Below, piece after piece: positions 1 to 64,000 of a stretch of DNA of 64,000 nucleotides; positions within the stretch are counted from its first letter, which is position 1, and every line of letters starts with the position of its first letter. The notes beneath the pieces were generated by a model. That model ran no database searches and was not told the origin of the DNA. It saw nothing but the letters and a program-made list of their open reading frames with translations. This DNA is from Roseibacillus persicicus. Its GTDB lineage: Bacteria > Verrucomicrobiota > Verrucomicrobiia > Verrucomicrobiales > Akkermansiaceae. Location: assembly GCF_014651675.1 (NCBI RefSeq), contig NZ_BMXI01000008.1:1-64000 (forward strand). Direction: 5' to 3'. A program made the position numbers and the translations under genes.

Positions 1-35
1 AAGCGGGTTATTATTCACACAAAAACTACGTTTTC

Positions 36-464
36 GTGACCAGCTTTCCGTCCCTAAAAATCAACGAAATGTGGCTTAATGCAGTGCCATTCTGGACTGA
101 CCCCTTTCACTCGTGCGTCGGCATCGGTGGCGACCCCATCAACGGCACCTCCCACCTCGACATCGTTAAGATGTTCAACGACGACGAAGAGACCGAAGCC
201 ATCATCTTGATTGGCGAGATCGGCGGCGACGCCGAGGTCGAAGCGGGACGTTGGATCAAAGACAACTGCAAAAAGCCCGTCGCGGCCTTCATCGCCGGAG
301 CGACCGCGCCTCCCGGACGCCGCATGGGTCACGCCGGAGCCATCGTTGGTGGCGAAGACGACACCGCGCAAGCCAAGAAGCGCATCCTCGCCGAGTGCGG
401 ACTCGTCGTCGCCGAAACCCCCGCCGACATGGGCCGCTCGCTCATGGAAGCCTGGGGCAAGTAA
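36..464 (+). pseudogene. sucD: 5'-truncated succinyl-CoA ligase alpha subunit
   Basis: From about base 105 the frame encodes the C-terminal half of the succinyl-CoA ligase alpha subunit: the CVGIGGDPINGTS stretch, then TEAIILIGEIGG, the PVAAFIAGATAP block and RMGHAGAI with the histidine that is phosphorylated in the family. The complete enzyme is about 290 residues and carries an N-terminal CoA-binding Rossmann domain; only about 115 family-like residues remain here. The preceding 100 bases are more AT-rich and encode nothing resembling the missing half in any frame, so the homology begins abruptly. The subunit normally works with SucC in the citric acid cycle. This looks like a broken copy, a rearrangement junction or an assembly join. 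Identity of the fragment is secure; its status is not. Confidence 0.75.
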
Positions 465-487
465 GCACCCAACAACCCTTCACACCC

Positions 488-523
488 AAAACGGCGGCCT
501 CGAAAGAAGCCGCCGTTTTTTTT
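488..523 (+). terminator. Intrinsic terminator after the sucD fragment
   Basis: ACGGCGGC at 491-498 pairs with GCCGCCGT at 509-516 across a ten-base loop and runs into eight T residues at 516-523. It lies 24 bases after the stop codon, as expected for a rho-independent terminator on the plus strand. Confidence 0.85.
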
Positions 524-811
524 GGACCAAAGCAACCTCTCACAAGGTCCGGAGCGCGGGTCTTCAGCCCGCTCCACCGATTCGTCAACACAACCTCAAG
601 GCCTTGGTTGACTCTTGAAGTTCTAACCCGTCCAAAAAGTTCCCTAGCGCTACTGAAAATGCAAAAAGCAAGACTCCACAAAAGAACAAGTGCGAAAGGC
701 AGACACGCCTCTCTACTAGCCCTATCCATTGTCGAAATGTTTGGGTGTTTCGCTTGCCCGCTTTTCTGACCCTTCCCTTTGGTCCTGCTCACTGTTCTGT
801 GAACGATCAAA
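524..811. other. Intergenic region without a recognised gene
   Basis: No supported reading frame. At 551-575 there is a GC-rich imperfect hairpin (GGAGCGCGGG, then TCTTCAG or similar loop, then CCCGCTCC) with a two-base bulge, which looks like a dispersed repeat unit rather than a terminator because no T run follows. The rest is downstream sequence of the minus-strand restriction-modification operon. Confidence 0.4.
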
Positions 812-2560
812 CTATCCTTTCTTCAGCCCCTGCAAAGCCGCTCGAATCTTCTCCCCTTCTTTTGCAATGACCTCCAACAGTACTTCCGGCGAACGTTGGT
901 CTTGCTGCGAGACAGCATTGGGGTTAACCGCTTTCAAATCATAGACCGTAAGCTCAATAGCCTCGGCCCGCTTGGATTCCTCTCGCCCTGATTTGACCAA
1001 CTCTTTGTGTTCTTTCGCGAGAGACTCGATTTCTTCCCTCGGAGCCTTAGCCTTCTTGCGAACCTTGATTTTCTCATTGAGCTTTTCGGCTTCTTGACGA
1101 ATTTTTTCGGCCTTTTTGTAAAATGGCAGCGCATCAGCTGTCGCCTTTTTCCGCCTAGCTGCGAAGTCTATCGTCCAGCTCCGCTCGCTCTCGCCCCTCT
1201 TGGGCAAAAGCTCAAAGAACTCCTCAAAGCGCTCCAAAGTGAAGGGAGTGCGCTTCCCCACTTTGACGTCTGACAAGTCGTAGTAATAGATTTTCTCCGT
1301 CGCCTTTCCTTTCTGAAAGAAGAGCAAGTTCGTCTTCACCCCCGCACCGGCACCTGAGAAAGCCCCACCCGGAAGCGACAGGATGCAATAGAGATCACAC
1401 TCGTCTAACAGTTTACGTTTCGTTTTCACGAAAGACTCCTCGTTAGTCCGAAAAAGGAGCCCCTTGTCCAGCACAATTCCACAGCGTCCTTCGGGCGCGA
1501 GGCTATCGATAACATGCTGCAAAAAGAGAACCTGCGTCGCCTTGGTCTTGAAGGCAAAGTTCGCCTGAGCATCGGTGCCCTCCTTACCCCCAAAGGGCGG
1601 ATTGGAAAGAATGACGTCGAACTGAGGCGGCGCATCCGCGAAGAGGCCTTCGTATTGCGCATCACCTGTCAGGGTATTGCCATGCCAAAGCTGAGGAAAG
1701 TCAATGCCATGCAACACTAGGTTGGCGAGGGCGATGGGATAGACCAAGTTCTCCTTCTCACGACCAAAGAAGGTTCGGCTCTTCAGTTGCTCCATATCAC
1801 GAGCATGACTCACCTTCTCATGATTCGGCCCCGTCATGTGCTCGAAGGCCTGCGCCAAAAACCCTCCCGTTCCGCAGCCCGGATCATAGACCGTTTCCCC
1901 AATCTTGGGGTCGATCACCTTAACAGTCGCCCGAACAATCTCGCGGGGGGTAAAGAACTGCCCACCATCGCCCGCCTTATCGCCGAGGTCTGCCAGCAGT
2001 CCCTCGTAAACTTGCGAAAGCGTGAAGACGTGTTGGTCGTCCACTTGGTCAGGATTGATGTCGTCAATCTTATCCAAGACATCTAAAAAGTTACGGTCGG
2101 TATCCACGCGCACCCGTTCCACTCCGGAGAGAATCTCACTGATAATCTTCTGCCGCGAAGTCGCTCCCGACTGATTGCGCAAATCCTTCAAGTGAACGAT
2201 AAGCTCATTGTTGACCCACTGCTTGAACTCGTTGACCTCGCCCTCAGTCAGTTCCTTGCGCTTCCAACCCGCGTCGCCCGCAGTGATATCTTCATTCTCA
2301 TCCGGAGTCGCCGCCCAGTCCTGCCAACGGTAGGGACTCTGCAGGCTCGGGGTAAACTCCAAGCCTAGGACCGCCGCCCGCTTGGCATCCTGTTCTTCCA
2401 AGACATCAAGAATGCGCAGAAAAAGAATCCAGGTCAGCTCGGGGACATAGTTCATCGCTCCCGAACAATTCGAGCGCCGCATGATATCGCAGGCGCCGTA
2501 GATCTTATCGTCGAAGGAAGCGAGGGAGAGCGATTTTGAGGATTTTGAAGATTTTGACAT
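812..2560 (-). CDS. hsdM: Type I restriction-modification DNA methyltransferase subunit HsdM
   Basis: This 582-residue N6-adenine methyltransferase subunit pairs with HsdS to methylate the recognition sequence. An N-terminal helical domain (about 10-190) leads into the catalytic domain. The SAM-binding motif DPGCGTGG is at about 226-233 and the catalytic NPPF at 320-323. The last 120 residues are a lysine- and glutamate-rich coiled coil, usual where HsdM contacts HsdS. The frame could open 11 codons earlier, but MSKSSKSS fits the family start and avoids overlap with the upstream gene, which ends 11 bases before it. No strong Shine-Dalgarno sequence is visible. It is the last gene of the locus, separated from hsdS by an ATPase gene, whereas hsdM and hsdS are normally adjacent. 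Confidence 0.93.
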   Translation of the reverse strand: MSKSSKSSKSLSLASFDDKIYGACDIMRRSNCSGAMNYVPELTWILFLRILDVLEEQDAKRAAVLGLEFTPSLQSPYRWQDWAATPDENEDITAGDAGWKRKELTEGEVNEFKQWVNNELIVHLKDLRNQSGATSRQKIISEILSGVERVRVDTDRNFLDVLDKIDDINPDQVDDQHVFTLSQVYEGLLADLGDKAGDGGQFFTPREIVRATVKVIDPKIGETVYDPGCGTGGFLAQAFEHMTGPNHEKVSHARDMEQLKSRTFFGREKENLVYPIALANLVLHGIDFPQLWHGNTLTGDAQYEGLFADAPPQFDVILSNPPFGGKEGTDAQANFAFKTKATQVLFLQHVIDSLAPEGRCGIVLDKGLLFRTNEESFVKTKRKLLDECDLYCILSLPGGAFSGAGAGVKTNLLFFQKGKATEKIYYYDLSDVKVGKRTPFTLERFEEFFELLPKRGESERSWTIDFAARRKKATADALPFYKKAEKIRQEAEKLNEKIKVRKKAKAPREEIESLAKEHKELVKSGREESKRAEAIELTVYDLKAVNPNAVSQQDQRSPEVLLEVIAKEGEKIRAALQGLKKG

Positions 2561-2571
2561 TGAGAAACAGA

Positions 2572-3996
2572 TTAGAGGGAAAGCCAGTAGCAAGCCAAAG
2601 CGGCTGGAACGGCTAGAATTCGGGAGTTCTTATTAGACCACTCATCCAGAATTCGAAAATCCTCCCAGCGACGAGTAATAACATAACCATGCTCGATACC
2701 ATTTTTTTCAAGAAACTGGCACAGGCCTTTCAGCTTCCCAGGGGTCACGGCTGCATCCTGATACTTCACCTCGAAGGGCACGATGCGAGCTCCCACTTCG
2801 GCTACGAGATCGACTTCCAGCTCTTTCGTTTTTTCCCGCGAATAGCTGAAGGTAGGTTGGTCGGCATAATAGCGAGTGAAGACATGCTTGAAGAATGCGG
2901 TCTCGACTGCGGCCCCCAAGCGCTTGGGTTCCTTCAGCAAGCGACGACCGAGTAACAGAACCGACCCGGGCAAGGCCGCATCGGCCAGATAGACCTTAGT
3001 CTTTCCACGCAAGATATCCTTGCCATAGCCATAGGGCCGCAAGCGGTAAATCAAATGGGTGGACTCGAACAGATCGAGAAACTTGGAGACCGACTCCCGG
3101 GTAATGCCATCCAACTCGCGCGAGATCGCCGCGATATCTAGAATGCCTCCGTCGTGATAGCAGAGATAAAGAAAGATTTTCTCCAATTCAATAATCCGCC
3201 GCACCCCGTAGAGCGCAGTCATATCTCGCTTGAGAACCTTATCGACAATATCCTCCCGCAAGAGCCGCTGACAACGCGTCAGGTCATCGGTGAGCGCGGG
3301 TTCAGGGAAACCACCTCGCAAAAGATACTCATGGAAGTGCGGCACGAGGGCCTGTCCCTGTCGGGTTGCGCGTGCAAAGTCGCCCGCCGACCACTCAAAG
3401 CAATCGATGAGAGAACTCACTACCGGCACAGGATCAAGCTCGACCTGACGAAGGCTCAAATACTCGCCAAAAGAAAGCGTCGGCAGCGGCAGCGTCTCCC
3501 ATCGTCCTACCCCCGATTCAGTGGACCCATCACGCAGAGGGCTCGCTGAACCCGTCAAAGCGATGCGAAGGTGGCTCTTGAAGTCCACCTGATGCTTCAC
3601 CCAGACCTGCCAGTCATCAACATATTGAATTTCGTCGAGAAAGAGCCACTGCGTGTCCCCAGCCTTGGTTGGAAAAAGCTCTGCCCAGGCCGCCAAGGTC
3701 TTTTCCAGCCCTGCGAGCTTGAGGATGGGATGGTCGAAAGTGGCGTAAAGAATCTTGCTCGGCTCCACCTGTTTCTCGCTCACCAGCTGACGAATCAGCT
3801 GCCGAAAGAGAGTCGTCTTCCCGGTCTGGCGCGCTCCGCTGAGCAAGAGAGCCCGCTTGGACGAGCTCATCGCCCAAGCCCGCAGCCGCTTCATCGCGGT
3901 CCGCTCCCAGTCGGGTAAGTCGCCACTGCTCTGCTCTGACCACCAAGGATTGAACTCTTGGAGAACAGCAAAAAGCTCTGATTTAGGAATATCCAC
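2572..3996 (-). CDS. AAA+ ATPase with DUF4143 domain, inside the type I R-M locus
   Basis: This 474-residue protein has the COG1373 layout: an FNPWW element near residue 15, Walker A GARQTGKT at 54-61, Walker B WLFLDE at 117-122, an SGS-type sensor region near 150, a winged-helix region, and a C-terminal DUF4143 domain with nuclease-like elements (EVDLVAE, FEVKYQ). The E-x-D and E-V-K spacing resembles a PD-(D/E)XK fold, but this is inference. The start is GTG; no Shine-Dalgarno site is seen because a palindrome directly abuts the codon. The gene lies between hsdS and hsdM in the same direction, with a 70-base gap from hsdS holding two palindromes, so it probably has its own promoter. Its cellular role is not established; a link to the R-M system rests on position only. 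Confidence 0.85.
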   Translation of the reverse strand: MDIPKSELFAVLQEFNPWWSEQSSGDLPDWERTAMKRLRAWAMSSSKRALLLSGARQTGKTTLFRQLIRQLVSEKQVEPSKILYATFDHPILKLAGLEKTLAAWAELFPTKAGDTQWLFLDEIQYVDDWQVWVKHQVDFKSHLRIALTGSASPLRDGSTESGVGRWETLPLPTLSFGEYLSLRQVELDPVPVVSSLIDCFEWSAGDFARATRQGQALVPHFHEYLLRGGFPEPALTDDLTRCQRLLREDIVDKVLKRDMTALYGVRRIIELEKIFLYLCYHDGGILDIAAISRELDGITRESVSKFLDLFESTHLIYRLRPYGYGKDILRGKTKVYLADAALPGSVLLLGRRLLKEPKRLGAAVETAFFKHVFTRYYADQPTFSYSREKTKELEVDLVAEVGARIVPFEVKYQDAAVTPGKLKGLCQFLEKNGIEHGYVITRRWEDFRILDEWSNKNSRILAVPAALACYWLSL

Positions 3997-4050
3997 GCTT
4001 AATTTCCGAAATTAAGCCTTTTACACTAGGCTTAATCAACTGAATTAAGT
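3997..4050. promoter_or_regulatory. Two matching palindromes upstream of the DUF4143 ATPase
   Basis: Copy A (3997-4017) is GCTTAAT, seven bases, ATTAAGC; its spacer extends the symmetry to a ten-base inverted repeat around base 4007. Copy B (4030-4050) is GCTTAAT, seven bases, ATTAAGT. The centres are 33 bases apart, about three helical turns, so both would face the same side of the DNA. Copy A touches the GTG start codon of the ATPase. The arrangement fits a pair of operator sites for a dimeric repressor, though a role as an RNA structure at the start codon is also possible. Confidence 0.55.
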
Positions 4051-4066
4051 GTATTTCTTTCGATTT

Positions 4067-5251
4067 TTACCCAAAAACGCCCCGGAGGACCGCCGCAGGG
4101 AGGGCTTGGATGGCTTTGAGCTGGGTTTGGGCTGCTTGCAGGGTTTCCCGCTGAGCAGCTAGCTGGTCGTCGAGCTGAGTGACAACGGCTTGTTGGGTAG
4201 CGAGGTCGGGAAGAGCGAGGTGCATGTCCTTCGCAGCCGGCACATAGATTGTTTGATGAATCGCGCCCGATGCTTGGGACTCCAAATAAGATTTCGAGCA
4301 TCGAAAGGCATGAAGCAAAAAATTGGGCAATAGAGAGTCACCGCAAATCCAGTTAAAAAAATGCTGACTGGTTGCCATGTCTCGCCCAAGCAAAGTGGCA
4401 AAGCCAACCACCACATCGCGCGAAAGAACAACCGTATTTTTTGGAAGAATTCGCGCAGAGGAATTTGCAATGCCTAGCTCGTTCGGATGGTCACGAGTAT
4501 CAAGAGCGACCAACCCGTCTAACTTACGAATATCAGGTAGAGCAATCCATGGAATATCACCACCCCACCACTCGGGGTGACGGCGGCTGGGGGTGTGACC
4601 AGATTCGAGCCGGGCGACATCGAGAAGTCGCTGCCATCGCCAACCTTCCGGAAGCGAATCACTCGGATAACCAATGCGAACAGGTGTAGTATCAGGAAAG
4701 GCGGCCCCAAGAAGAGAGCGCTCCAGTGCTTTAGCTGCTTCGACTTGTCGCTCAGCCGCAGCTCGGGCGATTTCAATAGAGGCAAGCTGTTCATCGAGTT
4801 CCGCGGCGATGCGTTTTTGCTCGGCGAGAGGTGGGAGGGGGATTTGAAAATTTCTAAGTTTTTCTCCTGACAAATTCGGAAAGGTAGATCCTGCACCATT
4901 GTTTAAAAAGTCTCGTGCTAAATACTGAGTCGTATGAATCAGAAAGCGCTGGTCTGATATATCAACACGGGCTCGGATAGCTGCCAAACCGCGACCTATA
5001 CAGTAAACAGAGTCAGCAATATTTTGCTTCCCAAGAGTATTCCCCCGCACGCAAAGGAGAATATCTCCACTTTCACAAAGCTTTGTTGGCAAAGTTGTCC
5101 ACTGTGTTGCAACAGGAGAGGTTTGTGTAAACTCCGTGGGACCATTTATCAACGGGGTCCCAACTTCCAAATCGTTGTAACTCGATCCTGGTGGACTATG
5201 ACCCATCTCAATAATCGCTATACTATCTAAAGACACACGGGGATACTTCAT
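4067..5251 (-). CDS. hsdS: Type I restriction-modification specificity subunit HsdS
   Basis: This 394-residue subunit determines the bipartite DNA recognition sequence. It has two target-recognition domains (about 1-150 and 205-345), each followed by a conserved helical region: LPPLAEQKRIAAELDEQ plus a long helix in the middle, and LPDLATQQAVVTQLDDQ plus a helix at the end. The repeat is clear and the length is usual for the family. The ATG overlaps the hsdR stop as ATGA, so the two are translationally coupled. The first recognition domain is noticeably more AT-rich than the conserved helices, typical of recognition domains exchanged by recombination. The gene ends 70 bases before the ATPase. 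Confidence 0.93.
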   Translation of the reverse strand: MKYPRVSLDSIAIIEMGHSPPGSSYNDLEVGTPLINGPTEFTQTSPVATQWTTLPTKLCESGDILLCVRGNTLGKQNIADSVYCIGRGLAAIRARVDISDQRFLIHTTQYLARDFLNNGAGSTFPNLSGEKLRNFQIPLPPLAEQKRIAAELDEQLASIEIARAAAERQVEAAKALERSLLGAAFPDTTPVRIGYPSDSLPEGWRWQRLLDVARLESGHTPSRRHPEWWGGDIPWIALPDIRKLDGLVALDTRDHPNELGIANSSARILPKNTVVLSRDVVVGFATLLGRDMATSQHFFNWICGDSLLPNFLLHAFRCSKSYLESQASGAIHQTIYVPAAKDMHLALPDLATQQAVVTQLDDQLAAQRETLQAAQTQLKAIQALPAAVLRGVFG

Positions 5252-7616
5252 GCTGCAAACAACCTCCGTTTCGCTTCCGCAACCAGCTCTCCGGGATGTT
5301 CTCCCAGCGCGTTAATTCCACCGGCTTGTTTGATGGCGGGGACGTCAAAAATATCTTTCAGCTCCAGACCCTCGGTGCCATTGGCCACGAATTGATGCAC
5401 GATGGCGAGGAGGACTGCTTCCGTGTTTTGACCCAAAGCCGCGAGCCACTCGGCCTCGCGCGCCGCGAAGAGTTCGGCGCGATGTTGACGGGTGAGAGCC
5501 GGGCTTTGGTAGGCGAGGTGCGCCAGCACGTCAAAGAGATCGAAGTCGTCCATCTTTTCCACAATCCGAATCCGCTCGGGGGCCGAGCCTGCTTCCGGCA
5601 ACTGCTCGATAAGTTCGCTGCGGCGCGTGGGTTCGATCCATTGCGCCAGAAAGGAGGCTAAATCAGGAGCTTCCGCCAAGAGCGCTGCCGCCAAGCGGGC
5701 CTTGTAATCCGCCAGCGAGACCGGCATGGCCTGCCCATCCACCTCGGTCAAGATGGAGTGCCCCCCATCGCGAATCTCCACCGAGATGCCGCGCGCTTCC
5801 ACATAGGTTGTGCCACCACCGCCGCCGCTCTCGCCCGTTTCCCCGGAAGGCGGCGGAGAGATGAACCCTTGTCCAAAAAGCCGGGTGGCATTGGTGTAAT
5901 CCCAGACATGGAACATGAGCTTGCCCGAGGCCCGGTCAATCCGTGTCCCCCGCCCCACCATCTGATAGAAGGCGATGGGCGAACGGAGATAGCGCGCAAA
6001 ACAACATTGCGAATGGCCGGGACATCGACCCCGGTAGTAATGAGGTCCACCGTAGTTGCAATAAAGTGATGCGTGCCCGCGCCCTTGAAGTCGGGGAGCT
6101 GGTCATTGCCGCCAGACGCACTGGTGCACTTGAAGGCATAGGGCTCGCGTCGAGCTTGTCCCGTCGTTTTGCACCAGTCCGCGTAGCAATTGTTGAGAGC
6201 CCGCGCGATGGCTCCCGCGTGAGCATCAGAGGTGCAGAAAATAACCGATTTTTGCAGCGGTCCCCCACTGGCGAGCAAGCCTCGAAAGAAATCCTCCGCC
6301 AACTCCTGAACGCGCTCGGGGAGAAGAAGAAACTTCTCAAAGGATTGGGCCCGATAGTCACGCGGCAAGTCAGCGTCATTGATGACGCCGCCTGTGCGAG
6401 CATCGGTGAGAACCTTTCCGCGCAGCTGGCTCCGCCGCAGGCCGGTTTGCTCCTCGGGATCCGGCATGTGCTCCAGGAAGATATCGCGCTTGCGAATATC
6501 GCAGGCCGCTAGGTAGCCATCCTCCATCGCTTGCGAGAGGGAGTATTCATAGACCGGCTCACCGAAGTGCTTGATGTTATCGGCGGCGATTTTCTTCTCC
6601 TGCTCGTCATCGACGTCCTTGGTCTTCTTAGCAAGTTTGATTTCGCGCGGAGTGGCGGTGAGCCCGATTTGGAAGGCGTCGGGATTCCTGTCTAACACCT
6701 CCGACCATTTCCCCCAAGCCGAGCGATGGCACTCGTCGATAATGATGTGAGAAAAGTAGTTTTTGGGATAGTGGGTGGTTAGGAAAGAAGAGTCGTCATC
6801 ATCGTGATCAACCCCAAGAGTTTGATAGGTGGCGATTAAGATGCGGGCATTCTTCTCAGGTCGTCCACTCTTCACCTCCGCAGCATTGCTTCCAAAAACA
6901 GAACGAATCGTTCCTGCCCCTTGTTCGCGCAATTCCTTGCGGTCACAAATGAAGAGGGCTTTCCGCAACACCCCGGCGTCTGCCAAGCGGCGTAAAAGGT
7001 GGGCCGCAAGGAAGGTTTTTCCTGATCCAGTGGCTAACGAAAGAAGAGCCCGATTCGATTCATTGGGCTTTGCCATCCGCTCGAAGACTGCCCGAATCGC
7101 TGCGTCCTGATAGTAACGTCGCTGACTCTCTCCGCTGCCATGATAAGGGGTCAGAAGAGGCCGCGCCGCCGGGTCGGTGAGCTGGAAACCCATTCCAGCC
7201 TCGTAACGTTGCCAAAGCTCCCCCGGAGTCGGGAATCCGGAAAGAGGCCGCGGCTCGGTTTCTTTGCCGGTAAAATGATCGAACTCCACGAAGAGATGAC
7301 CATTGGTCGAAAAGACAAAGGGCACGTGAAGAACCTTCGAGCGAGAATAGCCTTTCGACTGCTCCAACCCATGAGCAGGCAACTTGGCTTCAGCCTTAGC
7401 TTCCACGATAGCCACCGCGACAGGTTGCTCATCCTTCGCCCCAGGCAGACGCAGCGTGTAATCGGTGCGACCTTGGCGTGACTGCACCGGCTTCCCCTCG
7501 ATAATAGCGATGCGACCCGCTGACTCCTCACGCCGAAGATGAGCCTCCGTCCAACCTCGCTCTTTGAGAGCAGGGTCGATGAGTTTGGCTCGGGTATCGG
7601 CTTCGTTGAGAGACAC
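5248..7616 (-). pseudogene. hsdR: Type I restriction endonuclease subunit HsdR, interrupted by one frameshift
   Basis: Restriction and DNA-translocation subunit. The N-terminal nuclease domain has D52 and an E72-A-K74 element; Walker A ATGSGKT lies at 195-201 and DECH at 294-297, followed by helicase motifs (TATPRE, TTGVDVP). After the codons for RNVV the frame is lost: at 5997-6000 the plus strand has four A residues where five would restore VVFARYLRSPIAFYQMVGRGTRID, the expected helicase motif VI region. The remaining 237 codons continue in the next frame to the stop at 5248. Joined, the product would be about 789 residues, normal for this EcoEI-like group. A single missing base in a homopolymer could be a sequencing error, a real inactivation or a phase-variable site. 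Confidence 0.88.
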
Positions 7617-7825
7617 AGTTATTTACGAACAAAGTCTGCCAGAACATACCAAGAGAACAAGTCCCGAGCTACCTCCCTCTCAAATTCACTTTTCTATCGC
7701 AAAATGGGGCTTTCCGATCTTTTCGAAGAATTTAAGAAGGGTTCGGCCCATATTAAGAACACCTAGTAAAAAGACAGTCCACTTTTGGAATAGCCTCGAA
7801 ACTTGAACACGCTAAAAGTAAAGGG

Positions 7826-8107
7826 ATGAATCCTTTAAGAATCAGGCTGCACATTTTCCTTCATCGCCCCTTTCTTATCTCACTATCTGTAATCGCGGCG
7901 TCCGGATATTTTGCAATTGTATCTATAGGTAATCACAATATCACTTCGTTGAAGTTCGAGGGCCCCCTTAAGCCGCTTGTAGAGCCAATTTCAGACTATT
8001 TTAGCAAGAGATATCACAAAGCTGCGTTGGGCTTTGCAGCAGCTGTGTTCTCTGCAGGCTGGCTTTACGCGGGAAACCACGCTCGAAAGCTTAATCGTAT
8101 AGGCTAG
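7826..8107 (+). CDS. Small hypothetical membrane protein
   Basis: The 93-residue product has a hydrophobic segment at about 15-35 (FLISLSVIAASGYFAIVSI) and a second at about 68-82 (GFAAAVFSAGWLYAGN), with a basic C-terminal tail, so it may be a two-helix inner-membrane protein. No family was recognised. The purine-rich AAAGGG lies only one base before the ATG, too close to be a convincing ribosome binding site. The gene is isolated between the R-M locus, which diverges from it, and a convergent cyanophycinase-like gene. It may be spurious. Confidence 0.4.
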   Translation: MNPLRIRLHIFLHRPFLISLSVIAASGYFAIVSIGNHNITSLKFEGPLKPLVEPISDYFSKRYHKAALGFAAAVFSAGWLYAGNHARKLNRIG

Positions 8108-8391
8108 GGATGAAGGCACGGTAGTCTTCCCTATGGAGGACAAAGTGTCCGAGTCGAGTTTTGGACTCGCTCTGGGGAGCGTTTTGGTCTCGTCATAGAG
8201 AATACGCGACCAGAAATCGGCTCTTATTATCTAAAACGGCCTTTTTGAATAATAAGGAGAGCTGGGGAATGGTTTTATTATCCGTTTGGAGAATAAGGCC
8301 GTGAACTGTTCATACTTCTGGAGATTTTCCTCCGCCCCCACTCTCCACACCTTTTGGAATGCGATGGGGAGTGTCTTTCCCCTATTCCCCA
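8108..8391. other. Intergenic region with inverted repeats
   Basis: No gene seen. CTTATTAT at 8223-8230 pairs with ATAATAAG at 8249-8256, and ACGGCCTT near 8236 with AAGGCCGT near 8305. These nested repeats could fold, but no T run follows, so I do not call a terminator. Confidence 0.3.
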
Positions 8392-9324
8392 TCACTCCTC
8401 AATAACCTTGCGAAGCTTCAGGTCATAGGTGGTGCCGGGCTGGAGGGTTTGGTAGGTCCAGGAGTCTTTGTCGTCCTCCCACTTCTGGGGGTCAAAGAGA
8501 TAGACCTGCCCCTTGCCGGTGACGCGAAACTGGTTCCGGGTGACGGTGATGGCGGTGCCTTGATCGATCCCGATTCCTAACAATTCAAGAGGTTCGAGGT
8601 CCTTGTCCTGCAGTTGGGATTTTTTCGCGCGAAACAACTCCAACAAATCCTCTTCCCTCCCCCGCTCCTCCACGTGGACATCGAAGGCGGCGTTTTTGAC
8701 AAAGGCTAAACCCTCCTGATGCTTCTGGTCGCCCAGGATTTGGCGTCTGGTGTAGTCGCCCCGGGTCATGAATGAGGACTGCACTTGGGCCCCGGCCGAG
8801 GCGCCGGCAATCACTCCCCCACGATCCAGCAACCTCTGCATAGCGGCAAGGGTTTCGGTCCCCAAGAAGGCATCTGTTAGAAAACACTGATTCCCCCCAG
8901 TGATGTAAACGGCATCGGCGTTGTCGAGTTGTTGATAGAAGGCGGGAGTGTTGGCTTCCTCTTGGGACAAGGTGTAGAGCTCGGTGACCTCCTTCAGCCG
9001 GAAGATTTTCTTAAGGCCACTCACGGTGCGATAGGGAATGCCTTTCTGGAAGTCGGCCTTCCTTCTTTCCCCTTGAGGAGTGGTGATGACCCGAATCACC
9101 GGCTGTTCATCGCCGGAAGCCTTTTTGGCCAGCGCCACAAACTCCTGATAGTTCACGTTTCCTCCCCCATGAATGAGAAGCACGCCTTTTTCCGGCCCCG
9201 TGGTTTCTCCCTGCAGCAGGCCCGCGAAGCCGAGTAAGATGGCCCCGAGACAGGCGAGGCGAATCAGTCCGTGGATCCTGGTAGGAGTTTGTTCTTTCGA
9301 GAAAGTTTGAGAGAGGGCGGTCAT
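8392..9324 (-). CDS. Cyanophycinase-like S51 family serine peptidase, exported
   Basis: The 310-residue protein matches the cyanophycinase branch of peptidase family S51. It shows the nucleophile motif GASAGA with Ser176, the ITGGNQ element at 141-146, and the GVLLIHGGG strand-loop near residue 48. Cyanophycinases cleave the storage polymer cyanophycin to beta-Asp-Arg dipeptides, but many S51 proteins have other or unknown substrates and no cyanophycin synthetase gene is in the window. Residues 19-39 form a hydrophobic segment (LIRLACLGAILLGFAGLLQG) ending near a likely signal-peptidase site, so the enzyme is probably exported. It stands alone on the minus strand. Confidence 0.82.
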   Translation of the reverse strand: MTALSQTFSKEQTPTRIHGLIRLACLGAILLGFAGLLQGETTGPEKGVLLIHGGGNVNYQEFVALAKKASGDEQPVIRVITTPQGERRKADFQKGIPYRTVSGLKKIFRLKEVTELYTLSQEEANTPAFYQQLDNADAVYITGGNQCFLTDAFLGTETLAAMQRLLDRGGVIAGASAGAQVQSSFMTRGDYTRRQILGDQKHQEGLAFVKNAAFDVHVEERGREEDLLELFRAKKSQLQDKDLEPLELLGIGIDQGTAITVTRNQFRVTGKGQVYLFDPQKWEDDKDSWTYQTLQPGTTYDLKLRKVIEE

Positions 9325-9462
9325 GGGAAAATCAGGGTGAACGGGGGGCGATGGAGGGAGGGGCCTTGCGGAACGGCTGGAGTGATAGCACTGTTCAAGC
9401 CTCGAGGGAACCTCCCGAAGCGAAGTGCTTTTCCCAGCTGCATGAGAGGGATGAAATGGAGG

Positions 9463-10401
9463 TCAGCAAGGCCGGCGGATGATCTTGCCATCCTTCATCA
9501 CTCCGGCGCGGTGGAGGCGTTCGATGGCGGCTTCTTCGATGGGGGTCTCGGGGCCGATGGCTAGGCGGATGAGGGTGAGGAGATTCCGGGTGATGGGCTG
9601 GATGATGCGGAGCGAGGGATGACCGAGTCCGATCATGTCTTGATACTCGCGCGGGAGGGAAGCGAGGGCCGCTTTGAAGAGAAAGTGGTAGGCGGGCAGT
9701 GAGGTCTTCGGGAGGGGAGGATTTTTGATGAAGCTGATGACCTCGCGGGTGGCATCATTGACGATGAGCTCGGGGCGGTAGCGATCGATCTCGGCGAGGA
9801 GTTCGTCCTCGGACATGGGGACCTCGGTGAGACCCAGGGGGATGACGGACTGCGACCAGAGGCGGATATATTCGTCCGCCCCACCCGGGAGGGCGCGGGT
9901 GGAGTAGAGTTGGTGGCAGCGGAGAAAGGAATCCATGAAGGCGATGTGAACCCAACGAAGGAGGTCGGGGTCGGCGGCACGGTAGGGGACGGTCTTTCCC
10001 TCTGAATCTTGGTAGGTGCCCTTCACGCGCTGGTGCATGGTGTTGACGCGATCCGCTTCGCCGGAAACCGCGGCAGTGGAGGCAAAGGTGGTCATGGTGA
10101 GCCAGCGGATGGTGCCGGAGAGGCGACCAAGGGGCTCGTCCTTATACCGGGAGTGCTGCATGACCCCGGTGAGACTGCCGGGATGGAGAGCCTGCATGAG
10201 AAGGGCGCGGATACCTCCGACGAGGGTGGCCATGTCGCCGTGGGCAATCCAGGGAGCTTCATCGGGGAGATAGAGGCCGGGCTGATCGCTGGCGGCGACG
10301 TCGGCGAGCCAAGGAGGGACGCCCTCGGGATCGCCGGTCAGCAGGATGCGAAAGCGCTTGGAAAGAATTTGCTGGATGGCGTTGTTTCGGGGGGCAGACA
10401 T
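9463..10401 (-). CDS. MpaB-like oxygenase domain protein (DUF2236)
   Basis: The 312-residue product matches the DUF2236/MpaB family, which includes a rubber oxygenase and the fungal MpaB protein and binds haem in characterised members. Family hallmarks are MATLVGGIRALLMQALHP near residue 60, the RWLTMTTFAS region, WVHIAFMDSFL near 150 and the downstream arginine- and proline-containing segment. Histidines in the LHPG and WVHI elements are the likely haem contacts by analogy. No signal peptide is seen. It stands alone; the substrate cannot be predicted. Confidence 0.82.
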   Translation of the reverse strand: MSAPRNNAIQQILSKRFRILLTGDPEGVPPWLADVAASDQPGLYLPDEAPWIAHGDMATLVGGIRALLMQALHPGSLTGVMQHSRYKDEPLGRLSGTIRWLTMTTFASTAAVSGEADRVNTMHQRVKGTYQDSEGKTVPYRAADPDLLRWVHIAFMDSFLRCHQLYSTRALPGGADEYIRLWSQSVIPLGLTEVPMSEDELLAEIDRYRPELIVNDATREVISFIKNPPLPKTSLPAYHFLFKAALASLPREYQDMIGLGHPSLRIIQPITRNLLTLIRLAIGPETPIEEAAIERLHRAGVMKDGKIIRRPC

Positions 10402-10896
10402 CTCGCTATGGGTCTCTCAAATACACTCGGAATGCGAATGAGCAAGAGGAAGAAGCTCCCAGCCAATACTGCGCCGAATCGAGAGGAGGGCTGACAAGGT
10501 CTGAGGCCTCCCCCGCCATCTTCCCTGAGATGATTGTTGGAGGTGAGCGCGAAACTTGCTGAGATTGCGAAACTCGATGTGCGTGGACGTTCCTTTTTGA
10601 AGAAATTCCATTCTATGAAAAACGTAAGGTGGCTCGACTGCTCGGTGAAAGCGCTCATGGAAGGTTGCATTTGAAGTCGCACGAACTTGCGGGTGAGGTT
10701 CTGATGGTTCTTCGGGAGCCGCAGCAACTCTTGCTCTTTTGCTCCCCACCCTTCCCGGTCGGAGGTCGTCGCCGACAGATCGGGATGACTTTTTCGTACG
10801 GCATCTTCAGCGATGAGACGCGCTACCTTAAAGAGCTCGTCACCCAGTCTTGCTAGAAGGGGGAGATATGTGTTTAATGACCCGAGGATGATGCGG
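10402..10896. other. Intergenic region with an apparent gene remnant
   Basis: No intact gene is supported. At 10521-10550 there is a 30-base stretch that matches 28 of 30 positions at 12849-12878, inside the membrane-protein gene downstream. In the same frame it reads FPEMIVGGERE and stops two codons later, against FPEQIVGGERI in the intact gene. The remainder holds several overlapping frames in both directions with no recognisable product. Confidence 0.45.
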
Positions 10897-12801
10897 ATGT
10901 TAGATAGGTATCTTGAGAGATGGACTTTCGCCTCCCTTGGGTTCTTTTGCTTCTGGGCGATATTGGGAGGGGCGGATGCGGCACCGCGAACTTTTCAAAG
11001 TACCGAAGGGAAAGAGTTGGAGGCCGAAGTTGTGGCGGTTCACGAAACAGAGGTCGAATTGAAGAGAAGCTCTGATGAAAAAATCTTTCGTCTGCCATTG
11101 GTCCGTTTGTCGGAAGAAGATCGGGAATGGTTGCTTGCCTGGGAGAAAAGACAGGAGCCAGATCTTCCTCCCCCGCTGGTCTCTCATCCCTTGAATTGGA
11201 CGAGACTTTCCATTCATGCCCCGAAGCTGGATTGCCACTTTGGTTTTGAAGGACTGATCCCGGCAGGATCCTCCTATCAAGAATTTGAAAGGCACGATTG
11301 TTATCTGCACAAAGGAGCTTGGGTTCGAGTGGGTGGGGGATTGAAATTTGGAGTCGACACGCTAGTTCGCTACGATGGCAACTCGGACTGGTTGCTCACT
11401 GCGGATGAGAAAGTTCTCCGTCTTCGCAGTGGGTTTGAGGAGCACTCACGGGTAATCGGATTTCGTTGGCATCCACGTTTCGAAGACGAGGATGCCATTG
11501 CTCAATATCGAAACTGGATAGAACAGGGAGCGACGGTGCATCTTCACTCCATCCACTTGGAAGATGGATCCCTGCGAAGCACAAAGCCGGTCTCGATGGT
11601 TCTCGATGCAGTGTCCAACGATTTTGACTGGTCTCTCTTGCCTGACAGTTTGGAGGCTTTGCAGGTGAATACTTATCAAACTGATTTGAATCTGGAAGGT
11701 TTGGAAAGACTTTCCCAATTGGAATACCTTCAGATTTATTGCCGCGAACTGCAGGGATTGAGCACCTTGAAGAATTGTCCTCGCCTTGAGACCCTGAGCC
11801 TCACCGCATTCTTGCAGGAAGAGGAGATCCCCTTTCTAGCCGACTTGGAGAATTTACGCTTCCTGGGATTCAACGAAAGAACTGAGGAATGGTTTCCCAG
11901 AGAGATCTTTGACTGCTTGAGCAAGCTGACGAAATTGGAAGCGGTTCACATGGGAGTTCACAGCTCGGAAAACAAGTATGTTCGTCCTGCTATTGCTTTT
12001 GCCAATTGCCCCAATTTAACCAGTCTCCGTATCAATGAAAAATTCTATCAGAAGGGGGAGTTTCTCAGAGTGTTTCCGCGACTTAGTAGTCTTGACTTGA
12101 CGACGAACCGGGTCAAGCCAGAGCTAGTTGAAGAGTTGATGGCTCAAGGTCAATTCAGACACTTGCAGGAGTTGACGGTGAGCAATGCCTTTCCCATCGG
12201 AGACTTGCCAAACTTACAGAAACTCACCGTGAACTTTCGAACCGGAACGTCTTTCAAGTCAATCGGTCAGCTCCCCTATCTCGATACCCTCACCCTCTAT
12301 GGAGCTGGTTTGCTGGAGTTGGAATACCTGCTCGATAATCCCGAACTTCGAAAAGTCAGGAGTCTAACTATCAAGACAAACGGAAACTGTGATTTGGATC
12401 TTCTAACCGGTCTCCCGAACTTAAAGGAGTTGAACTTCATGTCTCACGATAGCGAAGTGCTGGACCTGACCCAGTTTGACAAATTGGAATCACTTAAAGT
12501 GACTTACAGTCCAAAGTTGAGGTCCTTGTTGCCTCCCCGGCAGCTTCTGAAGTTGGAAATCGACTCGGCCGACAATCTCAATTTGGAGCAAACGACCGAG
12601 TTGCCCTATCTCCAGCATCTCAATGTATCCTTCTCGAAAGGAATGACTTCGCTAAAGGGTCTTGGAAAGTGTGAAGAATTGAAGAATCTCATTCTGAGAG
12701 CCTGTCCCCAGTTGAACGATTTCAATGGTTTGAACGAGATTGAGTCTCTTATCAATCTGAGGATTGAACGGTGTGGGGAACGGGAGAATATGAGACGATG
12801 A
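10897..12801 (+). CDS. Exported SHD1-domain leucine-rich-repeat protein
   Basis: The protein starts with a hydrophobic signal segment (ASLGFFCFWAILGG, cleavage near ADA-AP). It is followed by an SHD1-like domain (RTFQSTEGKELEAEVVAV, then a PLVRLSEEDREWL ending), common in Planctomycetota and Verrucomicrobiota. About 400 residues of irregular leucine-rich repeats of 20-24 residues then run to the end. LRR surfaces usually bind proteins or glycans. I chose the ATG at 10897 because GAGG ends nine bases before it; ATG codons at 10888 and 10891 are alternatives. The next gene overlaps its stop by ATGA, so the two products are coupled. Partner and target are unknown. Confidence 0.75.
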   Translation: MLDRYLERWTFASLGFFCFWAILGGADAAPRTFQSTEGKELEAEVVAVHETEVELKRSSDEKIFRLPLVRLSEEDREWLLAWEKRQEPDLPPPLVSHPLNWTRLSIHAPKLDCHFGFEGLIPAGSSYQEFERHDCYLHKGAWVRVGGGLKFGVDTLVRYDGNSDWLLTADEKVLRLRSGFEEHSRVIGFRWHPRFEDEDAIAQYRNWIEQGATVHLHSIHLEDGSLRSTKPVSMVLDAVSNDFDWSLLPDSLEALQVNTYQTDLNLEGLERLSQLEYLQIYCRELQGLSTLKNCPRLETLSLTAFLQEEEIPFLADLENLRFLGFNERTEEWFPREIFDCLSKLTKLEAVHMGVHSSENKYVRPAIAFANCPNLTSLRINEKFYQKGEFLRVFPRLSSLDLTTNRVKPELVEELMAQGQFRHLQELTVSNAFPIGDLPNLQKLTVNFRTGTSFKSIGQLPYLDTLTLYGAGLLELEYLLDNPELRKVRSLTIKTNGNCDLDLLTGLPNLKELNFMSHDSEVLDLTQFDKLESLKVTYSPKLRSLLPPRQLLKLEIDSADNLNLEQTTELPYLQHLNVSFSKGMTSLKGLGKCEELKNLILRACPQLNDFNGLNEIESLINLRIERCGERENMRR

Positions 12802-13214
12802 AAAGGAGCTTGTCCCCTGTTAAGATGCCTGGGACTTCACACGCTCATTTCCCTGAGCAGATTGTTGGAGGTGAGCGCATCGTCGACTTCCTGTTCGGCC
12901 TTTGCTGGTTCCTTCCCGGGCTGTCTCTCATCGCGGCAGCCTTCGCCGGGACCACATTGATGGTGCTTTCAGGGACAACCTTTCTTGAGCAGGTCCTTCT
13001 TCTGCTGGGCGTTGGCGCGGCCTTTCTCCCCTTCCCTCTGACCTTGGGTTGCGGGCTCTTTGCCGCCCATCTGCAGGTGGCTCGAAGCTCGGGCCGAGCT
13101 GACACTTTGTTGAATAAAGCCATCATGAAGAAGGCGCTCTCCTTTTGGCTCATCCAGATACTTTTCGCGCCAGCAGTTGCCTTGGTTGGAAGCATCTTCC
13201 TATCCGGTCTCTAG
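12798..13214 (+). CDS. Hypothetical membrane protein coupled to the LRR protein
   Basis: The 138-residue product has three or four hydrophobic segments: about 30-60 (FGLCWFLPGLSLIAAAFAG), 62-100 (two close segments around LLLLGVGAAFLPFPLTLGCG) and the C-terminus (LIQILFAPAVALVGSIFL). It is probably an integral inner-membrane protein. The ATG overlaps the stop of the LRR gene as ATGA, and GGGAGA lies upstream at a fair distance. No family recognised. The motif FPEQIVGGER near residue 19 recurs in a remnant at 10521, which suggests a former second copy. Its end overlaps the convergent hydrolase gene by four bases. Confidence 0.65.
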   Translation: MKRSLSPVKMPGTSHAHFPEQIVGGERIVDFLFGLCWFLPGLSLIAAAFAGTTLMVLSGTTFLEQVLLLLGVGAAFLPFPLTLGCGLFAAHLQVARSSGRADTLLNKAIMKKALSFWLIQILFAPAVALVGSIFLSGL

Positions 13215-14191
13215 GCGAGCGAGTCTGAGGAAGTGGAAAGGAACTGCAAGGCCCGCCGGGCCATCCACGGGGACTGACTCCTCGAAGTGGCAAAGCCGAC
13301 ATGGCCGCCTCCGTGAGTGACCTCGAGGTGGAAGTGATCGCTGCTTTCGGCCTCACGGTGAGGATAGCAATTCGGCCCGAGGAAGGGATCGTTGTCGGCG
13401 GTGATGAGGAGCGCCGGGATCCGAATCCGCGGAAGAAAGGGACGGGAGCTGCTCTGCGCCCAGTAGTCTTCGGCATCTCGGAAGCCATGCAAAGGCGCGG
13501 TGTAGCGGTCGTCGAACTCGCGGAAGGTGCGAATGCGATCGAGTCCGGTATCATCCATTTGTTCGGGAAAAAGGGCGTGCTTGGCGCGGACTTTTTCGGC
13601 CAGGCTTTTGATGAAGCGACGCATGTAGACCTCGCGATTGAAAGCGGTGTCGAGCGCTCGGGATGAACAAGCGAGGTCACACGGAACCGAATAGGTCACC
13701 GCCCGCCCCAGACGGGAGGGACGCTTTTCTCCCTGCTCGCCCAAGTATTTGAGAATCATGTTTCCTCCCAAGCTGAAGCCGACCAGATCGATCCGGGTGG
13801 CGGAGTGGCTGCGACAGGCGTGCTCGATGACTTCGCCCAAGTCGCCCGTGGCCCCGCTGTGATAGAAGCGCGGCAAACGGTTCATCTCCCCACTGCATCC
13901 GCGATAGCTCCAGGCCAAGACATCCCAACCTGCGGCCGCGAGGGTCGCCGCCATTTCCTGAATGTAGCTCGCTTGCCAATCGGCCTCCAATCCATGGCAA
14001 AGAATCACCAGCTTCTCCCGTCCCTGACGATGCCATTGCAGGTCCAGAAAATCGCCGTCGGCGAGCTCGATGCGCTCCTTTTCCCGAGTGATGAGCGGAG
14101 CCTTCCGGCACAGGGCCGGCACAATGGTCTGGAGATGTCCTCCCGGCAACCAGAAGGGAGGCCGGTAGGTGGATTGGGCAACGACAGGCAT
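13211..14191 (-). CDS. Alpha/beta hydrolase of the YheT family
   Basis: The 326-residue enzyme is a YheT/COG0429-type alpha/beta hydrolase. The family N-terminal signature PPFWLPGGHLQTI is at 11-23. The oxyanion-hole HG is at 66-67, the nucleophile elbow GFSLGGN has Ser140, the acid ITADNDPF is near 270 and the catalytic histidine lies in HGGGHVGF near 300. Known relatives are esterases of uncertain substrate. No signal peptide, so cytoplasmic. The gene is convergent with, and overlaps by four bases, the membrane-protein gene on the other strand, leaving no room for a terminator between them. Confidence 0.9.
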   Translation of the reverse strand: MPVVAQSTYRPPFWLPGGHLQTIVPALCRKAPLITREKERIELADGDFLDLQWHRQGREKLVILCHGLEADWQASYIQEMAATLAAAGWDVLAWSYRGCSGEMNRLPRFYHSGATGDLGEVIEHACRSHSATRIDLVGFSLGGNMILKYLGEQGEKRPSRLGRAVTYSVPCDLACSSRALDTAFNREVYMRRFIKSLAEKVRAKHALFPEQMDDTGLDRIRTFREFDDRYTAPLHGFRDAEDYWAQSSSRPFLPRIRIPALLITADNDPFLGPNCYPHREAESSDHFHLEVTHGGGHVGFATSRSQSPWMARRALQFLSTSSDSLA

Positions 14192-14290
14192 TGAAAAAGT
14201 GATGGCAAAGTGGGGAAGGTTCCTCCTTATAGCCAGTCAAGAAATTGTCCGCAGCCGATTCGACTGGCACTTCATGGCTCACGCTCCACC

Positions 14291-14316
14291 CAGCGCAGGC
14301 GAGACGCCTACGCTCC
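14291..14316. repeat. REP-like palindromic element
   Basis: AGCG, one base, AGGCG, AGA, CGCCT, one base, CGCT forms an imperfect palindrome centred at about 14303. Short GC-rich units of this form occur dispersed in intergenic regions of many genomes; only this copy was found in the window, so dispersion is inference. Confidence 0.35.
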
Positions 14317-14320
14317 TTGA

Positions 14321-14355
14321 CATAAAAACGGCCTCTCCGAGGAGAGGCCGTCTTC
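14321..14355 (-). terminator. Intrinsic terminator of ahcY
   Basis: On the minus strand, ACGGCCTCTCC pairs with GGAGAGGCCGT across a two-base loop (14328-14351) and is followed by five T residues. It lies about 33 bases after the ahcY stop. The 11-bp perfect stem is strong. Confidence 0.88.
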
Positions 14356-14383
14356 ATTGTGTGTGTGGTGAAATACTAGAGAC

Positions 14384-15790
14384 CTAGTAGCGGTAGGCTT
14401 CGCCTTTGAAGGGGCCTTCGGGCTTCACCCCGATGTAGTCAGCCTGCTCCTGAGAAAGCTTGGTCAACTTGCAACCAATCTTCTCGAGGTGGAGACGAGC
14501 TACTTCTTCATCAAGGTGCTTGGGAAGAACCTCAACGCCGATGGGGCGGGTTTCGCGCGTTTTCCAAAGCTCGATTTGAGCCAAGGTCTGGTTAGTAAAG
14601 CTGTTAGACATCACGAAGCTGGGGTGGCCGGTAGCGCAACCCAGGTTCACGAGGCGGCCTTCAGCCAACATGTAGATGCTGTTGCCAGCAGGGAAGGTGT
14701 ATTTGTCGACCTGAGGCTTGATGTTGAGGCGGACGACGTCGGGTGCGTTGTCGAGCTTCTCCATCTGGATCTCGTTGTCGAAGTGGCCGATGTTACAAAC
14801 GATGGCCTGGTCCTTCATCTTCTCCATGTGCTCGAAACGAATGATGTCGAAGTTGCCAGTGGTGGTGACGTAGATGTCGCCCCAGCCGAGAGTGTCCTCG
14901 ATGGTCAAGACGCGGAAGCCTTCCATCGCCGCCTGAAGAGCACAGATGGGATCCACCTCAGTGACTACCACTTGCGCGCCCTGGGCACGGAGAGCTTGGG
15001 CACAACCTTTACCCACATCACCGTATCCGCAGACGACACCGACTTTACCGGAAATCATCACGTCAGTGGCACGCTTGATGCCGTCGATGAGGGACTCGCG
15101 GCAACCGTAGAGGTTGTCGAACTTGGACTTGGTAACAGAGTCGTTGACGTTGATGGTCGGAACGAGGAGCTTGCCCTCTTCGTGCATCTTGTAGAGACGG
15201 TGAACACCAGTGGTGGTCTCTTCGGAAACGCCCTTGAGCTCCTTCATGAACTCATGGAAAACGCCGGGGCGGTCTTTGCCAATCTGCTTGAGGAGGTCCT
15301 TGATGACCTGCTCTTCCTGAGAAGAAGCGGGCTGGTTCACCCAGTCGGAACCGTCTTCCATCTCGTAACCCTTGTGCAAAAGAAGGGTCGCGTCGCCACC
15401 GTCATCGACGATGAGCTGCGGTCCCAAACCGCCAGGGAACTGAAGCGCCTGCCAAGTGCACCACCAGTATTCTTCCAAAGTCTCGCCCTTCCAGGCAAAG
15501 ACAGGAGTGCCAGTGGCAGCGATGGCCGCCGCAGCGTGGTCCTGGGTGGAGAAAATGTTGCAAGAACACCAGCGCACATCGGCACCGACTTTCTTGAGGG
15601 CCTCGATGAGAACCGCAGTCTGAATGGTCATGTGAAGGGAACCCATGACCCGAACTCCGTCGAGGGGCTTCTCTTCACCATACTTGGCCGCGACCTGCAT
15701 CAAGCCGGGCATCTCGTGCTCGGCAATATCGAGTTCCTTGCGACCGAACTCGGCAAGGCCGATGTCTTTTACTTTGTAATCTTCGCTCAT
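14384..15790 (-). CDS. ahcY: Adenosylhomocysteinase
   Basis: The 468-residue cytoplasmic enzyme reversibly cleaves S-adenosylhomocysteine to adenosine and homocysteine, removing the product inhibitor of methyltransferases. Substrate-domain landmarks are [13 protein letters not shown] at 51-63, [12 protein letters not shown] at 74-85 and [12 protein letters not shown] near 215. The NAD-binding Rossmann motif GYGDVGKG lies around 255-262, and the C-terminal lysine-tyrosine tail ends in EAYRY, which completes the neighbouring active site in the family. Length is typical. It is downstream of metK on the same strand with an S23 gene between, and ends at a strong terminator; all three may share one transcript. 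No SAH-riboswitch-like structure was noticed upstream. Confidence 0.97.
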
Positions 15791-15845
15791 TATTTTTCTT
15801 TTTGTGATCTGTTATTGTTAGGGGGTCGGGAGGTGTTGTGGGGAG

Positions 15846-16273
15846 AAGACGCGAGACTTCAAGACACAAGACTCAAGACCTGAGTATCTATTCGGGAATT
15901 TTGAGGGTTTTGCTGAGGCCTTGGATCATGTTGCTGATCTCTTTGGCTTCGGTTGTTAGTTTCTTGGTGATTTCGGGGTCGAAATAGCCGGCCTTGGTTC
16001 CGATAAAAAGTTGCGTTCGGAGTTCGCCGGCTGAGCCTTTTGCGATGTTGAGAAAGCGTCTGAACTCTTTGTCCGTCTCGCGCTCTGCTCCTTCAGCTAT
16101 GTTCGAAGGAACCGAGATGCAAGAACGAGCAATTTGATCTCTCAGCGCCCAAAGCGTCATCCCTTCAACCAACTGCAAGACCTCGACCGAGAGACGGCAA
16201 GAACGTTTCCAAACCTCGAGTTCCTCAAAATGATGATGACTCATGGTTCTTGTGTCTTGTCTCTCGCCGTCTT
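15846..16273. repeat. Inverted repeats flanking the S23 gene
   Basis: Bases 15846-15871, read on the minus strand, begin TCTTGTGTCTTG and continue AAGTCTCGC, GTCTT. Bases 16248-16273 on the plus strand begin with the same TCTTGTGTCTTG and continue with TCTCTCGCC, GTCTT. The two 26-base arms therefore form imperfect inverted repeats around a 376-base core that contains little except the S23 gene. The left arm is part of a longer run of TCTTG-type direct repeats. This gives the unit the look of a small mobile or formerly mobile element. Confidence 0.55.
15888..16244 (-). CDS. Four-helix-bundle protein of the S23/IVP family
   Basis: The 118-residue protein has the family signature FEELEVWKRS at 6-15, the RDQIARSCISVPSNIAEG element near 35-52 and the FRRFLNIAKGSAGELRTQL helix near 62-80. 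Relatives were first seen encoded in intervening sequences of 23S ribosomal RNA, and similar folds accompany diversity-generating retroelements; the molecular role is unknown. Here it is not in an rRNA gene but sits between metK and ahcY in the same direction, bounded by inverted repeats. It therefore looks like a later insertion into a metK-ahcY operon. No reverse transcriptase gene is nearby. Confidence 0.88.
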   Translation of the reverse strand: MSHHHFEELEVWKRSCRLSVEVLQLVEGMTLWALRDQIARSCISVPSNIAEGAERETDKEFRRFLNIAKGSAGELRTQLFIGTKAGYFDPEITKKLTTEAKEISNMIQGLSKTLKIPE

Positions 16274-16296
16274 GGGTCTTTCTCCCAGCGAAGCCC

Positions 16297-17496
16297 TTAG
16301 GCTCCTACTGCCGATTTGAGATCTGCCACCTTGTTCGTCTCTTCCCAAGGAAGCCCCGCATCTTCGCGGCCGAAGTGACCGTAGTTGGTGGACTTGCCGT
16401 AGATAGGGCGAAGGAGGTCGAGTTGGGAGATGATGTCGGCGGGCTTGAAGGAGAAGACCTCTTGCACCGCTTTCTCGATGGCCTCTTCGGAAACAGTATT
16501 GGTTCCGAAGGTGTTGACGTTGAGACTGACGGGGTGCGGATAACCAATGGCGTAAGCGGTCTGGAGCTCGACCTCGGTGGCAAGTCCGGCGGCCACGATG
16601 TTTTTCGCGACCCAGCGGCACATGTAGGCTGCGGAACGGTCGACCTTGGAAGGGTCTTTTCCTGAGAAAGCTCCGCCCCCGTGACGTCCCATGCCACCGT
16701 AGGTGTCGACGATGATTTTGCGTCCGGTGAGACCAGCATCACCTTCGGGTCCGCCAATGACGAAAAGGCCGGTGGGGTTGATGAGGAACTCGGTGTCGTC
16801 AGTGAGAAGATCGCCGGGAAGAACTTTGTCGATGAGGTCGCGCTTGAGGAGCTCACGAATCTCGGGCGTGGTGATTTCGGCCGCGTGCATGGTGGAGACC
16901 ACCACGGCGGTGATGCGGTTAGGCTTGCCGTCGACGTATTCAACCGAGACCTGAGTCTTGGAGTCGGGGCGCAACCAGGTGTGAACGCGGTCTTTGCGAA
17001 GCTGGGTCAGAGCCGAACCGAGCTTGTGCGAATAAAGTACGGCCGCGGGCATCAACTCGGGGGTGTCGTTGGTGGCGTAACCGAACATGATGCCCTGGTC
17101 GCCGGCACCCTGCTCGTCGGTGTCCTTGTTTTCCGCCGCAGCGGCATCAACCCCCTGCGCGATGTCGGGAGACTGACGGCCCAACAGGTTCATGAAGAGC
17201 GCGCCCTTCTCGAACTTGCAGTCATAGGAGTAAGGAGTGCCTTCGGCGTAATCCTCGTCGTAGCCAATTTCCTTGATAGTGTTTTTCACCACTGCGCCGT
17301 AGTCGAACTCGGCGGAGGTAGTGATTTCGCCCGCGAGACCAACAACGTTGTCCTTCACAAAGGTTTCGCACGCAACGCGGCTGTCCTTGTCCTGCTCGAG
17401 GCAAGCGTCAAGAACCGCATCGGAGACGGTATCACAAACTTTGTCGGGGTGACCCTCGGTCACGGACTCGGAGGAAAAAATAAAGGTCTTGGCCAT
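16297..17496 (-). CDS. metK: S-adenosylmethionine synthetase
   Basis: The 399-residue enzyme makes S-adenosylmethionine from ATP and methionine. Landmarks are [12 protein letters not shown] at 9-20, [11 protein letters not shown] at 130-140 and the P-loop-like [16 protein letters not shown] near 275. The protein is full length and has no signal peptide. It is the first gene of a minus-strand set metK, S23, ahcY, covering synthesis of the methyl donor and recycling of its product. The start codon lies 18 bases from a 24-bp palindrome in the region shared with a divergent ArsR-type regulator, which is the obvious candidate to control it. On the minus strand a TTGCAT box upstream overlaps the palindrome region, so a bound protein could block transcription; this is inference. 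Confidence 0.97.
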
Positions 17497-17513
17497 AGCT
17501 TCTTGATTTTGGT

Positions 17514-17537
17514 ATCAACGAATCGTGATTCGTTGAT
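17514..17537. promoter_or_regulatory. 24-bp palindromic operator between metK and the ArsR-type regulator
   Basis: ATCAACGAATC at 17514-17524 and its exact reverse complement at 17527-17537 are separated by GT. The perfect 11-bp inverted repeat sits in a 64-base divergent intergenic region, 18 bases from metK and 23 bases from the regulator gene. ArsR-family dimers bind such sites. Control of SAM-cycle genes by a SAH-sensing ArsR protein (SahR) is known in Proteobacteria and is the model I would apply here. Confidence 0.7.
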
Positions 17538-17560
17538 GCAACGATTAAGCCGCTTTTCCC

Positions 17561-18484
17561 ATGTCGTCAATCCTGAACTCCCTCAAACTCCTGGCCGACC
17601 CCACGCGCCTGCGCATCTTGCTCCTGCTCTCCCGCGAGGCTCTTTCGGTCGCGGAACTGCAGGAAATTCTCGCCATGGGGCAGTCCCGTATTTCGACCCA
17701 GCTGGCCCAGCTGAAAAAGGCGGATCTGATCACCGACACGCGCTCGGGCAAGAGCAACATCTATCAGGCGACCCTCCCGGAAAAGCTCGAGACCCTCGCC
17801 ACCGAGGCCGCGCTGGAGCTCCCCGAGCACAAGTCCGACCTGCAATCCTTGAAGCACATTTTGCGCAAGCGAAAGGACACCACGCGGGCCTACTTCGACC
17901 AATTGGCGGGAAAATTTGGCAAACACTACGTGCCGGGCCGATCATGGAAGTCCTTGGCGGAAGCGCTCCTAAAAATCCACCGCTACGAGGTAGTGGCAGA
18001 CTTGGGGGCGGGCGAAGGAACGGCGGCCCAGCTCTTTGCCCAACGAGCGGCGCAAGTGATCGCGATCGATAACTCGCCGAAGATGGTCGAGTTCGGCCAG
18101 GACCTGGCAAAGAAGCACCAGCTGCCCAACTTGGAATTCCGGCTGGGGGAAATTGAAGAAATTCCCATCGCGGACAACAGCGTGGACCTCGCGCTCCTTT
18201 CGCAGGCTCTGCATCATGCCCAGAATCCGGGCAAGGCCCTGACGGAGGCGCACCGCATCCTCAAGCCGGGCGGGACGCTGGTGGTGTTAGATCTGCTGCA
18301 GCACAGTTTCGAGCAAGCGCGGGAGCTCTATCACGACTTGCACCTGGGGTTCTCCGAGATTCATCTCGGAGAATTGTTAGAGAGTGCGGGATTCAGCAAT
18401 CCCACGACGACCATCGTCGATAAGGAAGAGCAGCCCCCCCACTTCCAGACCCTCCTCGCGGTGGCGGAGAAGGGTAAGGGCTGA
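17561..18484 (+). CDS. ArsR-family regulator fused to a SAM-dependent methyltransferase domain
   Basis: The first 90 residues of 307 are an ArsR winged helix (LLADPTRLRILLLL at 8-21, LSVAELQEILAMGQSRISTQ near 30-50, DTRSGKSNIYQ wing). From about 115 a class I methyltransferase fold follows: motif I VADLGAGEG, the acidic AIDNSPKMVEFG strand end, LALLSQALHHAQNP and LKPGGTLVVLDL. ArsR proteins fused to this domain occur in the SAM/SAH-responsive group of regulators. Placement opposite metK, with a palindrome between, suggests that it senses SAM or SAH and controls metK-ahcY and itself. The methyltransferase fold may serve as a ligand sensor instead of a catalyst. No cysteine pair of a metal-sensing ArsR was noticed in the DNA-recognition helix. 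Confidence 0.88.
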   Translation: MSSILNSLKLLADPTRLRILLLLSREALSVAELQEILAMGQSRISTQLAQLKKADLITDTRSGKSNIYQATLPEKLETLATEAALELPEHKSDLQSLKHILRKRKDTTRAYFDQLAGKFGKHYVPGRSWKSLAEALLKIHRYEVVADLGAGEGTAAQLFAQRAAQVIAIDNSPKMVEFGQDLAKKHQLPNLEFRLGEIEEIPIADNSVDLALLSQALHHAQNPGKALTEAHRILKPGGTLVVLDLLQHSFEQARELYHDLHLGFSEIHLGELLESAGFSNPTTTIVDKEEQPPHFQTLLAVAEKGKG

Positions 18485-18515
18485 GCGGCGATGCGCTGCT
18501 CTAACTGGACGCGGG

Positions 18516-18824
18516 CTAGTTGGCTTCCTGTAAGTCCATAACCTGCACGCGGCTCCACCAGGACTTGAAGCTATCCACGAAGACATCGTGATCGGGATGA
18601 GCCTGATAGACATCGTGGTCGGCCAACGAGTCGAACTTCACCGACAAGGCATAGTCCCAGGTGTTCTCCGTCACGGGACGGACCGCAGTCGGAGCGGGGG
18701 TCGCCCAAGTGCCGCCGGCAACTGCTTTGATCTCGAAAAGAGCCTTCAAACCGCCCTCAAAAGCCGCGCGATCTTCGGGGTTTTTCTTATCTTCGTTCAG
18801 CCAGAAATAGACATGGTGTTCCAT
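18516..18824 (-). CDS. Dabb (stress-responsive alpha/beta barrel) family protein
   Basis: The 102-residue protein fits the dimeric ferredoxin-like Dabb family: an N-terminal EHHVYFWL strand, a FEGGLKALFEI helix, WDYALSVKFDSLADHDVYQAHPDH in the second half, and a C-terminal strand. The histidines in VYQAHPDHDVF are typical. Characterised relatives range from plant stress proteins to enzymes of polyketide cyclisation, so no specific function follows. Cytoplasmic. It is convergent with the ArsR-methyltransferase gene and precedes nothing on its own strand. Confidence 0.82.
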   Translation of the reverse strand: MEHHVYFWLNEDKKNPEDRAAFEGGLKALFEIKAVAGGTWATPAPTAVRPVTENTWDYALSVKFDSLADHDVYQAHPDHDVFVDSFKSWWSRVQVMDLQEAN

Positions 18825-18871
18825 CGCCCCAGTGAAGAAGGGCCATTGGCGTTTAGCAAGACGGATGTGTT

Positions 18872-19375
18872 TTACTCCTTGGCTAAAACCGCCAAAACAT
18901 CAGCAGCTTGCTGCTCGGTGGAGGCTTTCAAATCCCGCCACACCAACTTGCCGTCTTTAAAAAGATAAGCCTGCCGCTTGGCGAACCCCATTCCGGCGGG
19001 AACACCGAAGGCGGTGACCACCTTCTTGGATTTGTCCGCCAAGAGGTCAAAGGGAAGAGTGTATTTTTCCGCAAAAGCCTTCTGATCGGCCACGCTGTCA
19101 GTGGAGACTCCGTAGACTTTAACCCCTTTGTCGGTCAACTTGGCGTAGGCATCGCGCAGGGAACAGGCCTGCTTGGTGCAACCGGGGGTGTCGGCTTTGG
19201 GGTAAAAATAGACGAGAACCCAACCTGTCTTCGCTGCTTCCGCGAGGTCGACTTGCTCGTTCTTCTGGTTTTTCACCTTAATCTCGGGCATGGGTTGACC
19301 CACTTCCAATTCTCCCGCTTGGACGAGACCGGACATTGCGATTAGACTGGACCAGAACGCGATAAAACTTTTCAT
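18872..19375 (-). CDS. Exported thioredoxin-dependent peroxiredoxin, Bcp type
   Basis: The 167-residue product has a signal sequence (IAFWSSLIAMSGLVQA, cleavage near residue 20) and a thioredoxin-fold peroxiredoxin domain. The peroxidatic Cys66 lies in ADTPGCTKQAC and the resolving Cys71 five residues later, the arrangement of atypical two-cysteine Bcp enzymes. It should reduce hydroperoxides in the periplasm. The frame could open 22 codons earlier, but the ATG at 19375 gives a normal signal peptide. That ATG overlaps, on the opposite strand, the ATG of apbE, so the two genes start back to back with no spacer. Confidence 0.88.
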   Translation of the reverse strand: MKSFIAFWSSLIAMSGLVQAGELEVGQPMPEIKVKNQKNEQVDLAEAAKTGWVLVYFYPKADTPGCTKQACSLRDAYAKLTDKGVKVYGVSTDSVADQKAFAEKYTLPFDLLADKSKKVVTAFGVPAGMGFAKRQAYLFKDGKLVWRDLKASTEQQAADVLAVLAKE

Positions 19376-20456
19376 GCCGACACCTATACGCCCAAAGAAG
19401 AAGAAAGCAAAAATCTTCCTGTTTCTCCTTCTCCTCATCATCGCGGGCGGAGCCGCCTTCCAATATTACCGGAGCAAGAATCCCGAAAAGTTCATCGAAG
19501 AAGAACGAGTCGTGGTGCTGGAACGCTTTCAAGCAGAGCGTCCCCTGATGGGTACCCTCTTCTCCATCACCGTCTATGCGGAAACTGCGGAAAAGGCCCA
19601 GAGCGCGATGACCGAGGCCTTTACCCGGGCGGCCACTATCAACCAAGTCGCCTCGGACTATCTCCCCGATAGCGAGCTAACCCGCTTCAACGGCACTGCG
19701 GCAGAGGAATGGTTCGTGGCCAGCGACGATTTCCTCACCATGGTGGCCTACGGACTGGAGCTCGCCGACCTGACCAATGGCGCCTACGACCCCACCTTGG
19801 GAACGCTGACCCATCTGTGGAGGCGCACGAAGGAGGCCGGACAACTGCCCAGCACCCCCACATTGGACGAAGCCCGAGCGATGGCTGGATGGGAAAAAGT
19901 CGAAGCAGACCTGAAGGAAAACCGGATTCGCAAGACCGTTGATGGACTGAGGCTGGATCTGGGTGGGTTGGCGAAAGGCTATGCTGTGGATGCGATGTTA
20001 GAAGTCTTCCGTGCACGAGGCCTTCCACACGCGCTGGTCGTAGCCGGGGGCGATGTGCGGTGCGGACTCGCCCCACCCAACAAGGAGGGATGGACGGTCG
20101 GGCTCAAGGACTACAACAATGAACTCAACGAAGTGATGACGCTGGAAGATTGCGCGGTCTCCACCTCGGGAGATGTTCAACAGTTCGTCGAGATCGATGG
20201 TCGGCGCTACTCTCACATCGTCGACCCGAGCACTGGCCTCGGCGTGACGGACTCGCTCATGGCAACAGTGGTGGCCAAGAACGGCCTGATGTCCGACCCG
20301 CTTGCTACCGCAGCCTGCATCGACCCTCGCTTTTTTACCGAGTTGTCAGCCGCCACCGACATTCACTCGCGAATCCTGAGCAAGGATCAGCAACAGATTT
20401 CGCCCAAGTTTCCCTCTGTGGTCCCCCTCAACACGCAGAAACCTGAATCAGAGTAG
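19374..20456 (+). CDS. apbE: FAD:protein FMN transferase
   Basis: ApbE attaches FMN covalently to threonine or serine residues of exported flavoproteins such as NqrB, NqrC and RnfG. The 360-residue protein has an N-terminal lysine-rich stretch and membrane segment (IFLFLLLLIIAGGAAF) and then the domain: PLMGTLFSITVYA, a SDYLPDSELTRFN element, LDLGGLAKGYAVD near 190, and YSHIVDPSTGLG near 275. The metal-binding aspartate and threonine region is in SDPLATAACI. No obvious flavoprotein substrate is encoded nearby. The start codon shares two bases with that of the divergent peroxiredoxin gene, so any promoter must lie within the neighbour's coding sequence, or else the true start is further in. 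Confidence 0.93.
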   Translation: MPTPIRPKKKKAKIFLFLLLLIIAGGAAFQYYRSKNPEKFIEEERVVVLERFQAERPLMGTLFSITVYAETAEKAQSAMTEAFTRAATINQVASDYLPDSELTRFNGTAAEEWFVASDDFLTMVAYGLELADLTNGAYDPTLGTLTHLWRRTKEAGQLPSTPTLDEARAMAGWEKVEADLKENRIRKTVDGLRLDLGGLAKGYAVDAMLEVFRARGLPHALVVAGGDVRCGLAPPNKEGWTVGLKDYNNELNEVMTLEDCAVSTSGDVQQFVEIDGRRYSHIVDPSTGLGVTDSLMATVVAKNGLMSDPLATAACIDPRFFTELSAATDIHSRILSKDQQQISPKFPSVVPLNTQKPESE

Positions 20457-20539
20457 TCCGGAGCCCCAGTGATTCTTACGGGTGCCCGGCGTCGAAAGTT
20501 CGGAACGATGAAAGTCGGGACGCTCGCGCCCCAATTGGA

Positions 20540-20866
20540 CTAGAAGATCTTCGCTGAGGTCACTTCCCCGTTGTCCAACTCGAAGTTGATTCGGTCGGAA
20601 CGAAGGTCCTTGGTCATCCGGAAGCGCTCCATGTCCTCGCGCACAATGCGGGGCTTGAGCTTGAGCTCTCGGGCTTTACTCATGGCCTCCTTTTTGGTCA
20701 GTCCCAAGAACGAACGCGTGGGCCCGTCGTTGAGGGATGCCACTTTTTCCTGAGGCTCAGACTCTTTGGACGCTTGCGTTTGGCAAGACTCCAAGAGGAA
20801 GAAGGCGAGAACAGATGATAAGAAAAAGCCGGACCTTACTGGCCCGGCCTTTGGTGAAAATTTCAC
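20540..20866 (-). CDS. Small lipoprotein with peptidase inhibitor I78-like domain
   Basis: The 108-residue protein begins with GTG, has a signal peptide ending in the lipobox LLESC (Cys28), a short linker and a C-terminal domain that fits the I78 inhibitor family (elastase inhibitor AFLEI relatives): a TKKEAMSKARELKLKPRIV helix region, DLRSDRINFELD and a C-terminal GEVTSAKIF strand. Family members inhibit serine proteases; no target is identified, though two HtrA/trypsin-like proteases are encoded elsewhere in the window. The first 20 codons contain a terminator-like hairpin (20829-20850), so expression may depend on read-through. No other start codon downstream would keep the signal peptide. 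Confidence 0.65.
   Translation of the reverse strand: MKFSPKAGPVRSGFFLSSVLAFFLLESCQTQASKESEPQEKVASLNDGPTRSFLGLTKKEAMSKARELKLKPRIVREDMERFRMTKDLRSDRINFELDNGEVTSAKIF
20825..20850 (-). terminator. Terminator-like hairpin inside the I78 lipoprotein signal sequence
   Basis: On the minus strand GCCGGGCC, five bases, GGTCCGGC forms an eight-pair stem with one G-T, followed directly by five T residues. It is 40 bases after the stop of the upstream cysteine-rich lipoprotein gene, where a terminator is expected, but it also encodes residues of the next gene's signal peptide. Confidence 0.65.
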
Positions 20867-20889
20867 AAGGAAAGTTCTTAGAGCTGGCC

Positions 20890-21369
20890 TTAAAGCTGAC
20901 TGTTGCTGGTAGCACCGTCGACGAGAACCTTCATTGTTGGGATGGTTCCCAAGTGAGGCTCACCAGTTCCACCTTGAGCGGTGGCACGGCTAAGAACAGA
21001 GATTGGTACGATGCCACAGCAGTCAGGAGTAGCGCAGAACTTGGAACCACAGTCACCGCAAGGAACTTCTTCGCGGATAGTCTTAACGACTGGGCGACGC
21101 ACGGTGATGGTTTCGGTAGTCATGCCACCCTTACCGCCTTTGGCGCTTTTTCCTTCGACGACGATTTGCTCCTCAACGTATTCGGTGACTTGCTTTTCAA
21201 CGTAGCGCTGACCTTCACATCCCTGATGAGGGAAAGTTTGCTTCTTGCCGCAATCGTTGCAGTTCTTGAGCTCGACGTTCTTGCCGCAAAGGCTAAATGG
21301 GCTGCCGCAGCAAGAAGTGAAGACGAATGCAGCGACCAGCGAGGTGACGATGAGTGCGAAATGTTTCAT
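20890..21369 (-). CDS. Cysteine-rich lipoprotein of unknown function
   Basis: The 159-residue product starts MKHFALIVTS and has a lipobox ending at Cys20 (VFTSC). The mature part carries many cysteines in short pairs (CNDCGKK, CGDCGSKFC, DCCGI), a basic/acidic EKQVTEYVEEQIVVEGK stretch and a glycine-lysine linker. No family was recognised. The pairs suggest disulfides or metal binding in the periplasm or outer membrane. The open frame extends 90 codons further upstream, but that part is not protein-like and the ATG at 21369 gives the signal peptide. It lies directly upstream of the I78-like lipoprotein on the same strand. Confidence 0.7.
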   Translation of the reverse strand: MKHFALIVTSLVAAFVFTSCCGSPFSLCGKNVELKNCNDCGKKQTFPHQGCEGQRYVEKQVTEYVEEQIVVEGKSAKGGKGGMTTETITVRRPVVKTIREEVPCGDCGSKFCATPDCCGIVPISVLSRATAQGGTGEPHLGTIPTMKVLVDGATSNSQL

Positions 21370-21702
21370 GGTGTGGGGCACATCGTAATTGGAACTGATG
21401 AAGGGATGCAAACAAATTATGACGGAAGAAAGAAAGAACCCGTCAGCTTTCCTGACAAAGGCGCAAGGTGAAACAAATTCAAGGGATTGCCCCCTCATTT
21501 TCAGGGCTTCCAGCTTTCCGATCAACAATGCCTCCGCCTTCAATTCTGGAATATTCCACCCCCTGGGGAGGCGACCTGCGAATTCTATTCTCGCTATCGC
21601 TGTAAAATTAGCTTCCGAGATCAAAAAAAAATCCCGCACCCGACTACCAATCCGGCGAAGGATGCCGAAGGGAGCCGGGGCGGGATGTTAGACTCGCGCG
21701 GA
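21370..21702. other. Intergenic region between two minus-strand genes
   Basis: It holds the terminator of the autotransporter-like gene at 21623-21686 and the upstream region of the cysteine-rich lipoprotein gene. No additional gene is supported. Confidence 0.4.
21623..21686 (-). terminator. Terminator of the autotransporter-like gene
   Basis: On the minus strand ATCCCGC at 21686-21680 pairs with GCGGGAT at 21637-21631, closing a long structured loop that itself contains complementary GC runs. Nine T residues follow. It lies just after the stop at 21703. Confidence 0.75.
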
Positions 21703-24138
21703 TTAAGGATTCGTCGCGCGAATCCGTCCGAACAACTTGCCATTCACTGCGTTGCTCGCTGGGATCGCGATGCTTACTGAAGTCTCCGTGCCAGTAACTT
21801 CAATCGAAGTCCATTCTTCCAAGTCAACCGACCACTCCACGAACTGGGTCGTGGAGCCGATAGACTCCGCCACCCGGTTGTAGGCGATTGTTAGATTGGC
21901 TTCATCCAGAACGAAGGTCGGCAAGACCGCGGGATCCGCGACCATAGGGTCTCCGCCGAGAATGAATTCCAACCCATTTTCCAAGCCATCGCTATCAGCG
22001 TCGTCCTCGAAGCCAGCAGCTGCTCCCCCGGTGATGTTGGCGGTCGCCCAAGCCTCGTAGGGGTTGGAGATGACCGTAGTCAGGGTCACCTTGCTATCAT
22101 CATTGTAAGAGATGGCAAAGGTGTTGGGCCCGACGTCCAAGGTGCCACCCTCGGGCAAACCTTCGAAGGTTCCAGTCAGCGAACCACCGGAGTAATCGAT
22201 GATTGTCAGCTTTTCTCCCAAAGGACGCTCCACGGCGGTACTGGCCGCATCAACGGTCAGCAGGAGAGCTCCCGAACCAATGGTGACCGAGCCGGTGACG
22301 GTGGTGATGGCACCCGTCAGATCCAAACTATCGAAGTAGTATTGCAAGCGACCATTGCTCTCCAAAGTCAGCCCGCCGATGCTTGCGCCGCCGACGCTGC
22401 CCAAACCGGCACTAAAATAGCCCGAGCTTTGCACCGTGACCTCAGACACCAGACTCCCATTCACCCGGAGAAAGCCGGCTGAAACAGTCGTTGGACCGGT
22501 GTAGGTGTTGGCTCCACCCAAAACCAGCGTCTGCGCCGAAGTCTTCGTCAACGACCCCGGGCCGGAGATCACCCCATTGTAGGTCACCGACCATGCCCCA
22601 CTGGGAGTCGTGGTCTGAATGGTGCCTCCACCATTGCCTAGGGTGATGAGACGGTTGGCATTGATGGCGAAGCTGCCTCCCGTTCCCGAGGCCAAGTGCG
22701 CTCGCAGAGTTCCGCCATCGAGAACGATTGCATCTGCAGTGGCTTCGGCCGGAGGAGCCCCCAAACCCAAGTCATCACTAATCATATAGGTTCCCCCCGT
22801 CACGGTTGTGGTTCCACTATAATTGTTGAAGGAACCCACCATGTTGAGGGTTCCGGCTCCGGTCTTTACCACGCTCAAATTATTGAAATCATCGGTGGAA
22901 TCCAGGGAGGGGTCTCCAATCCTCCCGGAGAAGGCACCGCCGTTGCTCACCGTCAGGGTCGCGGGCGTTGCGGAGCCGTTGACCACCTCGGCTAGATTTG
23001 AGCCGCTACTATTCAAACCAGCAACTGCCTGGTCGAAGCCATTGAGCGCAAAGCTCGCAATGCCTGTGCTACCGCCAATGGTCAGTGAGGAGGCGGTGGA
23101 GAGTCCATCGGTAATACCCAATTTGATAGTTCCCTCGCCGATCCCGGTTCCCCCGGTGTAATCATTGATCCCCGTGTTGCTAATGGTCAAAGTACCATCA
23201 CCAGACCGAGCCAAGCCGCCTGCTCCGGTAAGCCGACCGCTTCCAACGAACTCATACGTTGGAACCAAACCTCCCGAAGTGTTGGCCACACTCACCACAG
23301 CCGGGCTCAAATCCCCGACCAGATTCACCCTGCTGCTATCACCATCAAAGACCTCGTCAAAGAGGACTGCTTCTCCGTCAGTGAACGATGCCGAGCCCGC
23401 GTTCCAGTTGCTCGAGACCGAATCCCAGTCAGCGATCCCGTCCGTGCCACCGTCCCCGTGCCACACGGTTCGGTTCACCGAGCCAGCCACCGTCAAACGG
23501 GTTGTCGTCGACCCTCCCACCGTCATGGTGCTGCCGTCTACCCGATTGCGGATCAACGCCGCAGCATTGGCCGCCCCGGTCTTGATACGCAATGCTCTCG
23601 GGGTATCGGGCTCTTCGATGGCCTGAATGTAAAAGTAGAATCGGAATGAGTCCGCCGCTTCCCAAACCAATGGAGCATCGAAGTTCACATAGTATTCGTC
23701 CACGCCGGCGTCCGCCGAGGTGAAGCTGACATCCACCGTGCCCAGAAGGGTCTCGTTGTCTGCTCCATCGAAGGTATCATTCTCGCCACAGCTGTAGAAC
23801 CGAATGCGATGGGTCGCATTCTGGGTATTGTTGGTGGCGTCGGTATCCGGCTGGTTTGCCCAGATGGGCAGGGCGATTCCGGTAAACTCGATGCGGTCAT
23901 CGAGTTGCCAGCCGCCATTGATTTCCCATCCCCAGGTGGGATTCCCGGCATCGGCGTTCATATCGCCGTCGCCGATGGCGGCTTCGTCCACAAAGGTCGT
24001 GGCCCCCGCTCCTCCATTCGCCAAGAGCAGTTGGCTGCCGGAGCCCCTGTTGTATCCCTTGACGTACTCGGCGGCTTGGGCAGCCGTCGTCGCAACGGCA
24101 ATCACTGCCGTCGTTCGTAGTATATGTTTATAATTCAT
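21703..24138 (-). CDS. Secreted autotransporter-associated beta-strand repeat protein
   Basis: The 811-residue protein begins with a signal peptide (TTAVIAVATTAAQAA). After an N-terminal beta domain of about 200 residues come several autotransporter-associated beta-strand repeats (GDGTLTIS...NDYTGGTGI, GAGTLNM...NNYSGTTTV, TLVLGGANTYTGPTTV), which stack as a parallel beta-helix. The tail has a DSDGLENGLEFILGGDP motif, a calcium-binding-like linker frequent in Verrucomicrobiota, and a C-terminal beta domain ending FGRIRATNP. No autotransporter barrel or PEP-CTERM anchor was seen at the C-terminus. I used the ATG at 24138 since the frame extension upstream is not signal-like. Likely a cell-surface or extracellular adhesin or structural protein; specific function unknown. 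Confidence 0.85.
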   Translation of the reverse strand: MNYKHILRTTAVIAVATTAAQAAEYVKGYNRGSGSQLLLANGGAGATTFVDEAAIGDGDMNADAGNPTWGWEINGGWQLDDRIEFTGIALPIWANQPDTDATNNTQNATHRIRFYSCGENDTFDGADNETLLGTVDVSFTSADAGVDEYYVNFDAPLVWEAADSFRFYFYIQAIEEPDTPRALRIKTGAANAAALIRNRVDGSTMTVGGSTTTRLTVAGSVNRTVWHGDGGTDGIADWDSVSSNWNAGSASFTDGEAVLFDEVFDGDSSRVNLVGDLSPAVVSVANTSGGLVPTYEFVGSGRLTGAGGLARSGDGTLTISNTGINDYTGGTGIGEGTIKLGITDGLSTASSLTIGGSTGIASFALNGFDQAVAGLNSSGSNLAEVVNGSATPATLTVSNGGAFSGRIGDPSLDSTDDFNNLSVVKTGAGTLNMVGSFNNYSGTTTVTGGTYMISDDLGLGAPPAEATADAIVLDGGTLRAHLASGTGGSFAINANRLITLGNGGGTIQTTTPSGAWSVTYNGVISGPGSLTKTSAQTLVLGGANTYTGPTTVSAGFLRVNGSLVSEVTVQSSGYFSAGLGSVGGASIGGLTLESNGRLQYYFDSLDLTGAITTVTGSVTIGSGALLLTVDAASTAVERPLGEKLTIIDYSGGSLTGTFEGLPEGGTLDVGPNTFAISYNDDSKVTLTTVISNPYEAWATANITGGAAAGFEDDADSDGLENGLEFILGGDPMVADPAVLPTFVLDEANLTIAYNRVAESIGSTTQFVEWSVDLEEWTSIEVTGTETSVSIAIPASNAVNGKLFGRIRATNP

Positions 24139-24619
24139 GGTGTCTTGTGCTTGAATGCCGGCTTCCTTGTGTTGCTTGAAAAGGAAGCCACGGGACGTTC
24201 GATGGCCAGAAAGGCGAGAAAACCGTTGGTTCTTCGGCCTTGAGGACGCGCGAAAATCCCAGCCAGACCATAAACAAGACATTCCACTGATTCTTTACGA
24301 CTATGCCTTCACCCTATTATATGAGTCATTCCGTTTGCTTTTTCAGATATCTATGCGGCACCTAGCAGAAGTCGCCGCGAGGGAGAAAAAGGACCGAAAC
24401 GCATTACCAGCGATGGGGACCCATCCAAGTCACGGCCCACCGGAAGAGCGCCTTCTCTTTTGACTATCAAACACTTGTTAGCAGTCCGCAAATGTGTCGT
24501 CTCGCGCCCTGCACAAGCCACCCCGCCATCCTTTTCGCGGGAAGCAAAACACCCTCCTGCGACCACAGAGCTTGAGAATTCTAAGCAAATTCCTTTCCTG
24601 AGGATCGGTAACTGCTAAT
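24139..24619. other. Divergent intergenic region
   Basis: No gene seen. On the minus strand a perfect TATAAT lies at 24321-24316, 178 bases from the autotransporter-like start, but no good minus-35 box is spaced correctly, so I offer it only as a possible promoter. The rest, up to the rhomboid gene on the plus strand, shows nothing recognisable. Confidence 0.35.
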
Positions 24620-25366
24620 ATGGGGTCTCTCTTAATGCAGTTTCGGCCGAAACGATTTCGATTTCCGCGTCCGGGATGGAACTTCCATACCCTTGCTCCC
24701 GCGACCCTGCTACTTCTCTTCCTGCCCTTTCAATTCACAGGTGCCATAATGGGCGAGGGTCCCCTCGTGCCTTGGTTTTCCCTCCTCGGACTTTCATGGG
24801 GAGGCCTTTTCGACCAAGGCCACTGGTGGCAACTGCTCACCCACCCACTCTTGCACGGCAATCTCTCCCATTGCCTGACCAACGCCTTCTTCCTCTATTA
24901 TTTTGGCGGCCGCATCCATGATATCTTTGGTGAAAAGGAAGTGTGGCGTACCGCCGCCTGGTCCACCCTGCTGGGAGGAGTCTTCCACCTTCTCGCTCAG
25001 GGAGACACTCCGCTGGTGGGCGCATCGGGTGCCGGGATGGGGCTCTTTGTGGCCCTGACGACCATTTCGCCCGAGTCCAGAATGTTCCCCCTCCCGATCC
25101 GTGCCCACAATTTACGGAACGGTGTCGTGCTCTCCACCGCGCTCTTACTTTTGATGATCCCGACCTTACGCATACCGGTCTTTTCCCAATTGGGTGAGCT
25201 CATCATTAGCCTGGGGGGGGCAAGTCTGTTCCAGATCGGACACGGCTGTCACCTGGGAGGAGCCCTCGCCGGCGGAATGGCCATGCGCAAGTATTTCCGC
25301 AAGCCCGTAACCCTCGCCCAACTCAAGCGCGAGCGGGCGGAGCGGGAGGAAAATAGCGCCGCCTAA
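24620..25366 (+). CDS. Rhomboid family intramembrane serine protease
   Basis: The 248-residue protein has at least six hydrophobic segments. Rhomboid hallmarks are HGNLSHCLTNAFFLYYFG at 79-96, the catalytic GASG with Ser136 in the fourth helix region and the catalytic histidine in CHLGGALAG (His211; His208 is nearby). Rhomboids cleave membrane proteins within or next to the lipid bilayer. The C-terminal tail is charged and cytoplasmic. It is monocistronic and converges on a small lipoprotein gene; substrates cannot be guessed from context. Confidence 0.9.
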   Translation: MGSLLMQFRPKRFRFPRPGWNFHTLAPATLLLLFLPFQFTGAIMGEGPLVPWFSLLGLSWGGLFDQGHWWQLLTHPLLHGNLSHCLTNAFFLYYFGGRIHDIFGEKEVWRTAAWSTLLGGVFHLLAQGDTPLVGASGAGMGLFVALTTISPESRMFPLPIRAHNLRNGVVLSTALLLLMIPTLRIPVFSQLGELIISLGGASLFQIGHGCHLGGALAGGMAMRKYFRKPVTLAQLKRERAEREENSAA

Positions 25367-25392
25367 CGGGACAGCTCGCCTTGCCACCGTCC

Positions 25393-25893
25393 CTAGCGGC
25401 CCCGGGTTCCACGTTTCCCGGAATCCCGCGAAGGCGCAGAACTCCGCCCGCCATAATCGGCTTTGCGATAGGAAGCCATGGTCATCCCTGCCTGAGGCTG
25501 GCTCCGATTAGAGGGGCGTTCTTGTCTCGGTTGCCGCTGAGCGGGTCGCTGGTCACGCTGGGGAGCGCGTTGCCGGTGGTCGTTCTGGCGATAATTGTTG
25601 GGAGAGTGCGAGACATTGTGCCTGCGATCGGAGGATCGGTGATGCTGATGGGAATTCCGGTGGTCGCGGTGATCCCGATAATTGGGAGCCTGATAGCGCA
25701 CCTGGCGGGGAGCATGGATGTAGGCCGTCCGCGTAGGATAATATCCATAGCTCCGGTATCCCACCGGATAATGGTAGCCCGAGTGCACGGACACCCGCGA
25801 AGTCGAATATCCACCAGCGTAGGAGTAGTGGTCCGCACAGGACGATAGCAGTAGGGCAAACGCCGCTGCCCCTAGGGAGAATAATTTTTTCAT
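25393..25893 (-). CDS. Histidine-, arginine- and tyrosine-rich lipoprotein
   Basis: The 166-residue product has a signal peptide ending in the lipobox LLSSC (Cys19), then a tyrosine-rich part (YGYYPTRTAY), a histidine-rich stretch (DHRDHRNSHQHHRSSDRRH), and a glutamine-, arginine- and proline-rich tail. Low complexity and strong positive charge suggest a disordered envelope protein that could bind metal or nucleic acid, but no family was recognised. An ATG one codon earlier is equally possible. It converges on the rhomboid gene. Confidence 0.65.
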   Translation of the reverse strand: MKKLFSLGAAAFALLLSSCADHYSYAGGYSTSRVSVHSGYHYPVGYRSYGYYPTRTAYIHAPRQVRYQAPNYRDHRDHRNSHQHHRSSDRRHNVSHSPNNYRQNDHRQRAPQRDQRPAQRQPRQERPSNRSQPQAGMTMASYRKADYGGRSSAPSRDSGKRGTRGR

Positions 25894-25998
25894 CACATCA
25901 TACGACGCACGACGTTATCCCTGTATTCAAACAAAGGACGAAGCCTAAGGAGTATTTGACATCCCGTCCACAATCCCATTCGCTTGTGTCCTCAAAAT

Positions 25999-27003
25999 AT
26001 GAGCAAATCTACTACCCTCGTCGTTGGCGGGGCAGGCTACATCGGTTCTCACACGGTCCGACTTCTCGCTTCACAGGACCGCGACGTCCTGGTCTTGGAC
26101 AACCTGGTGTATGGCCACCGGGACGCCTTGGTGGACGACAGCGTCCGCTTCATCGAAGGAAGTCTCTCCGACCGACCTCTACTGGATAAAATTTTCAGCG
26201 AAAACGACATTGACGTCGTCATTCACTTTGCCGCCTTCATCAACGTGGGCGAGTCCGTGAAGGACCCCTTGAAGTATTACCAGAACAACACCGCTGACCC
26301 GGTGATTTTGCTCGAAGCCATGCGGGACCACGGGGTGAAGGGCTTCGTCCTTTCCTCCACTGCCGCTGTCTATGGCGAGCCGGTTGAGGTCCCGATTGTG
26401 GAGAGCCATCCCTTGCAACCCGTCAATCCCTACGGTTGGAGCAAGTTGATGCTGGAGCAGATTCTGGCGGATTGCGACACCGCATGGGGGCTGAAAAGCG
26501 CCTGCCTGCGCTACTTCAACGCCTCCGGGTCCTGGGGCGACGGATTGATTGGTGAAGCCCATGAGCCTGAAACCCATCTCATTCCCAACGTTCTTCTCGC
26601 GATTCAGGGTAAAATCGAGAAGATGACCGTTTTCGGCACCGATTACGACACCCCCGACGGCACCTGCATCCGGGACTACATCCATGTGATGGACCTCGCC
26701 GATGCTCACGCCAAGGCTCTGGACCATCTCAAGGGAGGTGGCGAGTCCATCCGCTGCAATCTGGGAACGGGGCTAGGGGTCTCCGTGCGCGAGATCTTGG
26801 ACGCCGCCCGCGAAGTCACCGGCAAGGAAGTACCAGTCGAATATGGTGATCGACGGGCGGGAGATCCCGCTCGCCTGGTAGCCGACCCATCCCTGGCCAA
26901 AGAGGTCCTCGACTGGGAAGCTTCCCATACCGATGCGAAGGATATGGTCGAGTCCGCCTGGCAGTGGATGACTGGGCCTCGATTGGGACAATTTGAGAAA
27001 TAA
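25999..27003 (+). CDS. galE: UDP-glucose 4-epimerase
   Basis: The 334-residue short-chain dehydrogenase-type enzyme interconverts UDP-glucose and UDP-galactose. It shows the NAD-binding GGAGYIGS at 10-17, the FAAFINVGESVKDPLKYYQNN region near 75, the active-site SS-T and YGWSK motifs, and the sugar-binding NASGSWGDGLIGE and RDYIHVMDLADAH motifs typical of GalE. The ATG at 25999 gives the normal MSKSTTLVVGG start; the frame opens five codons earlier. It precedes the prepilin-like genes by about 100 bases, with a separate promoter candidate between, so they may not share a transcript. Confidence 0.93.
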   Translation: MSKSTTLVVGGAGYIGSHTVRLLASQDRDVLVLDNLVYGHRDALVDDSVRFIEGSLSDRPLLDKIFSENDIDVVIHFAAFINVGESVKDPLKYYQNNTADPVILLEAMRDHGVKGFVLSSTAAVYGEPVEVPIVESHPLQPVNPYGWSKLMLEQILADCDTAWGLKSACLRYFNASGSWGDGLIGEAHEPETHLIPNVLLAIQGKIEKMTVFGTDYDTPDGTCIRDYIHVMDLADAHAKALDHLKGGGESIRCNLGTGLGVSVREILDAAREVTGKEVPVEYGDRRAGDPARLVADPSLAKEVLDWEASHTDAKDMVESAWQWMTGPRLGQFEK

Positions 27004-27056
27004 TTCTCCTTTCCCAAAAAAAAGCGGCCTCGAAAATACAATGTGAATACAATTTC

Positions 27057-27084
27057 TTGCTTTTCGCTGGCCACGCTCTAAGTT
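27057..27084 (+). promoter_or_regulatory. Candidate sigma-70-type promoter of the prepilin-like set
   Basis: TTGCTT at 27057-27062 and TAAGTT at 27079-27084 are 16 bases apart and end 22 bases before the first ATG. Each matches the consensus at four of six positions. Confidence 0.4.
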
Positions 27085-27106
27085 CTTTTGCACAACCTCT
27101 TTTCTA

Positions 27107-27799
27107 ATGATGAGAAATAATCCCTATTCTACTCCGCAATCTCGCGGCTTCACCCTCATCGAGCTTCTCGTGGTCATTGGCATCATGGCCGTCATGCTGT
27201 CAGTGGCAGCTGTCGGAATACAGAATATCGACAAAGGACAAGCCACAGTCTCCGGACTTTCCCAGACCCAAGCCCTGATGGACGAGGCTCGAAATCTCGC
27301 GATTGGCCGCGGCACCCGGGCCCGCCTTTGCATCCACGCCGAACCAAACGAAGAGGACCGCAACCTCCGCTTCATGGTCGTGGCCTATGAGGAAATCGAA
27401 CGGAATGACGCAGGCGAGGAAACTGGGCGCAGGTGGCGTGTTGATTCCCGGGGAACCTTTCTTCCCAGCGGTGTCTACTTCCACCCCAAGTTTAGCGAAG
27501 AAGCCTCTTCCCGGATTTCCGGTCTGGGCAGCTACGGCTCCAAGGATGAGGCCATCAAGTTCCCCGGAGACAACAAGTCGACCCGCAATCCCAATTACTA
27601 TTACTACGAATTCAACGCCGAAGGACTCTGCACTGCGGAGGGCGAGAGCGACCCGGGTGCGGCCTTCGTTCTCTGCCGTGGTGTCACCGGACCTGGCGCG
27701 GACGTGCCTCAATTGGTCGGTAAAGATGTGGGTGGCTTCGTCGTCTGGAGAAATGGCAGGACTTCTGCTATCCGCGACTTGGACTTCATCATGAACTAA
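27107..27799 (+). CDS. Prepilin-like protein, Verru_Chthon cassette protein D type
   Basis: The 230-residue protein has a type IV prepilin signal: RGFTLIELLVVIGIMAVMLS, with cleavage after glycine, the new N-terminal phenylalanine and glutamate at mature position 5. The globular part includes ALMDEARNLAIGRGTRARLCIHAEP, matching the family found in Verrucomicrobium and Chthoniobacter cassettes. Such pseudopilins may form secretion or surface fibres; the role of the cassette is unknown. Start codons at 27107 and 27110 are both possible and no Shine-Dalgarno site is clear. It is first of three prepilin-like genes in a row. Confidence 0.85.
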   Translation: MMRNNPYSTPQSRGFTLIELLVVIGIMAVMLSVAAVGIQNIDKGQATVSGLSQTQALMDEARNLAIGRGTRARLCIHAEPNEEDRNLRFMVVAYEEIERNDAGEETGRRWRVDSRGTFLPSGVYFHPKFSEEASSRISGLGSYGSKDEAIKFPGDNKSTRNPNYYYYEFNAEGLCTAEGESDPGAAFVLCRGVTGPGADVPQLVGKDVGGFVVWRNGRTSAIRDLDFIMN

Positions 27800-27826
27800 T
27801 TCGAACCACAATTTCCCAATCTGACT

Positions 27827-28543
27827 ATGAACAAACACTCACGCCAGGGTTTCACACTGATGGAGACCCTCCTTGCCATCGCGGTGGTAGCGGTTCTTCT
27901 CACGACTTTCCTTGCTGTCTTCGGACCCGCCACCAGTAGCATCAGCCGCGCGATTAGCGTTCAGGACGCCGACCGTCTCGCTTCCGCTTTGGAAAAAGAG
28001 CTCAGCACCCTGCGCGAAGATGAGGCCGGTCAATACGACACCGCCTTCGATAAAGCCTTCGAATGGATTTCATCCTCAAGCTCACTCGATAGCGCGGTCT
28101 TGCTCTTCAACTATCGGGGCGATACCGGCCAGATCACCGACGGCAAGCTGGAACCTTACACCCAGGACAATGGCTCCCCCGGGAAAGACTATCTCGTCCA
28201 GTCTGCAGTTCGCCGGCTCGGCAGCAGCAGCACTGATTTGGAAAACTTGATGGAAGCCGTTGAAGGCCGTGCCTTCGTCGTGCGCATGCGGCAGCTCGTA
28301 CGCGACAGCAACGGTGGCCTCACCGCCTCGGATGCTGGCAGCGGTCTCGTAAGCACCAGCGGAAGCGGTGCCTCCAGCGCAAGCAGCTTCGACGACGCCG
28401 TCATCGCCTTTCAAGCTGACTTCTACCTACTTCCCGCCAATAGCTACAACTACGTCAGTGGCCCCTTGGCAAGCGGTGGCAACGACTTCGAAGGCACCTT
28501 GGGAGAGCCTCTCTTCTCACGTGCCATGGCCGTTCGCCGCTAA
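27827..28543 (+). CDS. Prepilin-like protein, Verru_Chthon cassette protein B type
   Basis: The 238-residue protein carries the prepilin signal RQGFTLMETLLAIAVVAVLLT with glutamate at mature position 5. The remaining domain has ISVQDADRLASALEKELSTLR and a serine-rich stretch near the C-terminus (SGLVSTSGSGASSASS). It lies 27 bases after the D-type gene. By family, this is the cassette member that follows D or precedes C. Its role in a pilus or secretion assembly is inferred from the signal only; no prepilin peptidase or assembly ATPase gene is in the window. Confidence 0.82.
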   Translation: MNKHSRQGFTLMETLLAIAVVAVLLTTFLAVFGPATSSISRAISVQDADRLASALEKELSTLREDEAGQYDTAFDKAFEWISSSSSLDSAVLLFNYRGDTGQITDGKLEPYTQDNGSPGKDYLVQSAVRRLGSSSTDLENLMEAVEGRAFVVRMRQLVRDSNGGLTASDAGSGLVSTSGSGASSASSFDDAVIAFQADFYLLPANSYNYVSGPLASGGNDFEGTLGEPLFSRAMAVRR

Positions 28544-28564
28544 ATCCTACCGTCCTCGAAAACC

Positions 28565-29479
28565 ATGAAAACGAACTCAACTCTCGCAACATCAGCCCGC
28601 AAGAAAGGTTTCACTCTGGTGGAGCTCCTCGTGGCGCTTGGCATCACCGCCATCATCGTTTCGATGCTGGTCACCATCACAGCCACCGCGCTGGACGGTT
28701 ATTCAATCAGCCGCAACCGGGTGAAAGCTTCCCGCGAAGCGAAGGCAGCTTTTGATCAAATGGCCCGTGACTTGGAATCCCTCGTCGTCCGCTCCGGCAA
28801 TGACTTCGAATGGCTCTGGATCTCCACCGAGAGCAACCCTCCCGGTCCCAGCGGCAACCCCAGCCCCAACGCGTCCCGAGCTGTCTTTTTCACCGCCGCC
28901 ACCGACCGTTATGATGGCGACCTGAATTCCTCGGTCGACAAGGGAGGCGATGTTTCCACCGTCGCCTACCGCCTCCTCTTCCGCGACCCGGTTGCCGGAA
29001 CAGACGATGAAGAATACGCCAGCTTCATCCTCTATCGCCAGCTCATCAATCCGGACGAAACCTTCGAGACGCTTCTCGGAGAAACCGACCTCGAGTCCGC
29101 ATACCGCAACTTCGAGTCCAGCGAATCCGACCCCGAGAACTTCGTCTGTGAGAACATTTACGAGTTCAGCCTCTCCTTCGTCATTGAATACACCGAGAAC
29201 AACGTGACTCGTACCGAGCGCATTCTCGTTGTGAATTCCGGTGGTGGCGAGTCCGTGGAAGACTTCCGCCTCAGCGGGAATGGCATCAAGGCCGACAACA
29301 ACAGCAACGCCGACTACTCCAATGGCCGAATCGTTGCCGCTGACCTTTCACTCACCGTCATCAACGATTCCGCTCTGGAAACTCTGCGCAACGGCACCCT
29401 CCCCGAGGCCGCCAAGTTGAAGCTGCTCGAAAAGAACAGCCACTACTTCGCCAAGACGATCCTGCTGCCACAACCGTAG
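28565..29479 (+). CDS. Prepilin-like protein, Verru_Chthon cassette protein C type
   Basis: The 304-residue protein has KKGFTLVELLVALGITAIIVS as its prepilin signal, glutamate at mature position 5, and then KASREAKAAFDQMARDLESLVVR, a conserved helix of the C-type proteins. The globular domain is long for a pilin, as in the family. It follows the B-type gene by 21 bases and is followed by a strong terminator 23 bases after its stop. The large A-type protein that completes the described cassette is not present next to it. Confidence 0.83.
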   Translation: MKTNSTLATSARKKGFTLVELLVALGITAIIVSMLVTITATALDGYSISRNRVKASREAKAAFDQMARDLESLVVRSGNDFEWLWISTESNPPGPSGNPSPNASRAVFFTAATDRYDGDLNSSVDKGGDVSTVAYRLLFRDPVAGTDDEEYASFILYRQLINPDETFETLLGETDLESAYRNFESSESDPENFVCENIYEFSLSFVIEYTENNVTRTERILVVNSGGGESVEDFRLSGNGIKADNNSNADYSNGRIVAADLSLTVINDSALETLRNGTLPEAAKLKLLEKNSHYFAKTILLPQP

Positions 29480-29502
29480 GAGAGCCGCCCATCCCCCTTT
29501 CA

Positions 29503-29530
29503 CCCGAGGCCAAAAGCCTCGGGTTTTTTT
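29503..29530 (+). terminator. Terminator after the prepilin-like set
   Basis: CCCGAGGC at 29503-29510 pairs with GCCTCGGG at 29516-29523 across a five-base loop; seven T residues follow. It ends the D-B-C transcript. Confidence 0.9.
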
Positions 29531-29733
29531 ATGTCCATAGACGTCGGCCCATTCGGAACTGGTGGGCTGGAGACTGGATGTTCCGAGCTCGGCAGGAACG
29601 AGACATTCCCCGACGAGGGACCAAGCCTAAGACACCCTTCCGCGACGTCCTTTCGCGCTCTCACCATTCGCGACGACCAGCGGTCTGACAAGATGTGCGC
29701 CACGCCGAAACGCTTCCGGATTGGTCCCAACTC

Positions 29734-31254
29734 TTAGCGCTCGATCACTTGGGGCATGGTCACGTCCAGGTCCTCCGAGCCACGCTTGAGAACGAGCTGG
29801 GTCTCTTGGACCGCTGCAGACGCGGCGATGCGAGCGAGCAAGTCACCGGCCTCGATCACCCGACGACCATTCACCGCGATAATGAGGTCGCCTGGTTCGA
29901 CGCCCGCCTTCGCGGCCTCCGAGCCCTCCAGCACCTCGGCGACCAGAATCCCCTGCTCACCACGCATTCGCTCGAGCACGGACAGATCACGCACCCGCAA
30001 ACCAACGCGCCGGAGCACTTCCTGATCATTGGCCAAAGGACGGGTTGCCTCCTTCGCCGCCGTTGCCCGACGCCAGTCATCGTAGTCGACAATTTTGGTT
30101 TGAACGGTCAGTTCCTCGCGGCGGCGCCATACTTTCAACTCCACCTCTTCCCCCACCTTGGTGCGCTGAATCATGGTGATGAACTGGGTCAAGCTACGCA
30201 AAGGCTGGTCATTGTAGCTCTGGATCACATCATTCGCACGCAGACCGGCAGCTTCAGCAGGACTACCCGGCACGACCGCATCGATTGCCACCCCCGTTCC
30301 CCGGGGATAACCCAGCTCATATCGCACTCGCGAGCTCAAGTCGCGTCCATTGAGCCCAAGGAACCCTCGAATGGGTCGACCACGTTCGAGAATCTGGCGA
30401 AAGCTTTCCCGCACGTCATTGGAAGGAATGGAAAAACCCACGCCGGCAAATCCCTGATTTTCTTTGTCCGGAGAATAAATCGCCACATTGATGCCGATAA
30501 TCTCCCCAAGATAGTTCACCAACGGCCCCCCGGAATTCCCCGGATTGATCGCGGAGTCGGTTTGAAAAAGGTCGCGCTGACGGTCGGAGATGGAGCGCTC
30601 CTTCGCCGAGATAATGCCCTGCGTCACCGTCTCACCGAGGCCGAAGGGATTACCCACCGCAAAGACCATCTCCCCCGGCTGGACCGGATCCGAGTCTCCA
30701 AAGCTCAAGGCCTCGAACGGGCCGTCGCCCTCAATGCGCAATACGGCAACGTCCAGCGTCGGGTCCTTTCCAATGAGACGGGCTGGGAAGCTACGTCCAT
30801 CATGCAGCGTGATCTTCATCCCCAGAGACCCCTCGATCACATGCTCGTTTGTGATGACGTGACCTTCCGGCGTGACGATGACTCCGCTCCCGATGCCCGT
30901 GGTTTCCCAAGTGCGCTCATAGGTGCGGCCAAGATAATTCAAGCGCTCCCGACGCTCGCCAATGGTATCGATACTGACCACCGAAGGCACCACGCTGCCA
31001 ACCAGCTTGGTGTATTCCGAATTGAGATGGGCGAGGAGCTTGACGTCGTCGATGTCCAGCGCGGGCAACTCGCGAAGGGTATAACTTTCCGGCCGAAACT
31101 GGCCTTTGCCCGTCTCGAGCATAGCATTCTCCTGCGAACGGAGGAATCCGGGCACCCCATTTTCGTCCTTCCACTTGCGCCAGAGCATAACGGCTCCGAA
31201 AGCGATGCAAAAGACGATCAACAGAATGACAAGTCGCGCGATGGCGGCCTTCAT
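29734..31254 (-). CDS. HtrA/DegQ-type periplasmic serine protease with two PDZ domains
   Basis: The 506-residue protein has an N-terminal membrane segment or signal anchor (LVILLIVFCIAFGAVML), then the trypsin-like domain with triad His138 (TNEHVI), Asp168 (LDVAVL) and Ser241 (NPGNSGGPL). Two PDZ domains follow, near 300-390 and 410-500, with GLRANDVIQSYNDQPL and GVEPGDLIIAVNGRRV as their binding-groove ends. DegP/DegQ-like enzymes remove damaged envelope proteins. The lack of a clear cleavage site after the hydrophobic stretch suggests an anchored form. Upstream on the same strand is a small exported protein of unknown function, about 100 bases away. Confidence 0.93.
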   Translation of the reverse strand: MKAAIARLVILLIVFCIAFGAVMLWRKWKDENGVPGFLRSQENAMLETGKGQFRPESYTLRELPALDIDDVKLLAHLNSEYTKLVGSVVPSVVSIDTIGERRERLNYLGRTYERTWETTGIGSGVIVTPEGHVITNEHVIEGSLGMKITLHDGRSFPARLIGKDPTLDVAVLRIEGDGPFEALSFGDSDPVQPGEMVFAVGNPFGLGETVTQGIISAKERSISDRQRDLFQTDSAINPGNSGGPLVNYLGEIIGINVAIYSPDKENQGFAGVGFSIPSNDVRESFRQILERGRPIRGFLGLNGRDLSSRVRYELGYPRGTGVAIDAVVPGSPAEAAGLRANDVIQSYNDQPLRSLTQFITMIQRTKVGEEVELKVWRRREELTVQTKIVDYDDWRRATAAKEATRPLANDQEVLRRVGLRVRDLSVLERMRGEQGILVAEVLEGSEAAKAGVEPGDLIIAVNGRRVIEAGDLLARIAASAAVQETQLVLKRGSEDLDVTMPQVIER

Positions 31255-31350
31255 GGAGCAGCTTTCTTCAATTTTCGAAAAGGGTGAACACGGACAGAGT
31301 GCCCGCGCTGCTCAGCTTGCGCAAAGAGAAAATAGGTCAAGCCGCAGCCC

Positions 31351-31611
31351 TCACTCCTTCAGTGCGCCTTGCACAATACTCAGACCGATGGTCCAACCCA
31401 GCCCGCCAAGAGGCTTCTCAGCCTGGGGAATCATCTCCCTTTTCATTGAAAAATCAAAAGCCAGCGGGACCCACTTTTCCCCTGCAACCGAGAGTTCGGC
31501 AACTTTCGCCACCGTGCTCTCCGTCTCTCGCTCGTAGAATGCAATCAAAGCCGCGTTCCCGAAGGAAACGAGAAACATACTAAAAACGACAAGAAGAACT
31601 GGTTTCATCAT
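31351..31611 (-). CDS. Small exported protein of unknown function
   Basis: The 86-residue product has a signal peptide (PVLLVVFSMFLVSFGNAA) followed by about 65 residues with a mostly beta pattern and a C-terminal glycine-rich GGLGWTIGLSIVQGALKE that may be a second membrane or amphipathic segment. No family recognised. Two ATG codons in tandem at 31611 and 31608 are possible starts. The frame extends 84 codons further upstream, over the ffh promoter region, and I exclude that part. It precedes the HtrA gene on the same strand, so the two may be co-transcribed. Confidence 0.55.
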   Translation of the reverse strand: MMKPVLLVVFSMFLVSFGNAALIAFYERETESTVAKVAELSVAGEKWVPLAFDFSMKREMIPQAEKPLGGLGWTIGLSIVQGALKE

Positions 31612-31783
31612 CACTCCAGACCAACCGCACCCGGCCGGAATGATTTTCGGATAAAAGAAGAACTCGCGTCCCCCCAGAAAAAAACGCTTCGTTCGATCGC
31701 GATCGACTTTCGCCCTCGGATCGCCTTCCCCAATCTCCACTCTTGAAAAAAGCGCTTCCAAGACGCACCTTCCCTTCGAAATC

Positions 31784-33196
31784 ATGTTTTCCAACCTTTC
31801 CGACGCTCTCGACAAGTCCTTCCGCAACCTGACCGGAACGGGCAAAATCACCGAAGAGAACATCTACGACGCCCTGCGTGAAATCCGTCTGGCCCTTCTC
31901 GAGGCCGATGTGGAGTTCTCGGTGGCCAAGAAGTTCATCGAGTCCGTGCGCGAAAAGGCCCAGGGCGAAGAAGTCCTCAAATCAGTGAAGCCCGGCGAGC
32001 AAATCGTCAAAATCTTCCACGACGAATTGGCCGAGCTCCTCGGCGGCGACCAATCCCCCCTCAATCTCAACGCCCCCGCCTACATCCTCCTTTGCGGCCT
32101 CAACGGTGCCGGTAAGACCACCACCGCCGCCAAGCTCGCCCGCCGCCTGAAGAAGGAAGGCCGCAAGCCCCTCCTCGTCGCCTGTGACCTCTACCGTCCC
32201 GCTGCCATCGAGCAGTTGGCCATGCTCGGCAAGCAATGCGACGTCCCCGTCTTCACCCCCGATCAAGGCGAAACCGATCTGGTCCGGGTCGCCAAGCAAG
32301 CCCTCAAGTCCGACGCCGCACGCGAAGCGTCGGTCGTCATCTTCGATACCGCCGGTCGCCAGGAAATCGACGACAAGCTCGTCGAAGAACTCAAGAAGCT
32401 GCACAAGTTCGTCAAGCCCAAGGAGACCCTCCTCGTGGCTGATGCCGCCACCGGTCAACAGGCCGTCTCAGTGGCGCAACACTTCGACGACGCGGTGGGC
32501 ATCACTGGCATCATCCTCACCAAGCTGGATGGTGACGCCCGAGGCGGCGCCGCCCTTTCCATGCGTCAGGTCACCGGCAAGCCCATCAAATACATTGGCG
32601 AAGGCGAAAAGATCGAAGACCTCGCCGAGTTCCATCCCGAGCGCATGGCCGACCGCATCCTCGGCATGGGCGACGTGGTCAGCATGGTGGAAAACATCTC
32701 CGAAAAGATCGACCACGAGCAAGCCGAGAAGGCCGCCAAGCGCATGGCGAAAGGCAAGTTCGACTTCGAGGATTTCCTTGGTCAGATGAAGATGATTCAG
32801 AATCTCGGCCCCCTCGAAGGCATTCTCGGAATGATGCCCGGCTTTAGCAAAATCAAGAAGCAGCTCCCCAGCGGAGCGCTCGACGACAAGCGCATCAAGC
32901 ACATGGAAGCCATCGTGCTCTCCATGACTCCCAAAGAAAGAAGGCGTCCGCAAATCATCAAAGGCACCCGCCGCAAGCGCATCGCCAAAGGCAGCGGCCG
33001 CACCCTCATCGAAGTCAACCAACTGATCAAACAGTTCGGGCAGATGCAAAAGATGATGGGCTCCAAATCCAAGATGAAGCAGATGATGCAGCAAATGGAA
33101 GCCCTCGGCGGCGAAGATGGCGGTGGCCTGGGAGGCCTCGGCGGAATGCTTGGCGGCGGCAAGGGCGGCAAAGGCGGCCCCCGCATGCCATTCTAA
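31784..33196 (+). CDS. ffh: Signal recognition particle protein
   Basis: Ffh binds 4.5S/SRP RNA and signal sequences and delivers ribosomes to the FtsY receptor. The 470-residue protein has an N helical bundle (1-90), the G domain with GLNGAGKTT near 107, DTAGR near 190 and TKLDGDARGG near 250, and a methionine-rich M domain from about 300 (MKMIQNLGPLEGILGMMPG, QMQKMMGSKSKMKQMMQQM). The C-terminal tail is glycine-rich. The glycine-rich run after the M domain is longer than usual but otherwise the protein is typical. It is followed within seven bases by an exported protease gene. Confidence 0.96.
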   Translation: MFSNLSDALDKSFRNLTGTGKITEENIYDALREIRLALLEADVEFSVAKKFIESVREKAQGEEVLKSVKPGEQIVKIFHDELAELLGGDQSPLNLNAPAYILLCGLNGAGKTTTAAKLARRLKKEGRKPLLVACDLYRPAAIEQLAMLGKQCDVPVFTPDQGETDLVRVAKQALKSDAAREASVVIFDTAGRQEIDDKLVEELKKLHKFVKPKETLLVADAATGQQAVSVAQHFDDAVGITGIILTKLDGDARGGAALSMRQVTGKPIKYIGEGEKIEDLAEFHPERMADRILGMGDVVSMVENISEKIDHEQAEKAAKRMAKGKFDFEDFLGQMKMIQNLGPLEGILGMMPGFSKIKKQLPSGALDDKRIKHMEAIVLSMTPKERRRPQIIKGTRRKRIAKGSGRTLIEVNQLIKQFGQMQKMMGSKSKMKQMMQQMEALGGEDGGGLGGLGGMLGGGKGGKGGPRMPF

Positions 33197-33202
33197 CCAA
33201 TC

Positions 33203-34030
33203 ATGAAGAACTCACTCTCCGTCGCATTGTGCTGCGCAATCGTCGTTGGGTGCAGCGGTTCGTCTCTGGAGGAAAGGCGTTCGGACAATCCGGAGGCGAG
33301 GCGTTTGCAGAAGGAAAGCCTGGCGACCGCCCCTCCTCACCCCATCGCGGGAAAGAGCGTGGAGGAATTCTTCCGCGATCGGGTTGGCTTGATCTCCAAC
33401 CCCAAGAGACGCATCCCGGCAGGACGAGCCGCTCCGGTCTCGCCCGACGGCTATTATCTCACCGCCCTGCACGTGGTGAAGGATGGAGAATTCGTCCTGA
33501 GTGACGAAATCCTGCTCAAGCCCTTTCCAAAGAAGGGGTCCTTCCGGACGGCTGACTATCTCCGAACCGACTATCATAAAGGGCGCGTGGTTTGGCAGGA
33601 CCAAAAGGCTGACCTCGCGCTAGTCAAATTCGACTTCGCCCCAAAGACCCCCTTCCCTCTTCGCAGTACCCCTCTGAAAGTCGGCGACCCCGTCTTTGCA
33701 GGCGCGAGCGGAACCAATAGCGGAGCGCTCGTCTTTGCCCGCGAGCCAGCGCAGGGAACGGGCAACGGGCCCTTTGCCACAGCAGGCGTGGTCACCCAGG
33801 CCCGGACGTCGAACAACTCGTTACAGCTCAAAAGCTACTATTCGACCCTTGTCGGCAGAGGGGGAATGAGCGGAGCTCCGGTGGTGGACGCAAACGGTCT
33901 CTTGGCCGGAATTATCACCAGTCTTCGCAGTGAGGCTCTCACTGGAACCACCACCACCCGCTTCACCCTCATTTCTCCACAGATGATCCGCGAGATCATT
34001 GAAAAGGACCGGAACGGTCGAGACCGGTAG
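33203..34030 (+). CDS. Trypsin-like serine protease lipoprotein
   Basis: The 275-residue protein has a signal peptide with the lipobox VVGC (Cys17). A chymotrypsin-fold domain follows with a probable triad: His90 in TALHVV, Asp137 in KADLALV and Ser223 in GRGGMSGAPV. It lacks PDZ domains, unlike HtrA. The substrate is unknown. It starts seven bases after ffh, so it may be co-transcribed with it, though the functions look unrelated. Confidence is high for the fold, moderate for activity. Confidence 0.82.
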   Translation: MKNSLSVALCCAIVVGCSGSSLEERRSDNPEARRLQKESLATAPPHPIAGKSVEEFFRDRVGLISNPKRRIPAGRAAPVSPDGYYLTALHVVKDGEFVLSDEILLKPFPKKGSFRTADYLRTDYHKGRVVWQDQKADLALVKFDFAPKTPFPLRSTPLKVGDPVFAGASGTNSGALVFAREPAQGTGNGPFATAGVVTQARTSNNSLQLKSYYSTLVGRGGMSGAPVVDANGLLAGIITSLRSEALTGTTTTRFTLISPQMIREIIEKDRNGRDR

Positions 34031-34074
34031 CCTTGATTCCGTTTGACAGTGCGACGACCGAGTCGAGCGTATTT

Positions 34075-34093
34075 GGCCCTCCCGATGAGGGCC
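34075..34093. other. GC-rich hairpin upstream of the DUF5069 gene
   Basis: GGCCCTC and GAGGGCC are separated by five bases, 18 bases before the ATG at 34111. No T run follows on either strand, so it is a leader structure or weak terminator. Confidence 0.35.
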
Positions 34094-34110
34094 CCAATTC
34101 AAAACACATT

Positions 34111-34551
34111 ATGTCTTCTATCAATGCTCCTGATCTGAACACCGGATTCCCTCGCAGTCCTCGCGAAACCATTGGCGGCTACGTGGTGGCCGCCCGCACC
34201 CTCGACAAGTGTCGCGCGGAGATTGCCGGAACCGCCGGCGAGTATCACTACGATTGCCCCCTCGACCAGATGTTCCTCGAGTTCGTCGGAATTTCCTCCA
34301 GCGATTTCAAGGAATTCGTTGCAACGGGTGCCGATGATGAGGCGGTTGCAAAATGGCTTTCCGAAAACGGCAAGCAGCACTCCAAGGAAGAGATCGTGCT
34401 CTGGAACAATGACCTTCGCTACAAGCGAATCAGCGAAATGCCAACAAATCTTCAGGTCTTTCTCGAGGATTATATCGCCGAGTTTATCCCCAAGGACAAG
34501 GTCGTTTACCATTGGTTCGACGTCTACGATTACGAAGAAGGTCGTCTTTAG
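34111..34551 (+). CDS. DUF5069 domain protein
   Basis: The 146-residue protein matches the DUF5069 family, common in Verrucomicrobiota and related phyla: it opens SINAPDLNTGFPRSPRE, has LDKCRAEIAGTAGEYHYDCPLD at 31-52, DFKEFVATGADDEAVAKWL in the middle and a YHWFDVYDYEEGRL end. Function is unknown; no signal peptide or membrane segment is seen. I use the ATG at 34111, since the 26 codons before it are not conserved-looking. A strong terminator follows within 20 bases, so it is probably monocistronic. Confidence 0.85.
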   Translation: MSSINAPDLNTGFPRSPRETIGGYVVAARTLDKCRAEIAGTAGEYHYDCPLDQMFLEFVGISSSDFKEFVATGADDEAVAKWLSENGKQHSKEEIVLWNNDLRYKRISEMPTNLQVFLEDYIAEFIPKDKVVYHWFDVYDYEEGRL

Positions 34552-34570
34552 TCTTCGACTTCTACTTTGC

Positions 34571-34606
34571 AAGGAAGGTTGCTGGTGCAAGCAACCTTCC
34601 TTTTTT
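34571..34606 (+). terminator. Terminator after the DUF5069 gene
   Basis: GGAAGGTTGC at 34573-34582 pairs with GCAACCTTCC at 34591-34600 across an eight-base loop, followed by six T residues. Confidence 0.9.
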
Positions 34607-34779
34607 CCAACTTCCCCTATCTACAGAACTCCCTTCGAAGCTGTAGAAGTTAAGAAACGATTGTACTACTAAGAGGCTCGCTAGCTTCAGGTGAATGAGA
34701 GAAAGCTATCTCTCCTTGAAGCTGGACCCTCAATCCGCGCGCTTGCCGGTCACTTTCTTTTCTGGCTAATTGGCCGGTG

Positions 34780-35331
34780 ATGAAATTGATATTTTTTCTC
34801 TCGATGGCACTTGCTTCTTCCCTTTGCGGAGAAGGTTGGATCTCACTCTTCGATGGCAAAACCCTCAATGGCTGGACCAAGCAAGGAGACGCCAACTGGG
34901 AGGTTGTCGACGGAGTGATTACCGCCAGCGAAGGTCCGGTCTGCCTCTTGACTACCGAGAAAAAATACCAGAACTATGAGCTGGAACTGGAGTTCAAGGC
35001 CGCCATCGGGACCAATAGCGGTATCTTCCTCAACACTGAACCCAAGGTGAAAGATGAGGCCATCGATTGCTACGAAATCAATATTGCCGATCCCACGAAC
35101 GCCTACCCAACCGGCAGTATTGTCAAACATCATCGAATCGAAGGAAAAGGGGAAAAGAACGAGTGGAGAAAGTATCAACTGAAGGTGCACGATGGAGTCG
35201 TGACCGTCATCCTGGATGGAGAAAAGTTGATGGAATACCATGCCAAGCCCGCCCGTCCCGCTGGCCTGATTGGTCTTCAGAAAAACAAAGGTCGGATCTC
35301 CTTCCGCAACATTCGAATTCGAGAGTTATAG
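34780..35331 (+). CDS. Secreted DUF1080 domain protein (3-keto-disaccharide hydrolase-like)
   Basis: The 183-residue protein has a signal peptide (LIFFLSMALASSLCG) and a single DUF1080 concanavalin-like domain: WISLFDGKTLNGWTKQGDANWEVVDGVI, then NYELELEFK, NSGIFLNT and a FRNIRIREL end. Some DUF1080 proteins cleave 3-keto-glycosides; many act as carbohydrate-binding or hydrolytic modules in Planctomycetota and Verrucomicrobiota. The protein is likely periplasmic or extracellular. A GTG codon precedes the chosen ATG. It is isolated, with 170 bases of no recognised content after it. Confidence 0.88.
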   Translation: MKLIFFLSMALASSLCGEGWISLFDGKTLNGWTKQGDANWEVVDGVITASEGPVCLLTTEKKYQNYELELEFKAAIGTNSGIFLNTEPKVKDEAIDCYEINIADPTNAYPTGSIVKHHRIEGKGEKNEWRKYQLKVHDGVVTVILDGEKLMEYHAKPARPAGLIGLQKNKGRISFRNIRIREL

Positions 35332-35511
35332 CAGCTTCCGAAATTTCTCTTCGTTTTGGAGAAAGCTTTTTCATTGCGGTTGAAAGGCTTGGAAAGCTTG
35401 GGGCACCGATTACAAAACTTATCATCAATTATAGTGAGTAAAATCCGCCGGCCGACGTTTAATGCAGTGAACAAAGTCAGAAAGCGGCAACGCTTAACTT
35501 AACGAAAACCG

Positions 35512-35883
35512 ATGAACGAAGAATCAAATCAAGAAGACAAGGCCCCCGAATCCAAGCGTCCCTTTGACCGGGTTGACGACGCGGTGAGGTCGGCTATGGA
35601 CGAGGCCGCCAAGAAGGCCCGGGAAGCAGCGCCCAAAGTAAAAGGCGCTTTGAACGAAATTTTGCATGACGTCGCCTATGGGCTGGCATATGGCACGAGC
35701 TTCGCAAGCACCTTCGCCAACGAGTTCGTGCCTGAGGCCGTCAAAGACTCAGTCACAAAGGGCTCCAACGATGGCGCAAAGGCAGCGGCCGAGGCCTCCG
35801 AGCGGATGAAGGAAGCGGTTGAACGCCGCTCCAAGCACCCCGACAAGGCTGGCGATGGAGCCATTGAGCTCTCCCAAGCCTGA
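35512..35883 (+). CDS. Small charged helical protein of unknown function
   Basis: The 123-residue product is rich in alanine, lysine and glutamate and almost wholly predicted helical (VDDAVRSAMDEAAKKAREA, SNDGAKAAAEASERMKEAV), with a less charged centre (DVAYGLAYGTSFASTFANEFV) that might contact a membrane or another helix. It has no signal peptide or recognised family. A leader of 180 bases with no other features precedes it and a strong terminator follows, so it looks like a real monocistronic gene. Confidence 0.7.
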   Translation: MNEESNQEDKAPESKRPFDRVDDAVRSAMDEAAKKAREAAPKVKGALNEILHDVAYGLAYGTSFASTFANEFVPEAVKDSVTKGSNDGAKAAAEASERMKEAVERRSKHPDKAGDGAIELSQA

Positions 35884-36203
35884 TTCAGTTTTCCTGGCTA
35901 TAATGTGTGTGTATGGTGAAAGCGGCCCTTGGTAATCCAAGGGCCGTTTTTTATTGGGCGGTAGAACTTCTAACGAAGGCGCTGAAGCCAGCTGGGGGAG
36001 GGAAAGGGAGAATTTTCGCCGCTAGGAAGGCGCACGATTTAGGAAGCCCGAAAAAGGAAAGGCTCTTTGCGGCAACGATTTAGGATTCAGGGCCCAGTGA
36101 CTCGCAAAAAGGATGAAGAGTCTTCCTCGCAGGATCGCCCCGCCGCGCGGCCGGTTTGATAGGACTGGTCAAATCCTTGGCCATCCCTTATAGCGCCGCC
36201 CCA
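35884..36203. other. Intergenic region with terminator, otherwise featureless
   Basis: A terminator occupies the first 70 bases. The rest has no recognised gene or RNA; the decamer CGATTTAGGA occurs twice near 36036 and 36077, without clear meaning. Confidence 0.35.
35923..35952 (+). terminator. Terminator of the small helical protein gene
   Basis: CGGCCCTTGG at 35923-35932 and CCAAGGGCCG at 35937-35946 form a perfect ten-pair stem with a TAAT loop, followed by six T residues. Confidence 0.92.
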
Positions 36204-37133
36204 ATGAGAGTATTGGTAACCGGTGGGGCTGGATTTTTGGGATCACATCTGATCGACCGTCTTTTGGAACAGGGAGATGATGTCATTTGCCTCGATAACT
36301 ACTTTACCGGACGAAAGGCCAATGTGGCACATCATCTGGGCAATCCCAACTTCGAGCTCATGCGCCACGATGTCATTGAGCCCTTCAAGGCAGAGGTCGA
36401 TCGCATCTACAATCTGGCCTGTCCCGCGAGTCCTCCCCACTACCAATACAATGCCATCAAGACCATCAAGACCTCGGTGATGGGAGCCATCAATTGTCTG
36501 GGCCTTGCCAAACGCACCCAGGCGCGTGTGTTTCAAGCCTCCACCTCCGAAGTCTACGGCGACCCCGAGCTACACCCACAACCAGAAAGCTATTGGGGCA
36601 ATGTCAATCCCATCGGCATTCGCTCCTGCTACGATGAAGGGAAGCGCTGCGCGGAGACTCTCTTTATGGACTATCATCGGCAGAACGGAGTCGATATCCG
36701 CATTGTCCGCATCTTCAATACCTACGGCCCCCGCATGAACGCGGAGGATGGCCGCGTGGTCTCCAACTTCATTGTGCAAGCGCTCAAGGGAGAGGACATC
36801 ACGATCTATGGCGACGGCACTCAAACCCGCTCCTTTTGCTACGTCGACGACCTCATCCGCGGCTTTATGGGACTGATGGAAAGCGACTATGCCCTGCCAA
36901 TGAACATCGGTAACCCCGGGGAATTCACAATGCTGGAACTGGCGGAGGAAGTCCTGAAGCAAGTGGGCGGCTCTTCCAAACTGGTCTTCCAAGATCTCCC
37001 TCAGGACGACCCCAAGCAACGCCAGCCCGACATCACGATTGCGAAACGCGAACTGTCTTGGGAACCCCAGGTGCCCTTGGCCGAGGGCTTGGAAAAGACC
37101 ATCTCCTACTTCCGCCAGGACCTCGGTCTCTAG
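36204..37133 (+). CDS. UDP-glucuronate decarboxylase-like NAD-dependent enzyme
   Basis: The 309-residue extended short-chain dehydrogenase carries [10 protein letters not shown] at 7-16, the family's [29 protein letters not shown] near 70, STSEVYGDP near 115 and the active-site Y-x-x-x-K in [10 protein letters not shown]. These match UDP-xylose synthases, which turn UDP-glucuronate into UDP-xylose for glycan synthesis. The ATG at 36204 gives the canonical [10 protein letters not shown] start. It stands alone on the plus strand. The closest confusion would be dTDP-glucose 4,6-dehydratase, but the motifs favour the decarboxylase. Confidence 0.87.
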
Positions 37134-37157
37134 GGAATTCGGGGTCTTCGCCAGCTT

Positions 37158-38957
37158 CTACTTTTTGGAAGAAAGGGCGGGATCAGCGGGCGGTTCTTGC
37201 TTCAGAATGATCGCCACCTCACTCGCGAAATCGAAGTATTCCTTCTGAATTGCTTGGAAGGTGCTGTAGAACAACGAGACGTGGAACGACTCATTGGAGG
37301 GAAACTCCTCTTTGTCGTAGCGCTCCTTGGCCCGCGCCAACGTTCGAATGCGGTTGGCCAGGTCCAGCCCCTTGTCGTAAAGCTTACGATCTCCCAGCGA
37401 CACATTACGGGCGATGGGATCGAGGGCTTCGCGACAGTCGGAATGAATTTGCTCCAGTTTCGAAGCCTCGAGATGACGCGAGTTCGCATAGGGCAATTTG
37501 GACATCGGTAGAAGAGCGGACTGGAGAAGGGAGGCGAGGACTTCCGTAGAATGATTGAGGGGTTGGTTGCTCGAGCCCCGCATCTCCAGCAATGAAGCTG
37601 AGAGCATTCTGGGATCCGTCCGTCTGGCCTCACCCAGTCTCGCTAGAACATGTGGATTCGCCACGAAGACCGAGGTCGTCTTGCTGGCTCCCACTCTTCG
37701 AATTTCGGCGAACTGCTCCAAGGCACTTCGCGCAGCCTCCGATTCCGCCCCCTCGAAGGCCAGCTCAAACACATCGTCGAGGGTCTTTACCTGGAAGACG
37801 TCGTTGTCGAAGAAAAAGTCTTCCTGCTGTCGAGTGAGGAGAGCTTCCATCTGTGGCCCCAGCTCATGGGAAATCAGAATCCGTCTCGGGCTTTCGGACG
37901 AATTCGACAGCAGCAAATCGAGAAACTGCCAAGGCGATTTGGGGGCCTTGATTTGCCCTTCGCTATCCAGCGCACCAAGCACGACTAGATTGCCCAACGG
38001 TTGACGTTCGCTGAGGAATCCTTCCGCCAGAATGATCATGGGAAGGGCCAACGTCAGTCCGTTGCGATCGAGGTAGTCGACTTTACCAAGTCGAAAGTTC
38101 GCTTGGATGCGTTTGATGGTCTCGGGGCTATATCGGCGCTCGAGATTCTCTTTCACCAAGGCCCGCACAGGAGGCAGGGTCTTGGAATCCCGCCCCACCG
38201 GGAAGTCGACCTTGCCCTGCTCCTTTTGCAAGCGGGCAACGAGGGTAAGCGGCTGCAATCGCTCGTGGATGAGGTATTCCTCGTTGGAAATGCGCTCACC
38301 AAGAATGGCTGGGACGATGATTTCCCCTTGAAAGTCCGCGACCTGCAGGAGCTCATCTCCTACCGCCTCCTCTTCTGTTGCCTCCTCGCCGGGATTGGCC
38401 ATCTCCGGCTCTACCGGTGGAGGCAAGTCCACCTCGGGCTGTTCCTCGAATTTCTCCACCGGTGCGATGGCCCGGTGCCAACGTGGGCTTTCCCCGCCAG
38501 ATTGGCGGGCGCTCACGATATTCAGGTCCGGAGCAACTACAGCCAAAGGATCGAGCATGAGCTCGGCGATGATCTTTTGTTCCCGGGTGGCATCATCTCC
38601 CAGCAGATAGACCAGCACCGTCGAAAGATTGTCGAGCGCGCTCCCCATGTCGGATGAAGCCACAATGTCGTCCTCTTCACCTGCGGCAAAAGTCCGGTTC
38701 AGATTGGAGGGAGTCGCCGAGGACGGATCCAGGTTGCTGGCGAGGGCAAGAAGTTGAGCCGTCGCTCTCCGTTGGGAAGCATCTTCCAGCGCGTCCGGCC
38801 GCGCCGCCAACGCCAGTAGATCCTTCGCCAACAGGATCTGCCGATTGGAGTCCAGGGGCAAGACATCGCGCCGGAACAGTTGCACCCCTTCCACTGGGGG
38901 AAGGTAGCATCCGAGGATGGAACCCGCGGATGCAATAAGGGGGAGGAGCACCTTCAT
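37158..38957 (-). CDS. Exported protein with a degenerate Lon-like domain
   Basis: The 599-residue protein has a signal peptide (LLPLIASAGSILGC, a possible lipobox). An N-terminal helical region and an acidic proline-rich linker precede a domain that, around residues 290-400, follows the pattern of the Lon (S16) proteolytic domain: YLDRNGLTLALPMIILAEG in place of the usual GPSAG nucleophile helix, then NLVVLGALDSEGQIKAP, RRILISHELG and VKTLDDVFELAF. The catalytic serine appears to be replaced (NG), so the domain is probably inactive. The C-terminal 200 residues are mainly helical. The homology is remote and is my inference. It may be a scaffold or ligand-binding protein of the envelope. Confidence 0.6.
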   Translation of the reverse strand: MKVLLPLIASAGSILGCYLPPVEGVQLFRRDVLPLDSNRQILLAKDLLALAARPDALEDASQRRATAQLLALASNLDPSSATPSNLNRTFAAGEEDDIVASSDMGSALDNLSTVLVYLLGDDATREQKIIAELMLDPLAVVAPDLNIVSARQSGGESPRWHRAIAPVEKFEEQPEVDLPPPVEPEMANPGEEATEEEAVGDELLQVADFQGEIIVPAILGERISNEEYLIHERLQPLTLVARLQKEQGKVDFPVGRDSKTLPPVRALVKENLERRYSPETIKRIQANFRLGKVDYLDRNGLTLALPMIILAEGFLSERQPLGNLVVLGALDSEGQIKAPKSPWQFLDLLLSNSSESPRRILISHELGPQMEALLTRQQEDFFFDNDVFQVKTLDDVFELAFEGAESEAARSALEQFAEIRRVGASKTTSVFVANPHVLARLGEARRTDPRMLSASLLEMRGSSNQPLNHSTEVLASLLQSALLPMSKLPYANSRHLEASKLEQIHSDCREALDPIARNVSLGDRKLYDKGLDLANRIRTLARAKERYDKEEFPSNESFHVSLFYSTFQAIQKEYFDFASEVAIILKQEPPADPALSSKK

Positions 38958-39072
38958 AGCGCAATCCATAGCATCGCGCGGCCCCAGCGACAACTCACGA
39001 AAGAATCACCCGCGTGGGAATTCCCGAGAGAGAGAATTGGCCATGTCCCACAAGTTTACCTATAGGAACACC

Positions 39073-39486
39073 ATGTCCAGCTCGCGTGACTGCAAGAAAA
39101 GACCGTATCTCCATGAGATTGAAGAGGAAGTAATGTTCTATGATACTGACTGCGGTGGGGTCGTTCACAATTTGGCCTACCTGCGAATGGTCGAGAAGTG
39201 CCGCACCCGGCTCGCCGCCCAGTTGGGCTTCGATCTCAAGACGATGGGCCAAGACGGAATCTTCCCGGTAGTCGTAAGAATCGAAGTCGACTATTGCAAA
39301 CCTGCACAATTGGCAGATATTCTGCTTATCCGAGGGTGGTTGTCGGAATGGAAAAGAGCTCGTTTCTGGTGTGAATTCGAAATTTTTCGCAACGATGAAC
39401 TCTTGGTAACCACCCGCCAATCCCTCGCGCTCGTTAAGATGCCCGAAGGAAAGGTCCAGCGACTACCCGTCCTCGAGAAAGATTAA
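39073..39486 (+). CDS. YbgC/FadM-like acyl-CoA thioesterase
   Basis: The 137-residue hotdog-fold protein has the 4HBT signature YDTDCGGVVHNLAYLRMVE near 18-36 with the catalytic aspartate, VVRIEVDYCKPAQLADILLI in the central sheet and FWCEFEIFRNDELLVTT at the end. YbgC-type enzymes hydrolyse acyl-CoA and in Gram-negatives are often next to the Tol-Pal genes; no tol gene is nearby here. I used the ATG at 39073; one at 39043 would add ten residues. The gene is divergent from the Lon-like protein gene and lies close upstream of a haem-binding dehydrogenase gene. Confidence 0.85.
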   Translation: MSSSRDCKKRPYLHEIEEEVMFYDTDCGGVVHNLAYLRMVEKCRTRLAAQLGFDLKTMGQDGIFPVVVRIEVDYCKPAQLADILLIRGWLSEWKRARFWCEFEIFRNDELLVTTRQSLALVKMPEGKVQRLPVLEKD

Positions 39487-39507
39487 CGATTCCTATTGCA
39501 ACAAGCC

Positions 39508-41988
39508 ATGATGATCTGCGTAAAAACCCTGATGCGAAATTTGAGTATTACACTCCTCCTTGCCGGGCTCCTTGGAGCTGAACAAGATCCGGTGAAAGCC
39601 GAAATCTCTTCTGCAGCTGACGTTGCGACCCTGCAGGATGGATTCCTGCTGGAGCACGTCTTCGAGGTGCCGGAAAACTGGGGGAGCTGGGTCTCCCTCG
39701 CCGCCCTGCCAAACGAGGGCGAAACCACCCGAATCGCGGCTGGGGATCAATATGGCGACATCTACGAGATCAAGGTCTCGGGAGAGAACATCTCGGTCGC
39801 TCCACTTGAGATTGAGCTAAAAGGCGCGCACGGGCTTCTTTGGTTCCAGAATTCGCTCTACGTCGTTGTGGGAGAATCGGTCGAAGGAGGCGAAAAGGGT
39901 GTCTACCGTGCCCGCGACCTCGATGGCAATGGCAGCTTCGAAGACATCCAGCCCATCCGCATCTTCCAGAGTGGAGGCGAACACGGTGTGCACTCACTCG
40001 TTCCCTCCCCCGATGGCGAATGGCTCTATTTCATCGCGGGGAACTACACCCAGGAACAAGAACTCGATGGCAGCCAGGTGCCCAAGGTCTGGGACGAAGA
40101 CCAACTCCTTCCCCGCAATCCTGATGGGCGTGGCCACGCCAGCGACAAGATGGCCCCCGGCGGCAAGGTCCTGCGCTTTCGCCCCGATGGCTCGCAGTGG
40201 GAATACTACAGCACCGGCTACCGCAACCCTTTCGATGCCGCCTTCAATGAATACGGCGACCTCTTTGTCTACGACGCCGATATGGAATGGGACATGGGCA
40301 TGCCCTGGTATCGCCCGACCCGCCTTTGCTGGGCCATGCCCGGCTCGGAATTCGGCTGGCGCAACGGAACCGGCAAGTGGCCCGTCTATTATGAGGATAG
40401 CTTGCCAGGAGTCGTTGACTTTGGACCCGGCAGCCCCGTGGGCACCACCAGCGGACAAGGTGCCAAGTTCCCGGCAAAATACCAACGCGCCATCTACTGC
40501 TTCGATTGGACCTTCGCTACCATTTACGCCAGTCACATCACCCCCGAAGGCCATGGCTACACTGGCGAGTGGGAAGAGTTCCTCACGGCCAAGGCCCTGC
40601 CCCTCACCGATGGTGTAGTCGGACTGGACGGCAACATGTATTTCGCCACCGGCGGCCGCAGACAAGGCTCCAACCTCTGGCGTATTCGCTATGACGGCAG
40701 CGAGAAAACCGAAGACGCCTGGCGCTCTCTCGAAAAGCCTGAAGGAAAGAAAGAAGACCGCTGGTCCCGCTTCGCCCGCCGCATCGAGGCCGAAATGGGT
40801 GGAGCGGAAAAAGTACGCGCACTCGTCGGAAAGGGTTCCCGCGCCGAAAACATCACCGCCGTAATGGGACTTGCCCGCGTCGGCACCAAGGAAGACCGCT
40901 CTACCGCCATGCAGGAGCTCCTGGGCATGCCTTGGGACGAACTTTCCAAGCAGGAAAAGCTCTCTTGGCTGCGCGCCCTCGGCCTCGTTTTCATCCGCAC
41001 CGGTGAGCCCTCCGAGAGCGAGCGCGCCGATGTCCTCGCCAAGATTGATGCTCACTATCCCAATTCCGATCGCGAGGTGGAAGACGAGCTCTGCCGCATG
41101 CTGTGCTACCTCCAGGCTCCCAAAGTCGTCGAGCGCACCCTCCTCTTGCTCGCGCAACCCCGCAGCGAAAGTGAGATTCCCGATTGGACTCGTCTCATCG
41201 AACGGAGCCAGGGCAACTACGGCGCCAACGCCGCCAAAGTGATGCGCGAACTGGGCTCTCCCCGGAAGATTCACTTCGCCTACTGCCTGCGGGTGGTCAA
41301 GGGGCCCTGGACCCCCGGGCAACGCCGTCAGCTCATGGACTGGTATGCCCGCGAGGAAAATGGAAAGGCCCAGAAGAGCGCCAGTCTGGGTCTGAAGAGA
41401 ATGCGCGAAGACACCCTCGCCAATGCCACCGAAGAAGAACGCGCCTTGATCGAGAGCTGGGGGCTCGAGGTGAAGCGCGACCCCTTCGCCGACTTGCCAG
41501 TAGCCAAGGGCCCCGGCCGCACCTGGACCATCGACGAAGTCGCGGCTCTCGCCAAAGACCTGACGGATGCGGATGTCAAAAACGGAGAGAAAATGTTCCA
41601 AGCCAGCCTCTGCGCCGCCTGTCACCGGGTCGGACGAATGGGTGGCGCGGCAGGCCCCGATCTGTCGAATGTCGCCGGACGCTTCAACCCCAGGGAGCTC
41701 GCCGTTGCCATCTTGGATCCCAATCGTGAAATCTCAGACCAATACGGCTTCCAATACATCTTGAAGACTGATGGCTCCACCGTGATGGGCAAAGTACTCG
41801 ACGAAAAGGACGAGATTCTGGTCGTCGCCACCAACCCCTTTGACTTCTCCGAGACCCAGGGTATTTCCCGCGCCGACATCAAGGAGATGAAGCCATCACC
41901 CGTCTCACCCATGCCCGGTGCGCTCATCAATCAGCTCAACGAAAAGGAACTGAAAGACTTCCTGGGATTCCTTCTAGGCACCGAATAG
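39508..41988 (+). CDS. Secreted beta-propeller dehydrogenase with Pirellula-type haem-binding domain
   Basis: The roughly 826-residue protein starts with a signal peptide (LSITLLLAGLLGA). Residues 40-400 form a PQQ-dependent sugar-dehydrogenase-like propeller (GGEHGVHSLVPSPDG, GKVLRFRPDG, YRNPFDAAFNEYGDLFVYDAD). A helical middle part resembling armadillo-type repeats follows. The C-terminal cytochrome c-like domain has CAACH at about 702-706, GPDLSNVAGRF and the MPGALINQLNEKELKDFLGFL end, as in the putative haem-binding domain of Pirellula/Verrucomicrobium type. It probably oxidises a sugar or alcohol outside the cytoplasm and passes electrons to its haem. The ATG at 39508 is one of several possible starts. 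Confidence 0.88.
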   Translation: MMICVKTLMRNLSITLLLAGLLGAEQDPVKAEISSAADVATLQDGFLLEHVFEVPENWGSWVSLAALPNEGETTRIAAGDQYGDIYEIKVSGENISVAPLEIELKGAHGLLWFQNSLYVVVGESVEGGEKGVYRARDLDGNGSFEDIQPIRIFQSGGEHGVHSLVPSPDGEWLYFIAGNYTQEQELDGSQVPKVWDEDQLLPRNPDGRGHASDKMAPGGKVLRFRPDGSQWEYYSTGYRNPFDAAFNEYGDLFVYDADMEWDMGMPWYRPTRLCWAMPGSEFGWRNGTGKWPVYYEDSLPGVVDFGPGSPVGTTSGQGAKFPAKYQRAIYCFDWTFATIYASHITPEGHGYTGEWEEFLTAKALPLTDGVVGLDGNMYFATGGRRQGSNLWRIRYDGSEKTEDAWRSLEKPEGKKEDRWSRFARRIEAEMGGAEKVRALVGKGSRAENITAVMGLARVGTKEDRSTAMQELLGMPWDELSKQEKLSWLRALGLVFIRTGEPSESERADVLAKIDAHYPNSDREVEDELCRMLCYLQAPKVVERTLLLLAQPRSESEIPDWTRLIERSQGNYGANAAKVMRELGSPRKIHFAYCLRVVKGPWTPGQRRQLMDWYAREENGKAQKSASLGLKRMREDTLANATEEERALIESWGLEVKRDPFADLPVAKGPGRTWTIDEVAALAKDLTDADVKNGEKMFQASLCAACHRVGRMGGAAGPDLSNVAGRFNPRELAVAILDPNREISDQYGFQYILKTDGSTVMGKVLDEKDEILVVATNPFDFSETQGISRADIKEMKPSPVSPMPGALINQLNEKELKDFLGFLLGTE

Positions 41989-41994
41989 CCGCCC

Positions 41995-42585
41995 TTAGAG
42001 ATCCAAAACGAACTCTAACAGCATGGCCTGGATTCGGGTGTAGAACCGGTTGCGCAGGTAGGCAGAGACACGCTCGGGCTCAATTTTTTCCAAAGAGTCC
42101 AAGCCCTCTTCATCCTCCAGCGCAGCCAACTTCCACTTTCCCTCCAGCGCCAGGCGAGCCTGATTCAAGACACTGTACCAGGTCCCGCTATCCTCGCGGG
42201 TAATCGGCACCTCGCCGATCACAGGAGACTCCTCTTCCAAGTCATCCAAATCCTCAAATGAAAGCTCCCCGGACTCCTCTCCGGCGGGGCTTTTTTCTTT
42301 TGGCTCAGCGACTTGTTCGGCTTCTCTTTGCTGATGCTGGGATTTCTCAAAAGCATCTCGAAGAATGGCGCGAACCCTCGCGACTTCGCTCTCGAATTGC
42401 GAAGTCAGCCCCGGGGCGACGAACTCGTCCCAATCCTCGTCATCGAGCATCACGCCCAAGCGCTTCGCCAGCCAGCCCTCGCCACGTCCTTGCGCGTCCG
42501 ACACCAGAAGCTCGAAAATCTCCCAATCCCGTTCCTCCTGCAGGCCAAAGCACAGCCCACCCTCTTCCGTTGCCTCAATAATCAT
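41995..42585 (-). CDS. DUF2017-like protein downstream of ClpS
   Basis: The 196-residue protein has an N-terminal ERDWEIFELLVSDAQ, an acidic middle (GELSFEDLDDLEEE) and a C-terminal WYSVLNQARLALEGK and FYTRIQAMLLEFVLDL. This pattern, with context, resembles DUF2017, which in Actinobacteria lies next to clpS. Here the ATG overlaps the clpS stop by ATGA, so the two are coupled. The function of DUF2017 is unknown; a role with ClpS in the ClpAP protease or N-end-rule degradation is plausible. Family assignment is by motif and context and is not certain. Confidence 0.65.
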   Translation of the reverse strand: MIIEATEEGGLCFGLQEERDWEIFELLVSDAQGRGEGWLAKRLGVMLDDEDWDEFVAPGLTSQFESEVARVRAILRDAFEKSQHQQREAEQVAEPKEKSPAGEESGELSFEDLDDLEEESPVIGEVPITREDSGTWYSVLNQARLALEGKWKLAALEDEEGLDSLEKIEPERVSAYLRNRFYTRIQAMLLEFVLDL

Positions 42586-42878
42586 TCGTCCTTTTCCAAT
42601 CCCGCATGCAGCTGAAATCCGTGCAATTGCTGCACATAGAGCTCAGCCTTTTCCCGATTGCCAGTCCACACCACCGAACGCTTGGCGTCGTGAACCTGCC
42701 GCATCAGCATCTCCGCCTTTTCCCGCGAATAGCCAAAGACCTTTTGAAAAACCCGGGTCACATATTCCATCAGATTGACCGGATCATCGTAGACCACCAC
42801 CTTCCAGGGTTGGGCAAGCTTCTCACGCGACTTGGTCTTCGACTTCGTGCGTGGCTTGTCAGTTGTCACAGCTTTCAT
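42582..42878 (-). CDS. clpS: ATP-dependent Clp protease adaptor ClpS
   Basis: ClpS delivers proteins with destabilising N-terminal residues to ClpAP/ClpCP. The 98-residue protein has a lysine-rich flexible N-terminus and the core PWKVVVYDDPVNLMEYVTRVFQKVFGYSREKAEMLM, including the substrate-pocket residues of the DDPVN loop and the later VHDAKRSVVW and REKAELYVQQLH. The ATG at 42878 overlaps the ispG stop as ATGA, and its own stop overlaps the next gene in the same way. No clpA or clpC gene is in the window. Confidence 0.95.
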   Translation of the reverse strand: MKAVTTDKPRTKSKTKSREKLAQPWKVVVYDDPVNLMEYVTRVFQKVFGYSREKAEMLMRQVHDAKRSVVWTGNREKAELYVQQLHGFQLHAGLEKDE

Positions 42879-44665
42879 ACTTCTTCCGTCACTCGCTCGG
42901 GAGCATCGAACCAACGGTCGTGCTCCTTAATCAAATCCACCAACCGATCCACAGCCTCCGCTTCGGGGATATTAAACTTCACCGGTTGCTTGCCCACGTA
43001 GAGGTTGATCTTGCCGGGTGCTCCCCCCACATATCCAAAGTCCGCATCCGCCATCTCTCCCGGTCCGTTGACGATACAGCCCATGACGGCAATGCGCACC
43101 CCCTTGAGATGGCCTGTCGCCGCGCGAATATTCTGAGTGGTATCCTGGAGGTCAAAGAGGGTCCGGCCACAGCTCGGACAGGCCACGTAATCAGTCTTGA
43201 AGATCCGTGCGCCCGCCGCCTGCAAAATATTATAGCTCAATCGCAACGACTGACCCGGAGCCACCTCACCCTGAACCAAAATGGCATCGCCAATTCCATC
43301 GCAAATCAGTGAACCTAAATTCTTGGAGGCCACCAAAAGGGTGTCGAGAAAGTCCTTCTGCGAATCCGCCGACGGCGAGAGCACGTCCTTAAGCAAAATC
43401 GGATGCTGCTTCTGCAATCGCGAAGCCAAGAGGCGAAAGGCAGGAATCACCTCCATCTCAATCCCGTCGCGAACCGTCACGATCCTGCGTTCCGTCAGAG
43501 CATCGGCAGCCGAAATCTCCTCGTCGTTCCGAGGATCAATTTCCAAGACATTCGCATCTTCGTAGACGACCTCCGGCTGGAAGTCACCCAGTCCCGCCAA
43601 CTTATGCTTCACGGCCTCATATTTTTCCCGCGAGGTAAAGACCCTCATCAACTCGGTTCTTCCCACCGCCACCTCACCACAAGTGACCACTCCTGTCCGG
43701 CGGCGCTCGTAGCTGAATGGGTTCCAACTGGGCTCCAGCCCTTGGTAATCCCCCCCCACTGGTTGTGCAGATTGGGCTGAGGACTTCACCAGAGCCTTGG
43801 CTACCGGAATCTCGTGGACGGCATCTTCGGTGAGGCTGACCCGAATCGTATCGCCAACCCCATCGGCAAGGAGGCTGCCAATCCCGATGGCAGACTTGAT
43901 CCGTCCATCTTCCCCATCCCCCGCCTCGGTCACTCCAAGGTGCAGCGGGTAGTTCCAATCCGCGCCTTCGGCATAGAGACGTGCCACCAGGAGCCGGTAA
44001 GCCTCGATCATGACCTTCGGGTTGGAGGCCTTCATCGAAAAAACAAAGTTATGGTAATCAAACTCGCGGGCCAGGCGGGCAAACTCCAGCGCACTCTCCA
44101 CCATCCCGAGCGGGGTGTCACCATAGCGGTTCATGATGCGGTCGGAGAGCGATCCGTGGTTGGTTCCAATGCGCATCGCCCGCCCCTTTTCTTTGCAAAG
44201 TTCCACCAAAGGGACGAACTGCTCGCGGATGCGCTCCAGCTCCTCTGCATATTGCTCGTCGGTGTATTCGCGCACCTCGAACTTTTTCTTATCGGCATAG
44301 TTGCCCGGATTGACCCTCACCTTCTCGACCCATTTGGCGGCTTCCATCGCGGCATCGGGCTTGAAGTGAATGTCCGCCACCAGGGGCACGGTCACTCCGG
44401 CAGCTCGCACCTGCTCGGAAATGGGCTTGAGGAACTCGGCATACTTCCGGGTTTGCGCGGTGATGCGAACAATCTCACAGCCTGCCTCGGCCAAGCCCAA
44501 CACTTGGCCCACACTAGCCTCCACATCGCGGGTGTCGCTGGTAATCATCGACTGGATGCGGATGGGATTGTCGCCCCCGATCCCCACATCGCCGACCATC
44601 ACCTCGCGGGACTCCCTTCGCTGATAGGAAAAGAGGTCGGGACAGTACTGCAAAAGCTCGCTCAT
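42875..44665 (-). CDS. ispG: 4-hydroxy-3-methylbut-2-enyl diphosphate synthase, long form
   Basis: IspG (GcpE) makes HMBPP from MEcPP in the methylerythritol phosphate route, using a [4Fe-4S] cluster. This 596-residue protein is the long form seen in plants, Chlamydiae and some other bacteria: a TIM barrel at the start (VADIHFKPDAAMEAAKWVEKVRVNPGN), an extra domain of about 200 residues in the middle, and the cluster-binding domain with CPSC near 496 and MGCIVNGPGE near 530. The first gene of a coupled ispG-clpS-DUF2017 set. A prenyl diphosphate synthase gene lies about 6 kb away and uses the end products. Confidence 0.94.
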   Translation of the reverse strand: MSELLQYCPDLFSYQRRESREVMVGDVGIGGDNPIRIQSMITSDTRDVEASVGQVLGLAEAGCEIVRITAQTRKYAEFLKPISEQVRAAGVTVPLVADIHFKPDAAMEAAKWVEKVRVNPGNYADKKKFEVREYTDEQYAEELERIREQFVPLVELCKEKGRAMRIGTNHGSLSDRIMNRYGDTPLGMVESALEFARLAREFDYHNFVFSMKASNPKVMIEAYRLLVARLYAEGADWNYPLHLGVTEAGDGEDGRIKSAIGIGSLLADGVGDTIRVSLTEDAVHEIPVAKALVKSSAQSAQPVGGDYQGLEPSWNPFSYERRRTGVVTCGEVAVGRTELMRVFTSREKYEAVKHKLAGLGDFQPEVVYEDANVLEIDPRNDEEISAADALTERRIVTVRDGIEMEVIPAFRLLASRLQKQHPILLKDVLSPSADSQKDFLDTLLVASKNLGSLICDGIGDAILVQGEVAPGQSLRLSYNILQAAGARIFKTDYVACPSCGRTLFDLQDTTQNIRAATGHLKGVRIAVMGCIVNGPGEMADADFGYVGGAPGKINLYVGKQPVKFNIPEAEAVDRLVDLIKEHDRWFDAPERVTEEV

Positions 44666-44782
44666 GGAGGGCGGACTCTAAACGATTTGCGCCGGCAAAC
44701 AAGAGCGTCGAAGGCTGGATCTCGCCAAAAAAAGGGACCCAGTCTCGCCAAGGGGGGCATTCGCTGCTTAGTTGCTTTCCTG

Positions 44783-45631
44783 ATGAAAGTGCTTCTGTCC
44801 CTTCTGCTCACCCAATTCGCGCTCATTGCGGCTGAACCGACCGACTTTATCCGCGTTGTGGAGGATGAAAAGCAGGCCCAGCTACAGACCTCGATCACGA
44901 CCTATCGCAAGGGCGACACCTCCATTACCCTCATCGGAGCCATCCACATTGCCGATGAAGATTACTTCCAAGCCCTCAACAAGGAGTTCACGAAGTATCC
45001 CGTCCTCCTCTTTGAACTCATCGGAGGAGAAAATGCCGCCAAGACGCTGAACGGCAAGCCCCGCGAAAAAGAAGAAGCGGCAGACGGGCGGCCGGCGGAA
45101 GGATTGCGGGGTCTCTATGGCTCTTTCGCAAGCACGATGCAGCTCGCCGAGCAAATCGACCTCATTGACTACACCAAAGAAAACTTCGTCCACGCCGATC
45201 TCACGATGGCGGAATACCAAAAGTTGACCGAGGGAAAGAGTGACGAGGTCCTCGCCTTTGCCCTGCAAACCAGCGTGAAAGGGAGCGAAATCTCCGGCAA
45301 ACCCTTCGGCGGCATGGACATGGGACTCGTTATGCGGGCGATCCTTTCCGGCGACTCTACCGGGCTCAAGCTGCAATACATGACCCTCATGGAGCAGGGC
45401 GACGAATCGACGGCAGCCCTCACGGGCAAAAATCTCGTGATCTCCGACCGCAACGACAAATGCTTCGCGGTTCTAGCCGAACAAAGGAAGAAGGGTGCCC
45501 AGAAGATCGGAATCTTCTATGGAGCGGCCCACTTCCCCGACATGGAAAGGCGCCTCCTCGCGGATGGCTTCGAGCAAGTCCAACACGATTGGTTGACCGC
45601 GTGGCACGTGAAAAAGCCCGCGAAGCAATAG
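44783..45631 (+). CDS. Exported TraB/GumN family protein
   Basis: The 282-residue protein has a signal peptide (LLSLLLTQFALIAA). The TraB-type domain shows the two G-x-x-H motifs, GAIH at 52-55 (GAIHIADEDYF) and GAAH at about 247-250 (IFYGAAHFPDMERRL), plus the FELIGGE element near 75. Relatives include Tiki metalloproteases and PrgY/TraB; a peptidase role is possible but unproven. The frame is open much further upstream, antisense to ispG, and that part is excluded. The gene is divergent from ispG and convergent with a retropepsin-like lipoprotein gene. Confidence 0.82.
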   Translation: MKVLLSLLLTQFALIAAEPTDFIRVVEDEKQAQLQTSITTYRKGDTSITLIGAIHIADEDYFQALNKEFTKYPVLLFELIGGENAAKTLNGKPREKEEAADGRPAEGLRGLYGSFASTMQLAEQIDLIDYTKENFVHADLTMAEYQKLTEGKSDEVLAFALQTSVKGSEISGKPFGGMDMGLVMRAILSGDSTGLKLQYMTLMEQGDESTAALTGKNLVISDRNDKCFAVLAEQRKKGAQKIGIFYGAAHFPDMERRLLADGFEQVQHDWLTAWHVKKPAKQ

Positions 45632-45662
45632 CGCCTGCGCTCTCCTATCGAAGCTTTCGCGG
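45618..45662. other. Cruciform-like inverted repeat between convergent genes
   Basis: CCGCGAAGC at 45618-45626 pairs with GCTTTCGCGG at 45653-45662 (one bulge), enclosing a smaller AGCGC-CT-GCGCT hairpin at 45630-45641. It overlaps the stop region of the TraB-like gene and may serve as a weak bidirectional terminator. No T run. Confidence 0.35.
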
Positions 45663-45680
45663 TCGGAACCTGTCCCCCAC

Positions 45681-46760
45681 TTACCAATTCAAGCCCAGGG
45701 CAGCCTCCCGCCGGGACTCTTTCGCCAAGGTCGGCACAGGCGCGGAAACGCCTTTGGTTGCGGGGTCACCCACGTAGAGAAGGCGAGAACCTGCGTCGAA
45801 CAAGGCACCAGTATTTTCGAGAAAGTCCATCCCGATGATGCCGTCGACAACCCGTCCATTGCGGTCCTTGAAGTTTTTGCGCACCACGGGCAGCTCAATC
45901 ACCGCAACCTGAAACTCGGTGACTACCAGGCGATCGAATACCACGTTCTCAAAAGTCGCCGCCCGGGCAGCCGCATTGTCGCCCGAGGCATCAATGATGC
46001 GGGAAGAACTGGCGCGGGTCTCAAGTCCCAATTCGCGGGCGCTTTCCGCCGACAACACGGAGACCTCCGCCCCCGTATCCACGATCCAGGTGACCAGGCG
46101 ACCATTCCAATACGACTCCATGATGAGGTGCGGAAGATTCTTCGCAGGGCGCATGTGGAGGGTATTGAAACCCAAGCCCGTCATCTCTCCCAAGGGACGG
46201 ATACTTTGAGCTCGAGCATTCTGGGCGTTCTTGCTGGGAACCCACATCTTGCCGGTGCGCAGGTCAATCAACGCTCCGAGAGCCTCAAGGGCATCGAGTC
46301 CGATCTGGCCATCGTAGCGGGAGGTCGCAGTATTCCCGAGGGTCTCGTTGGCGAGCATGAAAGGAAAAGGCAGAGCCGAAACCGGACCCGCCGACAGCAC
46401 TCCCAAGCCAACCCGGGAAGTCACTGGCCGACCAAGCGCTCCCCGCGAGACCACTTTGGCACTATTATCAATCCGCAGCCCCAGCTTGGGCGCCAGGTGA
46501 GAGTCCAGGTCGGTGGAATTCGCTCCGGAATCAATCAACAGGTCGACCGGACTCCCATTCACCAGAAATTTACCCGAGTAGCGGGAGTCCCTGCTAATCT
46601 TTTTCAAAGGCAAAGCAGTGTAGCCGAGGGACGTCAACCGGGCCTCGCGCAATCCGCTGGAGGGGCCGACACCCTCATTTTCAGGCGCCTTGTTCGCACA
46701 AGCGACGAGGAACAAGGCGGGTAAAAGAAGGAATAAACGGGAGCGAACTTTGCGAAACAT
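45681..46760 (-). CDS. Lipoprotein with two retropepsin-like aspartic protease domains
   Basis: The 359-residue protein has a lipobox with Cys21 (FLVAC). Two aspartyl-protease-like halves follow: LLIDSGAN with DSGA at 77-80 and WIVDTGAEVSV with DTGA at 228-231, each followed by a beta domain and a GLDALEALG or GMDFLENTG turn. Retropepsins usually act as dimers of one half, so a tandem arrangement can form an enzyme within one chain, as in eukaryotic pepsins. Bacterial tandem forms are known in this gag-polyprotein-like family, but the substrate is unknown. It is upstream of nothing on its strand and close to a HAD gene. Confidence 0.8.
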   Translation of the reverse strand: MFRKVRSRLFLLLPALFLVACANKAPENEGVGPSSGLREARLTSLGYTALPLKKISRDSRYSGKFLVNGSPVDLLIDSGANSTDLDSHLAPKLGLRIDNSAKVVSRGALGRPVTSRVGLGVLSAGPVSALPFPFMLANETLGNTATSRYDGQIGLDALEALGALIDLRTGKMWVPSKNAQNARAQSIRPLGEMTGLGFNTLHMRPAKNLPHLIMESYWNGRLVTWIVDTGAEVSVLSAESARELGLETRASSSRIIDASGDNAAARAATFENVVFDRLVVTEFQVAVIELPVVRKNFKDRNGRVVDGIIGMDFLENTGALFDAGSRLLYVGDPATKGVSAPVPTLAKESRREAALGLNW

Positions 46761-46805
46761 GATGTTGAGGGATGTTACCCGCGTAGGGCGGACTTATTAC
46801 AAGGC

Positions 46806-47453
46806 TTATTCAGATAAAAGAGCGGCACCAAGTTCCCTCAAATTTGAGCAAACACGGTCAGCCTCCGCGAAATCACTCACGGTGGTGATGCGATTGGGGA
46901 TGGCAAAGGCAGTCATTCCCGCCGTTTTCGCGGATCGGACTCCGTTGAGAGAATCCTCGATGACCAGACAGCCCGAGGGAGGCACTGCCAGAGTCTCGCT
47001 GCAGGCCTGATAGAGATCAGGAGCAGGCTTGATGCGGGGCGCATCGCCGCGACAGGTGGTGTTCTCAAAGAATTCGGCCAAACCAAGCCTCCCCAACCAG
47101 CCATCCACCCATCCATGGGAGGAAGACGAGACCACCGCCAGGCGGGTCTTCCCTTGCAAAGACTCGAGTAACTCGCGCGCTCCCTCCACGGCCCCTTGGG
47201 TCGCCAGTTCAGCTTCGATCTCAATCTGCCGGCTGGCATCCATTTCCTCCCAATCAAAGGATCTGCCAGTCAGCTCTTCCAAATGCAGCTTGGGTGACCA
47301 GGTATCAAAGTCCGAGCCAATGCACTGCACATAGACCTCAATGGGCAGTTCCTGCCCCTCATCGCGAAAAGTCCGCAGCCAGGCCGAATAAATCGCCCAC
47401 TCCGTATCCATCAAGGTCCCGTCAAAGTCGAAAAGAATAGCTTCAGGCAGCAT
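46806..47453 (-). CDS. HAD-superfamily phosphatase, beta-phosphoglucomutase-like
   Basis: The 215-residue enzyme has motif I DFDGTLMDTE at 9-18 with the nucleophile Asp9, a helical cap, VVSSSSHGWVDGWL as motif II, a lysine near 135 (RIKPAPDLY) and the metal-binding EDSLNGVRSA. It belongs to the beta-phosphoglucomutase/phosphoglycolate phosphatase branch, whose members act on small sugar phosphates; the substrate cannot be read from sequence. Its start overlaps the end of the next gene upstream by 11 bases, suggesting a two-gene operon. Confidence 0.88.
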   Translation of the reverse strand: MLPEAILFDFDGTLMDTEWAIYSAWLRTFRDEGQELPIEVYVQCIGSDFDTWSPKLHLEELTGRSFDWEEMDASRQIEIEAELATQGAVEGARELLESLQGKTRLAVVSSSSHGWVDGWLGRLGLAEFFENTTCRGDAPRIKPAPDLYQACSETLAVPPSGCLVIEDSLNGVRSAKTAGMTAFAIPNRITTVSDFAEADRVCSNLRELGAALLSE

Positions 47454-48030
47454 GGGCAGGTGACGTCGGGGGCTTGGATTTCGGTTTCAAGAACAAAAAG
47501 ACAATGGCGAGAATCAAGGTCAGCGTCCCAATCAACCCCAGAACGACGGCTCCTCCAATCATCCCGAAGACACCGCCAAAATTTTCCATGAAAGTGCCTT
47601 CCGACAAGGAGACCACTCTGGTCTCTCCCGCGGGAGCGGAGGCCTTGAGAGTGTAATCACCCGGAGCGGGCAGCTCAAAGGTCCCCACGCCGACCTTGTG
47701 GGTGCTCCCATTATTCATGGTGGTATTCCCAACCGAGGGGGCCAAGGGGATGACCACCGATGTTGAACCTGCGGGACGGATCTCAAAGCTAAACCCTCCG
47801 GGCAGGGCCAAGTCATTGGCGATGGTCTTCCCCTCGAAAATATCCTGATAATTGTGCCACAAGGAAACCTTCCCGGCCTCTTTCACAGTAAAAGTAGCTG
47901 TCCCGGGAGCCTCCATCACGACGAGATTGCTATTCACATTATCCACGATGGTCTTGAACCCCCGCACGCCAAAGACAATGGCGAAAATCCAGCAGAGCGC
48001 TGTGATGATAAAAAAGATGACCGCTTTCAT
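47443..48030 (-). CDS. Membrane protein of unknown function
   Basis: The 195-residue protein has one hydrophobic segment at the N-terminus (AVIFFIITALCWIFAIVFGV) and one at the C-terminus (GGVFGMIGGAVVLGLIGTLTLILAIVFLFL), with a periplasmic beta-rich domain of about 110 residues between (FTVKEAGKVSLWHNYQDI, GTFELPAPGDYTLKASA). The layout of an extracellular domain anchored at both ends is common in bacteria; no specific family is recognised. ATG at 48030 chosen; a GTG/ATG seven codons earlier is possible. Downstream is the HAD gene, overlapping by 11 bases. Confidence 0.65.
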   Translation of the reverse strand: MKAVIFFIITALCWIFAIVFGVRGFKTIVDNVNSNLVVMEAPGTATFTVKEAGKVSLWHNYQDIFEGKTIANDLALPGGFSFEIRPAGSTSVVIPLAPSVGNTTMNNGSTHKVGVGTFELPAPGDYTLKASAPAGETRVVSLSEGTFMENFGGVFGMIGGAVVLGLIGTLTLILAIVFLFLKPKSKPPTSPAHAA

Positions 48031-48081
48031 GTCCGGGGCAACCTGCCCCACTTCTTCACCGAAAACAAGCCAGTCCCATTT

Positions 48082-49569
48082 TCAGGGTGAACTCAATTCC
48101 TCTTTCAGGGGCGCGATCCGATAGCGCTCATGGTCGCTTCGGTTCTCATGCCAGACTGATTGCAGCTCCCTCAGCTTCTCTGGCTCCTTGCTAGCCAAGT
48201 CCTTCGCCTCCGCCGGATCGGTCTTCAGATGATAGAGAGCCCATGGTGGACGCTTTCCTTTTCGGGCAAACCCCATCCAGACCGCTTTCCAATCGCCATC
48301 AATGACAGCGACCTGCCCTCCGTATCCATGAAACTCCCACAACATGGGCACCTCCCTCACGAGAGTCTTCTCTCCAACAAGCTCCTCCAACAGATTGACC
48401 CCATCCATGCCCGAAGGCGGCACCACCCCGGCTGCGGCGCAGAATGTCGGGAACCAATCGGGAAAGTAGCTGGGGGTATGGCTACGACCACCCGGCTCGA
48501 TTCTTCCTGGCCAGCGGACAATCGCCGGAACGCGCAGTCCCCCTTCATACACCGACCCCTTGAATCCCCGCAGACCACGGAGGGAATTGAAGAAGTCCGG
48601 GTCCACCCCGCCAATATTGAAGTCAGGGTCACTTCCCCGGTGGGTCGTCCCATTGTCAGAGGTGAAGACGATAAGCGTATTCTCCGCCAGCTCGAGCTCT
48701 TCCAGCCTATCCATCACCGCCCCCACATACTCATCCAGATCGGAGATCATCGCGGCATAGCCCGCCCGGGGCCGGGGATGGGGCAAGTATCCACTCGTTC
48801 CACGATAGACCCCCTTCTCCTCATCCCACTCCCTGGGATACCGATCCACCCACTCGGCGGGTGGATGCATCGCGACATGGGGCTCCACGAAAGGGCAGTA
48901 GAGAAAGAAAGGCTCTTCTTTGTGAGCCTCTATAAATTCCAGCGCCTCCTCGAGTATCCGGTCCGGCGCATAGACCTGACCCCAATAGGTCTCGGCCAAG
49001 ACTTCGCCCTGCAGTTTCTTCGCGTGGCCGGGAATCGCAGGGTCGTTGAGAATCTCCACTCCCTCGTCATCATCCAGGAAAGGAGGATAGAAGGAATGGG
49101 CGTTGCGCTGGCAATTGTAGCCATAAAAGCGATCAAAGCCTTGCCGAAGGGGAGAACCACTGGAATCGGTGGGCCCCAACCCCCACTTCCCGAACCCACC
49201 CGTGCGGTAACCCGCGGATTGTAGAACTTCAGCAAGGGTTACGGCTTCCTCGCTGATCGGCCACTGACCGGGGAACTTGCGACCGTTCTTGGAGTCGCCA
49301 TTGTTCCGAATCTCAGCCCGGGCAAGACTCTTGCCCGTCAAAAGCACACAGCGGGAAGGCGCGCAAACCGGGGCTCCCGCATAGTGCCGCATCAGTTGGA
49401 CCCCTCCAGCAGCCAGCCGGTCCAAATTCGGGGTCTTGATTTTCTCCTGCCCATAGCAGCCCAACTCGCCCCAGCCGAGGTCATCGGCGAGAATAAAAAC
49501 CAGATTTGGCCTCCCGAAAGCTGAAGAAAAAACAACCGAGCTGAGAAAAAATAGCCAAAAACGCCTCAT
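48082..49569 (-). CDS. Secreted sulfatase
   Basis: The 495-residue sulfatase starts with a signal peptide (FWLFFLSSVVFSSAFG). The metal-binding NLVFILADDLGWGELGCYG has Asp29 and Asp30. The formylglycine site is Cys69 in CAPSR (C-x-P/A-x-R), followed by LLTGKSLARAEIRNN. Later motifs include the GFGKWGLG block near 130 and HxxMHPPAEW with metal and substrate histidines. Sulfatases remove sulfate esters from glycans and need a maturation enzyme, not found here. The substrate is unknown. Another sulfatase gene begins at 63710. Confidence 0.93.
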   Translation of the reverse strand: MRRFWLFFLSSVVFSSAFGRPNLVFILADDLGWGELGCYGQEKIKTPNLDRLAAGGVQLMRHYAGAPVCAPSRCVLLTGKSLARAEIRNNGDSKNGRKFPGQWPISEEAVTLAEVLQSAGYRTGGFGKWGLGPTDSSGSPLRQGFDRFYGYNCQRNAHSFYPPFLDDDEGVEILNDPAIPGHAKKLQGEVLAETYWGQVYAPDRILEEALEFIEAHKEEPFFLYCPFVEPHVAMHPPAEWVDRYPREWDEEKGVYRGTSGYLPHPRPRAGYAAMISDLDEYVGAVMDRLEELELAENTLIVFTSDNGTTHRGSDPDFNIGGVDPDFFNSLRGLRGFKGSVYEGGLRVPAIVRWPGRIEPGGRSHTPSYFPDWFPTFCAAAGVVPPSGMDGVNLLEELVGEKTLVREVPMLWEFHGYGGQVAVIDGDWKAVWMGFARKGKRPPWALYHLKTDPAEAKDLASKEPEKLRELQSVWHENRSDHERYRIAPLKEELSSP

Positions 49570-49616
49570 TGGAGGCCATTTTATCCGCCCTTTGGCAGGA
49601 AAGAAACCAGCAAAAA

Positions 49617-49883
49617 CTATTCCTCGAAGTTGCGATTCACGAGCTCTTCCAAGGCCGCCAATGCCTCCTCTTCATCGCTTCCATCAGCCGTAACTTGTAG
49701 TTGCGAACCATGTCCGGCGGCGAGCATCATAAGTCCCATAATGCTTTTGCCATCAATCTCTTCATCATCCTTTTCGACGCGAATCTCGCAGTCAAAGCGG
49801 CTTGCAATCTTCACGAATTGCGCGGCAGGACGAGCGTGAATCCCGAGCTTGTTATTAACCGTGAATGTCTTTGTGGAGGCCAT
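49617..49883 (-). CDS. ptsH: Phosphocarrier protein HPr
   Basis: The 88-residue protein has GIHARPA with the phosphorylated histidine at position 16 and a KSIMGLMML segment with a serine at 47 in the place of the regulatory Ser46 of Firmicutes. HPr shuttles phosphate in the phosphotransferase system; in organisms without sugar permeases it acts in regulation (Npr/HPr-kinase type). No enzyme I or HPr kinase gene is in the window. I use the ATG at 49883; the 50 codons before it are not HPr-like. It is divergent from rpmH. Confidence 0.92.
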   Translation of the reverse strand: MASTKTFTVNNKLGIHARPAAQFVKIASRFDCEIRVEKDDEEIDGKSIMGLMMLAAGHGSQLQVTADGSDEEEALAALEELVNRNFEE

Positions 49884-49954
49884 GAATCGGGCGGAGACTA
49901 ATCGCACCAGCGGGGACGGGGAAGGAATATTTTTTAGCAAGTGTTTCTCCTGTC

Positions 49955-49982
49955 TTGACACCCCGCCCCCGATGACTAGTCT
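49955..49982 (+). promoter_or_regulatory. Candidate sigma-70-type promoter of rpmH
   Basis: TTGACA at 49955-49960 is a perfect minus-35 box. TAGTCT at 49977-49982, 16 bases later, matches the minus-10 consensus at only three positions. It would give a leader of about 65 bases before rpmH. Confidence 0.5.
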
Positions 49983-50055
49983 TCCGCCCCTTTCGCCCCC
50001 TCCGGCGGGAGTCCGACACCCGCCAAAAGGCACCCAACTTTAAGAATAGATTATC

Positions 50056-50241
50056 ATGAAGCGCACCTTCCAACCCTCCAAACGCGTCCGCAAACGTCAG
50101 CACGGCTTCCGCGCCCGCATGGCTACCAAGGCTGGCCGCGATATTCTTTCCAAGCGTCGTCGCAAGGGCCGTAAGCGCCTTTTGCCGAAAGGTGCCGAGA
50201 TTCACTTCAAGCGTCACACCGTCCAGCACAACACCAAGTAG
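50056..50241 (+). CDS. rpmH: Ribosomal protein L34
   Basis: The 61-residue protein has the L34 core [20 protein letters not shown] followed by [16 protein letters not shown], as in all bacteria. It has an extra C-terminal tail of about 15 residues ([18 protein letters not shown]) relative to the E. coli 46-residue protein. It is a component of the large ribosomal subunit. It precedes rnpA, the usual neighbour, but a terminator lies between them. No dnaA gene or DnaA-box cluster was noticed in the window, so this does not look like the replication origin. Confidence 0.97.
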
Positions 50242-50288
50242 TGCCCGGTGGCGGATTCCCTCCGCACGACTCTAATTTTTTACCATTG

Positions 50289-50320
50289 AACCGGCGCGGA
50301 TGATTCCGCTCCGGTTTTTT
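50289..50320 (+). terminator. Terminator between rpmH and rnpA
   Basis: AACCGG and CCGGTT (50289-50294, 50311-50316) enclose GCGGA-TGAT-TCCGC; T residues run to 50320. The stem ends eight bases before the rnpA start codon, so it may attenuate transcription into rnpA. Confidence 0.85.
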
Positions 50321-50327
50321 CGTAGTC

Positions 50328-50702
50328 ATGAAACTTCCCCGCAAGCTGACCCTCAACGACCGCGCCGACTTTCAGGCAGTGCGGGAGAAGGGGAAATCCG
50401 TGAGCGGCAGGTTTCTCGTCCTCGCCGCGCTGCCCCAACCGCAATTGGACCACTTTCGCTACGCTCTCATCACTTCCAAAAAGGCCGGAAAAGCCCACGA
50501 GCGAAATCATATCCGACGACTGATTCGCTCGGTGCTGGTCGAACAGGGGGAAAGGATCAGCCCCGGTTACCACTTGGTCTTCATTGCCCGCTGGCGAGCC
50601 AAGGAGGCCACCTATCAGGAGATCAGCCGCGAAGTCCTCTCTCTGGTAAAAAAGCAGAAACTTCTTCGCGCACCCATTCCAAATCACGAAGCGCAGTCTT
50701 GA
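50328..50702 (+). CDS. rnpA: Ribonuclease P protein component
   Basis: RnpA helps the RNase P RNA cut 5' leaders from tRNA precursors. The 124-residue protein opens MKLPRKLTLNDRADFQAVREKGKS and has the conserved basic element ALITSKKAGKAHERNHIRRLIR (the RNR motif, with the H-E-R-N-H-I-R-R variant) and a YHLVFIARWRAKEA strand. Position after rpmH agrees with the universal order. It ends 35 bases before a prenyl diphosphate synthase gene; the usual yidD and yidC genes do not follow. Confidence 0.94.
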   Translation: MKLPRKLTLNDRADFQAVREKGKSVSGRFLVLAALPQPQLDHFRYALITSKKAGKAHERNHIRRLIRSVLVEQGERISPGYHLVFIARWRAKEATYQEISREVLSLVKKQKLLRAPIPNHEAQS

Positions 50703-50737
50703 TTCTTGCGCCCACAACTCCGAATCTCACTCGAACG

Positions 50738-51634
50738 ATGCCAAGCGACGACTTCAAAACTTACCTCGGCCAAAAGGTCAGTCTCATTGACGGCCACCTC
50801 GACGCCCACCTCCCCTCGGACCTGACCTCCCCCAGCAAGATCCACGAAGCGATGCGCTACTCGGTCTTTGCCGGCGGAAAGAGACTCCGTCCCATCCTTG
50901 CCCTCGCTGCGGCGGAAGCCTGTGGTGGCAGCGAAGAAGCAGCGCTCTTTCCCGCCTGCGCCACCGAACTGCTTCACACTTACTCCCTCGTGCACGACGA
51001 CTTGCCGGCGATGGACGACGACGATTTGCGCCGTGGCCGTCCCACCTCGCACGTTGTCTTCGGCGAAGCCCTCGCGATTCTCGCCGGCGACGCCCTGCAG
51101 GCCGAGGCCTTCCACTTCATTGCCCAGACCCCACCAGCTACCAGCTTCACCGTTGCCGATTACCTCAAGGAATTCGCAGTTTGCGCCGGTTCCCTGAAGC
51201 TGATTGGCGGCCAAGTGCTGGACCTTGAGGGAGAAGGCGAAGACACCCTTCTCAGCCACGACGAGCTGATCGCGATTCACGAGAGAAAGACTGCCGCTCT
51301 CCTGACGACCTCCATCCGACTGGGCGCGATGACCGCGGATGCCACTGCCGGGCAATTGGACGCGCTCACCACCTTCGGCTACAACCTCGGCCTCGCCTTC
51401 CAGGTCATCGATGACGTCCTCGACGTCACCGCCGACACTGCCACTCTCGGCAAGACTGCAGGTAAGGACGAAGCAGTGAACAAGTCCACCTATCCCGCGA
51501 TTCTCGGTCTGGAAGAATCCCGTCAGGAAGCCAAGCGGCTCACCGACCTGTCCTTGGCCGCGCTGGAGCCCTTCGGCGAAAAAGCAGCCCACCTCTCGCA
51601 GATCGCCCACTATCTGCTGGACCGCGAATACTAG
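50738..51634 (+). CDS. Polyprenyl (farnesyl/geranylgeranyl) diphosphate synthase
   Basis: The 298-residue trans-prenyltransferase condenses isopentenyl diphosphate with allylic diphosphates. It has GGKRLRP at 47-53, the first aspartate-rich motif [15 protein letters not shown] at 86-100, KTAALL near 190 and the second motif QVIDDVLD near 220. The insertion of two residues in the first motif is of the bacterial type (DDxxxxD), as in E. coli IspA and bacterial GGPP synthases; product chain length cannot be read reliably. Start at 50738, since the earlier frame overlaps rnpA. Together with ispG it represents the isoprenoid pathway in the window. Confidence 0.9.
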
Positions 51635-51645
51635 GAATCAACCCC

Positions 51646-52071
51646 ATGTCTGAAAGTTGCCGACTCGACAAATGGCTTTGGGCAGTCCGTCTTTACAAGA
51701 CGCGTTCATTGGCTACAAAGGCTTGTCAGGCGGGTAAGATCAAGCGTGCCCAAAAGGCGCTCAAGCCCTCGGCCTCTCTCCAAATCGGAGACCACCTCGA
51801 CGTCACAGTCCCCGAGAATACCCACGTGCGGCACATTGAGGTCGTGCAGCTGTTAGAGACGCGGGTTTCCGCTCCCCTCGCCCGCGAAGCCATCATCGAC
51901 CACACCTCTGCCGACGTGTTGAAAGAGGTGGAGGAAAAGCGCAAAATCCTCCGCGAAGAACGTCTCTTCCGCCAAGAAGGCGACCAAGGCCGCATGACCA
52001 AGAAGAAGCGCCGCGAGTGGAACAAGAGTCGGGATACTCCCCACAATCCCTTCTTCGGTGACGAAGGATAG
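51646..52071 (+). CDS. S4-domain RNA-binding protein, Hsp15-like
   Basis: The 141-residue protein has an N-terminal S4 domain (CRLDKWLWAVRLYKTRSLATKACQAG at 5-30, KPSASLQIGDHLDV) and a charged C-terminal tail (KEVEEKRKILREERLFR, TKKKRREWNK). Hsp15 (HslR) in E. coli recycles stalled 50S subunits with nascent chains. It lies 11 bases after the prenyl synthase gene, so it is probably co-transcribed with it. It converges on the DUF1501 gene. Confidence 0.88.
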   Translation: MSESCRLDKWLWAVRLYKTRSLATKACQAGKIKRAQKALKPSASLQIGDHLDVTVPENTHVRHIEVVQLLETRVSAPLAREAIIDHTSADVLKEVEEKRKILREERLFRQEGDQGRMTKKKRREWNKSRDTPHNPFFGDEG

Positions 52072-52078
52072 ACCGCCG

Positions 52079-53509
52079 CTAAACCAGAATCTTTTTCACC
52101 ACATGGCCGTGCACATCCGTCAGGCGGAAGGCCCGCCCCTGATGCCTGAAGGTGAGCTTTTCGTGATCCAGCCCGAGGAGGTGGAGAATCGTTGCCTGGA
52201 GGTCGTGCACATGCACCTTGTCCTGCACGACGTTGAATGAGAAGTCATCCGTCTCGCCGTAGACGCCGGGCTTCACTCCCCCACCCGCCATCCACATGCT
52301 GAAACAGCGAGGATGGTGATCGCGACCGGCACTGGCCTCTCCGATTTTCCCTTGGATCACCGGACTGCGTCCGAACTCACCTCCCCAGATTACGAGGGTA
52401 TCATCCAGCATGCCCCGTTGCTTCAAGTCTTTCACCAACGCGGCACTCGCTTGGTCGGTGTCTTTGCAATATTGCTTCAGCTTGCTATCGATGCCGTCAT
52501 GGTGATCCCATCCAGGGTGAAAGAGCTGAATATAGCGCACACCCCGCTCGGCGAGTCGACGGGCTAACAAGCAGTTGGCTGCAAAAGTTCCAGGACGACG
52601 CGCATCTTCCCCATAGAGCTTGTAGGTCGCCTCCGACTCGCCGCTCAAATCCGTCAACTCGGGCACGGACTGCTGCATCCGATAGGCGAGTTCATACTGG
52701 GCGATGCGGGTGCGGATCTCCGGATCACCAAATTGTGCTGCCTGCCGCTCGTTGAAGGCCGCCAATCGATCCAACATCGTCCGGCGCACTTCAGTCGAGA
52801 CCCCGGGAGGATTCTGCAGATAAAGCACCGCATCCTTCTCGGACCTCAGCATCACCCCTTGATTTTTTCCCGGGAGGAATCCCGGGCCCCAGTAATAATC
52901 ATAGAGCGGCTGTCCCCCCGCATTGCTGACCTTGGACGCCAGAACGACAAATCCGGGCAGGTCACTGTTGGGACTCCCCAAACCATAGGTCAGCCAAGAC
53001 CCCATGCTCGGCCGCCCTGCGATCTGATGGCCAGTTAGCATAAAGGTCATCGCCGGCGCATGATTGATCTGATCAGTCGAGACCGACTTGATCAGGCAAA
53101 GGTCGTCAATGATGGAGCCCGTGTGAGGCAGATGCTCGCTCAACATCACGCCTGACTTTCCATAGCGTTGGAACTTGTGAAGGCTTCCGTGCACAATTTG
53201 CTTTTGCTGCGCGGTCATCCCCGTCACCCGCTGACCCATTCGAACGGAGTCCGGCAAAACCGTCCCGTTGAACTGCTCCAACTGGGGCTTGTGGTCAAAG
53301 GTCTCAATCTGCGAGGGAGCCCCCGACATCGTCAGATGGATGACCCTCTTGGCCTTGGGCGCATAGTGCGCCACGGGGTCGGTGATGAGGCTTTCAGTCC
53401 CCGAAGCCTGGCAAAGCTGGGCCAACGCGGCAGCCCCGATTCCATAACCCGCCGTTCCCAAGAGATGGCGGCGGGACATATTCATGCGGTGGTCAAAGAG
53501 TGGATTCAT
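52079..53509 (-). CDS. DUF1501 protein, Tat-exported
   Basis: The 476-residue protein has a twin-arginine signal (MSRRHLLGTAGYGIGAAALAQL) and a DUF1501 domain, which belongs to the alkaline-phosphatase/sulfatase fold: RVIHLTMSGAPSQIETFDHKP near 55, DDLCLIKSVSTDQINHAPA, FHPGWDHHDGID and LVIWGGEFGRSPV. Metal-binding histidines and aspartates are in the last two. It is encoded immediately downstream of a DUF1549/DUF1553 cytochrome, five bases apart, as in Planctomycetota and Verrucomicrobiota where the pair is thought to act together in the periplasm on polysaccharide or a polyol; the reaction is unproven. Confidence 0.92.
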   Translation of the reverse strand: MNPLFDHRMNMSRRHLLGTAGYGIGAAALAQLCQASGTESLITDPVAHYAPKAKRVIHLTMSGAPSQIETFDHKPQLEQFNGTVLPDSVRMGQRVTGMTAQQKQIVHGSLHKFQRYGKSGVMLSEHLPHTGSIIDDLCLIKSVSTDQINHAPAMTFMLTGHQIAGRPSMGSWLTYGLGSPNSDLPGFVVLASKVSNAGGQPLYDYYWGPGFLPGKNQGVMLRSEKDAVLYLQNPPGVSTEVRRTMLDRLAAFNERQAAQFGDPEIRTRIAQYELAYRMQQSVPELTDLSGESEATYKLYGEDARRPGTFAANCLLARRLAERGVRYIQLFHPGWDHHDGIDSKLKQYCKDTDQASAALVKDLKQRGMLDDTLVIWGGEFGRSPVIQGKIGEASAGRDHHPRCFSMWMAGGGVKPGVYGETDDFSFNVVQDKVHVHDLQATILHLLGLDHEKLTFRHQGRAFRLTDVHGHVVKKILV

Positions 53510-53514
53510 CAGTT

Positions 53515-55746
53515 CTATTGGTGGCTAAGGGCTTCGTCGGTATTGACAAGGAGAAGGGCAACATTGGTCAGCGCCGCTAGTGCGGCAGGCTCGGAGTCAT
53601 CCGAAGGATGGTCTCCGTAGCCAATCAGCTGGGTTGCCTCATCGGGGCTTTGTTCATAGTGGGTCTTGGTATCTTGATAGAGTGCGAGCAGGTCCCGCTG
53701 CTCTTCATCGGTTGGCTGGCGCAAAAGAAGCTTTTCAAACATCGTGGCAATCGCCTCCTCCACTGGGCCTTGATGTGATTGCGCCATCACTCGCGCCGCC
53801 TCGACATAGGTCACATCATTCAGGGTGACGAGAGCGTGAAGGGGAGTATTGGTCCGCCGCACATTGACCTCGCAGATTCGCCGCGGACTGGCATCGAACA
53901 GGTTGGCAGGGGCGGTCGTGCGCCTCCAGAAGGTATAGAGACTCTTTCGATAAAGCCTTTCACCGTGGTGTCTCTCATAACGAATCTTTCCCGCAGTCGG
54001 GGTGAACCAAATATTTCGCGGCTGATAAGGTCGCACGGAAGGACCGAACAACTCGGTGTTCAGCAAACCCGAAGCCGCCAGAGCCTGGTCGCGGATCATC
54101 CAGGAAGGATGGCGAAAGCGCGCCCCCCGTCCGAGGAGGATGTTTTCCGGGTCCCGCTTCTGAGCAAGCTCGTCCCGCTTTGAGGTCTGTCGATAGGTTG
54201 CGGACGTCACAATCTGTTTCAGCAAACGCTTCACATCCCAGCCGTTGGCCTGAAAGTCTGCCGCCAACCAGTCGAGTAGTTGAGGGTGAGAGGGACGCGC
54301 ACTTTGGATTCCAAAGTCTTCCTGCGTTTTCACAATCCCTCTCCCAAAGAAGAGCTCCCAGAAGCGGTTCACCGCCACCCGCGAGGTCAGAGGGTTCTCA
54401 TCCGCGGTCATCCACTGCGCGAGACCCAGACGATTGGGTGGAAGTGGTCCAAAGTCCAGGAAGGCGGGAGGGGCAGGTTCCACTTCTTCAGTCGGTTGGT
54501 CCCAGGCTCCCCGGTCCAGGAGATAGGTTTTGCGCGGCTCTCCTTCACGATCCTTCAAAACCGCCACCTGAATCGTATTCCCTTCCGGAAACTTGATTTG
54601 ATGGTGCTTGGTGTTGGCTTGATAGTCTTCGACCTGCTTGCGCTCCTCCGCCGACACCTCAACTGTTAGGAAAGGATTTGCATTGTGCCCCGCCTGACCG
54701 TTCTCATCGATATTGTTGAAGTAGGCAAAGAAGCTGAAGTAATCCTTCTGCGTGATGGGGTCGAACTTGTGATCGTGACAACGCGCACAGCCCATGGTCA
54801 AACCGAGAAAAGCCGTTGCAGTGGTTTCAGCGCGATCCGCGACGACTTCAATACGGGTCTCCTTCGGATCCACTCCCCCTTCTCCATTGATCATGTGATT
54901 CCGGTTGAAGCCGGTGGCGATGATCTGTTCCGGGGTGGCATTGGGCAAAAGATCACCCGCAGTCTGTTCGATGATGAATTGATCGTATGGGAGATTCTCA
55001 TTGTAGGCCCGGATCACCCAATCCCGCCAAGGATACTGGGAGCGGACCTGATCGAGCTGATAGCCATCACTCTCGGAAAAGCGTGAAACCTCCATCCAGA
55101 CCGCCGCCATCCGTTCGCCATAAGCGGGCGAGTCCAACAGACTATCGACAAGGCGCTCATAAGCTTCGTCGCCTTGTTCGGATTCGGACAAGAATCGCTC
55201 CGCCACTTCCGGCGCTGGGGGGAGACCCGTGAGGTCCAGCGACACCCGGCGGAGGAGTGTGCGGGCGTCCGCCTCGGGAGACGGGGTAAGCCCCTCTTCG
55301 GTGAGCTTTTCCAAGACAAAGGAATCAATTTCGTTCTTTATCCATGGAGAGTCTGTTTTTGGCTCAACCGCTTTGATCGCTTCAAAGGCCCAGTGATCTC
55401 CCCACTCCGCCCCTTCTTCAATCCAGCGCTTGATGGTGTCTTTTTCAGATTCGGACAACTGCCGGTGATTGTCGGGAGGCGGCATGACGTCATCCTCATC
55501 TTTCGCAATGATTCGCTGATAGAGCAGGCTCCCCATGGGATCACCCTTTTTGACTAAAGGAGTTCCTCCCACCTCGGAGAACAAACCCTCTTCGGTATCG
55601 AGACGCAGCTTGGCCTCACGGGTATTTTCATCCGGTCCATGGCAATGGAAACAAGTGTCGGAAAGCACCGGCAAGACTTCATAGCTGAAGTTCACCTCGG
55701 CCCCGGCAAAGGTGCCCAACAAGGGAAAAAGGAAAATGAATTTCAT
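53515..55746 (-). CDS. Exported DUF1549/DUF1553 protein with haem-binding PSCyt1 domain
   Basis: The 743-residue protein has a signal peptide (FIFLFPLLGTFAGA), then a planctomycete cytochrome c domain with CFHCH at 32-36 and EAKLRLDTEEGL. The DUF1549 domain (IDSFVLEKLTEEGLTPSPEAD, RVSLDLTGLPP, GCARCHDHKFDPITQ) follows, and DUF1553 starts near 480 (LTSRVAVNRFWELFFGRGIV, RPSHPQLLDWLA). A second CARCH may bind another haem. These proteins are typical of the PVC superphylum and lie upstream of DUF1501. I take the ATG at 55746; the preceding frame has no signal peptide. Start is four bases after the FecR-like gene. Confidence 0.92.
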   Translation of the reverse strand: MKFIFLFPLLGTFAGAEVNFSYEVLPVLSDTCFHCHGPDENTREAKLRLDTEEGLFSEVGGTPLVKKGDPMGSLLYQRIIAKDEDDVMPPPDNHRQLSESEKDTIKRWIEEGAEWGDHWAFEAIKAVEPKTDSPWIKNEIDSFVLEKLTEEGLTPSPEADARTLLRRVSLDLTGLPPAPEVAERFLSESEQGDEAYERLVDSLLDSPAYGERMAAVWMEVSRFSESDGYQLDQVRSQYPWRDWVIRAYNENLPYDQFIIEQTAGDLLPNATPEQIIATGFNRNHMINGEGGVDPKETRIEVVADRAETTATAFLGLTMGCARCHDHKFDPITQKDYFSFFAYFNNIDENGQAGHNANPFLTVEVSAEERKQVEDYQANTKHHQIKFPEGNTIQVAVLKDREGEPRKTYLLDRGAWDQPTEEVEPAPPAFLDFGPLPPNRLGLAQWMTADENPLTSRVAVNRFWELFFGRGIVKTQEDFGIQSARPSHPQLLDWLAADFQANGWDVKRLLKQIVTSATYRQTSKRDELAQKRDPENILLGRGARFRHPSWMIRDQALAASGLLNTELFGPSVRPYQPRNIWFTPTAGKIRYERHHGERLYRKSLYTFWRRTTAPANLFDASPRRICEVNVRRTNTPLHALVTLNDVTYVEAARVMAQSHQGPVEEAIATMFEKLLLRQPTDEEQRDLLALYQDTKTHYEQSPDEATQLIGYGDHPSDDSEPAALAALTNVALLLVNTDEALSHQ

Positions 55747-55750
55747 AACA

Positions 55751-57112
55751 TCAATTTTGCGAAGAGGCCAAGCGACCCGGCACGGAAACAGAGTCGAGGC
55801 CGATCCAGCTCCAAGAAGGATCGCGGTAGGTATCAACCAAATCGAGAACGTAGATCTCTTCGGGAGAATCCTGCGCAGTCGCCTCAGCGAGCTCCCGCTG
55901 GGAGATCTCAACTTGCGACCACTCGTAAAAATTGCCTGCCGGACGCCGCACCGAGCAAAGATAGCGCCCGTCGCTCACCCGCCGTAGAACAAGTCCGAGA
56001 AAGCCTTCGCCGCTCGAGTCCTTCGGAAGAGCTTCCCGGCTGAGCCCCGGATTCTCGGCATGACCACGTCCACCTGTTAGATAAGCGGTCAGCGAGCCGC
56101 CCTTCCGGTCAAGATGAAACGGAGGCGAGCTCAAGCACAGGCTCTCCATCGAGTCCCGCCAGTGAAAAGGCAGAGGCATGATCCGTCCCTGGCCACGGTG
56201 GGGAGGGAATCGATAGGCGGCATGGAAGCCACCCACCTGGTCTGGGGCGGTTGGGAAACCCACCTGACCTTCCACCAGAGCGAAGCGTGCCAGACCCGCC
56301 GTGAGCTCGGTGGCAGGGCGATCACCGCGATCACTCTCGCTCCCCTGCATGGTGATCTGCCACTCTGGACTGCCCGGCTCGAAGTCAAACTCGATGCGTT
56401 CGTTGCTCGGCATCGTGTGCCAACCGAAGCTCGCCATGCTGAGGGGAATGGGCTCATAGCCAGCATTGTCCGGATGATTCACCCGCACGGCTTCCCCCAC
56501 CCCGACCATGGCCGAGACTTCTTCCGCAGGCAAAAGAACCTCGGCTTTGCCTTCGAAGACATGCAGCTCGGTCTGCCTTTCTCCAACCGCCACCCCAATC
56601 CGGGTGCCGTGATCAATGACATCGCCATTGGGAGTCATCACCCGAAAGCCAGTCGCCTCAGGAGGAACGTCCGCGGTCAGCCGGCCGCTCGCGAGAATCA
56701 TCTCATTATCCCCGGTGATCTCATACTCCGCGGGTCCTTGGACCTCCACCAAAACCCCACTCGGCATCTCAATGGATCTCATCTCCGCAGCAACCAAAGT
56801 AACAGGCAGGGAAGAAGTCTTCGCAATTGACTCCTCCGGCTTGTTCGTCAGCAGCGTTTGCCAAACAACAGCGAGGACCAATCCTGCGGCAATCGCCAGA
56901 GCGAGCGGACGCCACCTCTTTTTCGGAAAGGACACCACCTTGCTCTCTTCCTGCCAATTCTCTAACAGAACCTGAGTTCCGAGGGTATCGGTAAAGAGCT
57001 CGAGGGCTTCGTCATCTTCCCGCAACAACTCGGCCAAGGTCTCCTTCTCCCCATCGGAGAGTGAGTCTTCCAGCGACTTGGCGATCAGCGCTTCTAGTTC
57101 GGTGCGTTTCAT
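55751..57112 (-). CDS. FecR-type anti-sigma factor-like membrane protein
   Basis: The 453-residue protein has a cytoplasmic N-terminal part (SLSDGEKETLAELLREDDEALELFTD, a short zinc-free anti-sigma-like helix domain), a membrane segment (PLALAIAAGLVLAVVWQTLL at about 68-88) and a periplasmic FecR domain (GRLTADVPPEATGFRVMTPNGDVIDHGTRIGVAVGERQTELHVFEGKAEV). The C-terminal half has a laminin-G-like look but is not firmly assigned. It is the expected partner of the ECF sigma factor encoded one base upstream and would transmit an external signal to it. Confidence 0.83.
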   Translation of the reverse strand: MKRTELEALIAKSLEDSLSDGEKETLAELLREDDEALELFTDTLGTQVLLENWQEESKVVSFPKKRWRPLALAIAAGLVLAVVWQTLLTNKPEESIAKTSSLPVTLVAAEMRSIEMPSGVLVEVQGPAEYEITGDNEMILASGRLTADVPPEATGFRVMTPNGDVIDHGTRIGVAVGERQTELHVFEGKAEVLLPAEEVSAMVGVGEAVRVNHPDNAGYEPIPLSMASFGWHTMPSNERIEFDFEPGSPEWQITMQGSESDRGDRPATELTAGLARFALVEGQVGFPTAPDQVGGFHAAYRFPPHRGQGRIMPLPFHWRDSMESLCLSSPPFHLDRKGGSLTAYLTGGRGHAENPGLSREALPKDSSGEGFLGLVLRRVSDGRYLCSVRRPAGNFYEWSQVEISQRELAEATAQDSPEEIYVLDLVDTYRDPSWSWIGLDSVSVPGRLASSQN

Positions 57113-57113
57113 T

Positions 57114-57650
57114 TCAGTCGGTTTCCTGTGCCAATTGGCGGTTGATGCAATCTCGTAGACTGGCGCGAAGTCGCTCCAGCTTCTTTCTCACGGAGGCAAA
57201 GCTCTGACCCTGAGCCTTGGCAAAATCAGCGAGAGAGCTTTTTGTAAAGTAGCGGTGCTCGATGAGGGAACGGTTGTCTTCCGAGATCCCCTGCATGCAC
57301 TTCCGGAGTGCCTGTCGCCGATCCGGTAGATTCCCCCAGCGCTCGCAGGTGGATTCCACGAGGCGTTCAAGCACCTCGTCATCGAAGGTTTGCAGCCGGT
57401 TGGCCTGGCTCCTCTTTCGCCATGCCATCACCTGAAACCGGGCAATGGTCCCCGCCCAGGCATTGAAATTGGTGCCCATCTCGTAGGAATCGCGTTTGCG
57501 CCAGAGCACCAGATTGGTCTCCTGCAGGATGTCCTCACAATCCGCCCGCCCCGGAACCATGGCGCGGATCAAGACCCGCAACACGGGCTGTTGCTGGGCG
57601 ATGAGGTTCACGAGCTCTTCTTCTTGCTCGGCTGACAAAGGGCTTTCCAC
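57114..57650 (-). CDS. ECF sigma factor, Rhodopirellula/Verrucomicrobium type
   Basis: The 178-residue protein has region 2 (VLIRAMVPGRADCEDILQETNLVLWRKRD, with the DCEDILQE motif, then NFNAWAGTIARFQVMAWRK) and region 4 (MQGISEDNRSLIEHRYFTKSSLADFAKAQGQSFASVRKKLERLRASLRDCI). This matches the subfamily named after Rhodopirellula and Verrucomicrobium. It is the first gene of a minus-strand operon sigma, FecR, DUF1549/DUF1553, DUF1501, so it probably controls genes for secreted hydrolases when a signal reaches FecR. No conserved target promoter could be defined here. Confidence 0.9.
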   Translation of the reverse strand: MESPLSAEQEEELVNLIAQQQPVLRVLIRAMVPGRADCEDILQETNLVLWRKRDSYEMGTNFNAWAGTIARFQVMAWRKRSQANRLQTFDDEVLERLVESTCERWGNLPDRRQALRKCMQGISEDNRSLIEHRYFTKSSLADFAKAQGQSFASVRKKLERLRASLRDCINRQLAQETD

Positions 57651-57752
57651 TTACCTACTAATAGCGATCGAAAACGGAGTGTGACGAAAAACTTCGTTTT
57701 TTTCGAGAAAGCAGAATCGAGGTCTCCCCTTGGACCTTTACCCGGTGACCCA

Positions 57753-58664
57753 TCAGCCGGCCACAATTGACCCGCTGGCGTCTTCCTGCAGATGATTCCA
57801 GAGCGCCGCAAAGAACCGCCCGGCATCAAGAGTAATTGGAAGCCCGGATACTCCCGCGTCCCCGACTTCCACTATTTTCCAAGTGCCATCGGTTAGATAG
57901 ACCACATCCATGGTAATGAAGCGGGATTGAAACCTCCTCGCAATTTCTTCCCAGCGCTCCCGCTCATCCATGGGATTCGGTGACCGTCCTTGGGGCGGCA
58001 CGACCACCTTCCCTTGCCAAAAGAAAAGGCGCACCTCCTCAATGACAGGTAGTCCGCCGACATCACTTCCACGCTCCACGATTGGAAGAAACTCGCGGAT
58101 AACAACCCCACGGTTAAAAAGTTTGCCACGCTCGCGGCGAAAGATTGAAAACATCTCGAGAAAGCGTTCTCGCTCGGTGTGGGCAGGCAGATAGCAAGCG
58201 TCTTTCCACTTGGCCTTTGCCGATTTCACCCAATCCTTGATGATGGCATCCTCTGTCCTGAACCCCTGATAGAGCTCCCAAGCTTCCTCCGGATTCTCTC
58301 CTTCAATCCAGGCTGAACGGGATGTTTCACCAACCAAATGACGATAGGCCAGGGGCAGATAATGAGCCTCTTCGTAGGCAACGGGCTCCACCGCCGGGCT
58401 ATAGCCTTTGGCCAGCAATGCCGCATACAGCAGGGCATAACTTTCGCCCGCCAGCATCCAACCTCGCAGAATCAAAAGCTGGCCCTTGCCGGGAGGAAGG
58501 CCAGTAAGAGCCTCAGTGAGGCTTCCCGCCTCAACATCCTCATGACTATAAAAGCCGATTGAAAATCCCAACCAACGGGCGGCTTCGTATTCGGACGCAA
58601 ACTCAGAATCCGGAACTCCGGACGAAAATGGCTGATGGGGAAAGAGGACAATAGGCGCACTCAT
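57753..58664 (-). CDS. ATP-grasp domain protein
   Basis: The 303-residue protein matches the ATP-grasp (DUF4343-like) group: AIIKDWVKSAKAKWKDACY near 145 in the N-lobe, VVIREFLPIVE and VIEEVRLFFWQGK in the middle, and FITMDVVYLTDGTWKIVEVGDAGVSGLP at the end, with the metal-binding glutamate and asparagine/aspartate pair in VVEVGD. It would ligate a carboxylate to an amine or thiol using ATP; substrate unknown. Cytoplasmic. It lies downstream of the sigma operon by 100 bases but on the same strand and is read separately. Confidence 0.8.
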   Translation of the reverse strand: MSAPIVLFPHQPFSSGVPDSEFASEYEAARWLGFSIGFYSHEDVEAGSLTEALTGLPPGKGQLLILRGWMLAGESYALLYAALLAKGYSPAVEPVAYEEAHYLPLAYRHLVGETSRSAWIEGENPEEAWELYQGFRTEDAIIKDWVKSAKAKWKDACYLPAHTERERFLEMFSIFRRERGKLFNRGVVIREFLPIVERGSDVGGLPVIEEVRLFFWQGKVVVPPQGRSPNPMDERERWEEIARRFQSRFITMDVVYLTDGTWKIVEVGDAGVSGLPITLDAGRFFAALWNHLQEDASGSIVAG

Positions 58665-58672
58665 AGTCCTGC

Positions 58673-59590
58673 CTACTTCACCGCCTTCACTCCTTCGATT
58701 AAGAACACCGCGTCCTGATAGTCGCCGTTGGAAGCCTCCTCGAAACCGACGATGTAGGCATTCTGCAGGGCTTTTCCTCCCAATGCTTCAACCGGATAAA
58801 TGCGAGCCGTATGTTTGATGGGAGCTCCGACTGACTTGCCAGGGAAAGTCAGGGAGGTGTATTTGTGAGCTTCCAGGAAGAGGCCAAAGCGCTTCGGTGC
58901 GTCGACCACCGTGACATTGGGAGCGCCTGTTGCAAGAGGCGGGCGCAAGGTTTGATGCGCATCCGGACGAGCAGGAGTCGTGGCTGCAAGACTACCCACC
59001 GCTTGCAAGGTGAACTCCTTGCCATTCGGGATAGCAAGACCGAATGGCGCGTCACCCGGTGGAGAATAACGGGCTAGCGGCGTCAAGCGCACCGCCCCAT
59101 CTCCCACGGGTTCGAACTGACTGGCCTTCACCGAGTCTCCAATTTTGGTTGCCTTGCTATCGAGCGATAGATCCTTTCCCCCCGCGTCCAGATTGGCGCC
59201 GAGAGCGTCTAACAGCTCTTGCAAAGGAGGCTCATTCTTTCCCTCCAAAGCAGCGGTCGCCACCCCCCGCAACTGCACAACCTGAGCCCCATCTCCAGAG
59301 CCGACCACGAGCTCGGCCGAGAAGTATCCCCGCTCGGTAGTGGGCTTGAATTCAATCTCTAACAACAATAGACCGTTCTCCTCCTTTACCGCATTGCTAA
59401 CCGCAAAGGAGTTCGCGCCCGGACCACGAAACTCCAGGGGAAGCTGACTGACCTCTTCTTGAACCTTGAACAAGGCCACTTTGCCCTTCCAGGCGCTGAA
59501 ACCTCCCACCTTGCTCAATGAGACCCATGCCTCTTGAGCGCTAAGGGAGAGACAACCTAACAGAAGAAGAGCGGAAGTGAGAACTTTCAT
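58673..59590 (-). CDS. Secreted protein with a beta-rich architecture, function unknown
   Basis: The 305-residue protein has a signal peptide (VLTSALLLLGCLSLSA), then a beta-rich domain with FKVQEEVSQLPLEFRGPGANSFAVSN and a C-terminal ARIYPVEALGG..NAYIVGFEEASNGDYQDAVFLIEGVK pattern, which recalls the ending of secreted repeat proteins in Bacteroidota and Verrucomicrobiota. No enzyme motif was seen. Probably extracellular or periplasmic. It overlaps nothing and lies eight bases upstream of the ATP-grasp gene on the same strand, so they may be co-transcribed. Confidence 0.65.
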   Translation of the reverse strand: MKVLTSALLLLGCLSLSAQEAWVSLSKVGGFSAWKGKVALFKVQEEVSQLPLEFRGPGANSFAVSNAVKEENGLLLLEIEFKPTTERGYFSAELVVGSGDGAQVVQLRGVATAALEGKNEPPLQELLDALGANLDAGGKDLSLDSKATKIGDSVKASQFEPVGDGAVRLTPLARYSPPGDAPFGLAIPNGKEFTLQAVGSLAATTPARPDAHQTLRPPLATGAPNVTVVDAPKRFGLFLEAHKYTSLTFPGKSVGAPIKHTARIYPVEALGGKALQNAYIVGFEEASNGDYQDAVFLIEGVKAVK

Positions 59591-59712
59591 AGCGACAACA
59601 TAGAGCACCAGCTGCATTTTTCACCATCGAAAATACCATGGCAAGTTCGCTTGGCCGCCTTGTCATCTGCCGGTCCTTGCGTTATGGCTTAGCAGTCCAC
59701 TTCGATTTGCTC

Positions 59713-60615
59713 ATGTCTAGTACCGATTCCCTCCCCACCTCCCATCCAATTCCACAAGAAGCCTTCGATTGGTACGACGAATACGCCCATGGAATGATCG
59801 ACCGACGCACCTTTCTCACCAGACTCGGCACGATCACCACCGCAACGCTCACAATGGGCACCCTGATGTCAGCTCTCCTGCCCAATTACGCGGCGGCCGA
59901 GCAAGTTAGCTTCAATGACCCCGAGATTCGGGCGACCTACGAGACTTTCCCCTCCCCCAAAGGTCATGCCGAAGGGCAAGGCTATCTCGTCATTCCCACC
60001 AAGGTTGAAGACAAGGCCCCCGTCGTCCTGGTGATTCACGAGAACCGCGGTCTCAATCCCTACATCAAAGATGTTGCCCGCCGTTTGGCCAAAGCCGGAT
60101 TCGTGGCTTTCGCACCCGATGGACTCTATCCCGTAGGTGGCTACCCCGGCAACGATGACCAGGGACGGACCCTGCAAAGCGGGATGGACCGGGCCAAGTT
60201 GGAGCAAGACTTCATCGCGGCGGCCAAGTTCCTCAAAGGACATCACATGAGCAATGGCAAGTTGGGCGCGGTTGGCTTCTGCTTTGGCGGCTACATCGTC
60301 AACATGTTAGCGGCCACTATCCCCGAACAACTCAACGCCGGGGTGCCCTTCTATGGAACTCCTGCTGCGGAGGAAATCCGCAAGAACATCAAGGCCCCGC
60401 TCATGATTCAATTGGCGGAATTGGACAAGCGGGTGAACGCAAGCTGGCCCGAATACGAAGAAGATCTCAAAGAGGCGAAAGTGGACTACACCATGCACAT
60501 GTATCCCGAGGCCAACCACGGCTTCCACAACGACTCCACCAGTCGCTACGATGAGAAGCAGGCGGAGCTCGCATGGACCCGAACGCTCGAATTCTTCAAG
60601 AAGCACCTGAGCTAA
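59713..60615 (+). CDS. Exported dienelactone hydrolase family protein
   Basis: The 300-residue alpha/beta hydrolase has an RRTFLTRLG element at 31-39 followed by a hydrophobic stretch to about 62, like a twin-arginine signal. The catalytic triad is Cys190 (GFCFGGY), Asp238 (LAELDKRVN) and His269 (ANHGFHN), with Glu110 in the VIHENRG loop, as in dienelactone hydrolases. Such enzymes open lactones in aromatic degradation, but exported relatives act on other esters. An internal ATG at 59713 was chosen; the frame opens 25 codons earlier. It is divergent from the preceding secreted protein gene. Confidence 0.87.
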   Translation: MSSTDSLPTSHPIPQEAFDWYDEYAHGMIDRRTFLTRLGTITTATLTMGTLMSALLPNYAAAEQVSFNDPEIRATYETFPSPKGHAEGQGYLVIPTKVEDKAPVVLVIHENRGLNPYIKDVARRLAKAGFVAFAPDGLYPVGGYPGNDDQGRTLQSGMDRAKLEQDFIAAAKFLKGHHMSNGKLGAVGFCFGGYIVNMLAATIPEQLNAGVPFYGTPAAEEIRKNIKAPLMIQLAELDKRVNASWPEYEEDLKEAKVDYTMHMYPEANHGFHNDSTSRYDEKQAELAWTRTLEFFKKHLS

Positions 60616-60715
60616 CAAGGCTTTGCACGAAGGACCCGAAGGGAGAAGATTTAAGAGTAAGGACTTGTTCTAAGATCTCACCCCTTGGCGCTTTGGCTCT
60701 AGGGTCTGAGTGCCT

Positions 60716-62614
60716 CTAACCATTCGGCAAAATCTCCTCAAGCAGCATTTCGATATTGGCTTCCGCCAATTCGGAGTCGGGATAGATGGCTTGGGCCTCC
60801 AAGTAATGGGCCAGGGCAGAGGCGAGTTGAGGCTCGCGACGATTCTTAAGCTTCTCGGCATTGTCGATGGCTTTGGTGAAATCTGCCACGCGCGGAGCGA
60901 GCAACTCAATCTCCCGGCCCAGCTTGGGATCATCCGGGAACTCCTCGCGAATGCGCGCCAGCTGCTCATAGGCCGCATAGTCGGCACCTCGCTTGGAAAA
61001 CTCGGAAGCCTGCATAATGGCTCCTTCAATCTTGCGCAGATTGCTCGTAATTTGCTTGAGAGCCGCCGTCCGCTCCTCATCCCCGCGCACCGCCAGAATG
61101 AACTCACCCTCCTCGGCGCGCTTGGCTATCTCCCGATAATTGCTCTCAGACAAAAGGCGATCGAAGTCATTCCGAGAAGTCACCAGCTCGGAGCTACTCC
61201 CGACCATGTTTTTAAATTCTTCTAATTTGGGATTGGTGGGCCAGATGGAGGCAGCTTGCTTAATGGACTCGGCGGCCTTGTCCGATTGCTTGGCCAACAA
61301 GCTCGCTTTAGCCTCCTCGATAGCGAGATCGGAGGCGAGGGTGTAGCCCGCGACTGCTCCTTCAGCTTTGGCAGCTGGAAAGTCCTTTGCTGCTGCCTTG
61401 AGCGATGTGATGAGTTCTTGGGCCCGTCCATAATCACGCGCTTGCATCGCTCCATAGAGGAGGTTCAGGTCGGTGATGTAACCCTGCACCTGCCTCTTTT
61501 TCTCACGCGGTAACGTCGCCACGGGGGTCAAATACTCACCCAAAGCGAAAGCCTCCATCAAACGCTGTGAGGCATTGTGAATTTCGCCACGCTCCAGAAG
61601 AAACTCGAAGGCACTGATCGCTTTTTCCGAATCCCGAATGGCTTCGGAGGCCAAGGAATCCAGCGTCGCAATCGTGGGCGTGGCACCAAGGGATTCCGAG
61701 AAGAGCTTGGAGACATCGGAATCTTCCTCAATGCGCAGCGTGCGGTCACCATCTCGCCAAATCTGATTGTAGAAGCGGGAAGCCATCAGCACATGCTGGA
61801 AGCGTCGTTGCAGAAACCACTGGGCCATGGTGACCTGGTATTGAGTCTTCGACTGCACAACCCCCATCTCGGTGCGGACCACGTTGGCCTTTTTCAAAAC
61901 TTCAATTTCAGCCAGGCGGCGCAAATGTTCTTGATAGCGCAGGGACTGCTCGCCGACACCGGGAGAAAGCGTTTCCTCGACACGACCTTCGCTGGTCTCG
62001 GTCACTTTCTTTTCCTGCCCCAAGCGGTTGGCGCGTTCGTTGCGTGCCATCTCGTCCGCCTTGCGGGCAACATTGGCGCGCTCCTCGTCCATTTTCTCAT
62101 TGATCATGCGCAGGTTGCTACCGTCTTTCTTCGCCAACATCGCGGTGTAGACGGCCTCGGCCAAAGTCGAAGAAAGTCGTGCGTCGCCCGGATAGGTAGC
62201 GGCTTCGGGCAACAGCTTGAAGGCCTCGGCCAAGTTCGGACCCGACCCACGCTGACCAGTCAAACTCGCCAAGCGTTGCGGAGAAAGTAGGTCGAGAATC
62301 TCATCGATATTCTCGCGATATTCCCTTGCGGCTTCGCCATCCTCGGCGGGTTCGTTCAGATACTTTTCAAAGCGCGCCTTGATCACCCGGCTATCACCCA
62401 ACGGGATCGTCACGCCTGCGACGGTCACCGTCTCTGCCGAAGGATCGAGCAAAGGAACCTCCTGCCCAAATGGGGATTGGCTTTGATTCTGATTGTTGTT
62501 GGATGCTGGGGCAGAATCCGTGGGAACCGCTGGAGCTGGCTGGGGCTTGGGTGGCGTATAGACCTGAGCCCCGAGAGGCAAAGCAAGGGCGGCAAAAAGA
62601 CCGGAAAATTTCAT
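60716..62614 (-). CDS. Large exported helical protein of unknown function
   Basis: The 632-residue protein has a signal peptide (FSGLFAALALPLGAQ), a proline-, alanine- and asparagine-rich linker (KPQPAPAVPTDSAPASNNN), then a long helical region with heptad-like patterns (RANVARKADEMARNERAN, QEHLRRLAEIEVLKKAN). TPR-like helices lie in the C-terminal third (ASLLAKQSDKAAESIKQAASIWPTNPK). No family was recognised. It is probably a periplasmic scaffold. The papain-like protein gene lies directly upstream on the same strand, so the two may be co-transcribed. Confidence 0.65.
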   Translation of the reverse strand: MKFSGLFAALALPLGAQVYTPPKPQPAPAVPTDSAPASNNNQNQSQSPFGQEVPLLDPSAETVTVAGVTIPLGDSRVIKARFEKYLNEPAEDGEAAREYRENIDEILDLLSPQRLASLTGQRGSGPNLAEAFKLLPEAATYPGDARLSSTLAEAVYTAMLAKKDGSNLRMINEKMDEERANVARKADEMARNERANRLGQEKKVTETSEGRVEETLSPGVGEQSLRYQEHLRRLAEIEVLKKANVVRTEMGVVQSKTQYQVTMAQWFLQRRFQHVLMASRFYNQIWRDGDRTLRIEEDSDVSKLFSESLGATPTIATLDSLASEAIRDSEKAISAFEFLLERGEIHNASQRLMEAFALGEYLTPVATLPREKKRQVQGYITDLNLLYGAMQARDYGRAQELITSLKAAAKDFPAAKAEGAVAGYTLASDLAIEEAKASLLAKQSDKAAESIKQAASIWPTNPKLEEFKNMVGSSSELVTSRNDFDRLLSESNYREIAKRAEEGEFILAVRGDEERTAALKQITSNLRKIEGAIMQASEFSKRGADYAAYEQLARIREEFPDDPKLGREIELLAPRVADFTKAIDNAEKLKNRREPQLASALAHYLEAQAIYPDSELAEANIEMLLEEILPNG

Positions 62615-62670
62615 CTTCCTGAAAGCTAACGCCTCCTCTCTCGCATCGCCAGTCTGAAAATAACCGACCT

Positions 62671-63531
62671 CTAGGTCCGAGTTTCCCAATCGACAGCAGT
62701 AAGCCAATTCCGCAAAACCTCCCGATTCCCAGTCAAGTTGCCAGTCACCCGATAATTGGAGGCCTGCAACACCTTTGCTTGTTCCTGAGCCTCATCAACT
62801 ACAGCCCACGGCCTGGCACCCGACGAATGGATGAAGCGAACCGTCCCGTCCTTACTCACGACCAGAAAGGCGACGTGATTGTCCAAACCCACAATCCGCA
62901 CTCCCGCCCCGCGGGAAACCACTTCTTCCAGAAAATCCTGATAGGGAGTGGAGACCCGAATGTGCATCTCACTCCGAGGGAGAAAGGTCGCGATGATATT
63001 CTGAGAAGCCTGCTGAGCGAGACGAAAGCGCTCCACCCGGAAACCCGCATCCCGCAAAACCGTCGAGACAAAGTAGCCGCAGGCGATCGTCCCCTCACCC
63101 GGAGTTTCGGAAGTTCCATTGAAGTCCCACGGAGTCCCCAACCAGCATTGCATCAAGGCCGGCATCACACCTTCTAACAGCACCCGGGCTTCGTCTTCTA
63201 TCTTGCGGCGTTCCTCCTCATCTCCGGCAGCCGAATAGCGACTGGCCAGCCCCGCCCGTTGCTCCGCAAGCTCGGCAATCATTAGCCGATACTTCGCCGG
63301 GTCCGGCTCGGGAGACGGAGGCACACGTTCGACGAAGGGAAGCGGAATCCGTCCTTCCGGTAACTTGTCCCAGAGCAACCAAACTCCCCATGGAAGGAGA
63401 AAAAGGACCACAAAGAGGATGAAAGGTCGCGAATTCAAAATCTCGCCAACCCTACCCTCAACTTCAGGCAGGGTCCACCGGACTTGTCCAAACACGGCAA
63501 AATCTTGAAGAACAGTGGTCCGAATCGCCAT
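62671..63531 (-). CDS. Membrane-anchored cysteine-peptidase-like protein
   Basis: The 286-residue protein has one membrane segment (ILFVVLFLLPWGVWLLW at about 38-54) and a C-terminal domain of about 200 residues. Its key elements are WDFNGTSETPG then GTIACGYFVSTVL with a candidate nucleophile cysteine and GLDNHVAFLVV with a candidate histidine, the order of NlpC/P60 and papain-like folds. Members often cut peptidoglycan. The match is remote and inferred from motif order. Start could also be at 63546 (TTG). It lies upstream of the helical protein gene and faces a sulfatase gene. Confidence 0.6.
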   Translation of the reverse strand: MAIRTTVLQDFAVFGQVRWTLPEVEGRVGEILNSRPFILFVVLFLLPWGVWLLWDKLPEGRIPLPFVERVPPSPEPDPAKYRLMIAELAEQRAGLASRYSAAGDEEERRKIEDEARVLLEGVMPALMQCWLGTPWDFNGTSETPGEGTIACGYFVSTVLRDAGFRVERFRLAQQASQNIIATFLPRSEMHIRVSTPYQDFLEEVVSRGAGVRIVGLDNHVAFLVVSKDGTVRFIHSSGARPWAVVDEAQEQAKVLQASNYRVTGNLTGNREVLRNWLTAVDWETRT

Positions 63532-63709
63532 TTTATAGAGCCCCAAGCTGGCGAGGGGGGAGAGGAATTTTCCTCCAGAAGCAGCCGCAGTGGAGCCTCA
63601 TTTCTCTTAATCCGGCTCTTTGAAAAACACTCCCCGCGACCCTCTCCTCCATTTCGCGCAAAATCCGGAACGCTTGTAATCTGGCGCAAATTTGTTCCGT
63701 TTCTTCCAC

Positions 63710-64000
63710 ATGAAATCCCTTTTCCTCCTCTTGGGGCTCGCGGTGACTTTGCCCGCCAAGCCCAACATTCTTTTCATCTTTGCCGATGACCAGGCTCACA
63801 GCTCCATTGCCGCTTTGGGGAATGAGGAAATTAAGACCCCCAACCTCGACCAACTCGTCCAGCAGGGCACGAGCTTCACCAACGCCTACAATATGGGTGC
63901 CTGGAATGGAGCCGTCTGCATCGCCTCGCGAACCATGATCCTGAGCGGGCGCTCCCTTTGGCACGCCGAAGCGCTGGACAACCCGGAAGGAGCCAAAAAT
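63710..64000 (+). CDS. Secreted sulfatase, partial at the window edge
   Basis: Only the first 97 codons are visible. There is a short signal peptide ([13 protein letters not shown]), the metal-binding [10 protein letters not shown] with Asp26 and Asp27, [12 protein letters not shown], and the maturation motif C-I-A-S-R with Cys70 (C-x-A-x-R), whose cysteine becomes formylglycine. This differs from the CAPSR of the sulfatase at 48082. It belongs to the broad type I sulfatase family. The rest lies beyond the window. Confidence 0.9.

What the first reader, a model, noticed from the sequence alone, without database searches (positions are those of the whole stretch)
3997..4050. Two matching palindromes directly before an AAA/DUF4143 ATPase embedded in an R-M locus
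GCTTAAT-N7-ATTAAG(C/T) occurs twice, 33 bases centre to centre, and copy A touches the GTG start codon of the ATPase. In-phase dimer sites imply a dedicated regulator for this gene, although no regulator gene lies next to it. It could be the ATPase itself, an HTH protein elsewhere, or an RNA structure that hides the start codon. This suggests that the ATPase is a separately controlled module in the restriction locus.
Basis: partly seen in the sequence, partly recalled or inferred. Interest (0 to 1): 0.62.

Follow-up and report, generated by a model that had tools for sequence, protein, structure and literature searches.

The report
Defence ATPase with its own operator
A widespread, unexplained bacterial defence-candidate enzyme (an ATPase joined to a nuclease-like domain) has a conserved four-part DNA binding site over its own promoter, and sequence evidence suggests that the enzyme itself binds there and so controls its own production.

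Summary
The two palindromes are real, abut the ATPase GTG and are unique in the 5.28 Mb genome. They are four half-sites (CTTAAT / ATTAAG) around a -10-like box. The same ungapped 54-bp array lies upstream of homologous genes in many phyla: 88 of 88 scored rows exceed the 99th percentile of 216 neighbour-gene upstream regions, with relatives above 70% identity left out. It is not an R-M feature: the commonest neighbour family occurs in 8 of 79 loci. The likely binder is the ATPase itself. DUF4143 models as a winged helix plus a PD-(D/E)XK-like fold. Residue 300, first of the recognition helix, best predicts the half-site bases of 345 protein columns. In rows without an extra glycine, at half-site 3, K goes with C in 29 of 29 and R with A in 36 of 41, beyond a tree-based null. 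This simple code fails in the window's own subclade. Distant DUF4143 ATPases (PADLOC PDC-S01) often have other dyads at their starts: 30 of 68 versus 7 of 80 controls. Best reading: an autoregulated ATPase-nuclease whose operator here probably also controls hsdM, 11 nt downstream. Binding, repression and defence are untested.

The parts
3998..4051 (-). 54-bp operator/promoter array: site1 > < site2 [-10-like] site3 > < site4
   Evidence: EM model of 86 upstream regions; leave-out test 88 of 88 rows
4044..4049 (-). half-site 1 (CTTAAT on the gene strand), probably overlaps the -35 (inferred from spacing)
4031..4036 (-). half-site 2 (ATTAAG on the gene strand)
4020..4025 (-). inferred -10 box (TGTAAA here; TATACT in the family consensus)
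   Evidence: column alignment; not found by the strict consensus scan
4011..4016 (-). half-site 3 (CTTAAT on the gene strand)
3998..4003 (-). half-site 4 (ATTAAG on the gene strand), 1 bp from the GTG
4011..4036 (.). inner dyad ATTAAGCC-N10-GGCTTAAT formed by half-sites 2 and 3
   Evidence: only match in the genome with up to 1 mismatch
2572..3996 (-). ATPase gene: AAA_14 + DUF4143, 474 aa, GTG start
   Evidence: PADLOC PDC-S01 E 5.5e-46
3034..3195 (-). winged-helix part, residues 268-321
   Evidence: secondary structure of the model, mean pLDDT 91.9
3061..3099 (-). recognition helix, residues 300-312; residue 300 covaries with the half-site base
2575..3021 (-). PD-(D/E)XK-like C-terminal domain, residues 326-474; E365, D396, E409 invariant, K411 in at least 90% of rows
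812..2560 (-). hsdM, probable ATG at 2560 (the open frame begins at 2593), 11 nt after the ATPase stop; probably in the same transcript
   Evidence: co-transcription inferred
4067..5251 (-). hsdS, upstream neighbour
5248..7616 (-). hsdR in two overlapping frames (frameshift)

Best explanation
The palindromes are the operator of an autoregulated ATPase-nuclease. The ATPase binds the four half-sites with its own winged helix (recognition helix 300-312), as dimers or as a larger ATP-dependent oligomer. The sites probably overlap the -35, flank the -10 and end at the start codon, so binding would block the promoter and keep the ATPase (and here hsdM, 11 nt downstream) at a low level. When the protein is drawn away, for example by ATP turnover or by engaging foreign DNA, the promoter would open. 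Shown here: the array, its conservation with this gene, its single place in the genome, and the residue-base covariation among relatives. Inferred: direct binding, repression rather than activation, oligomeric state, trigger, and co-regulation of hsdM.
For: (1) One ungapped 54-bp model fits 86 upstream regions. With every row above 70% protein identity left out, 88 of 88 scored rows exceed the 99th percentile of 216 neighbour-gene upstream regions (medians 26.4 and -22.8; the lowest row, L028, only just), and 87 of 88 exceed the 99th percentile of single-base shuffles. (2) The array is fixed to the gene start: it ends 1 bp away in 12 and 11-13 bp away in 61 of 90 rows. (3) No other gene is shared: the commonest neighbour family is in 8 of 79 loci. 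(4) The operator is private in the window genome. (5) For bases 2 and 3 of half-sites 2 and 3 together, residue 300 ranks first of 345 columns in 84 rows (z 3.2, next 2.9) and first of 339 in the 68 rows without G297 (z 6.2, next 2.4). Taken singly in 84 rows it ranks first for base 2 at site 1 (z 5.9, next 2.8) and, by narrow margins, at sites 2 and 3 (z 3.4 and 4.0, next 3.3 and 4.0). (6) Against a two-state model simulated on a tree built without the winged-helix columns, 0 of 2000 simulations reach the observed link at sites 1, 2 and 3 in 70 rows without G297 (site 3: K-C 29 of 29; R-A 36, R-C 3, other 2 of 41); in all 86 rows p is 0.001, 0.009 and 0.0005. K and R change places at least 8 times on the tree. 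(7) The model is confident and shows the winged-helix elements. (8) Distant members often have other dyads at their starts.
Against: No binding or expression data. In the 16 rows with G297, which include the window, residue 300 is R in 14 and K in 2 while base 2 of site 3 is C in all 16 (differences of the counts), and residue 300 is not among the 12 best columns there; the simple code does not carry over. For base 3 alone residue 300 is not among the top three columns at any site. Site 4 shows no significant link (p 0.13 in all rows, 0.07 without G297). Independent tree pairs were too few: 3 on well-supported branches; at site 3 usually 2 in the expected direction, none against, 1 tied (the output for sites 1 and 2 was cut from view). 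The window -10 is weak and no consensus promoter was found in the array. 38 of 68 distant members do not reach dyad score 10 (wrongly chosen starts may be one cause). Activation instead of repression would look the same.
Confidence: 0.77

Rival explanations
1. A separate DNA-binding regulator, encoded elsewhere, controls the ATPase.
For: Palindromic operators are usually read by small HTH repressors (general knowledge); RptR does this for a Type I R-M defence island (abstract of PMC12255303).
Against: No common neighbour in 79 loci. The array keeps its anatomy across phyla while its half-sites drift with residue 300 of the ATPase. The site is unique in the genome. In one genome six of 11 sampled paralogues have strong dyads of about four sequence types, by eye, which would need several unlinked regulators.
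Confidence: 0.08
2. The array is mainly a docking or holding site that keeps the ATPase-nuclease inactive or loads it on DNA; effects on transcription are secondary.
For: There are four sites; structural neighbours of the ATPase part include NLR and CED-4 proteins and Orc1/Cdc6, some of them bound to DNA. For M.SsoII, DNA with the regulatory site inhibits methylation (start of the abstract of PMC6100179).
Against: The array lies on the inferred promoter and is fixed to the start codon, which fits transcription control best.
Confidence: 0.09
3. The palindromes act in RNA: a hairpin hides the GTG start codon.
For: The window strand folds better than its shuffles (z -3.2, 2 of 200 as good).
Against: The inner dyad spans the inferred -10, so a transcript starting there could not hold both arms (inferred). 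In most rows the array ends 11-13 bp before the start (61 of 90). Half-site bases track a residue of a DNA-binding fold.
Confidence: 0.04
4. Chance, or a terminator of hsdS.
For: The array lies just after hsdS.
Against: Chance is excluded. In 25 of 75 loci the nearest upstream open frame of 100 codons or more runs the other way, yet the array is kept; it is A+T-rich and no terminator-like site was found in it.
Confidence: 0.02

Closest known systems
PDC-S01 (PADLOC candidate defence gene: ATPase joined to a PD-(D/E)XK member)
   Same: The ATPase matches 7 PDC-S01 models (best E 5.5e-46) and fits the architecture told in a passage of PMC12988326.
   Different: No operator or regulation is told in what I saw: passages of PMC12988326, PMC13356809, PMC4406477 and PMC3861447 and search listings for DUF4143 (1 paper), PDC-S01 (3), COG1373 (7), PDC-S with promoter terms (2, unrelated). 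I did not open the other listed papers.
Self-regulating DNA methyltransferases such as M.SsoII
   Same: A restriction-modification enzyme that also regulates transcription in its own system (abstract starts of PMC3978073 and PMC6100179).
   Different: Here the enzyme is an ATPase with a nuclease-like domain that would read DNA through a winged helix inside DUF4143; in M.SsoII an N-terminal region of residues 1-71 regulates.
RptR, a repressor of Type I R-M defence islands
   Same: Represses a defence-island promoter by binding repeats in it (abstract of PMC12255303).
   Different: RptR is a small separate protein that reads TAGCTA; here no separate regulator gene lies alongside and TAGCTA is absent from the array.
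Archaeal ATPases SSO1545 (2fna) and PABY2304 (2qen)
   Same: Top structural neighbours of the ATPase and winged-helix part (Z 15.7 and 16.1; 270 and 271 residues; rmsd 4.3 and 4.7).
   Different: The aligned part ends near residue 348; the nuclease-like C-terminal domain lies outside it. That these belong to the STAND class is recalled, not tested.

Membership tests
DUF4143 / PDC-S01 ATPases | AAA_14 ATPase domain with Walker motifs | tested here: met
   PF13173 E 1.9e-27; G59, K60, T62, D121, E122 invariant in 64 rows; motif names recalled
DUF4143 / PDC-S01 ATPases | DUF4143 domain and PADLOC model match | tested here: met
   PF13635 E 6.9e-26; PDC-S01 E 5.5e-46
DUF4143 / PDC-S01 ATPases | Anti-phage activity | not testable with these tools
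   needs infection assays; [quoted passage not shown]
PD-(D/E)XK nuclease superfamily | Restriction-endonuclease-like fold of the C-terminal domain | tested here: met
   EcoT38I Z 8.6 (120 residues, rmsd 3.5), Can2 7.6, FokI 7.2. Scores are modest: no Foldseek match under E 0.001, 3 chains at Z 8 or more, and RNA polymerase subunit E chains reach 7.3
PD-(D/E)XK nuclease superfamily | Catalytic residues kept (E...D...ExK, motif recalled) | tested here: met
   E365, D396, E409 invariant, K411 in at least 90% of 64 rows
PD-(D/E)XK nuclease superfamily | Cleaves nucleic acid | not testable with these tools
   needs an enzyme assay
Autoregulated gene (protein binds its own operator) | Conserved operator tied to the gene across genomes | tested here: met
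   88 of 88 scored rows (two doubtful rows left out before)
Autoregulated gene (protein binds its own operator) | A DNA-reading residue of the protein covaries with the operator | tested here: met
   met at sites 1-3 among rows without G297; not seen inside the 16-row subclade that holds the window nor at site 4
Autoregulated gene (protein binds its own operator) | Direct binding and change of transcription | not testable with these tools
   needs binding and reporter assays
RptR or C-protein control of R-M loci | Separate small HTH regulator gene next to the operator | tested here: not met
   the neighbours are hsdS and hsdM
RptR | TAGCTA operator | tested here: not met
   absent from 3961-4080 by reading
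STAND NTPases | STAND-type ATPase and winged-helix fold with its sequence signatures | tested here: inconclusive
   fold matches to 2qen, 2fna, NLR and CED-4 chains; signatures not tested

The most novel reading that the evidence does not exclude
Autoregulation through a start-proximal palindromic operator is the usual state of the whole DUF4143/PDC-S01 family, with operator types that follow the recognition helix. A genome with a dozen paralogues would then hold several largely insulated repressor-nucleases, and the same winged-helix reading may hold each nuclease in check on its own promoter until foreign DNA pulls it away.
Probability: 0.4. Interest if true: 0.78.

Novelty: new variant of a known kind. 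Interest (0 to 1): 0.63.

Why it matters
PDC-S01 is told to be the fourth most common defence across prokaryotes, with experimental validation pending for most such candidates (passages of PMC12988326). A conserved operator with a named candidate specificity residue would give it a first testable biochemical activity: sequence-specific DNA binding by DUF4143. It also gives a marker for true start codons and a natural reporter for finding what triggers these proteins.

Tried and rejected
R-M control as the main story was rejected: R-M families are few among immediate neighbours. Downstream, of 73: ResIII 4, N6_Mtase 3, HSDR_N 2, N6_N4_Mtase 2, overlapping. Upstream, of 75: Methylase_S 2, DNA_methylase 1. 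These lists show only the first 25 of 92 and 68 families, so rarer R-M families may be missed. PADLOC tallies downstream: at most 4 of 73 for any one model.

Mobile origin: no relative in viral contigs (two peptide patterns) or phages (E 1e-20); one distant hit, 28% identity, in plasmids at E 1e-40. A regulon in the own genome: no sign. RNA hairpin and terminator: see rivals. Independent tree pairs were underpowered, so a simulation null was used. Literature searches with nothing on the point.

Rows dropped. The genome-contig scan kept the best 80 of 241 relatives. Protein alignment A1 took 63 of those 80 loci plus the window: L031 has an in-frame stop, L079 and L088 had no start in range, and L046, L049, L054, L056, L059, L064, L065, L070, L076, L087, L090, L093, L099, L100 were not given. 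EM took 86 of 91 rows: L022, L023, L025 left out as distant, L049 and L090 too short upstream. L098 and L101, doubtful placements, were left out of covariation, tree and leave-out tests. L115, L116, L119, L120 were added; L114 was too short. Of 39 loci in set B (L022-L025, L121-L155) 25 gave a usable start, of 30 in set C (L156-L185) 29. One search used 68 of 83 loci (L121-L205 less two repeats), and so overlaps sets B and C.

Mended on checking: the paralogue count is 11 of 20, not 12; paralogue dyads are not all different; a second ATPase behind L031 was a misreading. The novel-case odds went from 0.45 to 0.40 for this.

Full report
Observation. Both palindromes are present at the stated places and copy A abuts the GTG of the ATPase. 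Chance gives 0.13 such matches in the window. In the whole genome the exact pattern occurs only here. The two palindromes also form an inner dyad at 4011-4036, the only match in 5.28 Mb with up to one mismatch, while the reversed control pattern finds six.

The gene. The ATPase (2572-3996, minus strand) has AAA_14 and DUF4143 and matches PADLOC PDC-S01. It is the only DUF4143 match in its genome at E 0.001 and patchy among relatives: 20 of 384 class genomes, its own included, match at E 1e-40, and two same-genus genomes do not. A model from 64 rows has mean pLDDT 91.9 and winged-helix elements at 268-321 with a recognition helix at 300-312. The structural neighbours of the ATPase and winged-helix part include archaeal ATPases, NLR and CED-4 proteins and Orc1/Cdc6. 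The C-terminal domain modelled alone (pLDDT 80.4) resembles restriction endonucleases, EcoT38I first, with modest scores (Z 8.6). Its E...D...ExK residues are kept.

Conservation of the element. A genome-contig scan found 241 relatives, of which the best 80 loci, from many phyla by record title, were kept. Their upstream regions often show TTAAG/CTTAA or TTAGT/ACTAA half-sites around a TATACTT-like box. EM on 86 regions gave one ungapped 54-bp model with four half-sites: two palindromes 33 bp apart around a TATACT box. That is the window's anatomy. With relatives above 70% identity left out, 88 of 88 rows score above the 99th percentile of 216 neighbour-gene upstream regions, the lowest (L028) only just, and 87 of 88 above that of single-base shuffles; the window scores 16.4. 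The array ends 1 bp before the start in 12 rows, the window among them, and 11-13 bp before it in 61 of 90, about one helical turn further out.

Which protein binds it. Neighbours are diverse: the most shared family of neighbouring open frames is in 8 of 79 loci, and Pfam tallies of immediate neighbours show few recurrent families. The ATPase is the only constant gene. If it binds the array, DNA-reading residues should covary with half-site bases. For bases 2 and 3 of sites 2 and 3 together, residue 300 (K or R, first residue of the recognition helix) ranks first of 345 tested columns in 84 rows (z 3.2, next 2.9) and first of 339 in 68 rows without G297 (z 6.2, next 2.4). Singly it ranks first for base 2 at sites 1, 2 and 3, with a clear margin only at site 1. 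All columns share one phylogeny, so the other columns serve as a control. A two-state model simulated on a tree without the winged-helix columns gives 0 of 2000 replicates as strong at sites 1-3 in 70 rows without G297; in all 86 rows p is 0.001, 0.009 and 0.0005; site 4 is not significant (0.07 and 0.13). K300 goes with C (CTTAA), R300 with A (ACTAA). A physical reading, inferred, is that the side chain follows a guanine that lies one base pair further in for R.

Against this, the 16 rows with G297, including the window, have C at site 3 throughout although 14 carry R300, so the rule is not universal; independent tree pairs were too few to test it.

Wider family. Start-proximal dyads were scored as the best ungapped local inverted repeat from 70 nt upstream to 6 nt past the start. 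Close homologues average 8.4, intermediate ones (28-37% identity) 9.4, generic DUF4143 hits 9.5, neighbour-gene controls 6.3 (n 86, 25, 29, 250; one-sided p 2e-14, 1e-7, 7e-10). Pooling the distant loci with further paralogues, 30 of 68 reach score 10 against 7 of 80 other upstream regions in the same loci (p 6e-9). Twenty paralogue regions from three genomes, two of them repeats of earlier loci, give 11 of 20 at 10 or more (6 of 11, 3 of 7, 2 of 2), with perfect arms of up to 17 bp. By eye these dyads are of several sequence types, but some paralogues share a type (L186 with L190, L189 with L191). So the window's element looks like one case of a frequent family habit.

Mechanism. The array flanks the inferred -10, probably overlaps the -35 and ends at the start codon, the classic place for a repressor (general knowledge of promoter occlusion). 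Autorepression is the best reading; activation or a holding role are rivals. In this window hsdM probably begins 11 nt after the ATPase stop, so the same promoter probably drives it. This is local: in the closest homologue listed (L026, 79%) the next downstream open frame is on the other strand.

Known or new. In the library searched, DUF4143 occurs in 1 paper, PDC-S01 in 3 and COG1373 in 7; the passages and listings I saw tell of no operator. Most subscription papers and all bioRxiv preprints are missing from it. Self-regulating enzymes are a known kind (M.SsoII), as are separate repressors of defence islands (RptR). An ATPase-nuclease that reads its own operator through DUF4143 is, as far as I could search, a new variant.

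Noticed in passing
5248-7616 (minus), break near 5995-6020: hsdR is split by a frameshift: the ResIII part and the EcoEI_R_C part lie in two overlapping frames. It may be an assembly error or a real loss of restriction.
   Followed up: partly
L054, L056, L062, L089: In L054, L056 and L062 the best array ends 38-48 bp before the chosen start instead of 0-19, and L062 and L089 show more than one array-like stretch by eye, as if arrays can be duplicated.
   Followed up: no
L163 and other generic DUF4143 loci: In L163 a -35-like TTGCAA and a -10-like TAATTT lie inside the dyad arms, 17 bp apart, and the ATG follows the -10 by a few bases, so the transcript may be leaderless. Seen by eye, not counted.
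   Followed up: no
L156-L205: Generic DUF4143 dyads fall by eye into recurring types (TTGCAAAT-like, ACCTTGAAAAT-like, TGAGTTTTCTAAA-like), possible operator classes to match with recognition-helix classes.
   Followed up: no
L031 (gene from 6001): A homologue with an in-frame stop at residue 102 that still keeps the array.
   Followed up: no
L073:4099-5301: The next gene downstream of the L073 ATPase looks like a second, different ATPase of the same kind; one of the 73 downstream neighbours matches DUF4143.
   Followed up: no
L052, L059, L063, L064, L065, L070, L076: A proteobacterial subgroup with KRPTAQ helices has unusual half-sites (TAACAAA, GCATTGA in most) and a TGTAGT-like -10, a possible further specificity class.
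   Followed up: no
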